From Planctomycetota bacterium (GTDB lineage Bacteria; Planctomycetota; Planctomycetia; Planctomycetales; Planctomycetaceae), in the NCBI GenBank assembly GCA_030836185.1, contig JAURQH010000031.1, positions 62,001 to 126,000 of the forward strand: DNA of 64,000 nt, read 5' to 3'. Numbering within the stretch: position 1 is the stretch's first letter; each line of letters starts with the position of its first letter. The notes under the pieces were generated by a model. The model had not been told where the DNA came from. It searched no databases and saw only the letters and a list, made by a program, of their open reading frames with translations. The position numbers were made by a program, and so were the translations under genes. Positions 1-64,000 of this stretch are shown here, in pieces.

Positions 1-1
1 G

Positions 2-334
2 GAAACACCTGTTTCGGGAAATACGGAAGACTCAGGCGAAACATTTGTGTTGCCGGCTCGGGCTGGGCAGGTTCCTGAAGAGTTTGTGTTTAAAGCGTCC
101 AAAGGCGAGGAAGCAGGAAGTGTTAGCCTTTCTCCCGAAGTGCTGAAGGATGTTCCTGAAGACCTCGATCTTTCGAGCGTCAATTGGTCGATCCCTGTCG
201 TGTTTTATCCCGATGGCAGTGGCAGCGATATTCGATTTGAATTGGAAGACGATCAGTCTCAATATGTTTCGTTCTCAGTAAGATCGCTGACGGGGACCGC
301 GTCTCTCTCCACCATCGCGAGGAGATCGCGATGA
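2..334 (+). CDS. Type II secretion pseudopilin, GspH-like (3' part only)
   Basis: The reading frame is open from base 2 and ends in a TGA that overlaps the ATG of the next pseudopilin gene (ATGA). Only the C-terminal part of about 110 residues is present, so the N-terminal methylation motif that would prove a pseudopilin lies outside the window. The visible part is a soluble, beta-rich domain with phrases such as VVFYPDGSGSD and ELEDDQSQYVSFSVRSLTG, which fit the C-terminal globular domain of GspH/FimT-type minor pseudopilins (PDGS is typical there). Position directly before GspI-, GspJ- and GspK-like genes supports the call. A general pseudopilin is the alternative. Confidence 0.65.
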   Translation, partial: ETPVSGNTEDSGETFVLPARAGQVPEEFVFKASKGEEAGSVSLSPEVLKDVPEDLDLSSVNWSIPVVFYPDGSGSDIRFELEDDQSQYVSFSVRSLTGTASLSTIARRSR

Positions 335-762
335 AACAGAACACGATACGCCGAAATAAGTCCGTATCTCGGTCGGCGTTTACACTCTTGGAAGTAGTGA
401 TTGCCGTGGCGATATTGCTCGGCTCGATCACAGCACTATTTCAATTGTTGACTCTTGGTCATCGATCATTGACGCAAGCACAGTTTCGGACTGATGCGGT
501 ATTGCTGGCAGATTTGAAGATGAACGAAGCCGTCGCTGGCATTATCACACTTCAATCGACCTCGGAAGATGAGTCTGAAGACTATCCGGGATGGTTGTGG
601 TCATTATCTGTGGACGATGCGGGTGTCGATGACTTATTGCAGGTCACTGTGACGGTGCGGCGAGAGGCAACTTCAGTGGCTGCCGAACATGAGTATTCTG
701 CAACACGATTCATTCGCGACCCACAAATCTTTCTGGATGCAGCCTTGGGAGAAGAATCATGA
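331..762 (+). CDS. gspI: Type II secretion minor pseudopilin, GspI-like
   Basis: A 143-residue protein with a prepilin N-terminus: basic leader, then SAFTLLEVVIAVAILLGSI. Cleavage by prepilin peptidase would fall before Phe, leaving Glu at position 5 of the mature protein; the residue before the cut is Ala rather than the usual Gly. One hydrophobic helix is followed by a small globular domain, the normal size for GspI. The gene overlaps the preceding gene by 4 bases and the following gene by 4 bases, as expected of a translationally coupled operon. GspI with GspJ and GspK forms the tip of the pseudopilus. The subunit letter is inferred from gene order and size. Confidence 0.75.
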   Translation: MKQNTIRRNKSVSRSAFTLLEVVIAVAILLGSITALFQLLTLGHRSLTQAQFRTDAVLLADLKMNEAVAGIITLQSTSEDESEDYPGWLWSLSVDDAGVDDLLQVTVTVRREATSVAAEHEYSATRFIRDPQIFLDAALGEES

Positions 763-1706
763 AACGATTCGGATTCCAAGCTCGCAAGGTCAGCCGTCGA
801 GGGATCAGTCTGCTCGAATTGCTCATTGCGTTAGGGTTGGGGATATTACTCATTGGCTCAGTGGGGGCGACATTAATTATCATCTTGCGGACGGAAGCGG
901 CTGGCCGACAAAAGATGGAACGCGCACAACTTGTGCGAGCACTTTATTTGAGAATGAGCGATGACCTGCGGGCGGTCACGTTTCTCGAAGAGTTTGCCAC
1001 CAACGAAGAGTCGAGCGATCAGTCTGCGGCAGAATCTGTCGATCAGGATGATATTGAATCGGAATTGGGAATTGAAGACAGCGAAGAATTTCTGTCTCCT
1101 TCAGAAGCCATTATGGAGAAAACAAACGGACTCTACGGCGATGAATCGTCGCTCGTGATATTTATTCATCGTCCCGCACGTTTGCCGGCTCGAATTGCCA
1201 CACAGTCGTCACTCTCTGAAGAGGATGAAGTGATCGATTCCGTGACGGATAGTGGTCTACGAACCGTCTCCTGGTATCTCAATGGAAGCTCTTCCATCGG
1301 CTCGTTAGTTGGCGAATCGGACATTTCATCAAGTTTGGTTGATAACCTGAGGTTTGATGACTCTGGCTCGGGCGGTCTTTCTCGGTTGGAGCAAGATGCG
1401 TTGGAAGTGAATTTCTCCGACGATGTGACCGACATCCTCGGGATTCAGGCAGAGTTATTAGCGCCTGAAATACAAATGGTCCAGTTTCGTTACTTTGATG
1501 GTGCAGATTGGGTGTCGCAGTGGGATTCTGCGATTCAGGAACGTCTGCCGAGTGCTGTGGAAGTCACGCTGACTTTTGAAGAAGTGGACGCTCAGGCAAA
1601 TCGTCTTCTGTTTGGAGAAGAACCGATTGGAGCAGAGAAGAATACGATGCGATTTGTGGTCGCGTTGTCGATGGCTCCTCCGCCATTAACGGAGGTGGAG
1701 TTATGA
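759..1706 (+). CDS. gspJ: Type II secretion minor pseudopilin, GspJ-like
   Basis: A 315-residue protein with the prepilin motif RRGISLLELLIALGLGILL: cleavage after Gly, Glu at mature position 5, then a hydrophobic helix. The rest is soluble and acidic, with an Asp/Glu/Ser-rich stretch at about residues 85-125 that is absent from typical GspJ (about 200 residues), so the protein is longer than usual. The C-terminal part (VQFRYFDGADWVSQWDS, LPSAVEVTL) carries the classic GspJ features. ATGA overlaps at both ends couple it to GspI and GspK. It would sit at the pseudopilus tip in the periplasm. Confidence 0.8.
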   Translation: MKRFGFQARKVSRRGISLLELLIALGLGILLIGSVGATLIIILRTEAAGRQKMERAQLVRALYLRMSDDLRAVTFLEEFATNEESSDQSAAESVDQDDIESELGIEDSEEFLSPSEAIMEKTNGLYGDESSLVIFIHRPARLPARIATQSSLSEEDEVIDSVTDSGLRTVSWYLNGSSSIGSLVGESDISSSLVDNLRFDDSGSGGLSRLEQDALEVNFSDDVTDILGIQAELLAPEIQMVQFRYFDGADWVSQWDSAIQERLPSAVEVTLTFEEVDAQANRLLFGEEPIGAEKNTMRFVVALSMAPPPLTEVEL

Positions 1707-3361
1707 AAAATCCAGATCGATCAGGCGGCACAATTCATCCTCGGCAAGGTTCCGCATTGCTGGCGGTTTTAGTGATCGTGGCCATGTTGTCACTGGCCGC
1801 TTATTCGTACTCGGAAGTGATGCTCTCAGAATATGAAGCGGCGATTCGAACGGGTCGTATGACCGAGTCTCGTTTATTAGCCGATTCGGGTGTGGAGTGG
1901 ACGTTGTCAGTTCTCAGCTTGATGAGTTCGGAAGAACCGCTCGATTTATTCAATAACCCGGAACAGTTTCACAAAGTTCTCGTTCAATCAGCGACTGAAG
2001 AACGACCAGCGGGCTATTTTTCAGTCGTGGCTCCGGTGACCGATGCGTCCTCCGAAACGGGCGTTCGCTTCGGATTACGCAATGAGTCGGCGAAAATAAA
2101 TCTGAATGCCTTGGCCAATAGTGGTCTCACAGAAGACGAGCTTCGCTTTTTTCTGATGCAAATCCCCGCGATGACAGAATCGGTGGCAGATGCAATTCTG
2201 GATTGGATTGATGCTGACACTGAAGTTCGTCCTTATGGTGCGGAATCGGAAGTTTATGCCAATTTCTCATCTCCCCGCACTCCCAAGAACGCGCCTTTAC
2301 TTTCTCTCGACGAACTGTTGGGAGTCGATGGCGTGACGGCAGAATTACTGTACGGTGAGGACACGAACCGCAATGGTTTGCTTGACTCGAATGAAGATGA
2401 TGCAGGAGCTTCGGAGCCATTTGATAACGCGGATGGTGTCCTTGATGCCGGTTGGTCAGACTATTTAACAGTGACATCCCGCGAGAATAATTTGCGGCTT
2501 GATGATAGTCCCAAGATCCCGCTGAATACAAACACGCTGACAGATCTTTACGATCAACTAGATGAGGAGTTTGGTGAAGAGGTGGCGACATTCGTGGTGG
2601 CCTATCGTATTTATGGTCCATCCAATCGCGATGAGTTTGATGTGACTCCTGTAGGTTTGTCGGGGGGAGATTCGACAGAACTTTCTCTCGATGATCAACA
2701 ACTTCTGGATGAACTGGCCGAAGGAATCGCAGACTCTATTGAAAATGGAGGTTCGGTGACTCGAAACGGCATGGACCTTTCCAAGGGGGGAAGTTTTGAA
2801 ATTCGCTCTCTCTATGATTTGATTGGTGCTGAAGTGATTGCCGACATGGATGGTGGAGAGCAAACGCTCATTAGTCCCTGGAGTAGCGATGCGGGTTCGT
2901 TACTGACGGCGTTTCCTATTATGGACGAGGCGTTTGGAGTTTTTGAAAACCCGACAATTGAGGGACGAATTAACATTAACGAAGCGAGATTCGAAACGTT
3001 AATGGGAATTCCGACAATGTCCGAGGAGACGGCGTCCGCCATTGTTTCCGCATCCGGTCAGATGTCGGTTGGAAATCCGAACCCGGATTTGGTGGCAACA
3101 CGATCAACCAATAGCTGGATTCTGGCTGAAGGGATTGTTGACCTGGAAACGATGAGGCAGCTCGATCCTTTCATCACGGCAGGAGGCGATATTCTGACAG
3201 CACAAGTCGTCGGGTATTTTGGCAGAACAGGAATTTCTACGAGACTGAAGGTGACGATTGATGCGTCCGTTTTTCCTCCCAAACTTCTCTCAATCAGTGA
3301 CTATTCGCGATTAGGGCCTGGATATTCGATTTACGACTGGCAACAGGAGCTGAATGAGTGA
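1703..3361 (+). CDS. gspK: Type II secretion minor pseudopilin, GspK-like
   Basis: A 552-residue protein. The N-terminus GSALLAVLVIVAMLSL is GspK-like: prepilin cleavage after Gly but no Glu at position 5, the known peculiarity of this subunit. The phrases KINLNALANSGL and VADAILDWIDAD followed by GAESEVY match the SAM-like region of GspK. An Asp-rich loop (DTNRNGLLDSNEDD, near residue 220) looks like an EF-hand or dockerin calcium site, in keeping with calcium binding by GspK. It is larger than the usual 320-residue protein. The start overlaps gspJ by 4 bases; a gap of about 120 bases follows before the next gene. Confidence 0.8.
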   Translation: MKNPDRSGGTIHPRQGSALLAVLVIVAMLSLAAYSYSEVMLSEYEAAIRTGRMTESRLLADSGVEWTLSVLSLMSSEEPLDLFNNPEQFHKVLVQSATEERPAGYFSVVAPVTDASSETGVRFGLRNESAKINLNALANSGLTEDELRFFLMQIPAMTESVADAILDWIDADTEVRPYGAESEVYANFSSPRTPKNAPLLSLDELLGVDGVTAELLYGEDTNRNGLLDSNEDDAGASEPFDNADGVLDAGWSDYLTVTSRENNLRLDDSPKIPLNTNTLTDLYDQLDEEFGEEVATFVVAYRIYGPSNRDEFDVTPVGLSGGDSTELSLDDQQLLDELAEGIADSIENGGSVTRNGMDLSKGGSFEIRSLYDLIGAEVIADMDGGEQTLISPWSSDAGSLLTAFPIMDEAFGVFENPTIEGRININEARFETLMGIPTMSEETASAIVSASGQMSVGNPNPDLVATRSTNSWILAEGIVDLETMRQLDPFITAGGDILTAQVVGYFGRTGISTRLKVTIDASVFPPKLLSISDYSRLGPGYSIYDWQQELNE

Positions 3362-3483
3362 GTCGGATATCGATTATACCGATTAAGAACGGAGCAAATC
3401 CCTGTTCCACTCTGATCGGCGATACCTAACAGTCAGTTCGGTGTTAAAATAGAGTAACCGTTTCTCTTACGAGACAGCAACTT

Positions 3484-4947
3484 ATGGCAGATACCTTAAT
3501 TCTTAACTGGTCACGACAGGGCGTGATTGCCGTTTCGGCATCAACGAGTGGTCAGTCTGTGCGCGTCCGTAATACCGACGAATTGACTTGGCCCGATACG
3601 GCAACTCCTCAAAAGGCTCCCAAAGCGGCCGGTGAGTCTCTCAAGGCATTCCTGCGGCAAGCGGGAATGCAAGCCGATTCTGCGCTGGTTTGTTTGCCCC
3701 GAGAACAAGCCGTGATTCGGTCGCTCGATGTTCCTAATGTCCCCGAAGAAGAGCTGGCTGAACTTGTTCATTTGCAAGCCGCTACGAAATCGTCACAACC
3801 TATCGACCAATTGATGATCGATTTTTTACCACAACCGGTTCGGTCGGATCGTGAATTGGGTTCAGTGTTGGCGGCGACATTGTCGCGTTCGACGGGTGAT
3901 GCGATCCGCAAGACATTGGAGGCCGCCGACCTCGAACTTTCAGGAATCGGACTTTCCAGTGTTGGTTTGGCGGAAATGAGTCACGGGTTTCATCCGGTTA
4001 AGTCAGGGCAGGTGCTGGTTGCAGCTTGTCTACAGGATTCTCGTCTGGAAGTCGCATTGGCACGCGATAACGTCCTTCAGATGTTGCAGACTTCGACATT
4101 GGCAGAAGTGACCAGTGAAGGGGTTGCCGCTGAGTTGAGAAGAATGATGATTGCCGCGCAGCAGTCGATGGGGGAGTTTACAGCCGGGCATACCGTCTTG
4201 TTTGTATCGCCGGAAGCGATGGCAACTCTTGCCGATTTGCGTTCTTTAGCGGTGGATGATTTGACGATTCTGACGTTGGACGATTTGCCACAAGTTAAAC
4301 TTGCCGGGCCGCTTCCCGAGTCGTTAGATTCCTCTCGATTAGTGGCCCCACTGGGGTTGTTGCTGAATCGTTCGCACAAAACTTTTCCCGGGATCGATTT
4401 TCAATATCCTCGAAAGAAGCTGATTGCTAAAGATGATTCGCGTCGAAAGATGGCGATTTATGCCGCCGGTGCAGTGACTCTGCTTTCGTTGGGATACTAT
4501 CAATTTCATTCTTATTCTCGCAATCTCGATGCTCAAATCTCTCAGTTGCAACTCGATGAATCGACTTTGAAGTCGGGGTTAGCGGTGGGAAAACCGGTGC
4601 TGGAATCTGATGAACAATTGCAGGAGTGGCTGGCTCGTGATGTTCACATGTTGCAAGAACTTGATCTCGTGCAGCAGACCCTCCCTGGAACTCAGACGAC
4701 GTATTTGAACGATTTTCAGTTTGATGTGGCTTTGGGAAAAAGTTTGGCCAAAGCCCGAGCAGAAGGACAAGCCACGGATCGGAATGTGGTGGAAGAAGTC
4801 TATGGAGAGTTCAATGCGGCTGGTTTTCATGTTACTCCGGCAGCGATTAAAAATGGACGCAGAGATTCTGAATACCCCGTCGAATTTGAGTTGAACTTGG
4901 AACGTTCTGTTGAACCGCAAAAAACAACGAACGCTCCTCGTTCGTAG
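3484..4947 (+). CDS. GspL/PilM-like inner-membrane platform protein
   Basis: A 487-residue protein. The N-terminal ~310 residues form an actin-like (PilM/GspL cytoplasmic) domain, with DSALVCLPREQAVIRSLDVP resembling the conserved PilM segment. A transmembrane helix follows (MAIYAAGAVTLLSLGYYQF, about residues 320-340), then a helical periplasmic tail of about 140 residues. This is the GspL topology, in which the cytoplasmic part contacts the secretion ATPase. The next gene begins 12 bases after the stop and encodes a GspM-like partner, which strengthens the assignment. The type IV pilus homologue PilM is the alternative, but PilM alone lacks the membrane helix. Confidence 0.7.
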   Translation: MADTLILNWSRQGVIAVSASTSGQSVRVRNTDELTWPDTATPQKAPKAAGESLKAFLRQAGMQADSALVCLPREQAVIRSLDVPNVPEEELAELVHLQAATKSSQPIDQLMIDFLPQPVRSDRELGSVLAATLSRSTGDAIRKTLEAADLELSGIGLSSVGLAEMSHGFHPVKSGQVLVAACLQDSRLEVALARDNVLQMLQTSTLAEVTSEGVAAELRRMMIAAQQSMGEFTAGHTVLFVSPEAMATLADLRSLAVDDLTILTLDDLPQVKLAGPLPESLDSSRLVAPLGLLLNRSHKTFPGIDFQYPRKKLIAKDDSRRKMAIYAAGAVTLLSLGYYQFHSYSRNLDAQISQLQLDESTLKSGLAVGKPVLESDEQLQEWLARDVHMLQELDLVQQTLPGTQTTYLNDFQFDVALGKSLAKARAEGQATDRNVVEEVYGEFNAAGFHVTPAAIKNGRRDSEYPVEFELNLERSVEPQKTTNAPRS

Positions 4948-4959
4948 GTTGAATTGATT

Positions 4960-6648
4960 ATGAATCAACGTGAGAAAAAACTAGCAATCTTCTTCGGAAT
5001 TGTGATCCTCTATTGGTGGGGGAAACCAATTTTCGAGCGAACATTTGTCGAACCGATTGATCTCAAAAAAACCGAAGTCCAAACGCTGCTCGATTCTGTC
5101 GACACTCTTGAAATCCGCGATATGCGGCTACTCGCCGCAAAAACACGAGTCGTGAATGCAACGCGGATGGCACTTCCGCCGGAGGAGCTTGTCGCCCAAC
5201 GTCTGTATCAGGAATGGGTGACCGAATTGGCACATATTTATCAGTTTCAGGATCTGGAAGTGAAGCCAGAAGGTCGCTCTTCTCGCGGTAAGGTTTACAC
5301 TTCGGTTCGCGTCGGCTTAACGGCTGAGGCCAGTTACGAGCAAATCTGCCGGTTTTTAGCGGCCTTTGAAAACGCCGCCATTCTTCACCGAGTCTCGGGA
5401 CTGCATTTGGAATGTAATGAGCATCGTGGAAATCCGTTGGTCGAAATTTCTTTGTCTGCTGAAGCTTTGGCACTTCCCGACAGTCCGATGCGGGAAACGA
5501 TTTTTCCTCGTTTTCGATTGAATCAGGTCGTGAGTGAGACGGCAGTCTCTTTCTCTCCCAAAGAAACGAAAGGATTCCCGAAAGATCAAGCATTTCTGGT
5601 CCGAATCGGGGGTGAGTTAATTCAGGTTCTTCCCAAAGCTACCAATAAATGGACACTCAAACGTGGCTTCGAGGGAACCATCCCAGTCAATCACGAGCCC
5701 GGTGAAGAAGTCGAACTCTTCTCCTTGCGGACTGATCGCCCCCTCATTTCTGAACAGGAAATGCAGCGTATTATTGCTGAGAATTTCTTTGTGAAGCCTG
5801 CTCCTCCCGTGGAGTATGAGCCTCGTTGGAATTCAGTCGGTAATCAGGTTGCCTTGCGTGGTCGTCCATTCAAGTTGCAACTGAAAGCGGAAGGGTTTGC
5901 ACCTGAAACCTCGCCACGTAAGTATTCGATTGAGGGGAAGATTCCAGCAGGCTTGGCGTTGGATGAACGCACGGGGGAGATTAAATGGGAACCTGACACG
6001 ACAGTTGAGATGGGGGAGTATCCGTTAGAGCTTGCCGTTCATGTTGAAGGTGAATCGGAACCACGATTTGAGGAGAAGGTTCTTCTGACCGTTCGCGACC
6101 CCAACTTGTCTCCCGAGATTTCAGAAGTGGAGCCACAGGTTGTGCTCCCCGGTGCCGAATACAAGTTGAAATTGGAAGCCATCGATATTGAAACAGCGCC
6201 GGAAGAACTTACCTTTTCTGTTCAGGGTGAGCTTCCCGTCGGTGCCAGCTTTAATGGTGAATCCGGTGTGTTGACCTGGACGCCACCCGTGGTCGCACTT
6301 CCTGAAGAGTTTGAAATCAGTTTTACGGTGACTGACAAAGGTGAACCGGCTGAAAGTTCGAACCGAAAAATCAAGTTCAACATTATTGAAGACTTTACTC
6401 GTGATACGGTTCTGACCGGCATTGTCAAACCTGACGACGACATGAAAGCGATGTTCTATAATCGAGCGGAAAATATCAGCACCACCCTGAGAGAAGGGGA
6501 TGATTTTGAACTCTCTGGTGTCAAAGGAATGGTCATGATGATAGGTCGTGATTTTATACTCTGGCAATCGGGTGACTCATTATGGCAATTAAAGCTGGGA
6601 CAGACTCTCTCTGATCGTAGCCAAGCTCAAATTCCCGGAACGGAGTAA
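4960..6648 (+). CDS. GspM-like protein fused to Ig-like and GspC/PilP-like domains
   Basis: A 562-residue membrane protein. An in-frame TTG lies 6 bases upstream; ATG at 4960 is preferred. Order: short cytoplasmic N-terminus; one transmembrane helix (LAIFFGIVILYWWG); a periplasmic coiled-coil/ferredoxin-like region resembling GspM/PilO (about 35-185); an unassigned beta domain (about 195-255); two putative Ig repeats of the He_PIG type (IPAGLALDERTGEIKWEPD and LPVGASFNGESGVLTWTPP, about 300-480); and a C-terminal domain (about 485-555) whose pattern (TGIVKPDDDMKAMFYN, REGDDFELSGVKGMVMMIG) recalls the GspC HR/PilP fold that docks on the secretin. The secretin is encoded next. The GspC-like reading is inference. 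Confidence 0.65.
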   Translation: MNQREKKLAIFFGIVILYWWGKPIFERTFVEPIDLKKTEVQTLLDSVDTLEIRDMRLLAAKTRVVNATRMALPPEELVAQRLYQEWVTELAHIYQFQDLEVKPEGRSSRGKVYTSVRVGLTAEASYEQICRFLAAFENAAILHRVSGLHLECNEHRGNPLVEISLSAEALALPDSPMRETIFPRFRLNQVVSETAVSFSPKETKGFPKDQAFLVRIGGELIQVLPKATNKWTLKRGFEGTIPVNHEPGEEVELFSLRTDRPLISEQEMQRIIAENFFVKPAPPVEYEPRWNSVGNQVALRGRPFKLQLKAEGFAPETSPRKYSIEGKIPAGLALDERTGEIKWEPDTTVEMGEYPLELAVHVEGESEPRFEEKVLLTVRDPNLSPEISEVEPQVVLPGAEYKLKLEAIDIETAPEELTFSVQGELPVGASFNGESGVLTWTPPVVALPEEFEISFTVTDKGEPAESSNRKIKFNIIEDFTRDTVLTGIVKPDDDMKAMFYNRAENISTTLREGDDFELSGVKGMVMMIGRDFILWQSGDSLWQLKLGQTLSDRSQAQIPGTE

Positions 6649-6870
6649 ATCGGGTACTGGTGGATACTTCGTAACTAATGGAATGCTATGGGGATAGATC
6701 TACGCTCGTCTCCTGAAGAGTTTTGTGATTCTCGCTTTGAATCGCTCTTCCTGCTCATCTGGCTGTCAAGATATGCCGATAATAAGAGTAAGAACGGTTG
6801 TAACGACTCCCCCGTCCGCTGACCGTTGCATATCGTTTACCCCCCCCCCTCATGTCGGAAAGGGATATCC

Positions 6871-9800
6871 GTGTGGAATTCAGCTCATTATCGATCTCGT
6901 AGATGGCTGCGCGGCCTGTTCGCAGGCGGTCTTTGCGTCTGTGGATTAGGTGTGGCATTGGCCGGTCCGTTTGATGTTGTTAAATTTCCCATTCAACGTG
7001 CGCAGACTCCAACAACTGTTGGCAACTCAGAGATCAACCTTCCTGCGAAACCGCTCCGTTTGAATTATCAGAATTCGAGTTGGGAAAAAGTTCTCAATAA
7101 TTTGGCCGATGAGAGTGGTTCTACTTTAGTGATGAAAGATACGCCCACGGGGCGTTTCTCACGTCGTGATGGTAATCAATATGCTCTCGATGAAGCGGTT
7201 CGAGTCTTAAATTATTCGCTCGAAAAAGAAGGCTTTCGACTGATCAAACAGGATGACTATTTGATTGTCATCAAGCTAGAAGACGTTCGCACTCGCTATG
7301 AACGATCGACAGTTGCACAACCAACTGCAAAATATCCAACTAAAAAACAAGGGGCAATAGAGCCGGGTGAGATGTATCGATGGAGTTCAACTTTAATCAG
7401 TCCGAATGGAAAAATCACTCCGGATGGCAATCAGAAGGAGGAAGTGCCTCAAGAAATACATCAGCTCAGTCATCAAGTCCCTTTGGGGGAATTGGAAAAA
7501 TCGCTACCTTATCAGCCCGTGATTAATATTAAAACAAGCCTTAATACCAGACATCCGGCATTGGATGTTGCACGGATATTCTATGAAAGTTTTGGAAAGA
7601 AAGCACAACTCGTTCGTACAGGACCGGATGGGCTTCCTTCTTTTCTTCTCACACAACATAAGACGATCGAAGACTCAGATATTCTCTTAGCTATCGGTAT
7701 CGACTCGGATGAGAATCGACTGGTTTTGGAGGGACCTGAAGCAGCGACTCGAGAAGCTAAACAAGCAATTGAGTTGATTCAACGATCAGTTGATAATTCT
7801 GATGAGGTTTTAAAGATTGTTCCTTCGTCGGTTGATGTGAGTAAATTAGCGAAAACGCTCGAACCTTCGATGAACCGACTTTTGGCAATGCATGCTCAGC
7901 AAGCCGCCCAAGAACAAGGGATTGAACAAGGGATTGATCCCACTCAGATCAAGGCTGATGGAAATCCACTCGGTGCCGAACTCCGCAGCGATGTGACCGT
8001 GCAAGCCATGCCCGATCTGGGTGTGTTGATATTGAGTGGTAATGAAAAAGACGTTGAGGCGGTGATGGCGGTGATTGAAGAAATCGAGAAACTCTCGGTG
8101 GGAACCGCACCCGCGATTCAATTGCTGATTTTACAGCATGTCGATGCGACGCAGCTTTCTGCGCTGATGGCGAGTGTGTACGAAGATTTGACCGCCCGGA
8201 AACCGGGTGCTGCTACTGAGACACCTCAGGGGGCGGCAGAACGATCCAAGGTGACGTTTATTCCCGTAACAAAACCCAACGCCTTGATTATTCTGGCTCC
8301 TGAGGCAGACATTCCGTCGATTCTCGAATTGGCTGAAGAGCTGGATCAACCCGTTGATCCACTGACTGAGTTCGAAGTGTTTGCATTGAAGAGTGCCATC
8401 GCCACGCAAGTCGCCGAGTTGGTGACCAACTTCTTTGCTGATCGTGAAAGTCTCGGCGGGACAGTGACAGCGTTTGCAGATGTCCGATCAAACTCATTGA
8501 TTGTACGTGCTCGTCCTCGCGATCTCGAAGAAGCCTCGGCACTCATTCGTAAGATAGACCGTGATGCGTCGGGAGCGATGAATCAATTGAAAGTGATCCC
8601 GCTCAAGAATTCCGTCGCACAAGAGCTAGCCGATGTGATTAACTCGGCGTTTCAGTCTTTGCAATTACCGCAAGGTCAAGACAGTCAGCTTGGTGGTGCC
8701 GGAGCCTTCAATCTTGGGGGGACTGGTGAAAGCAGTACGCAATTACGCGAAATCAAGTCGTTGGCGGTTGAGTTCTTGGCGTCCTCCGGTGGGAAAGACG
8801 AACTCATTCGCTCTGGGATACTTGCCGACATTCGTGTCACTGCGGATTCTCGCATCAATAGCCTGATTGTTACGGCTCCCGGACGCAGTATGAAACTGAT
8901 GCTGGCATTGATTGAGCGACTCGATCAGATTCCTTCGAGCATCGCCGAAATCAAGGTCTTTACGTTACGCAACAGTGATGCGACGCAGGCGGTAGATTTG
9001 TTGAATTCCCTGTTCGCTCAAACAACAACGGGTGGGGGTGGTGGAGGATTTAACAACAATTCGACACAATCTTCACAAGGCTTGCAAATTGCCGGTGCGA
9101 CCGATGTGAGTAATACACTTGTATCACTACGGTTTTCGGCCGATGTTCGCACAAATAGTGTGGTGGCCGTTGGTGGTGCTGATTCACTGAAGGTGGTGGA
9201 AGCCATTTTGTTGCGACTTGATGAAGATGATTTGCGTCAACGTCAAACGACCGTGATTAAATTAAAAAACAGTCCTGCTGCTGATGTCTCGGAAGCCGTC
9301 AACCAGTTTCTCGACTCTCAACGAGAATTGGCCGAAGCGCAACCCGACTTGATCAGTAATATCGAACTACTCGAACAAGAGATCATTGTGGTGCCGGAAG
9401 CGGTGACGAACAGCCTTCTTGTCAGTGCGACTCCTCGATACTTCAACATCATCCAAAATATGGTCGCTCGACTTGATGAGGCTCCACCTCAAGTGATTAT
9501 TCAAGCCTTGCTGGTTGAAGTTGAACTTGAGAATACCGATGAGTTTGGTATTGAATTGGGTCTACAAGAATCCATCTTGTTCGACCGCAGTGTTACGGAC
9601 GCCATGACGGGTGCTCTCTCTCCCGGTTTTCTGTTTAACTCGGTCAACTTGGGGAACGCCAACAATGGCAATCCCAATACCGTTGGCGGTCAAGGATTGA
9701 GCAATTTTGGTGTGGGACGTTCCAACAATGATTTAGGATTTGGTGGATTGGTGCTTTCGGCAAGTTCCGAGAATATCAGTGTTTTGATTCGTGCATTAGC

Positions 9801-10626
9801 GGCTCGCAGGAACGTGCAAGTTCTGAGTCGTCCACAGATTCGGACACTCGATAACCAGGAAGCCAGTATTCAAGTTGGGCAACAGGTTCCGATTGTGGGT
9901 GGTGTCAATGTCACGCAACTGGGGAACGCGAATCCATTAATTGAGCAACAGGATGTGGGGCTGATCTTGACGGTTCGTCCACGCATCAATCCTGATGGGA
10001 CGATTGTGATGGAAACGGCGGCTGTCAAAAGTCAGTTGGATGGTGCGGGGGTTCCCGTTTTCATCAATGATGATGGGAGTACGATTGAATCTCCCATTAT
10101 TGATATTACCTCTGCGAATACGACAGTCTCTGTCCCCAATGGCCATACGATTGTCATGGGGGGCATCATTACTGAGTCGGATGAAACAATCGAACGTAAA
10201 GTTCCTTGGTTGGGTGATGTCCCCATCGTGGGTCGTGCCTTCCGATTTGATTCCACGAACTCGACTCGTAGTGAATTGCTGATCTTTCTGACTCCGCGTG
10301 TCATCCTGAACGATGCGGATTCTGAATTTATCAAACAGGTCGAGACAGAACGTACGCATATGATTGAGGAACAGGCCGAGGAGGTTCACGGACCAATCTT
10401 TGGTGTTCCGCCAACCATGAATGGCATGCAACCGATGCAGGGGCCAGTTCAACTTCCCGATGGTAGCTTTATCAATCCGGCGAGTTTTGAGTCTTCATCG
10501 CGAGGTGTACCGAATCAGTCCGACTTAAATACTTACCGACGCACTCCGGGAGTTCGGCCAGCAAGCGGGACGAGCAACAAAGAGGAGAAACCTTCGGGAG
10601 TTCGACGCCTTTGGCCATTCCGCTAG
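6871..10626 (+). CDS. gspD: Type II secretion outer-membrane secretin, GspD-like, oversized
   Basis: The frame is open from a TTG at 6826, but GTG at 6871 is preferred: AAAGGG lies just upstream, and it gives a clean signal peptide (RSRRWLRGLFAGGL...VALAGP). About 1250 residues, against 650-750 for typical GspD. An STN/N0-like domain comes first (LRLNYQNSSWEKVLNNLADE), then an unusual number of N1-type repeats, recognisable by LKNSVAQELADVINSAF, LRNSDATQAVDLLNSLF and LKNSPAADVSEAVNQFL: about six where GspD has three. The secretin core follows (VIIQALLVEVELENTDEFG, RPQIRTLDNQEASIQVGQQV, VPWLGDVPIVGRAFR, LLIFLTPRVI). It forms the outer-membrane channel for folded exoproteins. A 222-base gap separates it from the preceding gene. 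Confidence 0.9.
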   Translation: MWNSAHYRSRRWLRGLFAGGLCVCGLGVALAGPFDVVKFPIQRAQTPTTVGNSEINLPAKPLRLNYQNSSWEKVLNNLADESGSTLVMKDTPTGRFSRRDGNQYALDEAVRVLNYSLEKEGFRLIKQDDYLIVIKLEDVRTRYERSTVAQPTAKYPTKKQGAIEPGEMYRWSSTLISPNGKITPDGNQKEEVPQEIHQLSHQVPLGELEKSLPYQPVINIKTSLNTRHPALDVARIFYESFGKKAQLVRTGPDGLPSFLLTQHKTIEDSDILLAIGIDSDENRLVLEGPEAATREAKQAIELIQRSVDNSDEVLKIVPSSVDVSKLAKTLEPSMNRLLAMHAQQAAQEQGIEQGIDPTQIKADGNPLGAELRSDVTVQAMPDLGVLILSGNEKDVEAVMAVIEEIEKLSVGTAPAIQLLILQHVDATQLSALMASVYEDLTARKPGAATETPQGAAERSKVTFIPVTKPNALIILAPEADIPSILELAEELDQPVDPLTEFEVFALKSAIATQVAELVTNFFADRESLGGTVTAFADVRSNSLIVRARPRDLEEASALIRKIDRDASGAMNQLKVIPLKNSVAQELADVINSAFQSLQLPQGQDSQLGGAGAFNLGGTGESSTQLREIKSLAVEFLASSGGKDELIRSGILADIRVTADSRINSLIVTAPGRSMKLMLALIERLDQIPSSIAEIKVFTLRNSDATQAVDLLNSLFAQTTTGGGGGGFNNNSTQSSQGLQIAGATDVSNTLVSLRFSADVRTNSVVAVGGADSLKVVEAILLRLDEDDLRQRQTTVIKLKNSPAADVSEAVNQFLDSQRELAEAQPDLISNIELLEQEIIVVPEAVTNSLLVSATPRYFNIIQNMVARLDEAPPQVIIQALLVEVELENTDEFGIELGLQESILFDRSVTDAMTGALSPGFLFNSVNLGNANNGNPNTVGGQGLSNFGVGRSNNDLGFGGLVLSASSENISVLIRALAARRNVQVLSRPQIRTLDNQEASIQVGQQVPIVGGVNVTQLGNANPLIEQQDVGLILTVRPRINPDGTIVMETAAVKSQLDGAGVPVFINDDGSTIESPIIDITSANTTVSVPNGHTIVMGGIITESDETIERKVPWLGDVPIVGRAFRFDSTNSTRSELLIFLTPRVILNDADSEFIKQVETERTHMIEEQAEEVHGPIFGVPPTMNGMQPMQGPVQLPDGSFINPASFESSSRGVPNQSDLNTYRRTPGVRPASGTSNKEEKPSGVRRLWPFR

Positions 10627-10696
10627 TTTTCATCTTTTTGTTTGAACCATTCACTGTCTTTGATCTGTCCAAGTCTTTATTGCATTGCAACGATCT

Positions 10697-11572
10697 ATGT
10701 TCAACAAACTACAGACATTCTGTTACCTGAGCTTCGTGCTGGCAGTGATGTCCGGGTGTTCGTCGATGCCGAGGTTGTTCAGTGAAAAAGTGAAGTTTAC
10801 GTCGGCCACGAACCCTGCCACGGAAGTCATTTGTTTGTGGGAGCCAAGTGAAGGCAAGACACCTGATGGGAAACCGGCACGCGGGTTCGAAGGAACATTG
10901 TTGTTTTTTGATGCGGATCGAACGAGTCCGATGGGTGTGCATGGCGAGCTGACCGTTTCTGTTCATGATGATTATGGTCCTCGTGAATCCTGGAATCGAC
11001 CGATTTCCGAATTTACCTTCTCGACCGAGGAGTGGGATCAATTTATCAGTCACAGCACATTCGGTACGTCCTATCGTATTTTCATTCCCTACACACGCAA
11101 ACATCCGTTCCAGGTGAAAACGTCTCTTTCTGTCAAGTTCGTACCAGCATCGGGTGGCTCGGAATTCCATTCCAGAATGTCACACGTCGTGTTGCCGGGA
11201 CCATTAAGGGAAGGGATCAACCCCGATCTGAATGCCAACGTAGAACTTCGTGATCGGTCACCTGAAAACTTGCAACGGTTTGTCGCCGAGTCATTAACGG
11301 CAGAACAGAAGAAGCCGCGGATCGATACCATTCATTCCTGGAATCCTGGCCAGTCGTCTTTGGCGAATTCGGACGCGAATGGGGTTCAGTTAAGCAATCA
11401 TCAAGTCACTCAAGGACAATCAACGGGGGAAATTCTGCGATTATCCGAGAGTGCAACAGGGGCCGATGCGGCGTCTTGGGGGAGTACTCCGCCGGCCCTT
11501 TATTCAACAACTGAAGAAACTCTGAAGCCTGCCGAAGAACCGGCACGTCGTCGGTTTAAGCTCGCTCCATAG
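10697..11572 (+). CDS. Lipoprotein of unknown function next to the secretin
   Basis: A 291-residue protein starting at ATG 10697 (a TTG 12 bases upstream is in frame). The signal ends in a lipobox-like FVLAVMSGC, so lipidation at Cys is expected. The mature protein is mostly beta, with an aromatic and proline-rich region (SWNRPISEFTFSTEEWDQF) and a low-complexity C-terminus. I do not recognise the family. Its place directly downstream of the secretin gene (70-base gap, same strand) is where a pilotin or secretin-assembly lipoprotein could be encoded, but it is longer than known pilotins and no homology is visible. The role is inferred from position only. Confidence 0.6.
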   Translation: MFNKLQTFCYLSFVLAVMSGCSSMPRLFSEKVKFTSATNPATEVICLWEPSEGKTPDGKPARGFEGTLLFFDADRTSPMGVHGELTVSVHDDYGPRESWNRPISEFTFSTEEWDQFISHSTFGTSYRIFIPYTRKHPFQVKTSLSVKFVPASGGSEFHSRMSHVVLPGPLREGINPDLNANVELRDRSPENLQRFVAESLTAEQKKPRIDTIHSWNPGQSSLANSDANGVQLSNHQVTQGQSTGEILRLSESATGADAASWGSTPPALYSTTEETLKPAEEPARRRFKLAP

Positions 11573-11708
11573 GTTAAGAAGCAAAGATCAATCGCTATAA
11601 GCCGTAAACTTTGTGGGACGATTCTCTAAAACCGAGGATTCCTCTTTCCGAGTCGCAGATTTGCCGGGTAAACTTTCAGTAACGCATTTCGTTTTCTGAA
11701 AGTCTGTT

Positions 11709-12377
11709 ATGAAGATACGTCTGTCATCACCCTTCGTGGCTTGTTCCGTCTGTTTACTGTCTCTATTGCATCAAGGTGTGGCGTCCGCACAACAGACTGA
11801 TGCGGGAGACACTGGTGGACAGGCGGCATCTGATTTCTCGCTTGCACGTCCTGAATTGACGACCGATATCAATGAGCTGACGGAGCAGATAGGAACGGGA
11901 TTCGTTGGTACTAACGAGCAGGAAGAACTTTTCTTTGGTGCTTCGCAAGCGGGCGAAAATGCTAACAATCGAAGTAATCGAAATTTCAACACTCGCTCTC
12001 AATCGAACAATGTTAATCAAGGGCAAACGCAGCCCATGTATCGCACATTCGGCTCCAATAATGTGCCCTATCGTTCTCCGCACAAAATTGCGTTTGCAGT
12101 GCCTGAGTCCAATGGCCGGGTGATGAATCTCATAGTCGAGCAGCGAGTTCGCAAGCTGTCGGTCAACTTGCCACAGTTTCGCAATGTGGTCTTCGCGTTA
12201 CCCGAGTCGCGGACCGTTATTTTGAAAGGCTTTGTTCCTTCAGAGTCCGATAAGCATCTTGCTCAGGTTTACATGAAAATGGAACCGGGAGTTGATAAGG
12301 TCATCAACCAACTACAAGTAGGAGTTCCTACTCCGATTCCTCCGGCACCTGCTTTGCCGAGTGCGACTCAACCTTAG
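11709..12377 (+). CDS. Exported BON-like domain protein
   Basis: A 222-residue protein with a signal peptide (about residues 1-27, cleavage near ASAQQ). A low-complexity Asn/Arg/Gln-rich linker (about 80-110) precedes a C-terminal domain of about 80 residues. That domain (VEQRVRKLSVNLPQFRNVVFAL, SRTVILKGFVPSESDKHLAQV, MEPGVDKVINQLQV) has the alpha-beta pattern of BON domains: a first helix, a strand with KG, a second helix, and a V-NQL ending. BON domains associate with membranes or secretin-linked proteins. It follows the secretin cluster on the same strand with 136 bases between. The last 50 bases overlap the 3' end of the convergent MutS-like gene. Confidence 0.65.
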   Translation: MKIRLSSPFVACSVCLLSLLHQGVASAQQTDAGDTGGQAASDFSLARPELTTDINELTEQIGTGFVGTNEQEELFFGASQAGENANNRSNRNFNTRSQSNNVNQGQTQPMYRTFGSNNVPYRSPHKIAFAVPESNGRVMNLIVEQRVRKLSVNLPQFRNVVFALPESRTVILKGFVPSESDKHLAQVYMKMEPGVDKVINQLQVGVPTPIPPAPALPSATQP

Positions 12378-14187
12378 AAGGTGAGTGGTTGGCTGCGACA
12401 TCGAGTCCGATCATTTTCATCAATTCGAGAGCGTTACTTTTCTTGACGACTCCTGAACGCAGATGATAATCGAAGGACATCTTGCCATCTTGAAGGTGAT
12501 CTTCAAAATGAACATTGGTCGCTTGCCCTTCCAGCGTGTCCACAATTTGTGTCAAAGCGAGGTCGTGCGTTGTGACCAATCCTAATGTGTTTCTGGCGAC
12601 GAGAGATCTCAAAACGCCTTCCGCGCCGAGTCGACGATCATGAGAGTTTGTGCCGGGAAGAATTTCGTCGATGAGGTAAAAGAGTTCTCGTGGTTCATTG
12701 GTCAGGTCGACAATCTGTTTGAGTCGGGTGACTACCGCGTAGAACAACGACTTTCCTTCGCGTAAGGAATCGGAGACTCTCATCGCAGCACCAATTTGCA
12801 TGACAGAGAGCTTGAGAGAATCCGCGTGGACCGAGCAGCCAGCATAGGACAGCACAAGGTTTGAGCCAACCGTTCGTAACAGCGTACTTTTTCCCGACAT
12901 ATTCGAACCACTGACGAGTAAGAGTTTCTGCTTTGCGTCAAGTGAGAGTGAGTTGGGAATACATTGATCACGTTCTAGCAGCGGATGTTTCATATTCTCG
13001 CCTGAGAAACTCGGTCCTGCCGTTTCAATCACCGGAAATGTGTTCTGAGGAAACTCAAAATGGTGACCGGCAAAAGACAACATCGCCTCCCACTCACCGA
13101 TGGAAAGCAGCCAGTCCGAAATGTGAGGACCAAATCGGTGTTTCCAACGAATGATGCGGTAGGTGATATGGAAGTGCATCCCGAACAAGATTGCCAGAGG
13201 AGCGAGGAATTGATTGCGGGCACAGTTACTGAGGAGGTTGACGCTTCGCAGTAATTGGTTGAGTCGAACGGAAGGGGGTTTGCCTTCGACATTGAGCCTG
13301 TCTTGAATCTGTTTTAATGCGGGTGAATTGTGGGGTTGAGATTCGATCAGCTTCAATACCGAAACGGCGACTGGTAGGCCGTCTCGCATGTGCTCGGCTG
13401 CCATGAATTCGGCTTGCAGGCTCGGTTTATAAATTAATAAAATCAGAATTTGTGTGGTCAATACCGCGATGAACGGGCTGAGTGGCGTGATTCCTGTGTA
13501 GGCTCCGTAAAGCAATCCCAGTGAAGATATCGACAATGCTGTAATCAATATCATTAGCCAGAATGGTTTTTGATCACTGGCTTTCTCAGCCCAAGTCTGT
13601 AATAAATTCTGATCGGCGGTCTCTTTGAGCGGCGGTTGCAGAACGTCCAGCTCTTCTCTCAACTTGACGTTTTCAGAGAGTTCCTGAATTGCCTGTTGTC
13701 GAGCGATGATTTGATCTTGTTCAGCCGGAGCACGAAACCATTCCGCAATACGGTCTTCTCCCAGCCGGGTCTGGCAGCGAGTGATTAACTCAAACAGCGA
13801 GCCTGGGCCAAACAGATCGAGATCATTGGCATAGGGATGATCGGGATCCCGGTATCGCTCTCCGTCAGAACCGGTCTCTTGCCAACGCCCCTTTAATCGG
13901 TCGAGAGCGCGTTGATAATGTTTGACGGATCTTTCGACCTGTTCCGTGCGATCACGCAATTTGAGATGAGCCACGACCAACAGGACAAACAGTCCCAACG
14001 GGATGGCGATGGAATATTCGGGAATGTTGTCCCCGGCATAAAATCGCCAGATCAAAGCCAGAAAGCTAAAAAACGCCAATCCGCGAACCGTGGAGATACG
14101 CTGATCCCAGCGTCCCAGCTTTTGCAGGCGTTGCTGTCTTTTTCGCAGATGTTCGCGGTAAATATCAGCGGGCTGTGATGCTTCCAT
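12328..14187 (-). CDS. Membrane-anchored MutS-family ATPase
   Basis: A 619-residue protein from ATG at 14187 (an upstream TTG is in frame). Four hydrophobic segments are visible: a pair near residues 35-75 and a pair near 210-255. The C-terminal third is a MutS domain V ATPase: Walker A SGSNMSGKS (about 427-435), Walker B LFYLIDEILPGTNSHDR, and VTTHDLALT. The N-terminal mismatch-binding and connector domains of MutS are absent, as is the Smr domain of MutS2. Similar TM-bearing MutS-like proteins are known in other phyla but uncharacterised, so a role in mismatch repair should not be assumed. The 3' end overlaps the convergent BON gene by 50 bases. Confidence 0.8.
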   Translation of the reverse strand: MEASQPADIYREHLRKRQQRLQKLGRWDQRISTVRGLAFFSFLALIWRFYAGDNIPEYSIAIPLGLFVLLVVAHLKLRDRTEQVERSVKHYQRALDRLKGRWQETGSDGERYRDPDHPYANDLDLFGPGSLFELITRCQTRLGEDRIAEWFRAPAEQDQIIARQQAIQELSENVKLREELDVLQPPLKETADQNLLQTWAEKASDQKPFWLMILITALSISSLGLLYGAYTGITPLSPFIAVLTTQILILLIYKPSLQAEFMAAEHMRDGLPVAVSVLKLIESQPHNSPALKQIQDRLNVEGKPPSVRLNQLLRSVNLLSNCARNQFLAPLAILFGMHFHITYRIIRWKHRFGPHISDWLLSIGEWEAMLSFAGHHFEFPQNTFPVIETAGPSFSGENMKHPLLERDQCIPNSLSLDAKQKLLLVSGSNMSGKSTLLRTVGSNLVLSYAGCSVHADSLKLSVMQIGAAMRVSDSLREGKSLFYAVVTRLKQIVDLTNEPRELFYLIDEILPGTNSHDRRLGAEGVLRSLVARNTLGLVTTHDLALTQIVDTLEGQATNVHFEDHLQDGKMSFDYHLRSGVVKKSNALELMKMIGLDVAANHSPSKVESHSAKQVPEESE

Positions 14188-14327
14188 GTCAATCAATCGT
14201 GAGTATAAGTGAGAGGGCTATAGTCTGGCAGCGGTTGATCGCGCATTCAAGGAAACAAGGTCTCGAAATTTGCCGACTGCGGTGATACTTTGGGTTCTCA
14301 CCCTTCTTCTGGAAAGTTCAAACAACT

Positions 14328-15278
14328 ATGGCTCACGTCAACGAAGTTGCCAAACGCATCATTTCCAATATTGAACAGGTTATTCTCGGGAAACGTGCTG
14401 AATTGATTCAGGTGATGGTGGCCTGGTTCTCTGAGGGACATATTTTGCTGGAAGATGTGCCGGGAGTCGCTAAAACGATGCTGGCACGTTCACTGGCACA
14501 AAGTCTCGGTGGTGATTTCAAACGAGTGCAATGTACTCCCGACTTGCTTCCGGGGGATATCACGGGTTCCTCGATTTTTAATCCAAAAGATTCGGAGTTC
14601 GAGTTTCGCCCCGGTCCGATTTTTACACAGATCCTGTTGGCAGATGAAATCAATCGGACGACACCGCGAACGCAGGCCGCCTTATTGGAAGCAATGGCCG
14701 AACGGCGAGTGAGTGTGGATGGTGTGACTTATGAACTCGAACCCCCATTTTTGGTGATTGCCACACAAAACCCTGTGGACCACGAAGGGACATTTCCTCT
14801 TCCCGAAGCGCAGCTCGATCGTTTCTTAGTCCGTTTGAGTTTGGGCTATCCCGGCAAAGAAGAAGAAATTCGTATGTTGGAACTCCTTCGGGAGTCGCAT
14901 CCAATTGATGCACTTGAACCGGTGGTTTCATTAGAAGATGTTCTCGATTGTCAGAGACAGGTTCGTGCCGTTCATGTGGACCCTAAAGTTGCAGATTATA
15001 TTGTGAATATCATTCGGGAATCGCGTGAGCATGATGATGTTGCCCTTGGCGGATCTCCGCGAGCTTCGATTGCCTTGTATCGAACAGGGCAGGCGTTGGC
15101 GGCCATTCGCGGTCGTGATTTTGTAACGCCCGACGATATCAAACGGGTTGCCTCTTCTGTACTGATACACCGCATGATCGTGAAGCCCGAGAGCCGTCTG
15201 CGAAAAATTACCAGTGAGTTGATCGTTGAAGAATTGTTAGAAGAAGTGTCCGTTCCCGCGATGCGAACTCAGGCATAA
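14328..15278 (+). CDS. MoxR-family AAA+ ATPase
   Basis: A 316-residue protein, normal length for MoxR. It has a Walker A variant (EDVPGVAKTMLARSLA), Walker B with LLADEINRTTPRTQAALLEAM, and the sensor-1 region (FLVIATQNPVDHEGTFPLPEAQ), all diagnostic of the MoxR group. These AAA+ chaperones act with VWA or DUF58 partners to activate or assemble protein complexes. The next gene, 2 bases downstream, encodes a DUF58 protein, the standard partner. No VWA gene follows here, so the pair may work with a VWA protein encoded elsewhere. Confidence 0.92.
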   Translation: MAHVNEVAKRIISNIEQVILGKRAELIQVMVAWFSEGHILLEDVPGVAKTMLARSLAQSLGGDFKRVQCTPDLLPGDITGSSIFNPKDSEFEFRPGPIFTQILLADEINRTTPRTQAALLEAMAERRVSVDGVTYELEPPFLVIATQNPVDHEGTFPLPEAQLDRFLVRLSLGYPGKEEEIRMLELLRESHPIDALEPVVSLEDVLDCQRQVRAVHVDPKVADYIVNIIRESREHDDVALGGSPRASIALYRTGQALAAIRGRDFVTPDDIKRVASSVLIHRMIVKPESRLRKITSELIVEELLEEVSVPAMRTQA

Positions 15279-15280
15279 AA

Positions 15281-16591
15281 ATGCGTAAATGGTTTTTTGG
15301 AGCAATTCTGTTACTGATTGCCGGGATCGTTTTCCAGCTTGGCTTGTTGATGTACGCCATGTACGTCTTCCTGGGATTACTTGTCGTCAGTCGTTATCTG
15401 GCGCGACAATGGACTGACAGCTTGGTCGTGACTCGTGAGGCAAACAAATCGACCGCCGAAATCGGCGACAAAGTTGCTATCGTGGTGAATCTGTTCAACA
15501 AGGGACGTACGCGTATCACCTGGGTGTTGGTGGAAGACTCCGTTCCTCGTTACGCTCTGCTTTCTAAGCCCGCTCGTATTAAATTAAACGGAAAGCGAAC
15601 GCAGTTACTCTCCATCAAAGGAGGTGGGCGGGACAGCTTGCTCTATCAAATCACATTTCATACGCACGGCTATTACCAGATTGGCCCAACGCTTGTCGAA
15701 TCGGGGGACTTGTTTGGTTTGCATCGACATTACCGAATTGCGACGGAGCCGATCTACATTCTCGTTTATCCCAAAGTGGTTCCACTGTTGGGGTATGATG
15801 TCTCTTCTCGACGACCAGTGGGTGAGATTGTCTTGCAGCATCGACTCTTTGAAGATCCCACTCGTATTGCCGGGGTGCGTCCCTATCAGGCCGGTGACCC
15901 GATGAATCGAGTTCATTGGAAAGCGACCGCTCGGACGGGGGAGTTGCATTCACGAGTGTTTGAATCTTCGTCTCTGGCCGGTGCGACTATTCTCCTGGAT
16001 TATCACCAACAAAGTTATCCCGCGCGCGGCGAAACATATCGATCCGAGCTGGCAGTGACTTTGGCGGTTTCGCTGACAAACGCCATTTGTCTTCTAGGGC
16101 AACAGGTGGGAATGTTGTCCAATGCACGAGACGCAGCCGACCGTATTCGTGAGGAAGGTTACAAACTCGAGTTTCGAACTCGGGAAGACGCCCATCAAGA
16201 TTTCGGGATGCTTCCTGAAAACACACGATTGCGTCCGGTTCGCATTGAGACAGCACGCGGCCCGGAACAATTCTCCCAGATCCTTGAGGCGTGTGCCCGT
16301 TTCGAGCTTTCGGATGGTTTGACGTTTCCGCAACTTGTTGCAGAAAGCCTCTCTCATCTACCGAGAGATGCCTCGGTGGTGGCCATCCTGGGTGACGTGA
16401 CGGAGGAATCGGCGATTGCATTAGGGAACCTGCGTCGCAGTGGTTACGCAGTCTCAGTCGTACTTATCTTGCAAGAAGAATTCGAGTATTCACAAAAAGC
16501 GGGGTTATTGATGACACAGAATTTAGAAGTGCGTCATATCGTGGATGAATCGACTGTTGCTGATTTTTGTTCTAGCCGTGTGTTGGTTTAA
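15281..16591 (+). CDS. DUF58 domain membrane protein
   Basis: A 436-residue protein. Two hydrophobic helices at the N-terminus (about residues 5-38) are followed by a beta-rich region (VTREANKSTAEIGDKVAIVVNLFN). The DUF58 core contains the signature GDPMNRVHWKATARTGEL, and the C-terminal part has a VWA-like fold pattern (TILLDYHQQSY and later VVAILGDVTEES). It starts 2 bases after the MoxR gene, so the two are co-translated. MoxR-DUF58 pairs are often linked to envelope stress or assembly functions; the specific role here is unknown. The last 20 bases overlap the convergent gamma-glutamylcyclotransferase-like gene. Confidence 0.88.
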   Translation: MRKWFFGAILLLIAGIVFQLGLLMYAMYVFLGLLVVSRYLARQWTDSLVVTREANKSTAEIGDKVAIVVNLFNKGRTRITWVLVEDSVPRYALLSKPARIKLNGKRTQLLSIKGGGRDSLLYQITFHTHGYYQIGPTLVESGDLFGLHRHYRIATEPIYILVYPKVVPLLGYDVSSRRPVGEIVLQHRLFEDPTRIAGVRPYQAGDPMNRVHWKATARTGELHSRVFESSSLAGATILLDYHQQSYPARGETYRSELAVTLAVSLTNAICLLGQQVGMLSNARDAADRIREEGYKLEFRTREDAHQDFGMLPENTRLRPVRIETARGPEQFSQILEACARFELSDGLTFPQLVAESLSHLPRDASVVAILGDVTEESAIALGNLRRSGYAVSVVLILQEEFEYSQKAGLLMTQNLEVRHIVDESTVADFCSSRVLV

Positions 16592-16928
16592 CATAGACCC
16601 AAGCGGTGAACTCTCCTTCGAGTGTTGAAACGGTGACGGTTTGCCTTTCATACCATTCGCCGACGTGTTCCCCCGGTGGGAGCAATTCGAGTTCGTCGAT
16701 ATCGGTCATGGTTTGGTCGTAGCATGCTTCAGAGAGGAAGAACAGTTCTCCCGTCACTGACTCTTCCGAACTCAGATCGATCATCGGATAGCCAAGTTCG
16801 CTCTCGACACGCACATAGCCGACAAGTTCCGCCGGGAGTCGTTTGTCATATCGATTTTCGAGAAAATGGTGATTACTCTCCCCGTAGCGGAGAGTCCCGA
16901 AAACAAACATCGGCAATCGTTGGAGCAT
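16572..16928 (-). CDS. Gamma-glutamylcyclotransferase-like (AIG2/GGCT fold) protein
   Basis: A 118-residue protein. The N-terminal phrase MFVFGTLRYGESNHHFL is the GGCT/AIG2 signature (F-x-YGTL-R type), and MTDIDELELLPPGEHVGEWYERQTVTV contains the expected Glu-rich D-x-E-x-x segment and Y-x-R motif. Size and pattern fit the small GGCT-like enzymes that cleave gamma-glutamyl amine or amino-acid bonds; the actual substrate cannot be read. It starts 6 bases after the stop of the deoxyhypusine-synthase-like gene on the same strand, so the two are probably co-transcribed, which would suit a polyamine or gamma-glutamyl-amine link. That link is inference. Confidence 0.75.
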   Translation of the reverse strand: MLQRLPMFVFGTLRYGESNHHFLENRYDKRLPAELVGYVRVESELGYPMIDLSSEESVTGELFFLSEACYDQTMTDIDELELLPPGEHVGEWYERQTVTVSTLEGEFTAWVYVKPTHG

Positions 16929-16934
16929 CCTTGA

Positions 16935-18023
16935 CTATCCCTCTTTCGCGTCGAGTTCTTCAAAGATCGCTTTGATCAGGAGCGGCAATACCACAGTCGC
17001 ATCGGCGTAAACTTCCGAATAGCGCCCCCCTTCTTTGACCGGCATAAATTTGCCCCAACTGACTCCTTCTGAATAGGTGCAACCGGAGAGTCCTCCCCAG
17101 TGAACTGGCTCGGGACAGATACGGACTCCATATCGATAACGGGGGACTTTGAAGTTCGAGCCGACGCGATGATTGGTAATGTCATAGTAGGGGGCGACTT
17201 GTTGAGCCCAGTTGCGCGGCACACCGCCACCAATCGTGAAAATGCCGACGCGATCAGACGAACCGATAAAACGGGCGTATTCCTGCAAATCAAGAAACGG
17301 ATTAAATGCAGGGACAACCTGATACATTTCTTCCGGCGTGAGGGCTGCGGCCGACTTCCCGGTCTCTTTGAGGTGTTTGTTCATCGCCCAGGTTGAGACA
17401 TCGAGGCCCAGTTCGCTATCAGTAAACGCCGGGATGAAGACGGGGACATTCTTCTCAAAGGCACTTTTGAGGATTCCCGGTCCTTCATTTTTTTTGTGCA
17501 GGATTGCACCGATCTCACGACATAGCCTAGCCGAACTCCAGACGCCGCCTTCCGGTTCGGTGTTGCTGAGCACAAACGACATCAATTCTTCAACACTATT
17601 GAGGTTTTCTTCCATCTCCAAAGTGTCGTAGATGCGATTGTATCCCTTTTCAAACAGTGTCGTATCGTCGTCAGTAGGATCGTAACGGTAGTGAGCCAAT
17701 CCAATCGACTCGGTCAATCCGTGAGCCATCAGTGCTCCCGTGGCGACGACCGCATGGACAATGCCCCGGTCAATTAAGTCACAGACGATCCGGCCTTGTT
17801 TGGCGACGGTCATCGCGCCGGTGATTGTCATCACAACACGCGCGTCGCTGTCTTCGATCATCTCTAGCAACACATCGTAGGCTTCTCCCAAGTTGCGACC
17901 CGCAAATGCCGTTCTTGACATGGCCTGGATTAAGTCCCGGCAGGATGTCACAGAACTGAGGTCGAGACTTTCCAAGGGTGTGAGTCCGTCAGCGCGTCCG
18001 TCGTGAAGTTTACGATGCTCCAT
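16935..18023 (-). CDS. Deoxyhypusine synthase-like protein (possible homospermidine synthase)
   Basis: A 362-residue protein. ATG at 18023 is chosen because GGAG lies 6 bases before it and homology begins there; the frame is open to a TTG at 18071. DHS-family features include VVMTITGAMTVAKQGRIVCDLI (NAD-binding region), GGGVPRNW, and GCTYSEGVSWGKFMP, whose Lys (about residue 325) aligns with the catalytic lysine of eukaryotic DHS, then YADATVVLPLLIKAIF. Archaeal and eukaryotic DHS modifies eIF5A, which bacteria lack. Bacterial homologues are generally thought to transfer the aminobutyl group of spermidine to putrescine or another amine. The start is divergent from tadA. Confidence 0.88.
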   Translation of the reverse strand: MEHRKLHDGRADGLTPLESLDLSSVTSCRDLIQAMSRTAFAGRNLGEAYDVLLEMIEDSDARVVMTITGAMTVAKQGRIVCDLIDRGIVHAVVATGALMAHGLTESIGLAHYRYDPTDDDTTLFEKGYNRIYDTLEMEENLNSVEELMSFVLSNTEPEGGVWSSARLCREIGAILHKKNEGPGILKSAFEKNVPVFIPAFTDSELGLDVSTWAMNKHLKETGKSAAALTPEEMYQVVPAFNPFLDLQEYARFIGSSDRVGIFTIGGGVPRNWAQQVAPYYDITNHRVGSNFKVPRYRYGVRICPEPVHWGGLSGCTYSEGVSWGKFMPVKEGGRYSEVYADATVVLPLLIKAIFEELDAKEG

Positions 18024-18162
18024 CTGAATCTCCGATATGAGAGGTCGTTGAGGAATCCAGTATCGGTTCAAAGAATCATTCCCTCAAGTGAGTGGTGAGG
18101 AATATGTGAATATCGACTGGTCGTGCTTACGCGGAGCGATTCAATGCGGTAAACTGGTCACC

Positions 18163-18654
18163 ATGTCCGACGATCTCCCCCCCAATATTTTACAACCGCA
18201 CGCCCAGTGGATGCGGTACGCACTCTCTCAGGCGCAAATTGCTTATGAGCAGGACGAAGTTCCCGTAGGAGCGGTCATCGTTCACGAGGGGCGAGTGATC
18301 GCAGAAGGCTATAATCAACGCGAAACATTGAATGATCCCACCGCACATGCAGAGATGATTGCCATTACGCAGGCGGCAGAATCACTCAGCTCGTGGCGTT
18401 TACTTGATTGCACGTTGTATGTCACTTTGGAGCCTTGCCCCATGTGTGCAGGAGCGATCGTTCAAGCCCGCATCCCGACCGTGATTTACGGGACAACCGA
18501 TCCCAAAGCCGGTGCGTGTCACTCGATGTTCAGCATCACCGAAGATGAACGTCTCAATCATCGGTGTTCCGTGTTAGGAGGTGTGATGCAGGAAGACTGT
18601 AAAGCGATTTTACAACAGTTCTTCGCCGACCAACGCGCCAAAGGAAAGAAGTAA
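18163..18654 (+). CDS. tadA: tRNA adenosine(34) deaminase
   Basis: A 163-residue protein from ATG at 18163; a longer in-frame start at 18088 would add 25 residues that look unlike the family. The zinc-dependent deaminase motif is complete: HAE in [11 protein letters not shown] (His62, catalytic Glu64) and PCPMC (Cys92, Cys95). The C-terminal part ([31 protein letters not shown]) matches TadA rather than guanine or cytosine deaminases. It converts A34 to inosine in tRNA-Arg(ACG). It lies divergent from the deoxyhypusine-synthase-like gene, and convergent with the kinase sensor region only 4 bases away. Confidence 0.93.
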
Positions 18655-18658
18655 GGAA

Positions 18659-19534
18659 TCAATCGGATTTAAGCATCAGCACAAGTCCCAGCCAGTCTGC
18701 ATCCGGTTTGTTGCTGAATCGAATCTTGCGAACGACTATGGCTCGTCCTTCGGTGAACTGATTGTCGGACTTGTCATCGATCAAATATTTCTGGACGGAA
18801 AGTGGTAGGCAATCACACCCTTGTCCACGAGTACCAGACTGGAAACCTTCATCTTGATCGTAATGCAGAATGACTCGATGATTACTATTTACGGCGAAGA
18901 CTTCTTCAGCGGTTCGTAGTGCTCCATCGAGCATTTTTCTCAAGCCTGCCTCCATGTTTCCTTCAATCACAACCGCACCAAACAATTCTCCTGTGGCATC
19001 ATCAAAGACGGGGATTCCTCCGAGGCCGATACTTTCGGAAGAGAGATCTTCGTTTCCATCAGCTTCCAGGCTGTTCTCTTCGATGTGATAATCACCATAT
19101 TCGAGCGAGGCGACTTTTTTGATCGCCGGGCCGGCTTCAAATGATTGTAATCGCGAAACAGGAATTGATCGTATGGTTCCCGTGGCGTGATTTCGTTCGA
19201 CACGAACGAGTTCCTGGGCGCGGAAGGCGTTGTCATCGAGAGTCTCCAATTCGATGAACGAAATTGACAGGTAGTCCGGTTTGACGCCAAGAAGCCCGGT
19301 GTATATTTTTTCCAGACGTTGATTCCAGACATCCTCACCATCTTCCGGTTTATCAGCAGATTCGTTTCGAATGGAGACGATGGCCTGAATTGGAGGGACG
19401 TTCGACATGAATCGCAGGTGTTGTGCATGGACATCAATGCGAGCCTGAATCGTCATTTCTAGCTCGCGTGCTTCGGATTTCAGACTTTCAAACTCGCGTT
19501 CTCGCTCGGCAATAATGGCGTTACTCGTGGCCAC
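18659..19534 (-). CDS. Sensor part of a receptor kinase, out of frame with its kinase
   Basis: The frame encodes about 290 residues from GTG 19534, but it is open back to about 19677 without a start codon. The upstream part reads SWLANEPVKAYKEPWKKRAA, then a transmembrane helix (SVGALLTIFLVGSISFGVA), then a helical segment and a mixed alpha/beta sensor-like domain. That upstream text is exactly what normally follows the kinase domain in planctomycete receptor kinases. So this is the second half of the adjoining kinase gene, separated by a one-base frame change at the AAAA run (19678-19681 on the plus strand). The sensor family is not identified; a Cache/PDC-like extracellular domain is possible. 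GTG 19534 is probably not a real start. Confidence 0.6.
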   Translation of the reverse strand: MATSNAIIAEREREFESLKSEARELEMTIQARIDVHAQHLRFMSNVPPIQAIVSIRNESADKPEDGEDVWNQRLEKIYTGLLGVKPDYLSISFIELETLDDNAFRAQELVRVERNHATGTIRSIPVSRLQSFEAGPAIKKVASLEYGDYHIEENSLEADGNEDLSSESIGLGGIPVFDDATGELFGAVVIEGNMEAGLRKMLDGALRTAEEVFAVNSNHRVILHYDQDEGFQSGTRGQGCDCLPLSVQKYLIDDKSDNQFTEGRAIVVRKIRFSNKPDADWLGLVLMLKSD

Positions 19535-19566
19535 GCCGAAGGAGATACTGCCGACTAGGAAGATCG

Positions 19567-21030
19567 TCAGTAATGCGCCGACACTGCGCGAGAAGAGTTT
19601 GTGGTTTCCGATCCAGCGAGCGGCTCTTTTCTTCCAAGGCTCTTTGTAGGCCTTGACCGGTTCGTTAGCCAGCCAGCTTTTACATCTCCCGCAAGCTGCA
19701 AAGCCGTTTGATAACGGGCGTACGGCTTCAAAGAAAGTGCTTTCGCGGCGATTGCCTCCAGTTCTCTTGGCACGTTGGAATTGAGGGATCGTGCACGGAC
19801 TGTCGGTTCGCTGACAATTTTCCGTAACAGTTCAGAGACCTGACTGGAAGCCGTCATTGACTCCTGACTTTTTTCGTGAGGCGCGCATCCCGTCAAGATG
19901 GCATACAAAACTGCTCCTAAACCATAAACATCGGTTCGTTCGTCGATCTCATCGATTCGTCCAGATGCCTGTTCGGGTGCCATGAACATTGGCGTCCCCA
20001 GAATTTGGCCATCTTGAGTTTGCTCAATCCCGGTTCCGTTGCCTGATAACCCGAGTTCGCACGATTCAATAATTTCATACTCACCCGTCAGCTTGGCAAG
20101 TCCCCAGTCGAGGACAATGACCTGCCCGTAATTGTCGAGTGCGACATTTTCAGGTTTGAGATCGCGATGAATGATATTTCGCGAATGAGCGTAAGCGATT
20201 GCCTGGCAGACCGAGACAAAAGCATTGAGCAGATTATGCATCTGCAAAGAGTTTTCTTCACCGTTTTGCCGACGTTCGTGGAACTCATCAATGGCGTCTT
20301 CGAGAGTCTTTTTACCGATGTACCGCATGACATAGAACGGTTGATCGGTTTGCTCATCGAGGCCAAACTGATAGAGAGGGACGATACTGGGATGTTCGAG
20401 ACGTCCGGTGATTTCGGCTTCACGTTGAAAGCGTTTGACCTCAGGCGATTGTGACGCGGACTCCCGCAGGATTTCTTTGATGGCAACGATTCGTTTCAGC
20501 TTCTCGTCGCGTGCCAACCAGACAACGCCGAGGCCTCCTTGTCCAATTTTCCGTAGGAGTTGAAAACCGGCTTCACTGACTCTCCGTTGGAATTGGGTGC
20601 TGGCCAAATCATTTGCCGACAGTCCCAAGACGGTCGCGACTCGTCCATATTGATCGAGCTGTTGCACGATCGATTCTCGGATGCTGGATATATTGGAATC
20701 CACATCATCGAGTTTTTCGAGGACTTTTTGCAGCTTCGAGTCTGCGGTTTCTTCCAGTGATGTGTGATCAGTGTCGGGCAATAGCCCTTTGCGATTCAAA
20801 TGATCGTATAGCGTGAGGTCGCCGTGGATGGTCCAGTCTTTGACGGCTTGTGCGATTTGTTTGCGGGAGAGGACTCCCGATTCAATGAGAGTCAATGCAA
20901 AGGTCAGATCCCGCTCCGGTTTGAACGTCCCTGGAATTCCCTCTGCGGGGATGTAGGTGAAATCTGCGTAGTCTCCACCGTTGGGGGAGATTTGTGTTTG
21001 CTCGTGATATTGCGGTGAGTCTGAGGCCAT
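19567..21030 (-). CDS. Ser/Thr protein kinase, frameshifted before its transmembrane helix
   Basis: A 487-residue product. An N-terminal helical region (about 1-150) precedes an STPK domain: Gly loop GQGGLGVV (about 163-170), catalytic Lys in VAIKE (about 185), HRDLKPENVALDN (288-300), and DWG at 308-310 in place of DFG, a variant common in planctomycetes. APE is present as MFMAPEQASG. After AGDVKAG, near residue 450, the last ~37 residues are unlike any kinase tail, while the minus-one frame continues with the normal juxtamembrane text, a TM helix and the sensor region. Joined, the protein would be about 790 residues. Mutation, sequencing error or slippage at A-AAA are all possible. Confidence 0.85.
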   Translation of the reverse strand: MASDSPQYHEQTQISPNGGDYADFTYIPAEGIPGTFKPERDLTFALTLIESGVLSRKQIAQAVKDWTIHGDLTLYDHLNRKGLLPDTDHTSLEETADSKLQKVLEKLDDVDSNISSIRESIVQQLDQYGRVATVLGLSANDLASTQFQRRVSEAGFQLLRKIGQGGLGVVWLARDEKLKRIVAIKEILRESASQSPEVKRFQREAEITGRLEHPSIVPLYQFGLDEQTDQPFYVMRYIGKKTLEDAIDEFHERRQNGEENSLQMHNLLNAFVSVCQAIAYAHSRNIIHRDLKPENVALDNYGQVIVLDWGLAKLTGEYEIIESCELGLSGNGTGIEQTQDGQILGTPMFMAPEQASGRIDEIDERTDVYGLGAVLYAILTGCAPHEKSQESMTASSQVSELLRKIVSEPTVRARSLNSNVPRELEAIAAKALSLKPYARYQTALQLAGDVKAGWLTNRSRPTKSLGRKEPLAGSETTNSSRAVSAHY

Positions 21031-21307
21031 GACGTTTGACTTGGATTGGCGATAAAAAAATGGTGATTCAGGGTGACTTAATCGCAGTGTTGCTTATTCA
21101 GTCATTCCTATTTTAGACATGCATTCCTGAGGTCTCTGTGACAAATTCCACCAAATATGAGAAGTTTCGCAGTTTTCGCCTATTATAAGGTGAAAATGAT
21201 CATTTCCAGGAGAAAACCATTCCGGGAGACTCGTGATTCGATCAATTTTTGATGAAGGGGGTTCGCTCAGACTCCACAAAGGGGGAAGGTCTTCCGACAA
21301 TTCGCTC

Positions 21308-22705
21308 ATGAATGGCAACACGCACAAAATTCTCATCTGTTCCGTAACCGTCTGGATAGGCGGTTGTTCAAACGACACTGAGATGCCATTGCAGGAACGG
21401 GCATCTAAGGATGAGCTTTCTCAGATCGAAAAAGAGAGCGAAATTGATTCATCCAAGTTGGTGATCTCTGATTGGCCCAGAATGTTTGGCCCCAGCGGCA
21501 ACAGTCGCTCTCCAGAAACGTGGGTCGATGTGAATTGGCCGGCAAGTGGCCCCGAGGTTGTGTGGGAGATGCCGGTCGGGTTGGGGTACAGCAGCCCTGT
21601 CATCGCCAAGGGGAAGCTTGTCGTTTTGCACCGGATTGATGACTGGGAGCTTGCTACCTGCTATGAGGCGGAGAAAGGTCAATTCCTGTGGGAAACGGCA
21701 TGGCCGGCCAGTTATCAAAATCAATACGAATACAGTCGTGGAACCTATACCACACCCATCATCGATGGTGATCGAGTTTATGTGTTAGGAGCAACCTGTC
21801 AGTTGTTGTGTCTTTCGTTGCCAGATGGATCGCGTCTGTGGGAACGCGATCTGGAAGCCGATTATCAACCGCACGAATTACCGTACGGATTCGGTGCGAC
21901 ACCGCTCCTTGAAAAGGACCGTTTGCTGATCAATCTCGGAGGACAGCTTGAGGAGTCGGGGATCATTGCCATCGACAAAATGTCGGGAGAAACTTTGTGG
22001 ACATCCACAGAGGAAGAAGCCTCCTATTGTACGCCCATTGCGACTACAGTGGGAAGCCGGCGATTCGTGCTGGTTCTTTCCAAACAAAATCTGAATTGTC
22101 TCGACCCGGAAACTGGTGATCTTTATTGGCAGGAGGAATTCGGAATCAAGAATAGTCGTGAGAGAATCAATGCTGTCAGCCCGTTCCTTGTTGGTCGCGA
22201 CAAAGACAAAGTGATCGTCACGTTTGGACCTGGCCCCGGAGCCAGAATGTTTCAGTTATCGAGCGATGGCTCTCACAATGAGATCTGGTCAACACGGAGA
22301 GGCGGATTGGAATCACAATATACCAATCTGTTAATGAAAGAAGATTTGCTCTTTGGTTTTTCATATCGGACCTCTTGCGAGTTTCGATGTGTCGACTTGA
22401 TGACCGGCGAGTCAAAATGGGCATGGCATTTCGATCATGCCTTGCGCAGATCGATGTCGATCCAAGTGGGCAATCAGCATGTGATCGCACTGGGGCAGGA
22501 GGGGCATCTTCTTTCGTTGGCCCCGAATTCTAAAGGACCGCGTCTGATCTCACGAGTGGAAGAGCCAGTTCTGTCGCCGAATTGCTTCACCCAGCCGATT
22601 CTCTCCCGCGGGTTGCTGTATGTGAGGAATGAAGAATTCCTGAAATGCATGTCACTTCGCCCCGATTCGGTTACTTGGCAGAGGTTAACTGCCACAGATC
22701 AATGA
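21308..22705 (+). CDS. PQQ-like beta-propeller lipoprotein
   Basis: About 465 residues from ATG 21308, giving a lipoprotein signal (MNGNTHKILICSVTVWIGGC). A GTG at 21233 with GGGAG upstream is an alternative start adding 25 residues. The body is a PQQ-like/BamB-type propeller. It opens with WPRMFGPSGNSRSPET, the usual planctomycete opening (FRGPxGxG variant), followed by repeats such as SSPVIAKGKLVVLHRID, TTPIIDGDRVYVLGATCQL and FTQPILSRGLLYVRNEE. Such proteins are widespread in Planctomycetes; some bind PQQ, others are scaffolds, and function here is unknown. The 3' end overlaps a small convergent membrane-protein gene by 35 bases. Confidence 0.85.
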   Translation: MNGNTHKILICSVTVWIGGCSNDTEMPLQERASKDELSQIEKESEIDSSKLVISDWPRMFGPSGNSRSPETWVDVNWPASGPEVVWEMPVGLGYSSPVIAKGKLVVLHRIDDWELATCYEAEKGQFLWETAWPASYQNQYEYSRGTYTTPIIDGDRVYVLGATCQLLCLSLPDGSRLWERDLEADYQPHELPYGFGATPLLEKDRLLINLGGQLEESGIIAIDKMSGETLWTSTEEEASYCTPIATTVGSRRFVLVLSKQNLNCLDPETGDLYWQEEFGIKNSRERINAVSPFLVGRDKDKVIVTFGPGPGARMFQLSSDGSHNEIWSTRRGGLESQYTNLLMKEDLLFGFSYRTSCEFRCVDLMTGESKWAWHFDHALRRSMSIQVGNQHVIALGQEGHLLSLAPNSKGPRLISRVEEPVLSPNCFTQPILSRGLLYVRNEEFLKCMSLRPDSVTWQRLTATDQ

Positions 22706-22961
22706 TGGTTAACATGGGAGGAGTGCGATTTTTGCGAGGCAAACCGACGGCGAAGATGGATGTGACGAGTCCTGCGCTGCACAGGTACAATGCCGCCCAT
22801 TCAGGTGGGTAAAAGGATGCTCGATTTTCGCCCCATCCTGTCAACCAGCCTGCGATTTCAGGTAGGTCGTCGTGCAATTGTAGTTCCAATTGCTGAGTGA
22901 ACAGAAATACCGAGCCGCATAGAAACACGAACACGCCGAGAGCAAGAAACATTGAACGCAT
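22671..22961 (-). CDS. Small two-helix membrane protein
   Basis: A 96-residue protein starting at ATG. It has an N-terminal hydrophobic helix (MFLALGVFVFLCGSVFLFT) and a second helix (WAALYLCSAGLVTSIFAVG), joined by an amphipathic loop containing ELQLHDDLPEIAGWL. The hydrophobic pattern is strong evidence for a real protein despite its size. I do not recognise the family. It overlaps the convergent propeller gene by 35 bases at its 3' end. No partner gene on the same strand is close by. Confidence 0.6.
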   Translation of the reverse strand: MRSMFLALGVFVFLCGSVFLFTQQLELQLHDDLPEIAGWLTGWGENRASFYPPEWAALYLCSAGLVTSIFAVGLPRKNRTPPMLTIIDLWQLTSAK

Positions 22962-23263
22962 TGTAATACTCCGAGGTTATCACACGAAAAAGTTGTTTTC
23001 CGGTACTTTGCGCCGGTCGTTCCCTCGAATCGTTGTCCCTGAACAATCGCACGATCATCCAATGTGTCAATCGGGTCTCGTGGTCGAAATGGACATCAGT
23101 TTTTGAGAAATGGTCAAACTCCGCTTGGTTCCGTTCGCAAAATCGATTCTCGTGGGACTTCAGCCCACAAACAGGCTGGAGAATCAGAGCCGCAAGCGGT
23201 AACTTAGGCTTCTTGAATCTGCCTTCAAATATTCCTACAGCTCCGTTGAATTGAGGATTTTCT
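22962..23263. other. Intergenic region between a divergent gene pair (leuB leader side)
   Basis: About 300 bases with no convincing gene. The stretch 23163-23200 contains two small hairpins (CAGCC..GGCTG and CCGC-AA-GCGG). A GAGGA Shine-Dalgarno lies at 23253-23257, in front of the GTG start of leuB. No leader peptide rich in leucine codons, T-box or attenuator could be recognised. Confidence 0.4.
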
Positions 23264-24334
23264 GTGAACGCCAAAATTATTCTCTTGCCCGGTGACGGCA
23301 TCGGTCCTGAAATCGTCGAACAGGCTCATCGTGTTTTGAAACAAGTGGCTGAAAAGTTTGGGCACGATTTTGTCTACGAAAGTTGTCCGATTGGTGGCTG
23401 TGCCATCGACGCGTTTGGTGATCCGCTTCCGCCTCAAACATTGGAGGCTTGCCGAAGCGCGGACGCGATATTGCTCGGAGCGGTGGGTGGCCCCAAGTGG
23501 GACGATCCAACGGCGAAGACTCGGCCAGAAAAAGGGCTGTTGGCAATTCGTAAAGAGTTGGGTTTGTTTGCCAATTTGCGACCGATCAACCCGCACCCCG
23601 ATTTACTCGATGCGTCGCCTCTCAAACGTGACCGGTTGGAGGGAACCGATATCCTGTTTGTCCGTGAATTGACGGGAGGGATTTATTTTGGGGAATCGGG
23701 GCGGAAGTCACACGAGTCGGGCGAAGAAGCCTACAACATGATGACGTATAACACGGGCGAAGTAGAACGTGTGATTCGTCTGGCAGCAAAAGCGGCTCAA
23801 GGTCGTCGTGGAAAGCTCACCTCGGTCGATAAAGCCAATGTGCTGGAAGTGTCCCGCTTATGGCGTCAAACTGCTGAGAGAATCATTCAGGAAGAATTTC
23901 CTGAACTCGAATATGAGGTTGTTCTGGTCGATGCGATGGCGATGCATCTGATTTCCCGGCCTTCCGACTTTGATGTCGTTGTCACCGGCAATATGTTCGG
24001 CGACATTTTGACCGACGAAGCCTCGATGCTGCCAGGGTCTTTAGGGCTGCTCGCGTCTGCCTCTTTGGGGGCCGATGGTCCTGGTCTTTATGAGCCGATT
24101 CATGGTTCTGCACCGGATATTGCCGGGCAGGGAATCGCCAATCCACTCGCGACGATTCTATCGACTGCCATGCTGCTGCGACATTCTTTGCAGCTCGAAG
24201 AGGAAGCAACTGTGATCGAGAACGCGGTTGATGCAGTCATTAGAACCGGCCATCGCACCAAAGACATCGCTACTGGCGGAGACTTTGTTTCGACCACCGA
24301 AATGGTCAATTTAGTGCTTGCTCAGTTGGGCTGA
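23264..24334 (+). CDS. leuB: 3-isopropylmalate dehydrogenase
   Basis: A 356-residue protein, the normal length. It catalyses the NAD-dependent oxidative decarboxylation of 3-isopropylmalate in leucine synthesis. Seen: GDGIGPEIV at the N-terminus; the substrate-binding arm [64 protein letters not shown] (metal-binding Asp residues); and [18 protein letters not shown] (NAD specificity region). The GTG start has GAGGA 6 bases upstream. No other leu gene is adjacent, so the pathway is dispersed. The stop is only 2 bases from the end of the convergent secreted-protein gene. Confidence 0.96.
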
Positions 24335-24336
24335 TG

Positions 24337-25485
24337 TCAACTGTCGTCGGGGGTGTCGGGTGTCGCTTCTGGCTCTTCAGGTTTGGGGTCATCATCGTCA
24401 TCAAGTAAGGTTCCCACCAATCCACCAAGGAGCAATCCCCCCAAGAGTCCTCCGCCTCCCGCAGCCGCACCTCCACCAGCGAATCCACCTCCTGCACCAC
24501 TAACTCCTTCAACGGGAGCTAGGGGGGGTTGAGTGGGTGGGACTAATGTGACATCGAGCAACAATTCTGTTCCGTCAGGGCCGGGAACGAATTGAACGAC
24601 TTTAGTTTCTGGCTCTTCATTTTGAAAATTCACGACTTGAAGTTCATCACTGATGTCGAGCGATGACGTTTTGACGTCTTCCTTGGCGGTCACCGGACGA
24701 GCTTTTTTGGCCGTAAAGCTGAAGACGGCAATTCCTGCTGGGCTTTTGGCGACGAGTGTGTAGTTTCCTTCGGGAACATCCTGTGTCGTGAATGTTCCGT
24801 TACTATCCGAACGGGTGGTTGCCACGATTGGTCCATCCTGAATAAACGAAATATCGGCTTGAACGGCCGGTACAATAGCATTTTTGTTGTTATAGGTACT
24901 CGTGGAAAATCGACGTGTCCGACCGTAAAGAGTGCCATCGTGATGTAAGCGAACCACGTGGTCGTGAATCGAAGTTCCCTGAGCGGTGGCTTTGAAATTG
25001 AGTTGAGCGGGAATATCGAGCAACCGTCGAGTGGAGACCAGTTTTGTTTCTTTAGGATAGTCATAGCGATAATCTTGAAGAACTCTCTGCACCGCTTCAT
25101 AATCAGCAGGGTTTGATGCGAGCGAGTTCAACCAAATCGGAGATCGTCGTTGTGCAATCAATGCGTCTTGAATTCCATCTTCCGTATATCCTGCGTCTCT
25201 CAAATCGTTGGTCGTGGCCAGATAAATTCCGAAGACCATCATGGTGGCATCATTGTTGACGTGCAGTCCATATGGCCCAGGTGACAACGAACTCACAGAA
25301 AATTGTCCATCAGGACCAAGGGGGACTTCTCGGACTTCCTTACCCATTTGTGAAAAGATGACCGATTGCGGGACCAACGCACCGTTCTCCATGATCGAAA
25401 TCCGTCCGCTGAAGACGCGGTCGTCATCCATGAAGAAGGCGTGCATTCGAGTGATCTCTGGAATCTCTTCTTCGAGCGCTGCCAC
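24337..25485 (-). CDS. Secreted protein with carboxypeptidase-regulatory-like domain (3' part of a split gene)
   Basis: About 380 residues from a GTG with no ribosome site. The same frame is open upstream to a TGA at 25615-25617, and beyond that TGA the frame continues as the N-terminal piece, so this is most likely the larger part of one gene. Seen: two beta-sandwich segments with the carboxypeptidase-regulatory/Cna-B pattern (VFSGRISIMENGALVPQ, and GTFTTQDVPEGNYTLVAKSP), and a C-terminal Gly-rich hydrophobic stretch (LLGGLLLGGLVGTLL) followed by an acidic DDDDDPKPEEPE tail. That ending recurs in planctomycete exported proteins. The function is unknown; it may be wall- or surface-associated. 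Confidence 0.65.
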   Translation of the reverse strand: MAALEEEIPEITRMHAFFMDDDRVFSGRISIMENGALVPQSVIFSQMGKEVREVPLGPDGQFSVSSLSPGPYGLHVNNDATMMVFGIYLATTNDLRDAGYTEDGIQDALIAQRRSPIWLNSLASNPADYEAVQRVLQDYRYDYPKETKLVSTRRLLDIPAQLNFKATAQGTSIHDHVVRLHHDGTLYGRTRRFSTSTYNNKNAIVPAVQADISFIQDGPIVATTRSDSNGTFTTQDVPEGNYTLVAKSPAGIAVFSFTAKKARPVTAKEDVKTSSLDISDELQVVNFQNEEPETKVVQFVPGPDGTELLLDVTLVPPTQPPLAPVEGVSGAGGGFAGGGAAAGGGGLLGGLLLGGLVGTLLDDDDDPKPEEPEATPDTPDDS

Positions 25486-25614
25486 CTGATACCAAGTGTT
25501 TAGAGACTTGGTGCGTTTGGAGTCAAATGGATCGTTGAAATCTGGTACACGATATGTTCCAGGTGGATCTGCTGAGTCCTCAGAGGAGGGAGTTGGTGGG
25601 GTTTTGAGAGCCCC

Positions 25615-25914
25615 TCAGTCGGAAGAGGTTTCTGGTTCCGACGGGGCGTCTGCTGTTAACGGTGTTAATGGGACGGGGTCGAGCAATTCGGGGGCCTGAG
25701 CAACTTCACTGTTCGACTCTTGCTGACTCTGAGCGTCACTATTTGTGAGCACACTTTCAGGAAGCAACTGTGACCAGAGTTTGTTGTCCTCGGGGGTGTT
25801 GCCGCTATATGCGGTTACCACAGTCACTGTACTGACGGAAAGCAGAACGATCCCGAACAGATAGGACTTGATACGAGGTGACGAGTGTTCGGTTCGTTTG
25901 CGAGAGTGTGCCAT
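25615..25914 (-). CDS. N-terminal piece of the same secreted protein, ending at an in-frame TGA
   Basis: A 99-residue product from ATG 25914: basic start (MAHSRKR), a transmembrane or signal segment (YLFGIVLLSVSTVTVVTAYSG), then an acidic Pro/Ser-rich linker ending ...PSEPETSSD at TGA. The next 43 codons stay in the same frame, have no start codon, and continue a Pro/Ser-rich linker (KTPPTPSSEDSADPPGTYR) into the following domain. That continuity argues for a single protein of about 525 residues broken by one TGA. Alternatives are a sequencing error or a genuine short protein. Planctomycetes are not known to recode TGA, and no SECIS-like element was looked for computationally. Confidence 0.5.
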   Translation of the reverse strand: MAHSRKRTEHSSPRIKSYLFGIVLLSVSTVTVVTAYSGNTPEDNKLWSQLLPESVLTNSDAQSQQESNSEVAQAPELLDPVPLTPLTADAPSEPETSSD

Positions 25915-26368
25915 GATTACGTGCCGTATGTTCCCGGGGGGGGTAGTCAATTACTTAGGTCGTTGAACTTCTATTGTGAATGCTAGAAGTCCTGCCGACC
26001 CTGTATATTGAGTCTGATTCCTCGAATGTCTGGGAATCTTGCGTAATAGGGAAACTTACGCGCTTGATATCAATTTTGATTGAGTACCAGATTGTGAGGG
26101 TTGTGGCAGTCGTTCTAAGACACACAACGCCTACGTCTTTCACTGGTACTCAAACACAATCTACCTTTTATCACCTATCAGTTGAACAATAAAAACGGGT
26201 AGAGATAACGCTGAAGTGAAAAGAAACGGAGAATTATTGAAAAGAGTCTACGAGAGTTTATAAAATTCAACAAAAATAGCCGCACTCTAGTTGGCATGTT
26301 GCAATTTAGAGACATTCTGCGACTTAGACAGCCCATAAATCAATACGGAGTTAAAGACTTCCGATTCA
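25915..26368. other. AT-rich intergenic region, no gene seen
   Basis: About 450 bases downstream of gltX and upstream of the split secreted-protein gene. It is visibly more AT-rich than its neighbours, especially 26160-26300. No ORF here looks like a protein. It contains crossing inverted repeats, listed separately. It could carry the promoter of the secreted-protein gene on the minus strand; I could not pick out a convincing promoter. Confidence 0.4.
26080..26162. repeat. Two crossing inverted repeats
   Basis: TTGAGTACCAG at 26080-26090 is the exact reverse complement of CTGGTACTCAA at 26143-26153. A second pair, AGATTGTG at 26089-26096 and CACAATCT at 26155-26162, crosses the first, so both stems could coexist only as a pseudoknot. 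This could be a structured RNA, protein-binding sites, or the edge of a decayed mobile element. Confidence 0.4.
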
Positions 26369-27943
26369 TCAGGACTGTAAGTCTGCCGCTCTCTGGGCAA
26401 CATCATTTATCCGTTCCACACAGAGATTCTGGCCGACGATGGCAAGAGTTTCATAAACATCGGGTCCAGATGCTGCACCGGTAGTACAGATGCGAAGTGC
26501 AGGGATTAAGAGTCCCGCGGAAATTTCTTTTGATTCAGCAAATTGCTGGAGGGAGAGTTCGATAGAGCTTGCCGTCCACTCGGTTAATTCTTCAAGCTGT
26601 TGCGAATATTCCAGCAGCAGTTTGGGAACCTCACCTTTGCAAACTCGTTTGCGAAATCCTTTTTCGTCAATGTCGCTTTCTCGCAACTCGGCTTTGAAGA
26701 AGTAATCGACTTCCAGGATATCTCCGAAGGTGCTTAATCGTTGTCCAAATACGTTGATGACTTGGTCAACAAGATGCCGTTGATCGTCTGAAACTAGATC
26801 GGGGAGGAGCCCCGCGTGAATCAGGTAGGGCAGGCAATGATCGGTCTTTTCGGAAGCGGGCAACTCACTCATCCAATACTGTTGCAAGCTGTCAAGTTTG
26901 TCGGGGTCGAGCCCAGCCGGACTTTTGACAACTCGTTCCAGAGAGAAGTTTTCGATAATCGTTTCGCGAGACATCACTTCCGTTTTGTCGTCCAATGACC
27001 AACCGAGTCGTGCCAGGGCGTTGAAGACGGCATCAGGCAGATAGCCAATCTTTTCATAGTATTCGACCATGACAGGGTCGAGTCCGTCGCAACCTCCCAA
27101 GCCGATGCGTGGAAAGACCCGATCAGCCGCTTCAAACATCTTTTTGAACTGGGGATTCTTACGATACTTGTCGAGTTTTCGTTTACTCAGTTTTTCTTTG
27201 GTCCCAGGGGCCGCAACGAATGGGATATGGGCGAAGGTTGGGACGTTCAATCCTAACGCCCGATAAATCAGAATCTGAACGGGTGTGTTCGAGAGGTGTT
27301 CCTCGGCGCGGATGACGTGAGTGATTTCGAGGTCGGCATCATCGACTGTTGTTGCGAAGTTATAGAGAGGGGAGCCATCGGCACGAGCAATCACTGGGTC
27401 AGAAATTAATCCACAATCAAATTCGACATCACCGCGCACGGCATCTGTCAACGAGACCTTCTCCTCTCGCGGAACAAGTAGCCGGACAACATATTTTCGT
27501 CCCTCGGCTTCATACTCGGTGACTTGTTCGTTGCTCAGTTCGAGTGAACGGCGAATATTGAGGTATTGTTTTTTCTCCTCTTGTGCGGCTTCACGATCTG
27601 CCTGGATAACCTCAGGGGGATCAAAATCTTTATAGGCGGACCCATCGGCCAAAAGTTTCTCTAACGCTTTCTGGTAGATTTCCGTTCGTTGAGATTGAAA
27701 ATACGGACCATGTGATCCACCCACTTCGGGGCCTTCGTCCCAATCCATCCCCATCCATTTGAAGGCTTGCAGGATGGGTCCAAGGGCCTCGTCCAAGTTG
27801 CGTTCTTTATCGGTGTCGTCGATTCGCAGAATGAACTGACCTCCATGTCGACGAGCATAAAGCCAATTGAAAAGTGCGGTGCGCATCCCGCCAATATGCA
27901 TGTAACCGGTCGGACTGGGGGCAAAGCGTGTGCGGACTGTCAT
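26369..27943 (-). CDS. gltX: Glutamate--tRNA ligase
   Basis: A 524-residue class I synthetase. ATG 27943 is chosen because [20 protein letters not shown] (the HIGH-motif region) begins immediately after; the frame is open 105 bases further. The KMSKS-equivalent is KEKLSKRK. The Rossmann catalytic core is followed by a helical anticodon-binding domain. It charges tRNA-Glu with glutamate; whether it is discriminating cannot be read from sequence alone. The insert after the HIGH region ([20 protein letters not shown]) is typical for GltX. The start is divergent from a small membrane-anchored protein gene. Confidence 0.95.
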
Positions 27944-28127
27944 TGGCGAAATTCTTACTGGGTCAAAATACTTGCTGGCTTGAAGAAGCGACTGGCCGAG
28001 AGAGTCGGCACAAGCGAACATCTTAGTGCGTGTGCTGTCGAAACCCAAGTCATCACCATTGACCGATCAGGTCGCCAGCCCTACGATTCCGGCACCTGCA
28101 TCTCCCCCTGAAACGGTTGGTTTTGAT

Positions 28128-28880
28128 ATGTCTCGTCCTCGTTGGAAACGTCGATTCCTTCTTCTGACGGGGTTGGGAATTGTATTGGGAGGGCCGCTCC
28201 TTGCTCTTTTCCTCTCTTTGCAACATGTGCCAGAGTTCTATCAAAAGGCGTTAGATGACTCGAAAGTTACTCCAATCGTTGCGGAAAAGGTCAAGCAACG
28301 TACAGAAAAGTTGATTCACGAAATTGAACGGAATGATTCGGGTATCAATCAATGGACCGAGACCATCAAGGAACAGGAATGTAATTCCTGGTTGGCATTT
28401 GAACTTCCTAAACGAGTTCCCGATCTGAACAGTCAGGGGATCTTAAATCCACGAGTTCGGTTTGAAAACAACATGATTTTGTTGGGCTGTGAGTTTCAAG
28501 GGACACGATTGTCAGGAGTTGTCAGTATCGCGTTACGTCCCTCTCTCTCACATTCAAACACACTCATTTTGGAGATTATGTTTGCTAAAATTGGTCAGGT
28601 TCCCCTTCCACTCAATCGTTTGATCAATGAGGCTCAGGATTTCGCGCGCAGAGAAAAGGTCTCGCTGGAAGGACTCGTGGTCGAGTGGGAACAAACACCT
28701 GATAGCACGCATCGCGGTCGATTGACTCTGAAGCCTTCCCACCCCACAGAGATCCAATTCCTGGCCACCTCAATTCGTGTTCTCGATGAGATGCTGGAGA
28801 TCACGGGCGAACGTCGAGTCGATGAATCCGCAAAACAAAATCAGCATCAAGTAGAGGGAGATGGTGTGCTGTCTAATTGA
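28128..28880 (+). CDS. Membrane-anchored protein of unknown function
   Basis: A 250-residue protein from ATG 28128; a GTG at 28026 would add 34 Pro-rich residues. The N-terminus is basic followed by one transmembrane helix (FLLLTGLGIVLGGPLLALFLSL). The remainder is an extracytoplasmic, mixed alpha/beta domain beginning with a helical stretch (YQKALDDSKVTPIVAEKVKQ). The phrases CNSWLAFELPKRVPDL and ILNPRVRFENN suggest a lipid-binding-like or LolA-like beta sheet, but I do not recognise a family with confidence. The 3' end overlaps the convergent LigD-phosphoesterase-like gene by 34 bases. Confidence 0.6.
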   Translation: MSRPRWKRRFLLLTGLGIVLGGPLLALFLSLQHVPEFYQKALDDSKVTPIVAEKVKQRTEKLIHEIERNDSGINQWTETIKEQECNSWLAFELPKRVPDLNSQGILNPRVRFENNMILLGCEFQGTRLSGVVSIALRPSLSHSNTLILEIMFAKIGQVPLPLNRLINEAQDFARREKVSLEGLVVEWEQTPDSTHRGRLTLKPSHPTEIQFLATSIRVLDEMLEITGERRVDESAKQNQHQVEGDGVLSN

Positions 28881-29215
28881 AATTCCCAGCAATCATCTTG
28901 CGTCTTGCGTGAGAGGACCGCTAGAGAATGAATTTTTTCACCGGCGAGTTTGATTTCAATCTGATTTTCTGAGTCAGAGAGAGTCTGGTAAGTTCCGATG
29001 TCCCAACGCAGAACAGTTCCTCGATTTCCGCTTACCGGACCTTCGTAGTCGAGATAGTGCTTTCGATGCGATGGTAGTTCTTCTGCCATGATCGATCCGA
29101 TTTTGTTCGGCTCTTCGCTGAGTCGCCAGGTTCTTAGAAAAGTCTCTTGTTCAAGCATCAAATCCCAGTGAAGATGTGGGTGATCGTGAGTGAGAATGAC
29201 AAATCGGCTGGTCAT
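28847..29215 (-). CDS. Stand-alone LigD 3'-phosphoesterase-like domain protein
   Basis: A 122-residue protein from ATG 29215. It has the hallmarks of the DNA polymerase/ligase N-terminal (3'-phosphoesterase) domain: RFVILTHDHPHLHWDLMLE, where His and Asp residues bind the metal, LRTWRL, then HRKHYLDYEGPVSGNRG and VLRWDIGTY. In LigD this domain trims 3' ends during non-homologous end joining. Here it is a separate small protein with no ligase or Ku gene nearby. It may act alone in end cleaning, but its substrate is unproven. It overlaps the previous gene's 3' end by 34 bases and is divergent from glnA. Confidence 0.8.
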   Translation of the reverse strand: MTSRFVILTHDHPHLHWDLMLEQETFLRTWRLSEEPNKIGSIMAEELPSHRKHYLDYEGPVSGNRGTVLRWDIGTYQTLSDSENQIEIKLAGEKIHSLAVLSRKTQDDCWEFQLDSTPSPST

Positions 29216-29274
29216 GACGAATATTGGCCCTTGATGAGGTTCGGACAAGGAAATACTGCCTCAATTATGGGCAG

Positions 29275-29290
29275 TGGTACACCATTTGCT
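29275..29290 (+). promoter_or_regulatory. Sigma-54 promoter of glnA
   Basis: TGGTACACCATTTGCT matches the sigma-54 consensus TGGCAC(A/G)-N4-TTGC(A/T) at all but one fixed position, with the invariant GG and GC correctly spaced. It lies 79 bases before the glnA start. The expected transcription start is near 29302. This implies nitrogen control through an NtrC-type activator, none of which is encoded in the window. Confidence 0.7.
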
Positions 29291-29306
29291 TTTATGTAAT
29301 GCGATA

Positions 29307-29320
29307 GTATAACATTATAC
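29307..29320. promoter_or_regulatory. Palindrome in the glnA leader, possible operator
   Basis: GTATAA-CA-TTATAC is a perfect 6+6 inverted repeat, just downstream of the predicted sigma-54 start site. It could be an operator or part of a second, sigma-70-type promoter (it contains TATAA/TTATAC). The binding factor is unknown. Confidence 0.4.
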
Positions 29321-29368
29321 CAACCGGACCGTCGGTTGATCAGCCAACATCTCTGAGGATTTCTGTTA

Positions 29369-30781
29369 ATGACGCCCCGTGAAGTTTTAGCGCTCTGCCG
29401 AGAAAAAGAAGTTCACGCAGTCGATCTGCGTTTTATGGACTTTCCCGGTACACAGAAACACTTTACGATTCCTGTCAGCGCGCTCACACCGGCCTCATTT
29501 GAGGATGGATTTGCGTTTGATGGCTCTTCAATGCGCGGCTGGCAAGCGATCAATGAGAGTGACATGCTGGTTGTTCCCCAGCCAGAAACGGCGTTCGTCG
29601 ATCCGTTCATGGATCGGACACTCGTGATGACGTGCAACATTCAGGATCCTATTACGCGCGCAGATTATGCCAAAGATCCGCGCAATGTTGCTCGCAAGGC
29701 TGAGAACTATTTGAAATCAACGGGAATTGCTGATATTGCCAATTTCGGTCCCGAAGCAGAGTTCTTTTTATTCGACGATGTGGCCTTCAATTCCAATGAG
29801 CATGAGTCGTATTATCACGTGGATAGCATCGAAGGACAATGGAATCGTGGGAAGCGTGGACAGGGAAAACATGCCGGCTATCAAATTCGACACAAAGAAG
29901 GATATTTCCCGGTTCCTCCCACCGACACGCTACAAGACATTCGCACTGAAATCATGATGACCCTGCTTGATTGTGGTGTCGAAGTGGAGGGCCAGCACCA
30001 TGAAGTGGCAACGGCTGGTCAATGCGAAATTGATATGAAATATGGCCCGTTGCTGACGACTGCCGATCATTTATTGATTTATAAGTATGTTGTCAAAAAT
30101 ATTGCTGCCAAGCACGAGAAATCAGCGACCTTTATGCCGAAACCGCTGTGGAACGATAACGGTTCCGGACTGCATATGCATCTCTCTTTGTTCAAAGGTG
30201 AGGAGTCTTTGTTTGCGGGTTCAGGATATGGTGGACTCAGCGACACAGCGATGTTCGCGATGGGGGGGATTCTCAAGCACGCCGCTTCCTTGATGGCGTT
30301 TTGTTGTCCGACCACCAACAGCTACAAACGACTTATTGCCGGTTATGAGGCACCGATCAACCTGACTTACAGTTACCGTAATCGTTCTGCCGCGATTCGC
30401 ATTCCCGTTCACAGCCCTGATGCGAGTTCCAAGCGGTTCGAGTTTCGTTGTCCCGACTCGTCTTCTAATCCTTATTTGGCGATGTCAGCCGTGTTAATGG
30501 CGGCTATTGACGGCATTCAAAACAAGATTCATCCGGGACAGCCTCTCGACAAAGATATCTACGATCTCAAACCCGAGGAAATGCAGGATGTTCCCAAGAC
30601 TCCTGTTTCTCTGGAAGCGGCATTGCAGGCCCTCAAGGACGATCATGAGTACCTCATGTTGGGTGATGTCTTTACAGAAGACGTCATCGATACTTGGATC
30701 TGGTACAAGACGGAAAAAGAGGTCGAAGCCTTGCGACAACGACCTCATCCCTATGAATTTGCGATGTATTACGACATCTGA
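29369..30781 (+). CDS. glnA: Glutamine synthetase, type I
   Basis: A 470-residue protein, the normal GSI length. It forms glutamine from glutamate, ammonia and ATP. Seen: the beta-grasp N-terminus with GFAFDGSSMRGWQAINESDM; FGPEAEFFLFD; the catalytic block HHEVATAGQCEIDMKYGPL; the ATP region KPLWNDNGSGLHMHLSLFK; and NSYKRLIAGYEAP. The Tyr in KDIYDLKPEE (residue 398) aligns with the adenylylation site of the GSI-beta class, so post-translational control by adenylylation is likely. Upstream is a near-consensus sigma-54 promoter. uvrB follows 87 bases downstream but is probably independent. Confidence 0.97.
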   Translation: MTPREVLALCREKEVHAVDLRFMDFPGTQKHFTIPVSALTPASFEDGFAFDGSSMRGWQAINESDMLVVPQPETAFVDPFMDRTLVMTCNIQDPITRADYAKDPRNVARKAENYLKSTGIADIANFGPEAEFFLFDDVAFNSNEHESYYHVDSIEGQWNRGKRGQGKHAGYQIRHKEGYFPVPPTDTLQDIRTEIMMTLLDCGVEVEGQHHEVATAGQCEIDMKYGPLLTTADHLLIYKYVVKNIAAKHEKSATFMPKPLWNDNGSGLHMHLSLFKGEESLFAGSGYGGLSDTAMFAMGGILKHAASLMAFCCPTTNSYKRLIAGYEAPINLTYSYRNRSAAIRIPVHSPDASSKRFEFRCPDSSSNPYLAMSAVLMAAIDGIQNKIHPGQPLDKDIYDLKPEEMQDVPKTPVSLEAALQALKDDHEYLMLGDVFTEDVIDTWIWYKTEKEVEALRQRPHPYEFAMYYDI

Positions 30782-30867
30782 TTCGCGTAATTGATTATTG
30801 CGGGTTGCCGATCAGTCAGGAGTTCTCCACAATCTAGGAGTATTCTCTCCCAAAACAGTGAACTCTG

Positions 30868-32970
30868 ATGCCCGATTTTGAAATCTCCAGTGCTTATCAG
30901 CCGGCTGGCGATCAACCCAAAGCAATCGAAAAGCTGGTGCGCGGATTTGAAGCGGGTGAACAAAATCAGGTTCTGCTCGGTGTGACCGGGTCGGGGAAGA
31001 CGTTCACGATGGCGAACGTCATTCAACAGTTACAGCGTCCAACTTTAGTTCTCTCTCACAATAAAACTCTGGCCGCCCAACTGTATGGTGAGTTCAAAGA
31101 ATTCTTTCCGAATAACGCAGTTTCGTATTTTGTCAGCTACTACGATTACTATCAGCCTGAAGCGTACATACCTCAACGCGACATCTACATCGAAAAAGAC
31201 TCTTCGATCAATGATGAAATTGATCGGCTGCGATTACGGGCGACCAGCCAACTCATCAGTCGTCGAGATGTAATTGTTGTCGCGTCAGTCAGTTGTATCT
31301 ACGGTCTCGGTTCGCCAAAAGACTATCTCGACATGATGGTTCCGCTGAAGGTGGGGCATGAGATTGATCGCGATGAGTTTTTGATGAAACTGGTTGATAT
31401 TCATTACGAACGAAACGACTTCGAGTTATCGCGCGGCAAGTTTCGTGTGCGGGGTGATGTGATTGAGTGTTGGGCTGCGTACGAAGAATTTGCATTTCGG
31501 ATCGAGCTTTGGGGAGACGAGATCGAAAAACTTTCGATCATTGATCCCGTCAGTGGGCAAGAAAGTCAGAAGCTCGATGATATCTACATTTACCCGGCGA
31601 AACATTACGTACTTCCCCAGGAACGCATCGACAATGCCATCGGCGAGATTGAAGAGGAGCTTGAATCCCAGTTAGTCAAGTTTCGGAACGCCGGCAAGCT
31701 GTTGGAAGCACAACGACTTTCAGCACGCACGAAATATGATATCGAATTACTGAAAGAAGTGGGGTTCTGCCCGGGTGTTGAAAATTACTCTCGTGCGCTC
31801 GCGGGACGTAAGTCGGGGCAACCGCCTTACACATTGCTCGATTTCTTTCCCGACGATTTTCTGATGATGGTGGATGAGTCACATGCGACCTTGCCACAAG
31901 TAAAAGCGATGTATGCCGGTGATCGTTCGCGCAAGACAACTTTGGTCGATCATGGTTTTCGGATTCCGATGGCTATCGATAATCGACCTCTTCAGTTCGA
32001 CGAGTGGAACAAAATTCGTAAACAGACTTTGTTTGTTTCGGCGACACCGGCTGATTGGGAGTTGGAGCAGACCGAAGGGCGTGTGGTTGAGCAGATTATT
32101 CGTCCGACGGGCTTGCTCGACCCACATATTCACGTCGTGCCCGCACGAGGACAAGTACCGCATTTGATTGAGGAAATCAAGAAGAGAGCCGCCCAGAATG
32201 AGCGTGTGTTGGTTACCACCTTGACCAAGCGGCTGGCGGAAGAACTCAGTCGGTACTTCAACGAAGAAGGACTGAAATGCCAGTGGTTGCATTCCGAACT
32301 TGATGCGATTGAACGGGTCGAAATTCTCAGAGAATTACGTGAAGGAAAGTTCGATGTTTTGGTCGGTGTGAATCTGTTACGGGAAGGGCTCGATCTTCCC
32401 GAAGTCTCGCTGGTGGCGATTATGGATGCCGATAAAGAGGGGTTTCTGCGAAGTGAAACTTCATTAGTGCAGACGATTGGGCGTTCCGCACGCAACGTCA
32501 ATGCGGAAGTGATTTTGTATGCTGACAAGATGACAAACTCAATGCAGCGCGCCATCGATGAAACAAATCGTCGTCGCAAAATTCAGGAAGAATACAACAT
32601 TGAGCACGGCATCACTCCCGAGACAATCAGAAAAGCGATTCGTCGTGGTATCGAGGAGGAGATTGCCGCTAACCGGACGGCTCAAGATGCGGCTGGGGAA
32701 ACAGACGAAACCAAGTATATCACTCAGGAATACATCAACGAACTCGAAAAGGAGATGCTGAAGGCTGCCGAATCGCTCGAATTTGAACGGGCTGCACACC
32801 TCAGGGATCGAATTTTGAAGTTACAAGAACAGGTGGGCCAGTCGGTGGTTATCAAGGAAGGTTCCGAATCAGAACCAGGATTTGCCAAAAGTGGTCGAGC
32901 AAGAGGTGGCAAGCGTGGGAAGGGGAAAGGCCGTGGGGGGAATCGGGCTCCTCGTCCTCGGAGAAAATAG
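30868..32970 (+). CDS. uvrB: Excinuclease ABC subunit B
   Basis: A 700-residue protein. It is the helicase-like damage-verification subunit of nucleotide excision repair. Seen: Walker [17 protein letters not shown]; the beta-hairpin region [46 protein letters not shown]; the helicase C-terminal motifs [15 protein letters not shown] and QTIGRSARN; and a C-terminal UVR motif ([20 protein letters not shown]). The last ~25 residues form a Gly/Arg/Lys-rich tail ([19 protein letters not shown]) not found in well-studied UvrB. It starts at ATG and stands apart from uvrA and uvrC. Confidence 0.97.
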
Positions 32971-32981
32971 AGAGATTTGGG

Positions 32982-33287
32982 TCACACCCAGAAATCAAGA
33001 TACCAGTTCACGACTTTTCCAAACACGGGGATGATCTCACAGGCCAATAGCAGCGGATAGTAAAATCTAGCCACCGCCGGGTGTCCTTGAACATGCATTG
33101 AATCGACCCATTGCCAATACATGGGGCCGATTGACAAGACATACAAGACCATCAGAATGACCACGCGGTTGTAAACGCGAGCCGCAAATTCGAGGGGTGA
33201 CAATCCTTCAGGGGACCGGTGGGCATCGGGGATCTTGTGCGTTGAAGAGATAGCGATAGGTTGAGATGAAGAGTCCAAGGCACACAT
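32982..33287 (-). CDS. Small membrane protein of unknown function
   Basis: A 101-residue protein from ATG 33287. The N-terminal ~45 residues are hydrophilic, followed by two hydrophobic segments (VVILMVLYVLSIGPMYWQWV and YYPLLLACEIIPVFGKVV) and a short aromatic end (NWYLDFWV). The membrane pattern supports a real gene; I do not recognise the family. It is convergent with uvrB, with 11 bases between stops, and lies downstream of the epimerase gene on the same strand (gap about 67 bases). Confidence 0.6.
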   Translation of the reverse strand: MCALDSSSQPIAISSTHKIPDAHRSPEGLSPLEFAARVYNRVVILMVLYVLSIGPMYWQWVDSMHVQGHPAVARFYYPLLLACEIIPVFGKVVNWYLDFWV

Positions 33288-33354
33288 GCATCAAGTCTAG
33301 GAGGGCCGGAGTGGCTCGTCAAACAGGAATCGCCAAGAAGTGGACTTTGTCGAT

Positions 33355-34371
33355 TCAAACAACTCCCTGTCCACGGAACCATGCAATGGTCTCCTGCATC
33401 GCGTCCTTGAAATCGACCTGTGGGTCGTATTTCAGCTCTCGTTTGGCTTTATCGATGCAGTAATCCAAGTTAAGAGCCAGGAACTTGACGCGGGCTGAGG
33501 AAAGAATCGGGGCATGGTCTTTTCCGAGTAACCGATACGTTTTTTCGAGGACTTTTGCCAAGCCTTTCGCGATTCCCATGGGGACCGGTTTTAGCGGCGG
33601 ATTTTCATAGCCTGCCAGTTCGCAGATCGTTTCCATGAATTCCTGTTTGCTGACGAGTCGATCATCGCGGATGTTGAAGGTCTCTCCTCGCAAGTCATCG
33701 CGGTCGATTGCCAAGAAAATGGCATCCACCAGATTATTGACAAAGGTGTTATTCATCAGTTTGTGGGTTGAGCCGAGATATTTGACTTTCCCGTCTTTCA
33801 ATTTCTCCAACAACCTGGGTAACACCGTTCGGTCGCGTGGGCCATAGATGAAACCGGGTCGCAGGACAGTGGCGGGAAGTTTGTTGTCTCGCACATGCTT
33901 GAGAACCAGCTTTTCTGATTCTGCTTTTGTCAACGTGTAACCATCAATACCACTGACATTCGGCGGTTCGCTTTCATCGGTCCCATAATGATCGCGGGCT
34001 TCATACACGCCAAGCGAGCTGATCTGGATATAGCATTTGAGTGTGCCGTTCTGTTCGACCGCGTTGAGCAGGTTCTCGGTGCCACCCACATTGATTTTTC
34101 GGTAGTCATCGACAGGCCCCCAGTCACCAACCTTGGCGGCGCAATGAACGACCACGGTGACTCCGTCGGCGGCTTTCTTCATGTCGTCGGGGACTGACAT
34201 GCTGCCGACGATTTTTTCGACACCCCATTCATCCAGCAACGAAGTGTCGCTTGATTCACGCACCAGTACACGAACAGGAACACCCATCGAGCGAGCACGT
34301 TCGACGACATGGCTGCCGACAAGTCCTGTCGCTCCCGTCACGAGAATCAGATCTTCTGGGGTGAGTTGCAT
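33355..34371 (-). CDS. NAD-dependent epimerase/dehydratase (extended SDR)
   Basis: A 338-residue extended short-chain dehydrogenase. The Rossmann motif VTGATGLVGSHVVERA is near the N-terminus. The catalytic Tyr and Lys are in GYTLTKAESEKL (Y-x3-K), and the typical LRPGFIYGPRDRTVLPRLL follows. The pattern resembles the 3-beta-hydroxysteroid dehydrogenase/isomerase and dihydroflavonol-reductase-like groups of sugar or sterol-like substrates; the substrate cannot be determined. It starts at ATG and is followed by the small membrane-protein gene on the same strand. Confidence 0.88.
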   Translation of the reverse strand: MQLTPEDLILVTGATGLVGSHVVERARSMGVPVRVLVRESSDTSLLDEWGVEKIVGSMSVPDDMKKAADGVTVVVHCAAKVGDWGPVDDYRKINVGGTENLLNAVEQNGTLKCYIQISSLGVYEARDHYGTDESEPPNVSGIDGYTLTKAESEKLVLKHVRDNKLPATVLRPGFIYGPRDRTVLPRLLEKLKDGKVKYLGSTHKLMNNTFVNNLVDAIFLAIDRDDLRGETFNIRDDRLVSKQEFMETICELAGYENPPLKPVPMGIAKGLAKVLEKTYRLLGKDHAPILSSARVKFLALNLDYCIDKAKRELKYDPQVDFKDAMQETIAWFRGQGVV

Positions 34372-34751
34372 GGAGTTTTACCGTAGATTTGCGAATAGAT
34401 GGCGATTGAACGGAGTTCAACCAGACATCTTGATTGTGACGGTTGGCTGGTGCGAGGCAAATGGACGGCAGGAGAAAATACCGTCTCCAAATTGGTTTTT
34501 ATCGCTGAGTAACGGTTTTGAGGAACAAAGCAGGCCTTTCCCCACAATTATCCCAAATCTGAGGTCAGGCATAAAGGCAGATTGTCGCAAGTCACTGCTA
34601 TGTGAGAGGATCGGGACAAGACAGATCATTTGCTCACCTTTCAAGGAGAAACGATCCACATTGACTGGATTTTCAGGTCACCCTAGACTTCTAAGGAGGC
34701 ACATTCGCTGTCAAAAGCGTCTCTCAGCGCATTTCACCATCAGTATGCATT
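34372..34751. other. Intergenic region, divergent promoters expected
   Basis: About 380 bases between the divergently transcribed epimerase and VWA-ExbBD operon. Small ORFs here lack protein-like composition. It should hold the promoter for the VWA operon; no consensus was clear by eye. Confidence 0.4.
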
Positions 34752-35768
34752 ATGTCACAGCCGACTCCCACACAATCTGAATCGCCACTTTCCTGGCAGG
34801 AAAAACGCTACCGCTGGGCCGCGATTCCCGGTTGGGGGCTTTCACTGATTTTGCACGCCCTGTTTCTGGTATTGATCAGTACACAATTGAAAAGCTGCGG
34901 CGGTGTGATTACGGGAACGGGGGAAGGGGAGTATCGATCTGTTGGTTTGGTGATGAAAGATTCTGACTCTCCCAATTTCAACGACAACACTCAACATAAC
35001 GATTCAGAAGTTGATCAGAAAAACGAAGTGACCGATGAAACCGAGGTTCTCGAAGTCCCCGAGAATCCACCAGTGGAAATGGCCCTTCCCGAGATGGGAA
35101 GCAACTTGTTAGGACCGGGAGCGTTAGCACCGGCTATCGGTCTTCCCAATCCGACACCCTCCAAAATTCAATCGGCGTCCTCTTCAATTCCTCTTCCTGC
35201 AGCGTTTGGTCAAGGAGATGGACCGGTTCGTTTTTTGGGAGCCATTGATGCCGGGAAAAACTTTGTCTACATCATTGACTGCTCAGGCAGCATGGGCGAT
35301 TACAACGCTCTCGATTATGCCAAGGCTGAGTTGTTGGCATCTCTGCAAGGTGTCAGTAACCGACAGAAGTTTCAGATCATCTTCTACAACGAAGAAATAC
35401 GCCGCTTTCAACTCCCAAATCAGGCTGTCGAACTTTATCCCGGAATCGACGTGAATCGGAATCGTGCCAAACGATTTATCGGGAGCGTCTCTCCCTCATT
35501 GGGAACAAAACATATGCCGGCATTGCTGGCAGCATTGAAATATGAGCCCGATGTAATCTTCTTTCTGACCGATGCCCGTGAGCCTGCCTTGAGTAAAGAT
35601 GGTTTGTTAAAGGTCAAAAAAGCAAATTACAACAGTGCCCGTGTTCATTGCATCGAGTTCGGGGTTGGTCACGAATTGCCGGGCGACAATTTCCTGAAAA
35701 GACTGGCGCGTCAAAATAAGGGCACGTACAGTTATCGCGATGTCACCAAGCTGGGAGGAAGTCGGTGA
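34752..35768 (+). CDS. VWA-domain protein with TonB-like membrane anchor
   Basis: A 338-residue protein. After a cytoplasmic N-terminus (1-25) comes one transmembrane helix, GWGLSLILHALFLVLI (about 27-43), containing Ser31-x3-His35, the spacing of the essential S-x3-H motif in the TonB/TolA anchor that contacts ExbB/ExbD. A periplasmic acidic, Pro-rich linker follows (about 60-145). The C-terminus is a VWA domain with a MIDAS-like motif (YIIDCSGSMG), a central FFLTDAREP, and later strands. The next genes encode a TPR-like exported protein, ExbB and two ExbDs on the same strand. An energised envelope device using a VWA head instead of the TonB C-domain is inferred. Confidence 0.85.
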   Translation: MSQPTPTQSESPLSWQEKRYRWAAIPGWGLSLILHALFLVLISTQLKSCGGVITGTGEGEYRSVGLVMKDSDSPNFNDNTQHNDSEVDQKNEVTDETEVLEVPENPPVEMALPEMGSNLLGPGALAPAIGLPNPTPSKIQSASSSIPLPAAFGQGDGPVRFLGAIDAGKNFVYIIDCSGSMGDYNALDYAKAELLASLQGVSNRQKFQIIFYNEEIRRFQLPNQAVELYPGIDVNRNRAKRFIGSVSPSLGTKHMPALLAALKYEPDVIFFLTDAREPALSKDGLLKVKKANYNSARVHCIEFGVGHELPGDNFLKRLARQNKGTYSYRDVTKLGGSR

Positions 35769-36832
35769 CGCGAATGAATCAAAGAATCTTGGTCTTTCTG
35801 GGTGTCTGTCTCTGTTTGACGGAGATCATGTCATCGGATGCTGCTGCACAAGGTTCGTCTTTGACACAGGCCGGGAATTACCCCGATCACATCATGATCC
35901 AGCCGAAATACAGCACCGGAAAGAAACGAATCCGCTGTCGAATTATTGATTACACCGGCGTTGTGGTGACCGTCCATTTGATGGAAGGGGACACTCGCAA
36001 AACCTACGCGACGAGCGAGGTGACCCGCGTGGAGACTCCGCAATCTGCACAACATCGTAAGGGCTTAACGCTCTTAGACGCGGGAGAAATTCCGCAAGCC
36101 GAAGAACAACTCCTGGAAGCTTACCGGCTCGATCCTCGGGAATGGGTGCAGCGAGAGATTCTCGCACATCTGGTCCGGGCGGCATTGCAGCGTGGTGATT
36201 ATGTCACGGCGGCCACTCGAATGGAGAAAATATTCTCCAGTGACGAACACACTCAACATCTGGAATTGTTGCCGGCGGTTTGGACTACCAAAGTTCTCAC
36301 TCCCAGTCAGATTCGCAACGGTGCTGAATTGCTGGTTTCGGATTCTGGCATTGCTCAGCTTGTGGGGGCTTCCATATTGCTCGAACAGCCCGGCTTTGAA
36401 GAGACGGCAAAGACTGCTTTGCTAACTGTTCAGACATCCGGTCATCGACGATTACAACCTTTGGCGGAGGCTCAATTGTGGCGACTGGAGTTTGCCAATA
36501 ACGAGTTTCCTGTTTACACCATCGATAAATGGAAGCGACATATCGAACGCCTGCCGACTGAATTGCGAGGCGGGCCGTATTTTCTCTTGGCCCGTGCGTA
36601 TCAATTCAAACTGTTGCGTGATGATGCCGCCTTGACTTATTTGCGGATTCCGGTGTTGTACGATCATGATCGATTGTTGGCGGCAGAAGCCTCTTTAGCG
36701 GCTGCCGATGTGTTACGGTCTGGTGGTCGCAATCAGGAATCTCTAACAATTTACCGAGAACTCGTTGCGAGGTATCAAGGAACGGAAGCCGCACGGAAAG
36801 CGGATGCCATCCTGAAGTCAATTGCCGAATAA
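35765..36832 (+). CDS. Exported TPR-like repeat protein of the VWA-ExbBD operon
   Basis: A 355-residue protein. GTG 35765 is chosen because GGGAGGA precedes it at good spacing and it overlaps the stop of the VWA gene (GTGA); ATG 35774 is the alternative. A signal peptide (MNQRILVFLGVCLCLTEI, cleavage near DAAAQ) precedes a small beta-rich section (CRIIDYTGVVVTVHLMEGDT). Helical repeats resembling TPRs follow (GLTLLDAGEIPQAEEQLLEA, ALQRGDYVTAATRMEKIF, and a C-terminal ILYRE-like unit, SLTIYRELVARYQGTEAARK). It may form the periplasmic partner of the VWA protein. That role is inferred from coupling only. Confidence 0.75.
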   Translation: MTRMNQRILVFLGVCLCLTEIMSSDAAAQGSSLTQAGNYPDHIMIQPKYSTGKKRIRCRIIDYTGVVVTVHLMEGDTRKTYATSEVTRVETPQSAQHRKGLTLLDAGEIPQAEEQLLEAYRLDPREWVQREILAHLVRAALQRGDYVTAATRMEKIFSSDEHTQHLELLPAVWTTKVLTPSQIRNGAELLVSDSGIAQLVGASILLEQPGFEETAKTALLTVQTSGHRRLQPLAEAQLWRLEFANNEFPVYTIDKWKRHIERLPTELRGGPYFLLARAYQFKLLRDDAALTYLRIPVLYDHDRLLAAEASLAAADVLRSGGRNQESLTIYRELVARYQGTEAARKADAILKSIAE

Positions 36833-36868
36833 CAAACCGCATACGCGGACTCACGAAGGATCGAATAC

Positions 36869-37708
36869 GTGTTGAATCAATTTTCTAAGAACAAACGAGG
36901 CGGCACTCGCAGGTCTTTATTCGTTCTGCTCTCGACGATGGTTTGCTTATCGGTCCCAGTACTCGCCTGGGCGCAAGATGGCGGTGGAGAAGAAACCGTT
37001 GTTGCACCCAAAGTCGATCTCCGTGAACTGGCGCTCGCGGGGGGATATGTGGGGATGATCATTGCCGGGATGAGTGTCATTCTGATTGCTTTGATCATCG
37101 AACATATGTTGACAATTCGCCGAGGTGCTTTGATGCCAAACGGTCTAGCTCAACAGGTTCACGGCATGATTGCTCAAAAACAGTTCAAGCAAGCCGAAGA
37201 GGTTTGTCGGCAGAATCCGAGTCTGCTGGGGGAGATCTTACAAGCGGGGCTCTCTGAAGTTGGCATTGACTACACGGCCATCGAAAAAGGAATGGAAGAC
37301 GCGAGCATCGAGCAGTCATCGCGGTTGTTACGGAAAATTGAATATCTGTCTGTGATTGGTTCCATTGCTCCGATGTTGGGTTTGTTGGGAACTGTCTGGG
37401 GGATGATTCTCGCGTTTCTGGAATTTGAATCGAAAGCGAATCCTCAAGTTTCAGAACTCGCTCCGGGGATTTACAAAGCGCTAGTGACAACATTAATGGG
37501 TTTGAGTGTCGCCGTGCCGGCAGTCGCCTCATTTGCGATCTTCAGGAATCGTGTTGATGGTCTGGTCGCAGAAGCCGCATTGCTGGCCGAACATGTCTTC
37601 GCGGATTACAAACGAGCCTTAGTCTCAGCTCGTCGAGGACAAAAGACATCCCGTCCTGCAGCCAGTCCCGGCATTCCTCCTGTCGTGCCTGAACGGGGAT
37701 CACGCTGA
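36869..37708 (+). CDS. MotA/TolQ/ExbB-family proton channel
   Basis: A 279-residue protein from GTG 36869. An N-terminal signal-like helix (LFVLLSTMVCLSVPVLAWAQ) is followed by three membrane helices: GGYVGMIIAGMSVILIALIIE, SVIGSIAPMLGLLGTVWGMI and LVTTLMGLSVAVPAVASFAI. The second and third carry the conserved ExbB/TolQ pattern (APMLGLLGTVWGM, and TT-x-G-x-x-VA-PA). It would form the pentameric stator channel with ExbD. The downstream ExbD gene overlaps the stop by one base (TGATG). The extra N-terminal signal segment occurs in the long ExbB subtype. Confidence 0.92.
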   Translation: MLNQFSKNKRGGTRRSLFVLLSTMVCLSVPVLAWAQDGGGEETVVAPKVDLRELALAGGYVGMIIAGMSVILIALIIEHMLTIRRGALMPNGLAQQVHGMIAQKQFKQAEEVCRQNPSLLGEILQAGLSEVGIDYTAIEKGMEDASIEQSSRLLRKIEYLSVIGSIAPMLGLLGTVWGMILAFLEFESKANPQVSELAPGIYKALVTTLMGLSVAVPAVASFAIFRNRVDGLVAEAALLAEHVFADYKRALVSARRGQKTSRPAASPGIPPVVPERGSR

Positions 37709-38136
37709 TGCGATTACCGGCTCGCAGCCGACAACTCGGCGTTACGGTCAATATTACGCCGCTGATTGATGTGATCTTTCTGCTGATCATTTTCTTTCTG
37801 GCGGCGAGTCACTTCGTGCGAAATGAGTCTCGCGACGAAGTCGCGTTGCCCGAAGCCGTAACCGGGGAAGACGAACAGAAGTCTTCAGCCAGCCGCTTGG
37901 TTGTCACGGTGATGGCCGATGGTCGGTACAAACAGGGTGGCACATTCCTCAGCTTGGATGAGATCGAACCTTTATTGTTTGACGGCATGGCCAAAGATGG
38001 TGAGAACTTTGAAGTTCGTATTCGCGGTGACAAAGCCGTTTTGTTTCGTGCGATTGAACCATTGATGGTGGAGTGTGCCCGAGCAGGAGTCACGCAAATC
38101 AATTTCGGAGCATTGCCGGGAGGATCGACTCCATGA
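37708..38136 (+). CDS. ExbD/TolR-family protein, first copy
   Basis: A 142-residue protein from the ATG in TGATG after the ExbB gene. One N-terminal membrane helix, NITPLIDVIFLLIIFFLAAS, contains the proton-relay Asp (residue 21), followed by a periplasmic domain of normal ExbD length. The family forms the rotor-like pair inside the ExbB pentamer. It overlaps the start of the second ExbD gene by 4 bases (ATGA). Two different ExbDs in one operon suggest a heterodimer or two alternative rotors. Confidence 0.92.
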   Translation: MRLPARSRQLGVTVNITPLIDVIFLLIIFFLAASHFVRNESRDEVALPEAVTGEDEQKSSASRLVVTVMADGRYKQGGTFLSLDEIEPLLFDGMAKDGENFEVRIRGDKAVLFRAIEPLMVECARAGVTQINFGALPGGSTP

Positions 38137-38612
38137 AAATTCCGAGTTTTACCCGGCACGATGAGCGTGACGAAGCGATGTCGATGACGCCGATGATCGA
38201 CGTTGTGTTCCTGTTATTGATCTTCTTTGTCTGTGCGTCTATCGGTCAACAGAAGGAACTTCTGTTATCGACTCCCATTTCGGGAGCCGGCGTGAAATCG
38301 GAGACACCCCCCGAGGATCCGTTACAGCCGGAACCGGACCGAGCCTACATCAAATTGATACGCATCGGTGATGAAACGGTGACCGATCTGAACGGCACAA
38401 TGATCGAAGAGCCGGGACGAGTGCGCGAGTTGTTAATTGGTCTGGCGACGGTGGCTCCCGATGTGCCGGTGGTGATTGACACGGCCGATGAAGTGCCTTT
38501 AGGAGATATGATCGCGTTGTACGATCTCTGTCGTTCGGTCGATTTCGAGACGATCAACTTCGCGATTGATCCCCCAGAGAATCGTCCGGTTAAGGCAAAG
38601 CCGAAACCATGA
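38133..38612 (+). CDS. ExbD/TolR-family protein, second copy
   Basis: A 159-residue protein. ATG 38133 overlaps the preceding stop (ATGA); an upstream in-frame ATG at 38073 is inside the first ExbD and less likely. The helix MSMTPMIDVVFLLLIFFVCAS contains the conserved Asp (residue 23). The periplasmic domain differs in sequence from the first copy. It is the last gene of the VWA-TPR-ExbB-ExbD-ExbD operon; a repeat-rich gap of about 800 bases follows. Confidence 0.92.
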   Translation: MKIPSFTRHDERDEAMSMTPMIDVVFLLLIFFVCASIGQQKELLLSTPISGAGVKSETPPEDPLQPEPDRAYIKLIRIGDETVTDLNGTMIEEPGRVRELLIGLATVAPDVPVVIDTADEVPLGDMIALYDLCRSVDFETINFAIDPPENRPVKAKPKP

Positions 38613-38699
38613 TTGCATGCTGTTCAGCGTTGGAAGCTGGAGTTGGATGATCGCAACGAACGGAACTCATTCCCGAACACTCAACCCCTTTTCAAGCGT

Positions 38700-38834
38700 T
38701 CAAGAGTCCAAAACCCCGTACTCTTGAATTCGCTCTAACTCGTTGAATCATCGGCAACTTTCAAGAGTCTTCAAGAGTATGGGCCAGACACACACACTTC
38801 TCATACTCTTGACAATACCCTTGAATACTCTTGA
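38700..38834. repeat. TCAAGAGT direct/inverted repeat cluster with long hairpin
   Basis: TCAAGAGT occurs at 38700, 38761 and 38771, and its reverse complement ACTCTTGA at 38720, 38805 and 38827. The strongest pair is TCAAGAGTATG (38771-38781) against CATACTCTTGA (38802-38812): an 11-bp perfect stem with a 20-base loop. It lies downstream of the second ExbD gene. It could be a terminator region, a repetitive extragenic element or a set of protein-binding sites. Confidence 0.6.
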
Positions 38835-39250
38835 GCAAGTCGTTGCCTGACTTGAATTTGCGAGTTCCTGGCCTGGCGTTCCTCCAAAGAGGTGATTCCC
38901 CTCGCATTCTTAAACAGTGACTGAGAGGAATCAGGAGTCAGGAAGCAGTGCGTTGGCTAACGCAGCATCTCACAGCAGACCATTCAGAGAGCATATGCCT
39001 GAATGCTTTTTTCAAATTGCCAAAGATCGAGGTCGTGAATTGAGCCGCCAGCGTGTAACTGCAGGCCGCCGAGCGATCAGCGAGGAGACAGGCCAAGGGC
39101 GCAAGTAAAAACGCTTCGTTCCTTCGGCAGGGGCGCGGAATGTTGAACATCGTCCCCTGCTGGCGCACGCGGCTCAAATAATCGACGAGCCACGAACGCT
39201 AACTCTGGTAGTGGGAGTTTAGCAAGGTGAATTTGAGTGATCATTATTTG

Positions 39251-39284
39251 ACGCAAAGACGCCGAGACGCAAAGAAACGCAAAG
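39251..39284. repeat. ACGCAAAG short repeat
   Basis: ACGCAAAG appears three times (39251, 39267, 39277) within 34 bases. From general knowledge, this motif belongs to a short sequence scattered between genes in many environmental bacteria. Its role is unknown. Here it marks the border of the accessory stretch. Confidence 0.5.
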
Positions 39285-39411
39285 TGTGAAGGAGATCATA
39301 GGCAGACCGGGAGGGCGACGCTCCTGCGGAGCCAATGAGCTTGAACGATCGGATGAGTCATCTTGTGATTTCATCAGCCGACCAATAAAGCTGGCCGGGC
39401 TACTCTGCCCG

Positions 39412-39747
39412 TTACGGAAACGGAAGGCCCTGACTTTCGTGTTGTCCGATTTTTCGATTCTTGATTTCGACCATGAACCACCGAGTTCCCGTGGCTGGCT
39501 GCCCGATCCAATAAAATCGCCGATGGTCTTTTTCGTTCAGGAAAATTGAGGGGTCTCCTTTGACCAAAGCTCCCTCGACGAATGAGGGATTCTTGCGAAA
39601 GTATTCCTCTAACACAGACTGGTCTTTGTCGGTTAGTTCTTCGGATCGAGTCCAGGTCTCATTTGCGTCTTGAAAATTTTCAGGAACGAGAGATTCCGGC
39701 TGAGCTGAATCCAACGTGTTTTCTTCCCCGCCACATCCGCAAAGCAA
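39412..39747 (-). CDS. Putative small lipoprotein, start unclear
   Basis: An 111-residue frame from TTG 39747. The text just upstream in the same frame reads IYAFILCSCLLCGCGGEEN, a lipoprotein signal ending in a lipobox, but no ATG or GTG lies in this frame: the ATG at about 39781 is in another frame and hits TAG after eight codons. So the gene starts at a rare codon (ATT or TTG) or carries a small frameshift in its signal sequence. The mature part (LEEYFRKNPSFVEGALVKGD, RFYWIGQPATGTRWFMVEI) looks like a real folded domain, but I do not recognise the family. Confidence 0.5.
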   Translation of the reverse strand: MLCGCGGEENTLDSAQPESLVPENFQDANETWTRSEELTDKDQSVLEEYFRKNPSFVEGALVKGDPSIFLNEKDHRRFYWIGQPATGTRWFMVEIKNRKIGQHESQGLPFP

Positions 39748-39848
39748 ACAGCTACAAAGTATAAAAGCATAAATGCATTGTTGAGGGGTGATCGAATTTC
39801 TCGCCGATCATCGCGGGTGGTCTTCCTTGATTGGATTGGAAACATCGT

Positions 39849-40379
39849 TCACTCCTTTACCTTTGAGGTGGAATTGCCAACCGCGTAAAGCCGTGTTCCC
39901 GTGCGAATCACAATCGTTCCGTCTGCCACGGCAACACCATAGAGAATGGGGTCGCGAGCCTCTTCGCGTGAACCTTCACGGCGTTTTTGAAACTCCTGCA
40001 TCATTTTCTTCAATTCCGCAGGATCGAGAACTCCATCAGAATTGAGATCGAGTTGAGCCATTCTTGGTTGAAAACTTGCGGGCAGTTCTTCACGAGTCAG
40101 ATTTCCATCACCATCTGCGTCTCCCTTCATGAACATGGCGAGCATGCGACTTGAACGCGGAGGTTTTTCCTCGCCTGATTTCTGTGATGGTGCACCTCCA
40201 TGAGGTTTCGTCGTGCCACTAAACTCGGCATAAGATTCAGGGGTTGGTGGTTTTTCGAGATCCCACAAGCTGTTTCTGGCAACGACTTCGTACTCTGGTC
40301 CTGCTTTGAGAATGCAGTTCTGTGATGCTGTAATGACAGACCGACCTGACAGCGGTCCGCACAGCAGCCTGTGTTGCAT
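39849..40379 (-). CDS. EF-hand protein, likely 3' remnant of a PQQ-propeller gene
   Basis: A 176-residue frame whose ATG overlaps the stop of the Lgt-like gene (TAATG). It begins mid-domain: VITASQNCILKAGPEYEVVARNSL is the characteristic late blade of PQQ-like propeller proteins. Two EF-hand loops follow (DADGDGNLTREE and DLNSDGVLDPAE), and the last blade closes it (GTIVIRTGTRLYAVG). There is no signal peptide and most blades are missing. The simplest reading is a truncated gene whose 5' part was replaced by the Lgt-like gene and its neighbour. A functional short EF-hand protein coupled to the Lgt-like gene cannot be excluded. Confidence 0.6.
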   Translation of the reverse strand: MQHRLLCGPLSGRSVITASQNCILKAGPEYEVVARNSLWDLEKPPTPESYAEFSGTTKPHGGAPSQKSGEEKPPRSSRMLAMFMKGDADGDGNLTREELPASFQPRMAQLDLNSDGVLDPAELKKMMQEFQKRREGSREEARDPILYGVAVADGTIVIRTGTRLYAVGNSTSKVKE

Positions 40380-41167
40380 TACGTTGATTCTTCTGCGGGG
40401 TCGATCTGGACCGTTTTGTTCCATAAAAGTAATGAAACTCCGGCCGCCACCATGCCAATGGAAATCAACTGAGATGGTGATAGAAACTCGAAAACAGGTA
40501 TTGTCCCTCGTTGATCGCCTCGGATAAATTCCAGACTGAATCTTCCGGTCCCGTAAGCCAGTAAGTATGTGTAGACGCGGTGTTCTCTTTGCACAATGTT
40601 TTTCGTGACAAACCAAATTCCGAACAACAACACAGCTTCGTATAATTGAGTGGGATGAACTCTAATCGGATACCCAAATGTTTTTGATGCCGCGGAAGTC
40701 GATGGGAAGACAATTGCAAGTGGGCATTTTGTTGGAGCGCCAAAGCAGCATCCTCCAAAGAAGCAACCGAGTCTGCCAAATGCGTGAGCAATGGCCAACG
40801 GAGGAATCAAAGAATTGAAACTCGTCAATAGCGGTAGCCTGTACCACCGAGCAATTAATGCAAAAGTGACAGCACCAATCGCCAAACCCGGCAAAAACGA
40901 GAAACCAGAATATGATGAATGAATCTTTCCAGTTTCCCACAATGAGCTGGAAAGCAAAAGGATCGTTGCACGGTTTGCTCCCATGATCCCCACAATCATG
41001 CTGGATGTCGCAATCATGAAGAGTGTGTCTGCGGTCTTTTTGGAGAAGTGTTGAACCTCAATATCTAATTCGATAATGGCGAATATCAGGCCAATTCCGA
41101 TCCATAGTTCGAAGAATTGGATGGTGATGGGGGCTCCACCAAGCTCAAAACTGATGCTGTGATACAT
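40379..41167 (-). CDS. Prolipoprotein diacylglyceryl transferase-like protein
   Basis: A 262-residue multi-pass membrane protein from ATG 41167 (a GTG at 41188 overlaps the upstream gene). About seven hydrophobic helices are visible. The Lgt signature region HAFGRLGCFFGGCCFGAPT and the HPTQLYEAVLLFGIW motif are present; GRFSLEFIRGDQRGT near the C-terminus is the conserved R-E-F-x-R-x-D block. Lgt adds diacylglycerol to prolipoproteins. The double-Cys variant (GCFFGGCC) marks a divergent subgroup, so this may be a second, specialised copy rather than the housekeeping enzyme. The start lies 4 bases after the preceding gene. Confidence 0.82.
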   Translation of the reverse strand: MYHSISFELGGAPITIQFFELWIGIGLIFAIIELDIEVQHFSKKTADTLFMIATSSMIVGIMGANRATILLLSSSLWETGKIHSSYSGFSFLPGLAIGAVTFALIARWYRLPLLTSFNSLIPPLAIAHAFGRLGCFFGGCCFGAPTKCPLAIVFPSTSAASKTFGYPIRVHPTQLYEAVLLFGIWFVTKNIVQREHRVYTYLLAYGTGRFSLEFIRGDQRGTIPVFEFLSPSQLISIGMVAAGVSLLLWNKTVQIDPAEEST

Positions 41168-41171
41168 CAAT

Positions 41172-41588
41172 CTACGCCATCTGCTCACTGTCGCCAGTTT
41201 GCCCGCTACTGTCGGTTGGAGCTTTGGCCCCTCCGATGAAGATTAGTAGAATGGCAACTCCGAACAACAGCCCAGAGGTAAAGAACTGCATCGTGTTGAA
41301 GACCGACAAGAACGCCGCAGCACCAAGACAGTAAACGGGAACCTTCTTGACATCAGGTTCCTCAAATGTTCGATATGCCTTAACAGTTCCGACGATACCG
41401 ACAATCGCCTGAATCAGTCCAAAGAGAACGAATTTCCCTCCTGCTGCATTCGCCTCGGCTGCCGTTTCAGTATCACCTACGCTCTCCCCAAGTTCTCCGA
41501 CTGCCGAAAAACAGACTCCGGTGCAAAGGCCGACCATGAGGCTGAAAACACCACCCAGAATACCTAAGACCAGTACAGAAGTGCGCAT
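41172..41588 (-). CDS. Small multi-helix membrane protein (DUF4064-like)
   Basis: A 138-residue protein from ATG 41588, with AGGAG about 9 bases upstream; a TTG 6 bases earlier is too close to it. It has four hydrophobic segments: TSVLVLGILGGVFSLMVGLC, GKFVLFGLIQAIVGIVGTV, VPVYCLGAAAFLSVFNTMQF and SGLLFGVAILLIFIGG. The opening resembles DUF4064-type proteins. It is co-oriented with the Lgt-like gene 4 bases downstream, so the two form a short operon within the accessory stretch. Function is unknown. Confidence 0.65.
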   Translation of the reverse strand: MRTSVLVLGILGGVFSLMVGLCTGVCFSAVGELGESVGDTETAAEANAAGGKFVLFGLIQAIVGIVGTVKAYRTFEEPDVKKVPVYCLGAAAFLSVFNTMQFFTSGLLFGVAILLIFIGGAKAPTDSSGQTGDSEQMA

Positions 41589-42394
41589 TATCAATATCTC
41601 CTGATAGCTTTGAAATAAATAGTTTGTGAATGGATAATTACGTTTGATGAACTGAGGTGCAAGCTAATTCTGCGATAATTCTGTAGCGCGATGGGGGCCT
41701 TATATCTACTGAGCGACGTTACGACACAGGGGATCGTAATGGCTCACGATAAAATGTCCCGAAGGAAGTATGGCTCCCTATGAATACTGTCCCTCTCTGA
41801 CTTTCAGTCCCTCGTGAGTGATCCTAAAAGATTCTTTCAGGTGGGCGAGGTTGGTGAAGGTTAGAGTTCGGCCATTGATTACTAGATGAAGCTTTTCTTT
41901 TGTGCCTACTGGACCGCGTCTGGCGAGCAAACAGGCCACCTTGAATTCCTGCATGAAGATTCTGTTGCATGCCTTGGCGCTTCTGTACCTTCGCGTGCGT
42001 CAACTGGGAAGCAACTTTGAGCTATTGTCCGCTCTCTTCCACTTTTCCCGATCGTGGGAAATAGTGGCTATGAATGGGGAAAAATGTCTGTCAGGTTGCT
42101 TCTAAGAACGAAAAAATCACCAGAATCCGGTTCTCGACCATAATTCTCTGAGAGTCATTCCAGATGAGAGGAAGGTCGAACTCTGGGGAGACTAGATCGG
42201 CTTCTCAAAATTGAGAGAAATCCGGCGCAAGTGTTTGGCTGGCTTGAGGAAATTGATTTCCCGATCCCTTGAAACGCCATTTCTGTTGTGGCATAGTTCA
42301 ACCTTGAATCTTGCGCACGGTGCGGACAGGGACTGTTCGTTAAGACCCCGTTGCGTTTTTTGAGCCCAGACCGACCCTTGGGACGGATGCGCTG
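41589..42394. other. Intergenic region before nuoH, no gene seen
   Basis: About 800 bases. The longest plus-strand frame (41902-42105) lacks a plausible start site and protein-like composition. The region marks the boundary between the accessory stretch and the nuo operon, and should contain the nuo promoter. Nothing else was recognised. Confidence 0.4.
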
Positions 42395-43768
42395 ATGAAC
42401 TTCTTTCCAATTGCCACGAATATCGTTGACTACCTGCAAGACTCTGTTGGTTTGACCAACGGGCTTGCCATGGTGTTGGCTGCACTCATTCATGGTTCGC
42501 TGTTGGTCGGCATCTTCATGGGGACGCCGGTCGTCTGGATTTGGGGCGAACGAAAAATTGCCGGACGAATTCAGGATCGTCTCGGTCCGACTCGGGTTGG
42601 TGGTCGATTCGGTTGGCTGCAATCTGTGGCCGACGGCATTAAGCTGATTCAAAAAGAAGACCTGGTGCCACCTGCGGCAGACTCGATGCTGTATAGGATG
42701 GCACCTTATATGGTGTGTGTGGCGGCTTTCGGGACGATGATGGTGTTGCCGTTTGGTGAGACATGGGTCGCGGTTGCTTCGGATATTGGTCTTTATGTGT
42801 TGGTCGCGATTTTATCGCTGGAAGTGATCGGTATTATCCTTGCCGGTTATTCGAGTGGTTCGAAATGGTCGTTGTTCGGCGGGATGCGTGAAGCGGCTCA
42901 AATGGTGAGCTATGAGATTCCGCTTTCGTTGTGTGCGATCATCCCCATCACAGTCGCCGGTTCATTAAATCTCGTCGAGATTACTCAACTTCAATCGGGT
43001 TGGGCCAACAACTGGCTCATCTTCCACGATCCATTTGTATTGATCACCTTCTTCGTTTACTTCACCGTGGCCACGGCAAGTTGTAAGCGAGCACCGTTCG
43101 ACTTGGCGGAAGCCGAATCGGAACTGGTGGGTGGTTTTCATACCGAATACTCGGGCATGCGTTGGTCATTCTTCTTCATGGGAGAATACGCCGCCATGTT
43201 TGTCGTGTGTGCGGTGGCCGCCATTTTATTCCTCGGAGGTTGGAACAGTGGGATTGCTCCACTTGATGCCGCACTCTTGGAAATGCGAGCCTTGTCCGCT
43301 GATGGCAGCTTCCAACCCATGTCTTACCTTTCCAATGCGATTGGTATGGGCATTTTGATTTCCAAGGGCTGGGCTCTGGTCTTCGTTCAGGTTTGGGTTC
43401 GCTGGACTCTGCCTCGATTGCGAATCGACCAAGTGATGATTACCTGTTTGAAATATCTGATCCCGATGAGCTGTTTTCTGTTTCTGGGAACGATCTGCTT
43501 CCCATTAGTAAAATTCTATTTCAGTGCCCAATGGGAACCTGTGATGGAAAATGGAAAGCAAGTAGAAATCAACGGAGAGAAACAGTGGGATTTGATTGAT
43601 TCCAATACATCAATCTGGGCTCCCAAAGCCGATAAATGGGCGAAACCAAACATTTCTGCACCTGCTGAAGACGTGGAAACCTCACAATTGATTCTTCCCA
43701 ATTCGACACCCATCGATGACGGGGAACTTGCCGATGTGGACCGTCAGGTCGCCGGAGGAACCCGATGA
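42395..43768 (+). CDS. nuoH: NADH-quinone oxidoreductase subunit H
   Basis: A 457-residue membrane protein, about 100 residues longer than usual. Conserved: VVWIWGERKIAGRIQDRLGPTRVG, GWLQSVADGIKLIQKEDLVP (quinone-site region), SYEIPLSLCAIIPI and CKRAPFDLAEAESELVGGFHTEYSGMRW. About eight helices. The extra length is a hydrophilic C-terminal tail (from about residue 370) that ends Asp/Glu-rich. NuoH joins the peripheral and membrane arms of complex I. The stop overlaps nuoJ by 4 bases. nuoI, normally next, is absent. Confidence 0.95.
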   Translation: MNFFPIATNIVDYLQDSVGLTNGLAMVLAALIHGSLLVGIFMGTPVVWIWGERKIAGRIQDRLGPTRVGGRFGWLQSVADGIKLIQKEDLVPPAADSMLYRMAPYMVCVAAFGTMMVLPFGETWVAVASDIGLYVLVAILSLEVIGIILAGYSSGSKWSLFGGMREAAQMVSYEIPLSLCAIIPITVAGSLNLVEITQLQSGWANNWLIFHDPFVLITFFVYFTVATASCKRAPFDLAEAESELVGGFHTEYSGMRWSFFFMGEYAAMFVVCAVAAILFLGGWNSGIAPLDAALLEMRALSADGSFQPMSYLSNAIGMGILISKGWALVFVQVWVRWTLPRLRIDQVMITCLKYLIPMSCFLFLGTICFPLVKFYFSAQWEPVMENGKQVEINGEKQWDLIDSNTSIWAPKADKWAKPNISAPAEDVETSQLILPNSTPIDDGELADVDRQVAGGTR

Positions 43769-44379
43769 CCTACGAAAAAATCCTCTTTTTCATCTTTGCC
43801 ATGTCTGCCTGTGGAGGCGCTCTCGGAGTGGTTCTCGCTCAACGAGTGGCCCGGATGGCGTTCTGGTTGATTGTCTCGCTCGGCTCGGTCGCCGGACTTT
43901 ATTTCATGTTGCATGCCGACTTTGTCGCGGCTACACAAATCATTATCTACGTGGGTGGAACTTTGGTGCTGCTGATCTTCGGGATCATGCTGACAGCCAC
44001 CGGGCCACACGTCAAAATACAAACATCGCCGGGAGAACTGGTGATGGGAGCGGCCGTGGGTGTGACATTGTTGTTTCTGATTCAAGGGACCGTTCGGTCG
44101 GTCGATTGGAACAAAGCAGCGATAGTGACATCGGGTGGCGAATTCCAACAGAACGAAGGACAAGGTTACAACCCGACGGGACAAGGAAACACCATTCGTC
44201 CGTTGGGGATGGCTTTGTTGGGCTTACGACCTGATAAAGATCTCGGTGCCCCGGAAGAAGCCGGTTTGAGTTCGGGGTATTTGTTCCCGTTTGAAATTGT
44301 TTCGATTCACTTACTCGTTGTGTTAGTGGGAGCCTCTTATCTGGCTCGTGCGAAGCAACGAACTCGTCCGACGGTTTGA
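43765..44379 (+). CDS. nuoJ: NADH-quinone oxidoreductase subunit J
   Basis: A 204-residue membrane protein with the NuoJ core: ILFFIFAMSACGGALGVVLA, LHADFVAATQIIIYVGGTLV (pi-bulge helix), VLLIFGIML, a hydrophilic loop (about 115-160), and a final helix (VSIHLLVVLVGASYLARAK). The loop between helices 4 and 5 is longer than in well-known NuoJ. ATGA couples it to nuoH. NuoJ is part of the proton-translocating membrane arm. Confidence 0.94.
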   Translation: MTYEKILFFIFAMSACGGALGVVLAQRVARMAFWLIVSLGSVAGLYFMLHADFVAATQIIIYVGGTLVLLIFGIMLTATGPHVKIQTSPGELVMGAAVGVTLLFLIQGTVRSVDWNKAAIVTSGGEFQQNEGQGYNPTGQGNTIRPLGMALLGLRPDKDLGAPEEAGLSSGYLFPFEIVSIHLLVVLVGASYLARAKQRTRPTV

Positions 44380-44433
44380 CCGTTCGGTTTGATATTTTAA
44401 GACACGCAATCATTTGATCGTCGAGTCCACATT

Positions 44434-44736
44434 ATGGGTTTGGAAAGTTACCTGTTAGTCGGAGCGGTTCTATTTGTTTCGGGGGTTGTCTGCATGGCGA
44501 CCAAACGAAACGGCATCGGACTGCTCATGGGGGTCGAATTGGTCCTCAACGGGGCCAACGTCAATTTCGTCGCGTTTTCGCGATATACCACGCTCGGTCT
44601 GGATGGTCAGATCGTGTCGTTGTTTGTGATTGTGCTGGCCGCCGCAGAGGCAGCCGTTGCACTCTCCATTGCACTCAACTTTTATAACAACCACCTGACG
44701 ATTGATGTGGACCGGGGCGATGAACTGAAAGGTTAA
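44434..44736 (+). CDS. nuoK: NADH-quinone oxidoreductase subunit K
   Basis: A 100-residue protein of exactly the NuoK size with three helices. Seen: LVGAVLFVSGVVCMATKRNG, the conserved Glu in LMGVELVLNGANVNFVAFSR, and VIVLAAAEAAVALSIALNFY with the second conserved Glu. It lies 54 bases after nuoJ. It carries a proton half-channel next to NuoJ and NuoN. Confidence 0.96.
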   Translation: MGLESYLLVGAVLFVSGVVCMATKRNGIGLLMGVELVLNGANVNFVAFSRYTTLGLDGQIVSLFVIVLAAAEAAVALSIALNFYNNHLTIDVDRGDELKG

Positions 44737-44796
44737 TCTCTTTCAACCGTTGCGCATCAGAGACAGAATTTACTACAGAGAAATCACGGATCACCC

Positions 44797-47550
44797 ATGC
44801 CTTACGAGACAACGGGCGAAACAATCAAAACGCTGCTGACCATGGCGTGGCTTTTGCCACTCTTCGGGTTCGGCGTAGAGATTTTTGCCGGATACTGGCA
44901 GCGGGATCGCTTCAGCAAAGCGGCCGCACAGTTTGCTGTTGGTTGTATCGGACTTGGTTTCCTGTTCAGCAGTTGGGCGTTGATGACTTATGTCCGGGAA
45001 ACGGGCTGGACAGAACGCTTCGAACACGAATCGGCACATCATGCCGAGTTGGTGGCGGCGATTGAAGAAGGGAAGCCGCTTCCCGGTCATGGTGGGCACG
45101 GTCATGAAGGTCATGGCCACGAGCATGATGGAGATCATGGTCACGGCCACGATGAAGGGCACGACCACAAACATGGTGAGGAAGGTCACTCCGCAATTTC
45201 CAGTGACGATGCTTCACTGGCTCAGTTTGCGATAGCCGACCCGGTGGTTGCTGAAAAGCCTGTTGACGATCATCACGAAGCTGGACACGATCACGACGAA
45301 GGTCACGAGCATGCTCATGACAACGAGCATGCGGGTGGGCATGTGGAAGGCCCTGCCGTCTTCAGTGGAATCTATTATCGTCTTGCTTCTTTCGGCGATC
45401 TCGAAATCAACATCGAGTATTACATTGATACTCTGACGCTTGTCATGTTCACGATGGTAACTTTCATCGCCACCTGTATTCACATTTTTGCGATGGGATA
45501 CATGGCAGACGAGTTGACCGACGATTATGTCGATCATCACGCCCATTATTCCAACGGCAAGCACGTTCATCGTCCGGGACGCTTTTACAAGTTTTTCGCG
45601 TTTCTGTCGCTGTTCTGTTTTGCCATGCTTGGATTGGTGATTGCCGGTAATATTTTCCAGGTCTTTGTCTTCTGGGAACTGGTCGGTGTCTGTTCTTACT
45701 TCCTGATCGGTTTTTATGTCGAACGGAAATCTGCCAGCACCGCAGCCAACAAAGCGTTCATCATGAACCGTGTTGGTGACTTCGGCTTCCTGATTGGTCT
45801 CATGGCCATCTGGACGACCTTCGGAACTTTCAAATTCGCAGAGCCCGATCTTGCCAATGCCGATAAACCTGCCGGTTTGTTTCAGATGATTCGCGGAACA
45901 GATGGCGAACTCGATGTCGATAACGAAGCGGGAGTCGTCTATCTGCAAGATGGGCATGGACACCGCTTGAAGACTGCCGAAGGAAACGAAGCCAGCATGC
46001 CGTATTGGCTACTCGTTGTGGCCGGGTTGGGAATCTTTGGAGGCTGTATCGGTAAATCGGCACAGTTTCCGTTACAAACCTGGTTACCCGATGCCATGGA
46101 AGGACCGACACCGGTCTCCGCGTTGGTTCACTCCGCGACGATGGTCGCGGCGGGGGTTTATCTCGCCGGTCGATTCTATCCGATGTTCACTCCCGAGGTC
46201 TTACTCGTCATTGCGTATGTCGGTGCGATCACGCTGTTCTTAGCGGCGACCATTGCCATGGTGGTGACCGACCTCAAACAGGTCTTGGCGTACTCGACAA
46301 TCAGTCAATTGGGTTACATGATGCTCGGGCTGGGTCTCTTTGGTTGGGCGGCAGGATTGTTCCATCTGATCACACATGCGTTCTTCAAATCGCTGTTGTT
46401 CCTCTGCTCGGGAAGTGTGATTGCCGCCTGTCATCACGAACAGGAAATGCCCAAAATGGGTGGCCTGATTCGTAAGTTGCCCATCACGGGAACCGCGATG
46501 CTGGTCGGAGTGGTGGCCATTGCCGGGCTTTCGGTTCCCGGCGTCAGCTTTGGATTGATCGGAAATGTGGTCCTGATCTTGGGACTCATTCTCGGGATTC
46601 TCGCTGCCTACAAGGGGGATAAAACACAAATTCCGATGGCGGCCACTGTGGTTGTTGTCGGTGGATTGTTGGCATTCACTGATATTGCCAACGGTAAAGC
46701 GGCTCTTTCCGGTTTCCACTCGAAAGATGCGATTGTCGCGACGGCCTTGACGTACTTCAAAATGAACCCGGCTCATTTGCTGTTGTTCATCTTGCCTTTG
46801 ATCACTGCCGGTTTAACGGCGTTCTACATGTTCCGCCTGTGGTTCTATACGTTCCTCGGCAAACCACGTGATCAACACGTTTACGATCACTGCAAAGAAT
46901 CACCGTTGGTGATGACCGGTCCATTGATCGCGTTGTCAGTTCTGGCTGCATTTTGTGCCATTGGTGGTGAAGGTGGAAAACTATTCGTGATGCTGGCCGA
47001 ATCGGCTCCTGCCGGGATTCATGACAGCATCGCCCATGTTGGTACGGTGACCTTAAATCTCCCCGGGCATATCGATGTCTTGCGAAATCATGCCAATGCC
47101 GGAAACTTGGCCACTATCGCGGCCTTCTCGGGGACTTTAATTGCCTTCGTCATTTACGGCTTGGGATTAATTAATCCTACTGATATCAAATCATCGCTGT
47201 CCGGTGTGCATAGCTACTTGTCGAATAAGTGGTACTTCGATGAACTCTACGACACAATGTTTATGAAGCCGGCTCATATTGTGGCCCGGTATTGCACCGT
47301 GGTCGATAAGTGGGTCTTTGATGCATTTTTGCATTGGTTAAGCCGTGCGACTTTGTGGATCAGTAAATGGGACCGCATGTTCGACGAAAAATTTGTCGAC
47401 GGTTTGGTCAATTTGCTGGGCACAGCGACGTTCAGTGTTGGCAGTCGCTTCGGCAAGTTGCAAACCGGTCAAATGCGTCAATATGTGATGTTCATTGCCG
47501 TTGCGGTGGTGACATTAAGCGTCGTTCTGTTTGTCTGGTTCCCACACTAG
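44797..47550 (+). CDS. nuoL: NADH-quinone oxidoreductase subunit L, oversized with His-rich loop
   Basis: A 917-residue protein, against about 610 for E. coli NuoL. The antiporter-like core is intact: FWELVGVCSYFLIGFY (proton-path Glu), NRVGDFGFLIGL, GKSAQFPLQTWLPDAMEGPTPVSALVHSATMVAAGVYL, and SQLGYMMLGLGLF. The added length includes a loop at about residues 96-183 made largely of His, Gly, Asp and Glu (HGHEGHGHEHDGDHGHGHDE and similar); a short His-rich insert before FYKFFAFLSLFCF; a loop around residue 370; and about 60 residues with extra helices (VVLILGLILGILAAYKGD). The C-terminal lateral helix region appears present. The His-rich loop should face the periplasm and could bind metal. Confidence 0.93.
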   Translation: MPYETTGETIKTLLTMAWLLPLFGFGVEIFAGYWQRDRFSKAAAQFAVGCIGLGFLFSSWALMTYVRETGWTERFEHESAHHAELVAAIEEGKPLPGHGGHGHEGHGHEHDGDHGHGHDEGHDHKHGEEGHSAISSDDASLAQFAIADPVVAEKPVDDHHEAGHDHDEGHEHAHDNEHAGGHVEGPAVFSGIYYRLASFGDLEINIEYYIDTLTLVMFTMVTFIATCIHIFAMGYMADELTDDYVDHHAHYSNGKHVHRPGRFYKFFAFLSLFCFAMLGLVIAGNIFQVFVFWELVGVCSYFLIGFYVERKSASTAANKAFIMNRVGDFGFLIGLMAIWTTFGTFKFAEPDLANADKPAGLFQMIRGTDGELDVDNEAGVVYLQDGHGHRLKTAEGNEASMPYWLLVVAGLGIFGGCIGKSAQFPLQTWLPDAMEGPTPVSALVHSATMVAAGVYLAGRFYPMFTPEVLLVIAYVGAITLFLAATIAMVVTDLKQVLAYSTISQLGYMMLGLGLFGWAAGLFHLITHAFFKSLLFLCSGSVIAACHHEQEMPKMGGLIRKLPITGTAMLVGVVAIAGLSVPGVSFGLIGNVVLILGLILGILAAYKGDKTQIPMAATVVVVGGLLAFTDIANGKAALSGFHSKDAIVATALTYFKMNPAHLLLFILPLITAGLTAFYMFRLWFYTFLGKPRDQHVYDHCKESPLVMTGPLIALSVLAAFCAIGGEGGKLFVMLAESAPAGIHDSIAHVGTVTLNLPGHIDVLRNHANAGNLATIAAFSGTLIAFVIYGLGLINPTDIKSSLSGVHSYLSNKWYFDELYDTMFMKPAHIVARYCTVVDKWVFDAFLHWLSRATLWISKWDRMFDEKFVDGLVNLLGTATFSVGSRFGKLQTGQMRQYVMFIAVAVVTLSVVLFVWFPH

Positions 47551-47615
47551 ACAGCAAGACATTTACCAAAATAACTCATCGTCATTTTTTTCGGTTCCAG
47601 GAATACCTGACAATC

Positions 47616-49196
47616 ATGAACTCGGAATCTTTACTACCCATTATTGTGGCAACTCCAGTTGTCGGCGCGATTGCGCTGAACTTCATCAACAAAGCGCAAG
47701 AAGAAGCGATGCGGATGTTTGCTGTGGCAATCTCTGCAATCACTTTCTTTTTGACACTTCTGGTTTGGCGTGATTTCGACTCGACCCTCTCCGGTATGCA
47801 GATGGTGTTCGATGTCGCTTGGATCCCCAACTGGAATATCAATCTGACGATGGGGGTCGATGGGATCAGCCTGCCGTTAGTGATGTTAACCAGTGGTGTC
47901 AGCTTGCTGGCACTCATGGCGTCTTGGAGTATCAAGAAAGCCGTCAAAGGTTATTTGATCCTCTTTCTGCTCTTGGAAGCCGGGATGTTGGGCGTGTTTG
48001 TCTCGCTCGATTTCTTCCTGTTTTATGTGTTTTGGGAAGTGATGTTGCTGCCAATGTACTTCCTGATCGGTATTTGGGGAGGAGCTCGCAAAGAGTACGC
48101 GGCGATCAAGTTCTTCCTGTACACATTGGTCGGTTCAGTACTGATGCTGATTGCCATGTTGATGTTCTACTTCAACAGTGGCCGCAGCTTTGATCTGCTT
48201 TATCTGGCCCGCGTGGGTCAGGGACTCGAACAGGGTTACGGTTTTGACCAGACGACTCAGTTGGTGGCCTTTGTGCTGCTGTTTATCGGTTTTGCAATTA
48301 AACTGCCTGCTTTCCCGTTTCATACCTGGTTACCCGATGCTCACGTTGAAGCCCCCACACCGATCTCGATGATCTTGGCCGGTGTGTTATTGAAAATGGG
48401 TGGCTATGGAATTATCCGCATCGCGTTCCCACTTTGTCCTTATGGTGCCCAAACAGCAGCTTGGGCATTAGTGGCCATTGGTGCCTGGAGCATTATTTAC
48501 GGAGCCTTCGCGGCTCTGGCGCAAACCGACTTCAAACGCATGGTGGCTTACAGTTCTGTCTCTCACATGGGATATGTGCTGATCGGCATGGGAGTCTGGA
48601 GTATCAACGATGCCACGGGAGCGGGAGTCAATTTGCAATATTGGCAAATGGGGCTTAACGGGGCGATGTTCCAGATGATCGCTCACGGAATTTCTTCTGC
48701 CGGAATGTTCTTCATGGTGGGCGTGATCTACGACCGTGTTCATCACCGCGATCTCAATAAGTTCGGTGGCTTGATGGGCAAGATGCCGCTGTATGGCGGG
48801 CTTTCTATCGGCTTGTTCTTCGCAGGATTGGGGCTACCCGGATTGTGTGGTTTCATCGGTGAAGTCTTTGTCGTCTTGTCTTCCTGGCAATACTCGAAAT
48901 TCCTGGCGATTGTGGCTGCCTCAGGTGTGATCCTGACGGCGGGTTACATTCTCTGGGCGATTCAACGTGTTTATCTGGGGGCCGAATATAAAGGTCCACA
49001 TCCAGAAGCCATCACACCGATCAATGGGCGGGAAACCGCCATTGCAACCATTCTGCTCGTCTTGGCCATCTGGTTCGGGATTTATCCCGCTGTCATGCTC
49101 GATGTGATGGATGGTTCGATTGCCGAACTTGTCCAGGCGATGGACGAAGGTTACCAGCGCGTCGTGGATGTCACGGCCGTGAGTTTGAAGCAATAA
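47616..49196 (+). CDS. nuoM: NADH-quinone oxidoreductase subunit M
   Basis: A 526-residue protein from ATG 47616; the frame is open back to 47367, but that part overlaps nuoL and is not NuoM-like. About 14 helices. Seen: MGVDGISLPLVMLTSGVSLL, FFLFYVFWEVMLLPMYFLIG (key Glu), AIKLPAFPFHTWLPDAHVEAPTPISMILAGVLLKMGGYG (key Lys), and DFKRMVAYSSVSHMGYVLIGM. It is an antiporter-like subunit of complex I. It lies 65 bases after nuoL and 47 before nuoN. Confidence 0.95.
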   Translation: MNSESLLPIIVATPVVGAIALNFINKAQEEAMRMFAVAISAITFFLTLLVWRDFDSTLSGMQMVFDVAWIPNWNINLTMGVDGISLPLVMLTSGVSLLALMASWSIKKAVKGYLILFLLLEAGMLGVFVSLDFFLFYVFWEVMLLPMYFLIGIWGGARKEYAAIKFFLYTLVGSVLMLIAMLMFYFNSGRSFDLLYLARVGQGLEQGYGFDQTTQLVAFVLLFIGFAIKLPAFPFHTWLPDAHVEAPTPISMILAGVLLKMGGYGIIRIAFPLCPYGAQTAAWALVAIGAWSIIYGAFAALAQTDFKRMVAYSSVSHMGYVLIGMGVWSINDATGAGVNLQYWQMGLNGAMFQMIAHGISSAGMFFMVGVIYDRVHHRDLNKFGGLMGKMPLYGGLSIGLFFAGLGLPGLCGFIGEVFVVLSSWQYSKFLAIVAASGVILTAGYILWAIQRVYLGAEYKGPHPEAITPINGRETAIATILLVLAIWFGIYPAVMLDVMDGSIAELVQAMDEGYQRVVDVTAVSLKQ

Positions 49197-49243
49197 GAAT
49201 CAGACATCCGCTCTGCGGTTAATTTTTCAATCGAATAGTCATC

Positions 49244-50854
49244 ATGAACTTCGAACAAATTCTCAATCTGTTCATTCAGGACACAACCCAGACCTCGGTC
49301 GGATTGATCCGTCCCGAACTGATTTTGTGTGGGACCATTTTGTCCTTACTGCTTGTGCGTCTATTTTCCATCGACCGCTGGATCACTCCAAGCTGGGTGG
49401 CGTTGGTCGGTGCGTTTGTCGCGTTCGGCTTCGCGGCCACTGATTTTCTGGCTCTGAAAGAGTCGGGGGGCGAAGTGGTTCAGGAGTTGTTTACCGGCTT
49501 ACTCATTTTCGACCGCTTCACCGCGTTTTTCCGTATCTTCCTGATGCTGTTTCTCGTGCTGGTAGTGACATTGACCATTCTCAGCGGTCTTCCCGACATC
49601 GAAGATGGTCCCGATTTTTATACGCTGCTGTTTGGCTCAACCATCGGTATGATGGTGATGGCTTCCTCGAATCATTTGCTAATCTTGTTCCTCGGGGTCG
49701 AGATGACTTCGGTCCCCAGTTATGTCATGGTCGGATTCCTCAAAGGGCGTCGAGTTTCCAGTGAAGCGGCTTTCAAGTATGTCGTTTATGGAGCCGGTGC
49801 TGCCGGAGTGATGCTGTATGGCATCAGTCTTCTCTGCGGATTGCTGGGAACGGGCAACATGTCTTTGATGGCCGAACGCCTGGAACTGCTTACCTCATCG
49901 GGTGACTCCATTGTTTCGGGAACCGCGATTGCTGTCATGATTTTGATGGTGATGGTTGGGTTGGCGTTCAAATTGTCGATCTTCCCGTTTCATTTCTGGT
50001 GTCCTGATGCGTTTGAAGGTGCGACTGCGGAAGTGGCGGGCTTTTTGTCGGTGGCCTCCAAAGCGGGTGCCTTTGCGTTGCTCGTCCGATTTGCCTTGTC
50101 GCTCAGTTCGGGTGATGCCGGTGCGTTACAGCCGACCTTCCTGTATATCGGTTTGGGAGTGGGTGTCATCGCGGCGATTTCGGCCACTTATGGAAATCTT
50201 GCCGCATACGCTCAAACAAACGTCAAACGTTTGTTGGCTTATTCGACAATCGCACACGCGGGTTACATGTTGATGGGCGTCTCGGCTGTGATTGTTCTCA
50301 TGAATGCCCCCGCCGATCAAATGTCCGAAGCCTCAGCGAATGCCACACGAGCCCTTGAAGGGCTGTTGTATTATTTGGCCGTGTACATGTTCATGAATCT
50401 GGGTGCCTTTGCCGTGGTCGCCTTTATTCGCAATTCGATTTTCAGCGAAGAAATCGACGACTATGCTGGCCTGATCAGTGTGACACCAATCTTGTGTGTC
50501 TGCATGTTGATCTGCATGTTCTCGCTGATTGGCATGCCGCCCTTTGGTGGCTTTGTGGGCAAGTTCATGATCTTTGCTTCACTCTTTGAAGCGGGTAGCG
50601 TTCACTGGGTCATGTGGTTGGTTCTGGTGGCTGGTGGCGTCAATACGGTTTTCAGCCTATTCTACTATTTGCGAGTTCTCAAAGTGATGTTCCTCGATCC
50701 TCGTCCTGCGGGGGCACCCGATGTCGATGTTCGCTGGGGGAGTTTACCCGGCTTCTATACGATTTTGGTGACTGTCCCTGTGGTGATTCTCGGTGTTTTT
50801 GTGCAGGGCCTCAGTTCCACCGCACAAAATGTGGCATCGGTTCTCTTCCCATAG
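49244..50854 (+). CDS. nuoN: NADH-quinone oxidoreductase subunit N
   Basis: A 536-residue antiporter-like subunit. Seen: LLILFLGVEMTSVPSYVMVG, FKLSIFPFHFWCPDAFEGA, NVKRLLAYSTIAHAGYMLMG, and IGMPPFGGFVGKFMIF near the C-terminus. About 14 helices; slightly longer than typical NuoN (about 480-500). It closes the nuoHJKLMN cluster. A hypothetical helical-protein gene follows 60 bases later. Confidence 0.95.
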   Translation: MNFEQILNLFIQDTTQTSVGLIRPELILCGTILSLLLVRLFSIDRWITPSWVALVGAFVAFGFAATDFLALKESGGEVVQELFTGLLIFDRFTAFFRIFLMLFLVLVVTLTILSGLPDIEDGPDFYTLLFGSTIGMMVMASSNHLLILFLGVEMTSVPSYVMVGFLKGRRVSSEAAFKYVVYGAGAAGVMLYGISLLCGLLGTGNMSLMAERLELLTSSGDSIVSGTAIAVMILMVMVGLAFKLSIFPFHFWCPDAFEGATAEVAGFLSVASKAGAFALLVRFALSLSSGDAGALQPTFLYIGLGVGVIAAISATYGNLAAYAQTNVKRLLAYSTIAHAGYMLMGVSAVIVLMNAPADQMSEASANATRALEGLLYYLAVYMFMNLGAFAVVAFIRNSIFSEEIDDYAGLISVTPILCVCMLICMFSLIGMPPFGGFVGKFMIFASLFEAGSVHWVMWLVLVAGGVNTVFSLFYYLRVLKVMFLDPRPAGAPDVDVRWGSLPGFYTILVTVPVVILGVFVQGLSSTAQNVASVLFP

Positions 50855-50914
50855 TTTCGTCTACTTCGTTCGCTTCACTCAGCATTCATTTTTTTAAGCG
50901 GGTCAGCCAATATT

Positions 50915-51358
50915 ATGAGTCAGGATCGCTTGAATCACGTTTTCGCATCGCTCAATTGTAGTCTGTTGCAATATGTGGGTGAGAACTCTCCCTGGACTTC
51001 CAGCGCTGACGAAGCGGTTGCCGAGCAGCTTGAAATGGTTGTGAAACTGCAGAATCTTCACATTCAGCGGCTGGCCGACTTTCTCGTAAATCGATACGGC
51101 TACGTGCCTCATGCCAACTACACGGCTGAGTTTACCGACCTGCAATATTTGTCGCTTGCGTATCTTATCAGTCGCTTGGTGAGTGATCAGCAAACCGTTT
51201 TAGAGACGATTGAAACAGAGCGAAAAGCGATCACCAATGATATTGGTGCTTCCGATATGCTGTCCCAGCTTGAAGTGGGTGTTGCGAAGACCGTTCAAAC
51301 ACTAAAAGAACTCGATGGCCGTTTGAATCAACCGGCAGATGCCCCGGTGGCAAGCTGA
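50915..51358 (+). CDS. Helical protein of unknown function downstream of nuoN
   Basis: A 147-residue soluble protein that appears almost entirely alpha-helical, with heptad-like stretches (EQLEMVVKLQNLHIQRLADF, DQQTVLETIETERKAI). A four-helix bundle, as in ferritin-like or hemerythrin-like proteins, is possible, but the usual metal ligands are not evident. I do not recognise the family. It is on the same strand as the nuo genes (60-base gap) and 29 bases before an esterase gene, so it may be co-transcribed with either. Confidence 0.65.
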   Translation: MSQDRLNHVFASLNCSLLQYVGENSPWTSSADEAVAEQLEMVVKLQNLHIQRLADFLVNRYGYVPHANYTAEFTDLQYLSLAYLISRLVSDQQTVLETIETERKAITNDIGASDMLSQLEVGVAKTVQTLKELDGRLNQPADAPVAS

Positions 51359-51387
51359 ATTGACTCTCGACCTCGGTAGGACAATTT

Positions 51388-52194
51388 ATGAAATCGTTGC
51401 CACGATGGTTGTTTGTCTTTCTGTTGATTCTTTCTGTTGCACAAACTCTCTCAGCCCAGCAGCCGCCGCGTCCCGGATCTCAGGTTCCGCAATCGTATCA
51501 ATCGTCTAAAGATGCGGCTCAAAAGTTGGATTATCTGCTGTATTTGCCTGACGGGTATGGTGAGACGAAAACCCAATGGCCTCTGGTCATTTTTCTGCAC
51601 GGATCGGGTGAACGTGGCCATGATTTGACGCAAGTCAAAAAACATGGTCCCCCCAAAGTGGTTGAAACGGAAGGTTTTCCGTTCATTCTCGTTTCACCGC
51701 AATGTCCTTCCGATGTGCGTTGGCGTGAAGAACCGGTCTTTCCGGCACTCCAAGGTTTGCTGCGAGAAATCAAACAGCGTTATTCGGTCGATGCCGACCG
51801 TATCATTTTGACGGGACTCAGTATGGGGGCTCAGGGGACTTGGTTCTGGGCTTCACAAGATCCGATTCGTTTTGCCGCGATCCTTCCCGTCTGTGGGAAG
51901 TGCGAACCGGAGTGGGGCAAGAAAGTGGCTCATTTACCGACCTGGGTCTTTCATGGTGCGAAAGACAACGTGGTGCCACTCTCTCAATCGGAAGCGATCA
52001 TAGCCGAGATGGAAGCGGCAGGTGGCAAACCTAAATTGACGGTCTATCCAGACGCGATGCACGATTCGTGGACGGAAACGTATCAAAATCTTGTCATTTA
52101 CGACTGGCTCTTGAATCACACGCGCGACGATCATCTTGATCTCGAATCGGCGCAGTCTGACCAACCGCTGGCCGCTCCGAAGCCGGTCAATTAA
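51388..52194 (+). CDS. Secreted alpha/beta-hydrolase (dienelactone hydrolase/esterase-like)
   Basis: A 268-residue protein with a signal peptide (WLFVFLLILSVAQTLSAQQ). The alpha/beta-hydrolase elements are clear: oxyanion region VIFLHGSGERGHDL, nucleophile elbow GLSMGAQGTW (Ser), acid in HGAKDNVVPLSQSEA (Asp), and His in YPDAMHDSWTETYQ. This arrangement matches the secreted prolyl-oligopeptidase/phospholipase-like esterases common in planctomycetes. The substrate is likely a carbohydrate or ester, but this is not determined. A short hairpin lies just after its stop, between the convergent genes. Confidence 0.88.
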   Translation: MKSLPRWLFVFLLILSVAQTLSAQQPPRPGSQVPQSYQSSKDAAQKLDYLLYLPDGYGETKTQWPLVIFLHGSGERGHDLTQVKKHGPPKVVETEGFPFILVSPQCPSDVRWREEPVFPALQGLLREIKQRYSVDADRIILTGLSMGAQGTWFWASQDPIRFAAILPVCGKCEPEWGKKVAHLPTWVFHGAKDNVVPLSQSEAIIAEMEAAGGKPKLTVYPDAMHDSWTETYQNLVIYDWLLNHTRDDHLDLESAQSDQPLAAPKPVN

Positions 52195-52210
52195 GTTCGG
52201 TGATACTCGC

Positions 52211-52228
52211 ATCGGCAAGTCTGCCGAT
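52211..52228. terminator. Hairpin between convergent genes, possible terminator
   Basis: ATCGGCA-AGTC-TGCCGAT gives a 7-bp perfect stem with a 4-base loop, placed exactly between the stops of the esterase gene and the MEKHLA gene. There is no T-tract on either side, so intrinsic termination is only possible. Confidence 0.35.
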
Positions 52229-52232
52229 TACA

Positions 52233-52709
52233 TCACAACTCTGGCAGCATCTCCCACTCTGAAAATGTGGCGGCTTGTCCCGCGGGATGTCCTTCTTGAT
52301 CGAACAGATTCCAGACGATGGCTTGGTCGATCTGAAATCGTTTGCCGGTCGCCGAAATGCGTATTCCCTGATAGTCGTCGATGAATCCATTCTCCGTCAC
52401 GCGACGGAGAAGCTCGGCTCGCTCATCGCGATGGACGAGTTCTGCCGTTTTGCGAGACGGCATCGCGGTCAATGTTTCCAGATCGGCTTCCCAGAGACGG
52501 AGAGCGGTTTCATTGCCGTAATTCAAAATCGGATCTTCGGCGGTATTATGAGAGACCACTACGAACGGGGCTTCGAATAATCGCTGCGATTGTTCTTCTT
52601 CGGAGCCGCTACGGTCAATCAAATCTCGATTGAGCAGTTTTGCGAACGAGTCGAGAATGATCTGAGTTTGAGTGATCCACTCGGGTTGTTGCCATGGGGG
52701 ATTCGTCAT
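52233..52709 (-). CDS. MEKHLA-domain protein
   Basis: A 158-residue protein from ATG 52709, whose ATGA overlaps the stop of the VOC gene. The MEKHLA pattern is clear: FEAPFVVVSHNTAEDPILNY, GNETALRLWEADLETLTAMPS, RKTAELVHRDERAELL, and FIDDYQGIRISATGKRFQI, ending in GQAATFSEWEML. MEKHLA is a PAS-related domain of uncertain role, known in plants and bacteria. The coupling to a glyoxalase-like gene suggests a joint function, possibly in small-molecule sensing or handling. That is inference. Confidence 0.8.
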   Translation of the reverse strand: MTNPPWQQPEWITQTQIILDSFAKLLNRDLIDRSGSEEEQSQRLFEAPFVVVSHNTAEDPILNYGNETALRLWEADLETLTAMPSRKTAELVHRDERAELLRRVTENGFIDDYQGIRISATGKRFQIDQAIVWNLFDQEGHPAGQAATFSEWEMLPEL

Positions 52710-53164
52710 GATGTTTTCGTTTGATATTCCACAAATTCGAGCCAATTTCCTTCGGGGTCCTGAAAATAAACAACTCCCACCGATTGTCCATCCTCGCCGG
52801 TGTTGAATTTTGGTTCGGTGAGAAAATGGATCCCTTTGGCCGATAACGTCAAATACCGCTGTTGTAAATTCTCGACTTGAAAACAAACATGCATACTGCC
52901 TCTTTCGTGTCGGTCGGCTCCTGCTTCAGGAGACTCCGGCTCGAAGTATTTCACGAGTTCAAGCTGATGGCCGCCTTGAGTTTCAGAATCTTCGAAGCCG
53001 AGGAAAACGAGTTTTCGTCGGGCGTTGGGGAAGCCGGTATGATCGCCCGATTCGGGAGCAATCGAATCGATCTCTTTGAGAACCTTTAATCCCACTAGGT
53101 CGGTATAGAAACGACGCATCAGTTCGAGATCTCGCACGACGAGCCCGGTATGGAGAAAGTTCAT
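52706..53164 (-). CDS. VOC-superfamily (glyoxalase/dioxygenase-like) protein
   Basis: A 152-residue protein. The VOC beta-alpha-beta-beta-beta pattern is doubled: MNFLHTGLVVRDLELMRRFYTDLVGLKVL in the first half, and HVCFQVENLQQRYLTLSAKG with VYFQDPEGNWLEFVEY in the second. Metal ligands are consistent with the first-strand His, a central Glu in HQLELVKY, and the C-terminal Glu in WLEFVE. Glyoxalase, fosfomycin-resistance and dioxygenase families share this fold, so the exact reaction is open. Stop/start overlap with the MEKHLA gene by 4 bases. Confidence 0.85.
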   Translation of the reverse strand: MNFLHTGLVVRDLELMRRFYTDLVGLKVLKEIDSIAPESGDHTGFPNARRKLVFLGFEDSETQGGHQLELVKYFEPESPEAGADRHERGSMHVCFQVENLQQRYLTLSAKGIHFLTEPKFNTGEDGQSVGVVYFQDPEGNWLEFVEYQTKTS

Positions 53165-53344
53165 CGATCAGCCTCTGTTTTCGCGAAGTATCGATCTGTG
53201 TTTTGTAGACAGTTTTGCAGACAATTGTGTAATAATGGCGATGGAAACGCCAATTGTCACGGGAATAATTTTGCGTCATCTGCGTTGTTATCCCACAATA
53301 ACAGTTTAGTTTGCCCTTCCGAATCTCCTATTAAAGGAGCCGCC

Positions 53345-54676
53345 ATGAACAGCTTACGCCAAACACGCCGACAATTTCTTGCGAAGAGCTCTCAAGCCGT
53401 TCTGACGGCGGGTGTCGCTTCCAGTTTGCCATTGGGGACGTTTCAATCGTTTGCCGGGTCTGCGAATGAGAGGATTCGTGTGGGGGTGATGGGAACTTCC
53501 AGGAACTCTATTGGCGGTGATGGACGTGGGACGACTCTGGCGACCGAGTTTGCCAAACAACTGAATACTGAAGTTGCCTATGTTTGCGATGTCGATGAAC
53601 GCAATGTCGGCAAAGCGATTGAATCGGTCTCCCAATTTCAGGATCAACCCATTAAGGGAGTCGCCGATTTCCGGCATATCCTCGATGACAACTCTGTCGA
53701 TGTGCTGGTGATTGCCACCCCCGATCATTGGCACGGGCCGGCTGCGATCTTTGGTGCTCAAGCTGGGAAACACATTTACGTGGAGAAGCCGTGCTGTCAC
53801 AATCCCGCAGAGGGAGAGATGATGCTGGCCGCGGCGACCGCCAATCGAACGCAGATGCAAGTTGGCACTCAACGTCGCAGTCATCCTGCGTTGCGAGACG
53901 CGATTTCACGTCTGCATGCGGGAGAGTTCGGCAAAGCGGAGTCGGCAGAATGTTACTACTTCAATGCCCGAGAGAGTATTGGGACAGGGAAGCCGAGCGC
54001 TGTTCCTGAATGGCTGAACTGGAAACTGTGGCAAGGCCCTGCACCGGCGACCGATTACCGCGATAACATCGTTCATTACAATTGGCACTGGTTCTGGAAA
54101 TGGGGGACGGGCGAACTTGGTAACAACGGTGTTCACACAATCGATTTGTGTCGGTGGGGCTTGGGAGTTGATTATCCCCAAATGGTGATCTCCACAGGAC
54201 GACAAATCCTCAAAGACGATCAGGAAACGCCCGATCGTCATACCGCCCGTTACGAATTCAGTAACGGTACATCAATTACATGGGAAGGACATAGCCGAGA
54301 ACGAAGAGATCAAGAGCATCCTCAGTATGAGTGTCGTTTCAAGACCGACAAAGGCCATCTCGAAACACGCGGGGGAACCTGGGAATTTATCGACTTTGAT
54401 GGCAAGTTGATCGACAAAGGGTCGGGAAGTGGAGGCAATGCCGAACATGTTGGCAATTTGTTGGATGCAGTACGTGGTGACGCCAAACTCTTTTGTCCCA
54501 TTACAGAGGGTTACAAGTCGACCTTGCTCTGTCATCTGGGCAATATCGCCCATCGTGCCGGGCTGGGTGAGGGGATGATGGTTGATGGCAAAACCGGGAT
54601 GCTCAAAACGGAGAATGAGAGTGCTCAGTCACTTTGGTCACGCGAGTACACGCAGGAATTTCGTCCGAGTGTCTGA
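53345..54676 (+). CDS. Tat-exported Gfo/Idh/MocA family oxidoreductase
   Basis: A 443-residue protein from ATG 53345, chosen because AAAGGAG lies 5-6 bases upstream and a twin-arginine signal starts there (RQTRRQFLAKSSQAVLTAGVA). The dinucleotide-binding start is RIRVGVMGTSRNSIGGDGRG; the EKPCCHNPAEGE motif carries the conserved EKP; WHWFWKWGTGELGNNGVHTIDLCRWGL is a typical planctomycete ending of the catalytic domain. Such proteins oxidise sugars or polyols, sometimes with a tightly bound cofactor, after folded export. A large family in planctomycetes; substrate unknown. Confidence 0.9.
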   Translation: MNSLRQTRRQFLAKSSQAVLTAGVASSLPLGTFQSFAGSANERIRVGVMGTSRNSIGGDGRGTTLATEFAKQLNTEVAYVCDVDERNVGKAIESVSQFQDQPIKGVADFRHILDDNSVDVLVIATPDHWHGPAAIFGAQAGKHIYVEKPCCHNPAEGEMMLAAATANRTQMQVGTQRRSHPALRDAISRLHAGEFGKAESAECYYFNARESIGTGKPSAVPEWLNWKLWQGPAPATDYRDNIVHYNWHWFWKWGTGELGNNGVHTIDLCRWGLGVDYPQMVISTGRQILKDDQETPDRHTARYEFSNGTSITWEGHSRERRDQEHPQYECRFKTDKGHLETRGGTWEFIDFDGKLIDKGSGSGGNAEHVGNLLDAVRGDAKLFCPITEGYKSTLLCHLGNIAHRAGLGEGMMVDGKTGMLKTENESAQSLWSREYTQEFRPSV

Positions 54677-54739
54677 TGAAGTGAGAATATCGAGCAACGA
54701 GGGGCTACCAGAAACTTTCGTATAGGGGCGTTTTTCGGG

Positions 54740-56209
54740 CTATTCAACTTCAACCTGATAACTGCCGCTGTTGTTTTCGAGCGAATTCCAGGCATCGTTG
54801 ATACGCAGGTAGAGGGTTCCCGAATTCGTTGCAGTCCAGGTTTTCTCAACTCCAAGATCAATCACTTGCGGCATGGTATCGATTGAAGGTTCACTCACAA
54901 TTCCCACCAACCGACCGATGGGTTTACCCTCGAAGTATTCCAGAGTGATGCCGTTTGGTTGAGAGACCCATGGTTTGGGATCTGTCGCCAATGAGACTTC
55001 ACCGGTCGCGGAAAAGTGATATGTCTCACCTTGTGTGATCGACCAGCCCGTGGCTTGCCAGCCTTTCTCGGCAGAAATTGTTGTCATGGAATCAGTGCCA
55101 GTGGGGTTAAACTCCATCGCGGCATGAGGCAGGTCGAATCCTTCCATGATCGACGTGACAAACAGCAACCATTCGGTATTGAGTTGGCTCATGTCATCGG
55201 CGAACAGTTGGTCGAATTCGTCAGAAAAAGCACCGCTGCGCCAATGATCTCGCAAACTGCGGAATCGCTGTTGGTAGCGGGGGTGTGCGTCCAGAAAGTA
55301 ACAGAGCGCCCACGACCAGGCATAATCGCGGACTTCGTCAACAGGATCAATCCGTCGGATGGCGCGAATTTGAGAGATCGTCTTGAATCGTCCCGCAGCG
55401 ATCTCTTCCTGAATGGTTTTGATGCGTCCCCAACCTGCGTATTGTTCTTTATCTTCAGGAAGGATGCGAAACTGGATGCTTTCATCGGGATTGAGACGAT
55501 GCGTTCCCAGCAATTCGGCCATTCCTTCCAGATACCATTTGGGCAAACTGATATCGGGCATGATTGTCATGAAGCAGTGTGTGGCTTCGTGAAAGAGTAG
55601 GTGTCGGCGATAGTAATCTGTCTCCTGATCGAGCATCCAGAATTGAGTCTGTTTATGTCCGCCCGTTCGCATCCCGAGATATTCGCGCGGGACGATTCCC
55701 AATTCGACGAGTGCTCCCATATCTCGCATCAGATAGCCGGTCATACGAAAATCGGACCCATCCCGCGCTTCAGGCAGCGAGCCAAAATATTCGATCCAGG
55801 CAGCATATTCCTGATCGGCGAGTGTCACCAGAAGTTGGGCAATTTCGGGTTCGATGTCTGTAAAGAGGACCAGATGCCTGGATTCATACCGTCGATACCC
55901 CAATTTGGCGAGTGTTTCTTCAGAATGGTTTGGTTGGGGAGGGGTTGGGCGATAAATTTTCTGGACCGGAACAGGTTCTTGGTCGGTGACAGGGAATTGT
56001 TCCTGAAACTGCTTTTGATTGAGTGTGAACTCTCCGACCGAGTCATCATTGATTGGGGCGTTTTGAGGAGGTGGGGGTGTCGAATTTAGTTCGTGAGCGG
56101 GTTGGTCGTCCTCTTCTCCGCAGCCGATAAACGACAGAATGCACAGAGTGATTCCGAGCAGCGTTCGCATCAGTTTGGAGGATTCGTGTTGTAAGTATCG
56201 AATTTTCAT
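54740..56209 (-). CDS. Lipoprotein metalloprotease-like (HExxH gluzincin type)
   Basis: A 489-residue protein from ATG 56209, or from ATG 56170 (MRTLLGITLCILSFIGC). Lipobox Cys at residue 30 of the long form. A Pro-rich linker follows, then a domain with HEATH (His207, Glu208, His211) and a downstream Glu in WYLEGMAELLG (about 228 or 232), the gluzincin pattern. The C-terminal part (from about residue 380) looks like a beta-rich pre-peptidase C-type domain (ETYHFSATGEVSL, GTLYLRINDAWNSLENNSG). It probably cleaves or binds envelope proteins. The peptidase family is inferred; activity is unproven. Confidence 0.78.
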   Translation of the reverse strand: MKIRYLQHESSKLMRTLLGITLCILSFIGCGEEDDQPAHELNSTPPPPQNAPINDDSVGEFTLNQKQFQEQFPVTDQEPVPVQKIYRPTPPQPNHSEETLAKLGYRRYESRHLVLFTDIEPEIAQLLVTLADQEYAAWIEYFGSLPEARDGSDFRMTGYLMRDMGALVELGIVPREYLGMRTGGHKQTQFWMLDQETDYYRRHLLFHEATHCFMTIMPDISLPKWYLEGMAELLGTHRLNPDESIQFRILPEDKEQYAGWGRIKTIQEEIAAGRFKTISQIRAIRRIDPVDEVRDYAWSWALCYFLDAHPRYQQRFRSLRDHWRSGAFSDEFDQLFADDMSQLNTEWLLFVTSIMEGFDLPHAAMEFNPTGTDSMTTISAEKGWQATGWSITQGETYHFSATGEVSLATDPKPWVSQPNGITLEYFEGKPIGRLVGIVSEPSIDTMPQVIDLGVEKTWTATNSGTLYLRINDAWNSLENNSGSYQVEVE

Positions 56210-56306
56210 GATGATACGATTGTGTTTTGTTGAGCCGCCTCAAACAATGGCAGATTCCCGAGAGTCACGACATTGACGGGAAAAAAACTCGATTGAGGAT
56301 ACTGCC

Positions 56307-57440
56307 ATGACGACTCCCGATTATCACATCTCAGAGACTTCAGAGTTGCTCTCTCCGTCGCTCATTGTCTTCCGTGAGCAGTTGGAACGAAATCTGGATG
56401 GGATGATTGCCATTGCCGGTTCTGTTGACCGGCTTCGTCCTCACTGTAAAACCCATAAGATGGCAGAAGTGACGAAGATCGAACTCGCTCGCGGTCTTAC
56501 GAAACATAAGGCGGCGACATTTGCGGAAGCCGAGATGCTGGCCGATGTCGGCGTCAAAGACATTCTGCTGGCGTATAGCTTGGTCGGGCCGAATCTTAAG
56601 CGGGCAGTCGCTTTCCGCAAGAAGTATCCCGATGTCCTGTTTATCGTGACGGCGGATGATGTGGGTAATCTTCGACGTCTTTCTGAAACGATGGTCGCTG
56701 CGGATTGCGACATCCATGTTCTGCTTGATATCGATTGCGGACAACATCGCACCGGACTTGTCTCCAGCGAACAGGCCATGGATGTCTACCAGACGATTGA
56801 TGATCTGCCGGGGCTCATCGCGGCCGGCTTTCACGTTTATGACGGGCACCAACATCAGGTCGCTTTTGAGGATCGCAAAGCGGCTGTTCGCCACGAGTTC
56901 GAAAAAGTTCTCAAGATGAGAGACGACTTACAATCAAAGTCATTGTCTGCCGAAACGGTGATCGTACCGCGATTGGTGTGTGGCGGGACGGGATCGTTTC
57001 CCGTGTATGCCGAGTACGACGACCCGACGATTGAACTTTCACCCGGAACGTGTGTTTTCGGTGATGCCAGTTACGGCAGCAATTTTCCTGATCTGAAATT
57101 CCCCGCAGCGGCGGTCTTGTTGACCCGTGTGATCAGTAAACCTCAAGGCAATCGGATCACACTCGACTTGGGTTACAAAGCGGTCGCCTCCGATCCACCG
57201 GCGGGCAAACGAGTCGTGTTCCCGAAACTTCCCGGCGCTGAGCAAGTCTTACAGAACGAAGAGCACTTGGTCCTCGAAACCGATAAGGCCGGGGACTACA
57301 AAGTGGGTGACGAATTGATTGGAATTCCCTGGCATGTTTGCCCCACTTCTGCACTACATGCGTCAGCGTATGTGGTTGAGGAAGGTCGAGTGACGGGCGA
57401 ATGGGAAGTGACCGCGAGAAACCGAAAAATTACTATCTGA
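56307..57440 (+). CDS. D-threonine aldolase-like PLP enzyme (alanine-racemase N fold)
   Basis: A 377-residue protein. The PLP lysine is in RLRPHCKTHKMAEV (Lys48), the D-threonine-aldolase/D-serine-dehydratase (DSD1) signature. LLAYSLVGPNLKRAV, LLDIDCGQHRTG and GFHVYDGHQHQV continue the TIM-barrel. The C-terminal beta domain holds PGTCVFGDASYG, YKAVASDPPAGKR and GIPWHVCPTSALHASAYVV (His and Cys metal-ligand region). The family splits beta-hydroxy-D-amino acids or deaminates D-serine; I cannot choose between them. It is followed 21 bases later by a KaiC-like ATPase on the same strand. Confidence 0.88.
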   Translation: MTTPDYHISETSELLSPSLIVFREQLERNLDGMIAIAGSVDRLRPHCKTHKMAEVTKIELARGLTKHKAATFAEAEMLADVGVKDILLAYSLVGPNLKRAVAFRKKYPDVLFIVTADDVGNLRRLSETMVAADCDIHVLLDIDCGQHRTGLVSSEQAMDVYQTIDDLPGLIAAGFHVYDGHQHQVAFEDRKAAVRHEFEKVLKMRDDLQSKSLSAETVIVPRLVCGGTGSFPVYAEYDDPTIELSPGTCVFGDASYGSNFPDLKFPAAAVLLTRVISKPQGNRITLDLGYKAVASDPPAGKRVVFPKLPGAEQVLQNEEHLVLETDKAGDYKVGDELIGIPWHVCPTSALHASAYVVEEGRVTGEWEVTARNRKITI

Positions 57441-57461
57441 GAAAATCAACCGAGATTCAAA

Positions 57462-58343
57462 ATGACGAATGACAGACATACAACGGGGCTTCCCGAACTC
57501 GACAAGATGCTTGGTGGTGGACTGATTCCCGGCACAATGAGTGTTGTGTTGGGGGCGACCGGTATCGGGAAAACACAACTCGGTTTGCAATTTGCTCACG
57601 CTGGCCAAAAGCAAGAAGGGGAGACGGGGATTCTTTTCGATCTCACTTCCCGCGGTGACGCCCAAAATCACGCCAATTATGCGAGACGTATGTTCGATTG
57701 GGAGCTTCGACTCCGCAAATCGGATTCAAAACCGAATCTGGGACACTTATGGGATCCCGCAGTCCGGGATGACTACTTGCATGTCTTTGAGCGGACGGGA
57801 CGAAAGGTCACACTCGAAGATCTCGACCGCGATGAATGGCAAGAATGGCGCGTGGAGTTTATGAAGAAAATTGATCAGGCGATTGCATTCTTTTACACAA
57901 ACTTTGCCCATGGCGTACGACGTTGTGTCATCGATGGTGTCGAGCCGGTCGAAAAAGCGAGCGAGTCATTTCAATTCCATGTCTTTGAATACGTCTATCA
58001 TCAGGTGCTTCGCAAAGAACACGATTGGGTGGCCCGCGATTTATTTCGATCACATTTTCGCGAAAACCAGACCGAGATCGAAAAGCACGGCTACGACGAA
58101 AAAGAGATCAGTTGTCTGTTAATGCTGACATCTCACGAAACGATGCTTGATGATCTTCTCTCTCGCCCCATCGAAACGGGAGATGTTCTGTCGAATGCCA
58201 ATACAGTCATCGTGATGGGGAAAATTCGCGACGGCATGAAGATGAAGCGAGGCTTACATGTCGCCAAGCATCGAGGGTCAGCGTGCGATGATTCAATCGT
58301 CGAATATACGATCAATGATGGTGGTCTGGTGATCGGTGGATAA
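57462..58343 (+). CDS. RecA-superfamily (KaiC-like) ATPase
   Basis: A 293-residue protein with one RecA/KaiC domain: GLPELDKMLGGGLIPGTMSVVLGATGIGKTQLG, where Walker A is residues 31-38. Walker B is RRCVIDGVEPV, and a KaiC-like ending (VIVMGKIRDGMKMKRGLHVAKHRGS) is present. An insertion of about 90 residues (about 70-160, rich in charged residues: FERTGRKVTLEDLDRDEWQE) separates it from cyanobacterial KaiC. No kaiA or kaiB is nearby. Similar single-domain ATPases are found in planctomycetes and other bacteria with unknown roles. It may be co-transcribed with the aldolase-like gene. Confidence 0.8.
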   Translation: MTNDRHTTGLPELDKMLGGGLIPGTMSVVLGATGIGKTQLGLQFAHAGQKQEGETGILFDLTSRGDAQNHANYARRMFDWELRLRKSDSKPNLGHLWDPAVRDDYLHVFERTGRKVTLEDLDRDEWQEWRVEFMKKIDQAIAFFYTNFAHGVRRCVIDGVEPVEKASESFQFHVFEYVYHQVLRKEHDWVARDLFRSHFRENQTEIEKHGYDEKEISCLLMLTSHETMLDDLLSRPIETGDVLSNANTVIVMGKIRDGMKMKRGLHVAKHRGSACDDSIVEYTINDGGLVIGG

Positions 58344-58425
58344 GTGTCAGAAATGTCTTGCTCATTGTGTTCCCGAAGACCAGAATCAGTGAGAACTCGC
58401 AGCATTCGTAAGTAAGGAATCTGAG

Positions 58426-58686
58426 ATGGGGAAAAAGAAAAAAAAGGCCGCTCCACCCAAGACGGGCATGGATCGTCTTAAAAAGATCTCCCTTTGGCAG
58501 TGGGGAGCAATCGTCATCGGATCCAGTATTTTTTCCAGCGTGATGACGCAGTTCATGGCCGTTGAAGCCAGTTCTGCGTCAGAGCGACAAGCTCAGGCGA
58601 TTGGTCGTCTGGTGGCATGTTTGCTCGGGATATTTGTCGGTTCCGGGATGATCATCGTTCATCTGGTCCGATCAAAGAAGAAGTGA
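58426..58686 (+). CDS. Small basic membrane protein
   Basis: An 86-residue protein. A strongly basic N-terminus (GKKKKKAAPPK, with TGMDRLKKI next) is followed by two hydrophobic segments: QWGAIVIGSSIFSSVMTQFMAV and AIGRLVACLLGIFVGSGMIIV. The C-terminus is also basic (HLVRSKKK). Both ends are therefore probably cytoplasmic. The family is not recognised. It lies 82 bases after the KaiC-like gene on the same strand. Confidence 0.65.
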   Translation: MGKKKKKAAPPKTGMDRLKKISLWQWGAIVIGSSIFSSVMTQFMAVEASSASERQAQAIGRLVACLLGIFVGSGMIIVHLVRSKKK

Positions 58687-58708
58687 CTGGTCTGAGCTTT
58701 GCTGAATA

Positions 58709-59059
58709 TTAGCATTGGTTTCTGACACGGTGTTCAGGACGCAATAACAATTCGGCGGGGTTGTCGCTTTTCATGAGAACAAGCAATCGCAGCATGTAGA
58801 TCGACATGGCGATGTTACCCAAGGCGCAGATCAAGATCAGCCAGATGACGCGCGACAGAGGTGAGCTTTCTTTGTAGTACACCCAGGCATAGAAGGTGAA
58901 GAAGCCAAAATAGGCATCGGCTAGAGTCGCACGAAACCACCACATTGGCCAGAGTTTTCCGCCCTGGACGAAAATTCCTTCCTGCAGAAACGCGCGTGTG
59001 GTCACGACAATCATGCCGAGGAGAATCAGGCTGAACAATAAAATAAGTGTTTTTCGCAT
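58709..59059 (-). CDS. DUF1475-like small membrane protein
   Basis: A 116-residue protein from ATG 59059, with GGAGAG just upstream; the frame is open further. Three hydrophobic segments: TLILLFSLILLGMIVVTTR, ADAYFGFFTFYAWVYYKE and VIWLILICALGNIAMSIYML. The order of WPMWWFRATLADAYFGFFTF and YKESS matches DUF1475-type proteins, of unknown function. It is convergent with the basic membrane-protein gene; the sulfatase gene on the same strand lies upstream of it. Confidence 0.75.
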   Translation of the reverse strand: MRKTLILLFSLILLGMIVVTTRAFLQEGIFVQGGKLWPMWWFRATLADAYFGFFTFYAWVYYKESSPLSRVIWLILICALGNIAMSIYMLRLLVLMKSDNPAELLLRPEHRVRNQC

Positions 59060-59134
59060 GAGGCTCTCCACCAATGAAGTTTCCAGACATTGTAGCGGGG
59101 AAAGCAAGCGATCGGTTTTGATGCCTATTAAGAA

Positions 59135-60607
59135 TCAATAATCGTCCCAGCCGGCTTCTTTGCGGGCGGCTTTGCCTTCGCGGATTTTCATGCCCTCGTA
59201 TTTGGCGAAGTCCCAATCGGGCCAGATGGGTGATTCTTCACGGACATCAAGATAGATCGCCTGCATTTGCTGTTTTAAGTCGGCAAATTTGTCGGGTTCC
59301 GACTCTTTCAGGTCGGTCGTTTCGGCGATGTCTTTGCGAAGATTGTAGAGCTCGAACGTATCTAACTCGGCTTTTTTCATCTGCAGCTCATCTTCGAGGA
59401 TGATGCCTCCTCCACGGCTCCACTCAGAGCCGGTGAGTGTGGCGACCAGTTTCCAGTCGCCCGAACGAAGCGCCACCTTCCACTTTGTGTTAGCGCGATT
59501 GAATTGCCAATACAACGGCTTCTCTCGTTTGACAGCTTGACCAGATAAGGCGGGTAAGAAACTGGTGCCATCGAGGGTGCGATCTTGAGGAGTTTCGATA
59601 CCGGCAACTTCACAGAGAGTCGGCAGGACATCGACGCCGCAGATCGGTTCGTCGGAAACGGTCCCCGAGTTGACTTTTCCCGGCCATTGAACGATTCCCG
59701 GCACGCGGATGCCTCCTTCGTGCACGGTTCCCTTTTTGTCTCGCAAGGGACCGGCCGATCCATGCGGGTGTAATGAAGTGATTGCCGGGCCGTTATCGCT
59801 AGTGAAGAAAATCAGCGTCTCTTCGCGGTGACCTTGTGCTTCCAGAGACGCGAGCAGCTTGCCGAACGCTTCGTCCATCTGCGTGATGTTGGCATGATGG
59901 CGGGTGTATCGAGGATCGTCAGAAGGGTAAAGATCGCGATATTGTTTCGCCGAGGCAATGGGCTCGTGCGGTTCGTGATAATTGCAGTAGATGAAGAACG
60001 GTTTAGATTTGTCACGGACATCATTGAGCCAATGGATGGCTTCATCGGTCACAATATGGCTGGCGTAGTTTTGAATGGCTCCTACTGGTTGGCCGTTACG
60101 AACGAAGTTCCAGGGGAAGCGATGATCGGGAAGGCAGTTGTTTTGTGTGGCGAACCAGTGATCGAAACCGTGGTCGTCGGGTTGTGGTTGTCCTTTGAGA
60201 TTGAAGCGTCCGTTCAAATGCCATTTTCCGACCTGACAGGTTGCGTAACCGGAATCCTGCAACAGCGAGGCGATGGTGATCTCCCACGTCGAGACGTGCA
60301 TCGGTGAGAACATGGGGATCCAATTGTGGACGCCGACCCGATAGGGTGTCCGACCGGTCATCAAGCCGGTACGAGCAGGAGAGCAGTTGGGAGACGCCGA
60401 GTAACAATCGGTGAACTTGAGACCCTCCGCAGCAAACTTGTCGATGTTGGGTGTCTGAAGTTCTTTATTACCGTAACAGCGCAGATCGCCGTAACCAAGA
60501 TCGTCACAGAGGACGACGATGATGTTGGGGCGCTCATTTGCTGAGGTGTTTGATGTGAATGTAGGTAAAAAACTCAGGAGCGCGATGAGGACTGAAAAAC
60601 GAATCAT
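59135..60607 (-). CDS. Secreted sulfatase (arylsulfatase type)
   Basis: A 490-residue protein with a signal peptide (FSVLIALLSFLPTFTSNTSA). The sulfatase metal site VVLCDDLGYGDLRCYG is followed by SPNCSPARTGLMTGRTPYR: Cys75-Ser-Pro-Ala-Arg is the C-x-P-x-R motif whose Cys becomes formylglycine, needing a formylglycine-generating enzyme not present here. The DNGPAITSLHPHGSAGPLRDKKG region carries later metal and substrate residues. It hydrolyses sulfate esters, probably of polysaccharides from algae. The MFS transporter gene lies upstream on the same strand (36-base gap); the two may form a catabolic pair. Confidence 0.93.
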   Translation of the reverse strand: MIRFSVLIALLSFLPTFTSNTSANERPNIIVVLCDDLGYGDLRCYGNKELQTPNIDKFAAEGLKFTDCYSASPNCSPARTGLMTGRTPYRVGVHNWIPMFSPMHVSTWEITIASLLQDSGYATCQVGKWHLNGRFNLKGQPQPDDHGFDHWFATQNNCLPDHRFPWNFVRNGQPVGAIQNYASHIVTDEAIHWLNDVRDKSKPFFIYCNYHEPHEPIASAKQYRDLYPSDDPRYTRHHANITQMDEAFGKLLASLEAQGHREETLIFFTSDNGPAITSLHPHGSAGPLRDKKGTVHEGGIRVPGIVQWPGKVNSGTVSDEPICGVDVLPTLCEVAGIETPQDRTLDGTSFLPALSGQAVKREKPLYWQFNRANTKWKVALRSGDWKLVATLTGSEWSRGGGIILEDELQMKKAELDTFELYNLRKDIAETTDLKESEPDKFADLKQQMQAIYLDVREESPIWPDWDFAKYEGMKIREGKAARKEAGWDDY

Positions 60608-60642
60608 GAGAGTATCCTGAGTGGAAGTGATTGATGACGGAA

Positions 60643-62040
60643 TCAGTCAGGCAGTTCCTGGCCTCGGGTTTCTTTACCGAACAGGACGACGACCACACCC
60701 AGCAGATAGAGTGGAGCGAGTGTCAGTCCTTTATCAATCGCGCGAGGTGGATTGGCCATCGCGGCAAAACCGAAAAAGGCGGCGGCTGTCGCCAGTCGTC
60801 CCATATTGAAACAAAATCCGGCTCCGGTGCCTCGGAGTCGAGTGGGATAGAGTTCTGGAAAGTAGACGGCGTATCCAGCATGCATTCCGAGTGTAAAGAA
60901 ACCAAATACGGGTAAGACGAGACTCAAGGTGCTTGCCGAGGTTTCCGGATTAGGAATCAGATATTTGAAGAGCCAGATCACCATTCCGTAGGCGACCGCA
61001 TGATACAGGATGAATGCCCCACGCCGTCCGAGCCGATTAGAGATCGTCCCGAAGAGAATCAGGCCGAGACCTCCGCCGATGGTGTTGAGGACCATGCTCC
61101 ACATTTCGGCCCGTTTGACTTCCGCTTTATGTTCTTCGAGGATTTCTGCGCGAGTCTGGTTTGTGGCACCGACGCTTTCGACAATCGCGTCTTCTGTTTT
61201 TCGCATGAGTGCGTTTTTACCGTAGATGTGGATTCCCCAGAACGTGACCAGGCCAATTGATGCCAGAGAGACACCGACGATGGTACTGCGAAGATTCGCT
61301 CCCACGAACAATTCGGAGAGCCGACCGGCTTGCTGTGTAGTGTCTGTTGCGGCTCGTTCTTTGGCTTTGACCCATTGATCGGGTTCACGAAGTTTCCAGC
61401 GAATCCACAGGGTCAGGAGAGCGGGAACGGCTCCAATGGCAAATCCCCATCGCCAGCCGTTTTCTCCGAGAGCCGGGTTTCCAACGATAAACGCGCCCGC
61501 AGCCGTGGCCAATAATGTTCCAAAGACGGAGGAAGCGTGAAAAATTGAACTCATGACCGATCGTGAACGCAACGGCATAACCTCGGCGACCATGGCTGAG
61601 GCGACGGCCCATTCGCCTCCGACACCCATCGCGACGAAGAAACGCAACACCACCATTTGCCAAGGAGCATTTGCGAATGCTGTGACGCAGGTGAAGAGAG
61701 AATAAAACAGGATCGTGACGATCATCGTTTTAGAACGACCGATCTTATCACTCATCATTCCAAACAAGACGCCACCAAAAGCACCACCGAGTAGGAAGCT
61801 ACCGAATGCCATGTCGTTCCAACTGCGTACTTCAGGAGAGTCTGGTGAGACTCCTCCCAGCAGGTTGGGCATCGCGTCTCGCATGCTGGCGACAAAAATT
61901 TGTCCTTCGAAGACATCGAAGATCCAGCCGAGTGAAGCAATGATCAGGACCAGCCATTGGTATTGGGTGATGCCCGAGTACCATTTTCCTCCAATATTAG
62001 TGGCGTTTTCGCTGTTTGAACTGTTTTCTGAGTCGCTCAT
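60643..62040 (-). CDS. MFS transporter
   Basis: A 465-residue membrane protein from ATG 62040 (TTG at 62043 also in frame). About 12 helices with a large central loop (residues about 210-290). The MFS motif appears after helix 2 as GMMSDKIGRSKTMI and again as GTISNRLGRRGAFI. Pattern LYPTRLRGTGAGFCFNMGRL and the first-half FLLGGAFGGVLFG resemble the aromatic acid/sugar-phosphate-type MFS groups (sialic-acid- or metabolite:H+ symporters). The substrate is undetermined. It precedes the sulfatase gene on the same strand, which suggests uptake of a released product. Confidence 0.9.
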   Translation of the reverse strand: MSDSENSSNSENATNIGGKWYSGITQYQWLVLIIASLGWIFDVFEGQIFVASMRDAMPNLLGGVSPDSPEVRSWNDMAFGSFLLGGAFGGVLFGMMSDKIGRSKTMIVTILFYSLFTCVTAFANAPWQMVVLRFFVAMGVGGEWAVASAMVAEVMPLRSRSVMSSIFHASSVFGTLLATAAGAFIVGNPALGENGWRWGFAIGAVPALLTLWIRWKLREPDQWVKAKERAATDTTQQAGRLSELFVGANLRSTIVGVSLASIGLVTFWGIHIYGKNALMRKTEDAIVESVGATNQTRAEILEEHKAEVKRAEMWSMVLNTIGGGLGLILFGTISNRLGRRGAFILYHAVAYGMVIWLFKYLIPNPETSASTLSLVLPVFGFFTLGMHAGYAVYFPELYPTRLRGTGAGFCFNMGRLATAAAFFGFAAMANPPRAIDKGLTLAPLYLLGVVVVLFGKETRGQELPD

Positions 62041-62162
62041 CAAGATTGCTTTCAGGGTATGTCAATATGTGTGAGATCTGAGAAATACGTGAAAATCAGA
62101 CGAAAAGCAAGCATTTGCTCGGGGGAATTCGAGGAAAGCGAGCAGACTGGTCACCGCGCAGC

Positions 62163-62196
62163 AAAAAGCCCGAATGAGTGATGACTCATCCGGGCT
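62163..62196 (-). terminator. Rho-independent terminator of the YTV protein gene
   Basis: On the minus strand, AGCCCGGATGAGT pairs with ACTCATTCGGGCT across a CATC loop (13-bp stem with one mismatch), followed by a run of five T residues (plus-strand A run 62163-62167). It lies 27 bases after the stop of the cysteine-rich gene. A classic intrinsic terminator. Confidence 0.85.
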
Positions 62197-62223
62197 CAAA
62201 TCTTAAGTGTCTGAGCTATAGAC

Positions 62224-63570
62224 CTAGTGGCCGCAGGTGCTGCAATGTCCGCATGCAGATTCACAAGTTGAGACACAGACCTTTTTGGTACGAGTCTCGG
62301 GAACCATTTTGCAAACTTTGACTTCCACCTGTTTTTCGACGGTATAAGGAACCATCACAGTGCAGGTTTCAGTGACATCCTCAGCGACACAGTCGTAAAC
62401 ACAAACTTCGTATTCGACCGTTTCGGTATGAGGAATGGCAACACAGTATTCGACAGTGCGCGTTGCTTCAGAGGTTTCGTAATCGGTTACGGAGCAAGTC
62501 CGTTCACGTTCTTCACAAACCCATTCACAAACTTCGTACTCACACTCGACCTGGCTTTCTTCGTAGTGACAGACTTTGACAGTTTTCTTGTGCATTTCAG
62601 GCTTACAAACAGTGACCTGATACTCACAAGGTTCTTCGTACGTTTCGTAACTGCATTCCTGCACAGTTTTCTTGCGCATTTCTGGTTTGCAGACCGTCAC
62701 TTCGTACTCATAAGTTTCTGTGTGACATTTCTGCTCGTAAGCGGTGTACTCTTTTTCTTTGGTGACGATTTTTGGCACCCAGACTTTGCAGACTTTTGTA
62801 CAGACGGGAGCACACGAGTTACAGCCACCACACTTGGAGTCACATGGGTCGCAGCCAGTGCTACAAGGTTTCGCAGCGATTTGACGCTCTTCCCAATGGC
62901 CTTCATCAACACAAACAGTGCAGGTTTTGGGAACAGCTACACATTCTGTGACAACACGTGTGCCGGTGCGTGTTTCGGTGTGAGGAACCATGATGCAGTA
63001 TTCGACTTCACGTTCTGTGGTGACTGGTTTGCACATGACGCGAGTTCCCTTGCGGGTTTCGGTATGTGGAACCATGACACAGTATTCGACCTCTTTCTGG
63101 GTCCAGACTGGTGTGCAGACCGTTTTGGTCCCTTTGACAGTCTTGGTGTGAGGGACAGCAACCATGTACTTTTCAGTCACTTCGCGAGTCACAGGAGTGC
63201 AGACTGTATAAGTCTCTTCACGAGTCCGTGTTTCGGTTGTGTAAGTGGTACACTCGCGAGTTTTCTTTTCCATTCGTGGAACCATTTTATGAACGGTTCG
63301 AGTGTAAGTCTTCTCTTCAGGTTTGTACTCGGTGCAGTGAACCGTTTTTGTGACAGTTTCCCATGTAGGGACCATCACGGTACATTCCACTTCCTGGTAA
63401 ACAGGCTCGCATTTGACGGGAGCACAGCAGGTGGCAGGGGCCGCTTCTACGACACAGGGTGCCGGTTGGCAACATTTACTCTTTTTGGCGTGTCCGCAGA
63501 AAAGACCCGCGGATGCCTGGGTTCCGATCATGGCAGTCAGTGCCACGATCACAAAGCTCAGCTTCTTCAT
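62224..63570 (-). CDS. Cysteine-rich YTV-repeat wall protein
   Basis: A 448-residue protein from ATG 63570, with AAGGAAC about 7 bases upstream; the open frame extends further but is not signal-like. Signal peptide KKLSFVIVALTAMIGTQASAG. The mature protein is a string of related units of about 28 residues, with Tyr/Thr/Val-rich strands and regularly spaced Cys: VEYCVMVPHTETRKGTR, then MCKPVTTERE, and TVCKPEMRKKTVQECSYE. More than 40 Cys are present. This matches the YTV family of Rhodopirellula and relatives, cysteine-rich proteins of the proteinaceous cell envelope. Extensive disulfide cross-linking is inferred. A strong terminator follows. Confidence 0.88.
   Translation of the reverse strand: MKKLSFVIVALTAMIGTQASAGLFCGHAKKSKCCQPAPCVVEAAPATCCAPVKCEPVYQEVECTVMVPTWETVTKTVHCTEYKPEEKTYTRTVHKMVPRMEKKTRECTTYTTETRTREETYTVCTPVTREVTEKYMVAVPHTKTVKGTKTVCTPVWTQKEVEYCVMVPHTETRKGTRVMCKPVTTEREVEYCIMVPHTETRTGTRVVTECVAVPKTCTVCVDEGHWEERQIAAKPCSTGCDPCDSKCGGCNSCAPVCTKVCKVWVPKIVTKEKEYTAYEQKCHTETYEYEVTVCKPEMRKKTVQECSYETYEEPCEYQVTVCKPEMHKKTVKVCHYEESQVECEYEVCEWVCEERERTCSVTDYETSEATRTVEYCVAIPHTETVEYEVCVYDCVAEDVTETCTVMVPYTVEKQVEVKVCKMVPETRTKKVCVSTCESACGHCSTCGH
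62579..62746. repeat. 84-bp tandem repeat, two units, in the YTV gene
   Basis: The plus-strand text starting ACAGTTTTCTTG at 62579 recurs at 62663, an 84-base (28-codon) period. The units encode TVCKPEMHKKTV and TVCKPEMRKKTV with following strands. Unit boundaries are arbitrary. Confidence 0.75.
62973..63224. repeat. 84-bp tandem repeat, three units, in the YTV gene
   Basis: TTTCGGTGTGAGG at 62973, TTTCGGTATGTGG at 63057 and the related TCTTGGTGTGAGG at 63141 are exactly 84 bases apart. Each unit encodes 28 residues containing VPHTxT and G-T-R/K. The same period as the other repeat in this gene indicates growth by tandem duplication. Confidence 0.8.
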
Positions 63571-63860
63571 GTGATGTTCCTTCAAAAGATGATTGAAATC
63601 GAGGTGATGAGAGTCGAAATTCGGGTGATTGTCGCGGGAGTGTGATGGCTGTATCCGGTTGACTTCTATAATAGCGTTCAACTTGAGAATTAAAATGCGA
63701 TATCTGGATAAAATGGGATGAGATGGCGAATGAACACAAATTTAACGGTGAGATCGATTGGTGGAGGTCTAAATGCAGACTTTTGCTTGCATCCTGTCGA
63801 GAGTACCCTGTATTTTAAGCCTCTCCTTCAAATTGGCGAATCCGAACTACTTAACTCATT

Positions 63861-64000
63861 ATGAACTTGGAAGATATGACTCATCAAAGCGTGAAATTTG
63901 GACTGATTGGATTCGGAGCGTGGGGTGGCTGTCATGCGAACGCCATCAATGTGACAGAGGGGGCTGAGATTGTCGCAATTGCCGTCCGTTCTGAGGAATC
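63861..64000 (+). CDS. Gfo/Idh/MocA-like oxidoreductase, 5' end only
   Basis: The frame starts at ATG 63861, or ATG 63876 with GGAAG just before it, and runs off the window. The visible ~46 residues form the first Rossmann unit: VKFGLIGFGAWGGCHANAI with the dinucleotide-binding G-x-G-x-x-G pattern, then EIVAIAVRSEE. This opening is typical of Gfo/Idh/MocA oxidoreductases; other Rossmann dehydrogenases are possible. No signal peptide is seen, so this one is probably cytoplasmic, unlike the Tat-exported relative at 53345. It is divergent from the YTV gene. Confidence 0.75.
   Translation, partial: MNLEDMTHQSVKFGLIGFGAWGGCHANAINVTEGAEIVAIAVRSEE

Follow-up and report, generated by a model that had tools for sequence, protein, structure and literature searches.

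The closest described relatives of the locus studied here are the vWA force transducers predicted in planctomycetes and the PVC group (PMC12204202, Mol Biol Evol 2025 msaf138). The class has been published as a prediction only, with no known phenotype. Its members have a Ser and a His in their transmembrane (TM) helix, their genes neighbour a TPR gene and two different tolR-like genes, AF3 models of related vWA-motor complexes show contact between the helix and ExbB, and an adhesin-like or gliding-type role has been suggested for them (PMC12204202). Cryo-EM has placed TonB Ser16 and His20 in contact with ExbB Ser34 and Trp38, in a network with Pro190, and TolA Ser18 and His22 in touch with TolQ Ser28 (PMC12215075).

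We analysed a stretch of 64,000 nucleotides (the window) from a planctomycete draft genome. Among named organisms, those closest to it are Planctomycetaceae, Gimesia, Planctomicrobium, Schlesneria, and Rhodopirellula. The initial annotation of this stretch had proposed a proton-motive-force-driven vWA machine of the TonB/Tol type, which it did not know as a characterised system. The latter part no longer holds because the class is already described (PMC12204202). Our analysis goes beyond that work by counting how often residues are conserved, by describing what happens where the operon is split, and by contrasting the vWA system with how scarce TonB is in the family. The conservation of the Ser-x3-His pair and the co-occurrence with ExbB support the proposed type of machine. 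With a probability of about 0.72, we interpret the operon as a trans-envelope machine of the vWA force-transducer class that would be driven by the proton motive force and whose role would most likely be Tol-like. The ORFs at 34752-38612, all on the + strand, give the order vWA-TPR-ExbB-ExbD1-ExbD2. They confirm the five coupled genes of the initial annotation, together with overlaps at three of the four junctions: GTGA between vWA and TPR, TGATG between ExbB and ExbD1, and ATGA between ExbD1 and ExbD2. A 36-nt gap without overlap separates the TPR and ExbB genes. The features are as follows:

34752..35768, + strand: vWA force-transducer-like protein, 338 aa, with a TM helix at residues 27-49, a linker, and a vWA domain at ~158-338
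34830..34898, + strand: TM helix of the vWA protein, residues 27-49, from the AF2 model
34842-34844, + strand: Ser31 of this helix
34854-34856, + strand: His35 of this helix
34932..34958, + strand: motor-box-like conserved segment of the vWA protein, residues 61-69, FRxVG[IL]xx[KR]
35223..35765, + strand: vWA domain with MIDAS residues D176, S178, S180, T252, and D274, from the alignment, AF2, and Foldseek
35765..36832, + strand: periplasmic TPR protein, 355 aa, with a signal-like helix, a five-stranded beta domain (41-90), and a TPR-like solenoid (95-354)
36869..37708, + strand: ExbB/TolQ motor protein, 279 aa, with invariant S69, T175, T208, and P217
37708..38136, + strand: ExbD1 (ExbD/TolR-like), 142 aa, with Asp21
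38133..38612, + strand: ExbD2 (ExbD/TolR-like), with Asp23; 159 aa with the ATG at 38133 as its start, whereas the mechanical ORF begins further upstream

A promoter scan at the operon gave one weak match, below the number found in shuffles. Directly after the operon, positions 38700-38834 of the window (G000:C7 ~100700-100835) contain six copies of TCAAGAGT/ACTCTTGA in 135 bp. Allowing at most one mismatch, the pattern TCAAGAGTNTTCAAGAGT has 16 occurrences in the genome and none in the reversed control. Some of its copies are inverted pairs ~55 bp apart inside a longer shared stretch, and the repeat resembles a short interspersed inverted-repeat (REP/MITE-like) element.

The Pfam match of the first protein to a vWA domain is weak (PF13768, E 9e-5, under Pfam's own cut-off), and we therefore examined the fold by structure. 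The AlphaFold2 model, built from a 22-sequence alignment, shows the helix, a disordered linker (median length 111 residues across homologues), and a confident C-terminal domain. This domain matches solved vWA domains in Foldseek with E-values down to 1.5e-12; the matches include the inter-alpha-inhibitor heavy chain, CLCA1, and BatB, likewise by sequence. Hence, a vWA domain does stand in the place of the TonB C-domain, as initially suggested. The D-x-S-x-S site read there as MIDAS-like is D176-S178-S180, it is completed by T252 and D274, and all five residues are invariant. vWA domains often mediate adhesion. With such a complete and invariant metal site, the vWA head could be adhesin-like or of a gliding type and be moved by the motor (suggested for the class in PMC12204202), but its protein has an inner-membrane anchor, we saw no route by which the head could be secreted, and no gliding genes were noted near the operon, which makes this role very unlikely.

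The Ser31-x3-His35 pair noticed initially lies inside the helix, and its conservation is strong. In the alignment of 57 family homologues, these are the only invariant helix residues (57/57 each), the other positions being variable and hydrophobic. Outside the genus the homologues found by the family search are only ~32-48% identical to the protein of the window. In a wider set the pair is present in 106 of 109 distinct homologues, although the members of both sets are mutually related and do not count as independent trials. The three exceptions are two wrongly chosen long reading-frame starts (L048 and L080, which do carry the pair in the 57-homologue alignment) and one contig starting inside the gene (L237). 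Among 299 other ORFs whose N-terminus has a hydrophobic stretch, just 6 (2%) show the spacing; this comparison set includes ORFs that are possibly not genes. The named planctomycete loci agree with this conservation, and the pair is missing from L165 and L166, two more remote vWA relatives that have no motor nearby. The full SHLS motif of TonB and TolA (S-x3-H-x6-L-x3-S) is absent: solely the Ser and the His of its four residues are conserved, the Leu at +11 being found in 49 of 107 homologues and the Ser at +15 in 9 of 107, and the window has I42 and L46 at these positions. The helix contains no Asp. It is followed by the conserved segment 61-69 (R62 in 45/57, G65 in 54/57), which is disordered in the AF2 monomer model and lies where TonB and TolA carry a motor box (PMC12204202).

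The motor proteins are clearly recognisable. ExbB matches PF01618 (E 2.1e-29) and scores higher with TolQ than with ExbB models. Its T175, T208, and P217 align without gaps with T148, T181, and P190 of E. coli ExbB. The pore threonines T175 and T208 are conserved in 64 of 64 sequences, and S69 and P217, the equivalents of the Ser34 and Pro190 of ExbB, are also invariant. S69 corresponds to TolQ Ser28 if the alignment is gap-free (the match to the E. coli-type TolQ model pairs ExbB residue 64 with model position 23). By eye, other ExbBs of the source genome also have a Ser near this position, and S69 is therefore not specific to this motor. The equivalent of Trp38 is a small hydrophobic residue, I73 in the window and mostly Val elsewhere. 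The two ExbDs match PF02472 (E 9.3e-18 and 1.2e-13), and their TM Asp is invariant (D21 in 68/68, D23 in 53/53), in agreement with the initial description of two distinct ExbDs that each have this residue. They are told apart by profile and occur in the same order at every complete named planctomycete locus, which makes ExbD1 and ExbD2 look like distinct, old paralogues.

The co-occurrence of these genes was studied in 80 named planctomycete loci, of which 60 had at least 4.5 kb downstream of the vWA gene and were testable. The order vWA-TPR-ExbB-ExbD is found at 39 of the 60, with both ExbDs recognised in 35, and motor genes are missing at the others (vWA-TPR at 9/60, vWA alone at 12/60). Other families and classes also have the five-gene order, second and diverged copies of the operon were found (L173 and L174), and a full-length vWA match is rare outside the class. 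Among the 61 genomes of the family, 60 have a vWA match at E 0.001 and 57 at E 1e-25. In the 29 family genomes without an ExbB beside the vWA gene, 22 have one elsewhere, 44-64% identical to that of the window. The ExbBs of split operons and of the operons form one clade (49 rows, support 98/99) that does not include the remaining ExbBs of these genomes. The adjacency label changes 17 times on the ExbB tree, which makes adjacency by itself a poor indicator of linkage, and we also used clade membership. The ExbB located elsewhere is usually followed by ExbD; six orthologous ExbBs have no ExbD within ~1.4 kb (L103, L104, L108, L109, L113, L115). In split operons the TPR gene is beside the vWA gene in some cases and beside ExbB in others (L102, L107, L112, L120), and it therefore links the vWA and motor parts.

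These data bear on whether the vWA-TPR genes function separately from the motor genes and only share an operon with them. The 21 of 60 testable loci with vWA or vWA-TPR alone would fit this explanation, and so would the seven of the 29 genomes that lack an orthologous ExbB, including the single-contig genome G033. Against it, the Ser and His of the helix are invariant even where the genes are apart, most split-operon genomes keep the orthologous ExbB, and the TPR gene is linked to either side. We regard separate functions as improbable, and the vWA protein is not mostly found apart from ExbB/ExbD, a possibility that the initial annotation had raised against its own proposal.

The TPR protein has weak Pfam matches, and its match to TIGR02795 (E 1.1e-4) is far under the cut-off of that model. 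The AF2 model (mean pLDDT 89) shows the signal-like helix, the five-stranded beta domain, and the TPR-like solenoid; a fold search with it retrieved generic TPR proteins only. The C-terminal repeats match CpoB (6g5s, E 2.7e-8, profile positions 269-353). The N-terminal coiled-coil trimerisation domain of CpoB is absent, and the model has the beta domain there. The source genome has a second motor cluster, without vWA (L096, G000:C104:84000-94000), with a long TPR-like protein, a beta-domain-plus-TPR protein, ExbB, ExbD, and ExbD. The beta-plus-TPR protein, upstream of ExbB-ExbD-ExbD, resembles the TPR protein of the operon (profile comparison, E 5.9e-6, probability 85%). A third cluster (L098, G000:C7:192000-202000) encodes a single-helix protein of 305 aa without S-x3-H, ExbB, two ExbDs, and a 1191-aa protein with, by eye, an FHA-like beginning. 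A lone ExbB without an adjoining ExbD (L097, G000:C104:146000-156000) is divergent from a MoxR/ChlI-like AAA gene, the AAA assignment being by eye.

The source genome, a 98% complete draft, has no match to TonB_C (PF03544), to the receptor plug domain, or to TolB_N, and these absences are no proof because of its draft state. It also has no match to TonB_2 (PF13103), a weak control that matched in only 1 of 14 control genomes. Neither TolB nor Pal is encoded in the operon; two proteins with an OmpA domain are encoded elsewhere in the genome, one of which has, by eye, a lipobox-like signal. A motor-docked vWA protein might instead work through an outer-membrane channel in the import or export of large molecules, more like Ton than Tol. 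Its anchor motif is the same as that of TonB, and Ton-type work exists in the family, since TonB_C is found in 12 of its 61 genomes, albeit only in these. Yet no recurring transporter gene was found at the loci examined, and a Tol-like role is likelier because of the lack of receptor plugs in the source genome and because ExbB leans to TolQ and the TPR protein to CpoB; we consider Ton-like transport unlikely. A Tol/Ton-type motor with a vWA head is better supported than each of its rivals, namely import, adhesion or gliding, and unrelated co-transcription.

In such a machine, ExbB would form the usual pentamer in the inner membrane and enclose two ExbD helices, probably those of ExbD1 and ExbD2. 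The vWA helix would dock outside ExbB through Ser31 and His35, segment 61-69 would engage the periplasmic domains of ExbD, and the vWA head would reach the periplasm on its disordered linker and may there bind, through its metal site, an outer-membrane or cell-wall partner. The TPR protein, with its last, CpoB-like repeats, would act as an adaptor in the periplasm. Upkeep of the outer membrane, as in Tol, would be a likelier role of the machine than import, as in Ton. Several TonBs can share one ExbBD. The source genome has two orphan vWA paralogues, L009 (1462-2415) and L008 (928-2802, minus strand), in which S-x3-H can be read in a hydrophobic helix, with no motor gene within ~1.5 kb on either side; L008 has further domains before and after its vWA part. 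Most orphan vWA paralogues across the family also show the motif, and one motor may thus serve several vWA heads.

Planctomycetes possess an outer membrane. They often lack, as here, detectable TonB, TonB-dependent receptors, or TolB, and energy transfer to the outer membrane of such cells would be explained by a vWA transducer that is almost universal and has a motor of its own. The vWA machine may be the default trans-envelope force system of the lineage. As a tentative extension, for which we would give clearly less than even odds, it could be the standing force system of the family, in which a metal-dependent vWA grip replaces TolA-TolB-Pal in doing the work of Tol-Pal and the motor also serves the orphan vWA transducers. 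Neither TolQ nor ExbB nor TonB is mentioned in the main texts of essential-gene papers on Planctopirus limnophila and Verrucomicrobium spinosum. The conservation of S31, H35, the MIDAS, and the two ExbD Asp residues makes this prediction-only class directly testable in a tractable planctomycete.

The comparison with known systems places the operon as follows. It shares with Ton (ExbB-ExbD-TonB) the motor families and the Ser-x3-His anchor, but we rejected membership because the source genome lacks the TonB C-domain and the receptor plug. TPH-vWA, the second family of PMC12204202, also has a TM-anchored vWA protein beside a TolQ-like gene; it lacks ExbD genes and has a proton-binding Asp in the vWA helix, whereas the window has two ExbDs and no helix Asp, and this assignment was also rejected. 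Tol-Pal (TolQ-TolR-TolA-TolB-Pal-CpoB) is similar in its motor families, in the motif of its TM-anchored transducer, in the CpoB-like TPR repeats, and in having the nearest relative of the ExbB, TolQ. The operon differs from it by a vWA domain for the TolA C-domain, two TolR-like genes, a beta domain for the CpoB coiled coil, and the lack of TolB and Pal; canonical Tol-Pal was rejected for want of the TolA domain and TolB_N. Relative to the vWA force transducers of PMC12204202, the vWA gene is first in the window and downstream according to the text of that paper, the planctomycete family lacks the conserved Leu and Ser of SHLS, and many of its members have split operons. The operon is otherwise like the Tichowtungia-type members of this class: they have a single TM helix with Ser-x3-His (the figure of the paper and the window both have His35), a linker of ~100 residues, a C-terminal vWA domain, and, as gene neighbours, a TPR gene, a tolQ-like gene, and two tolR-like genes that differ from each other.
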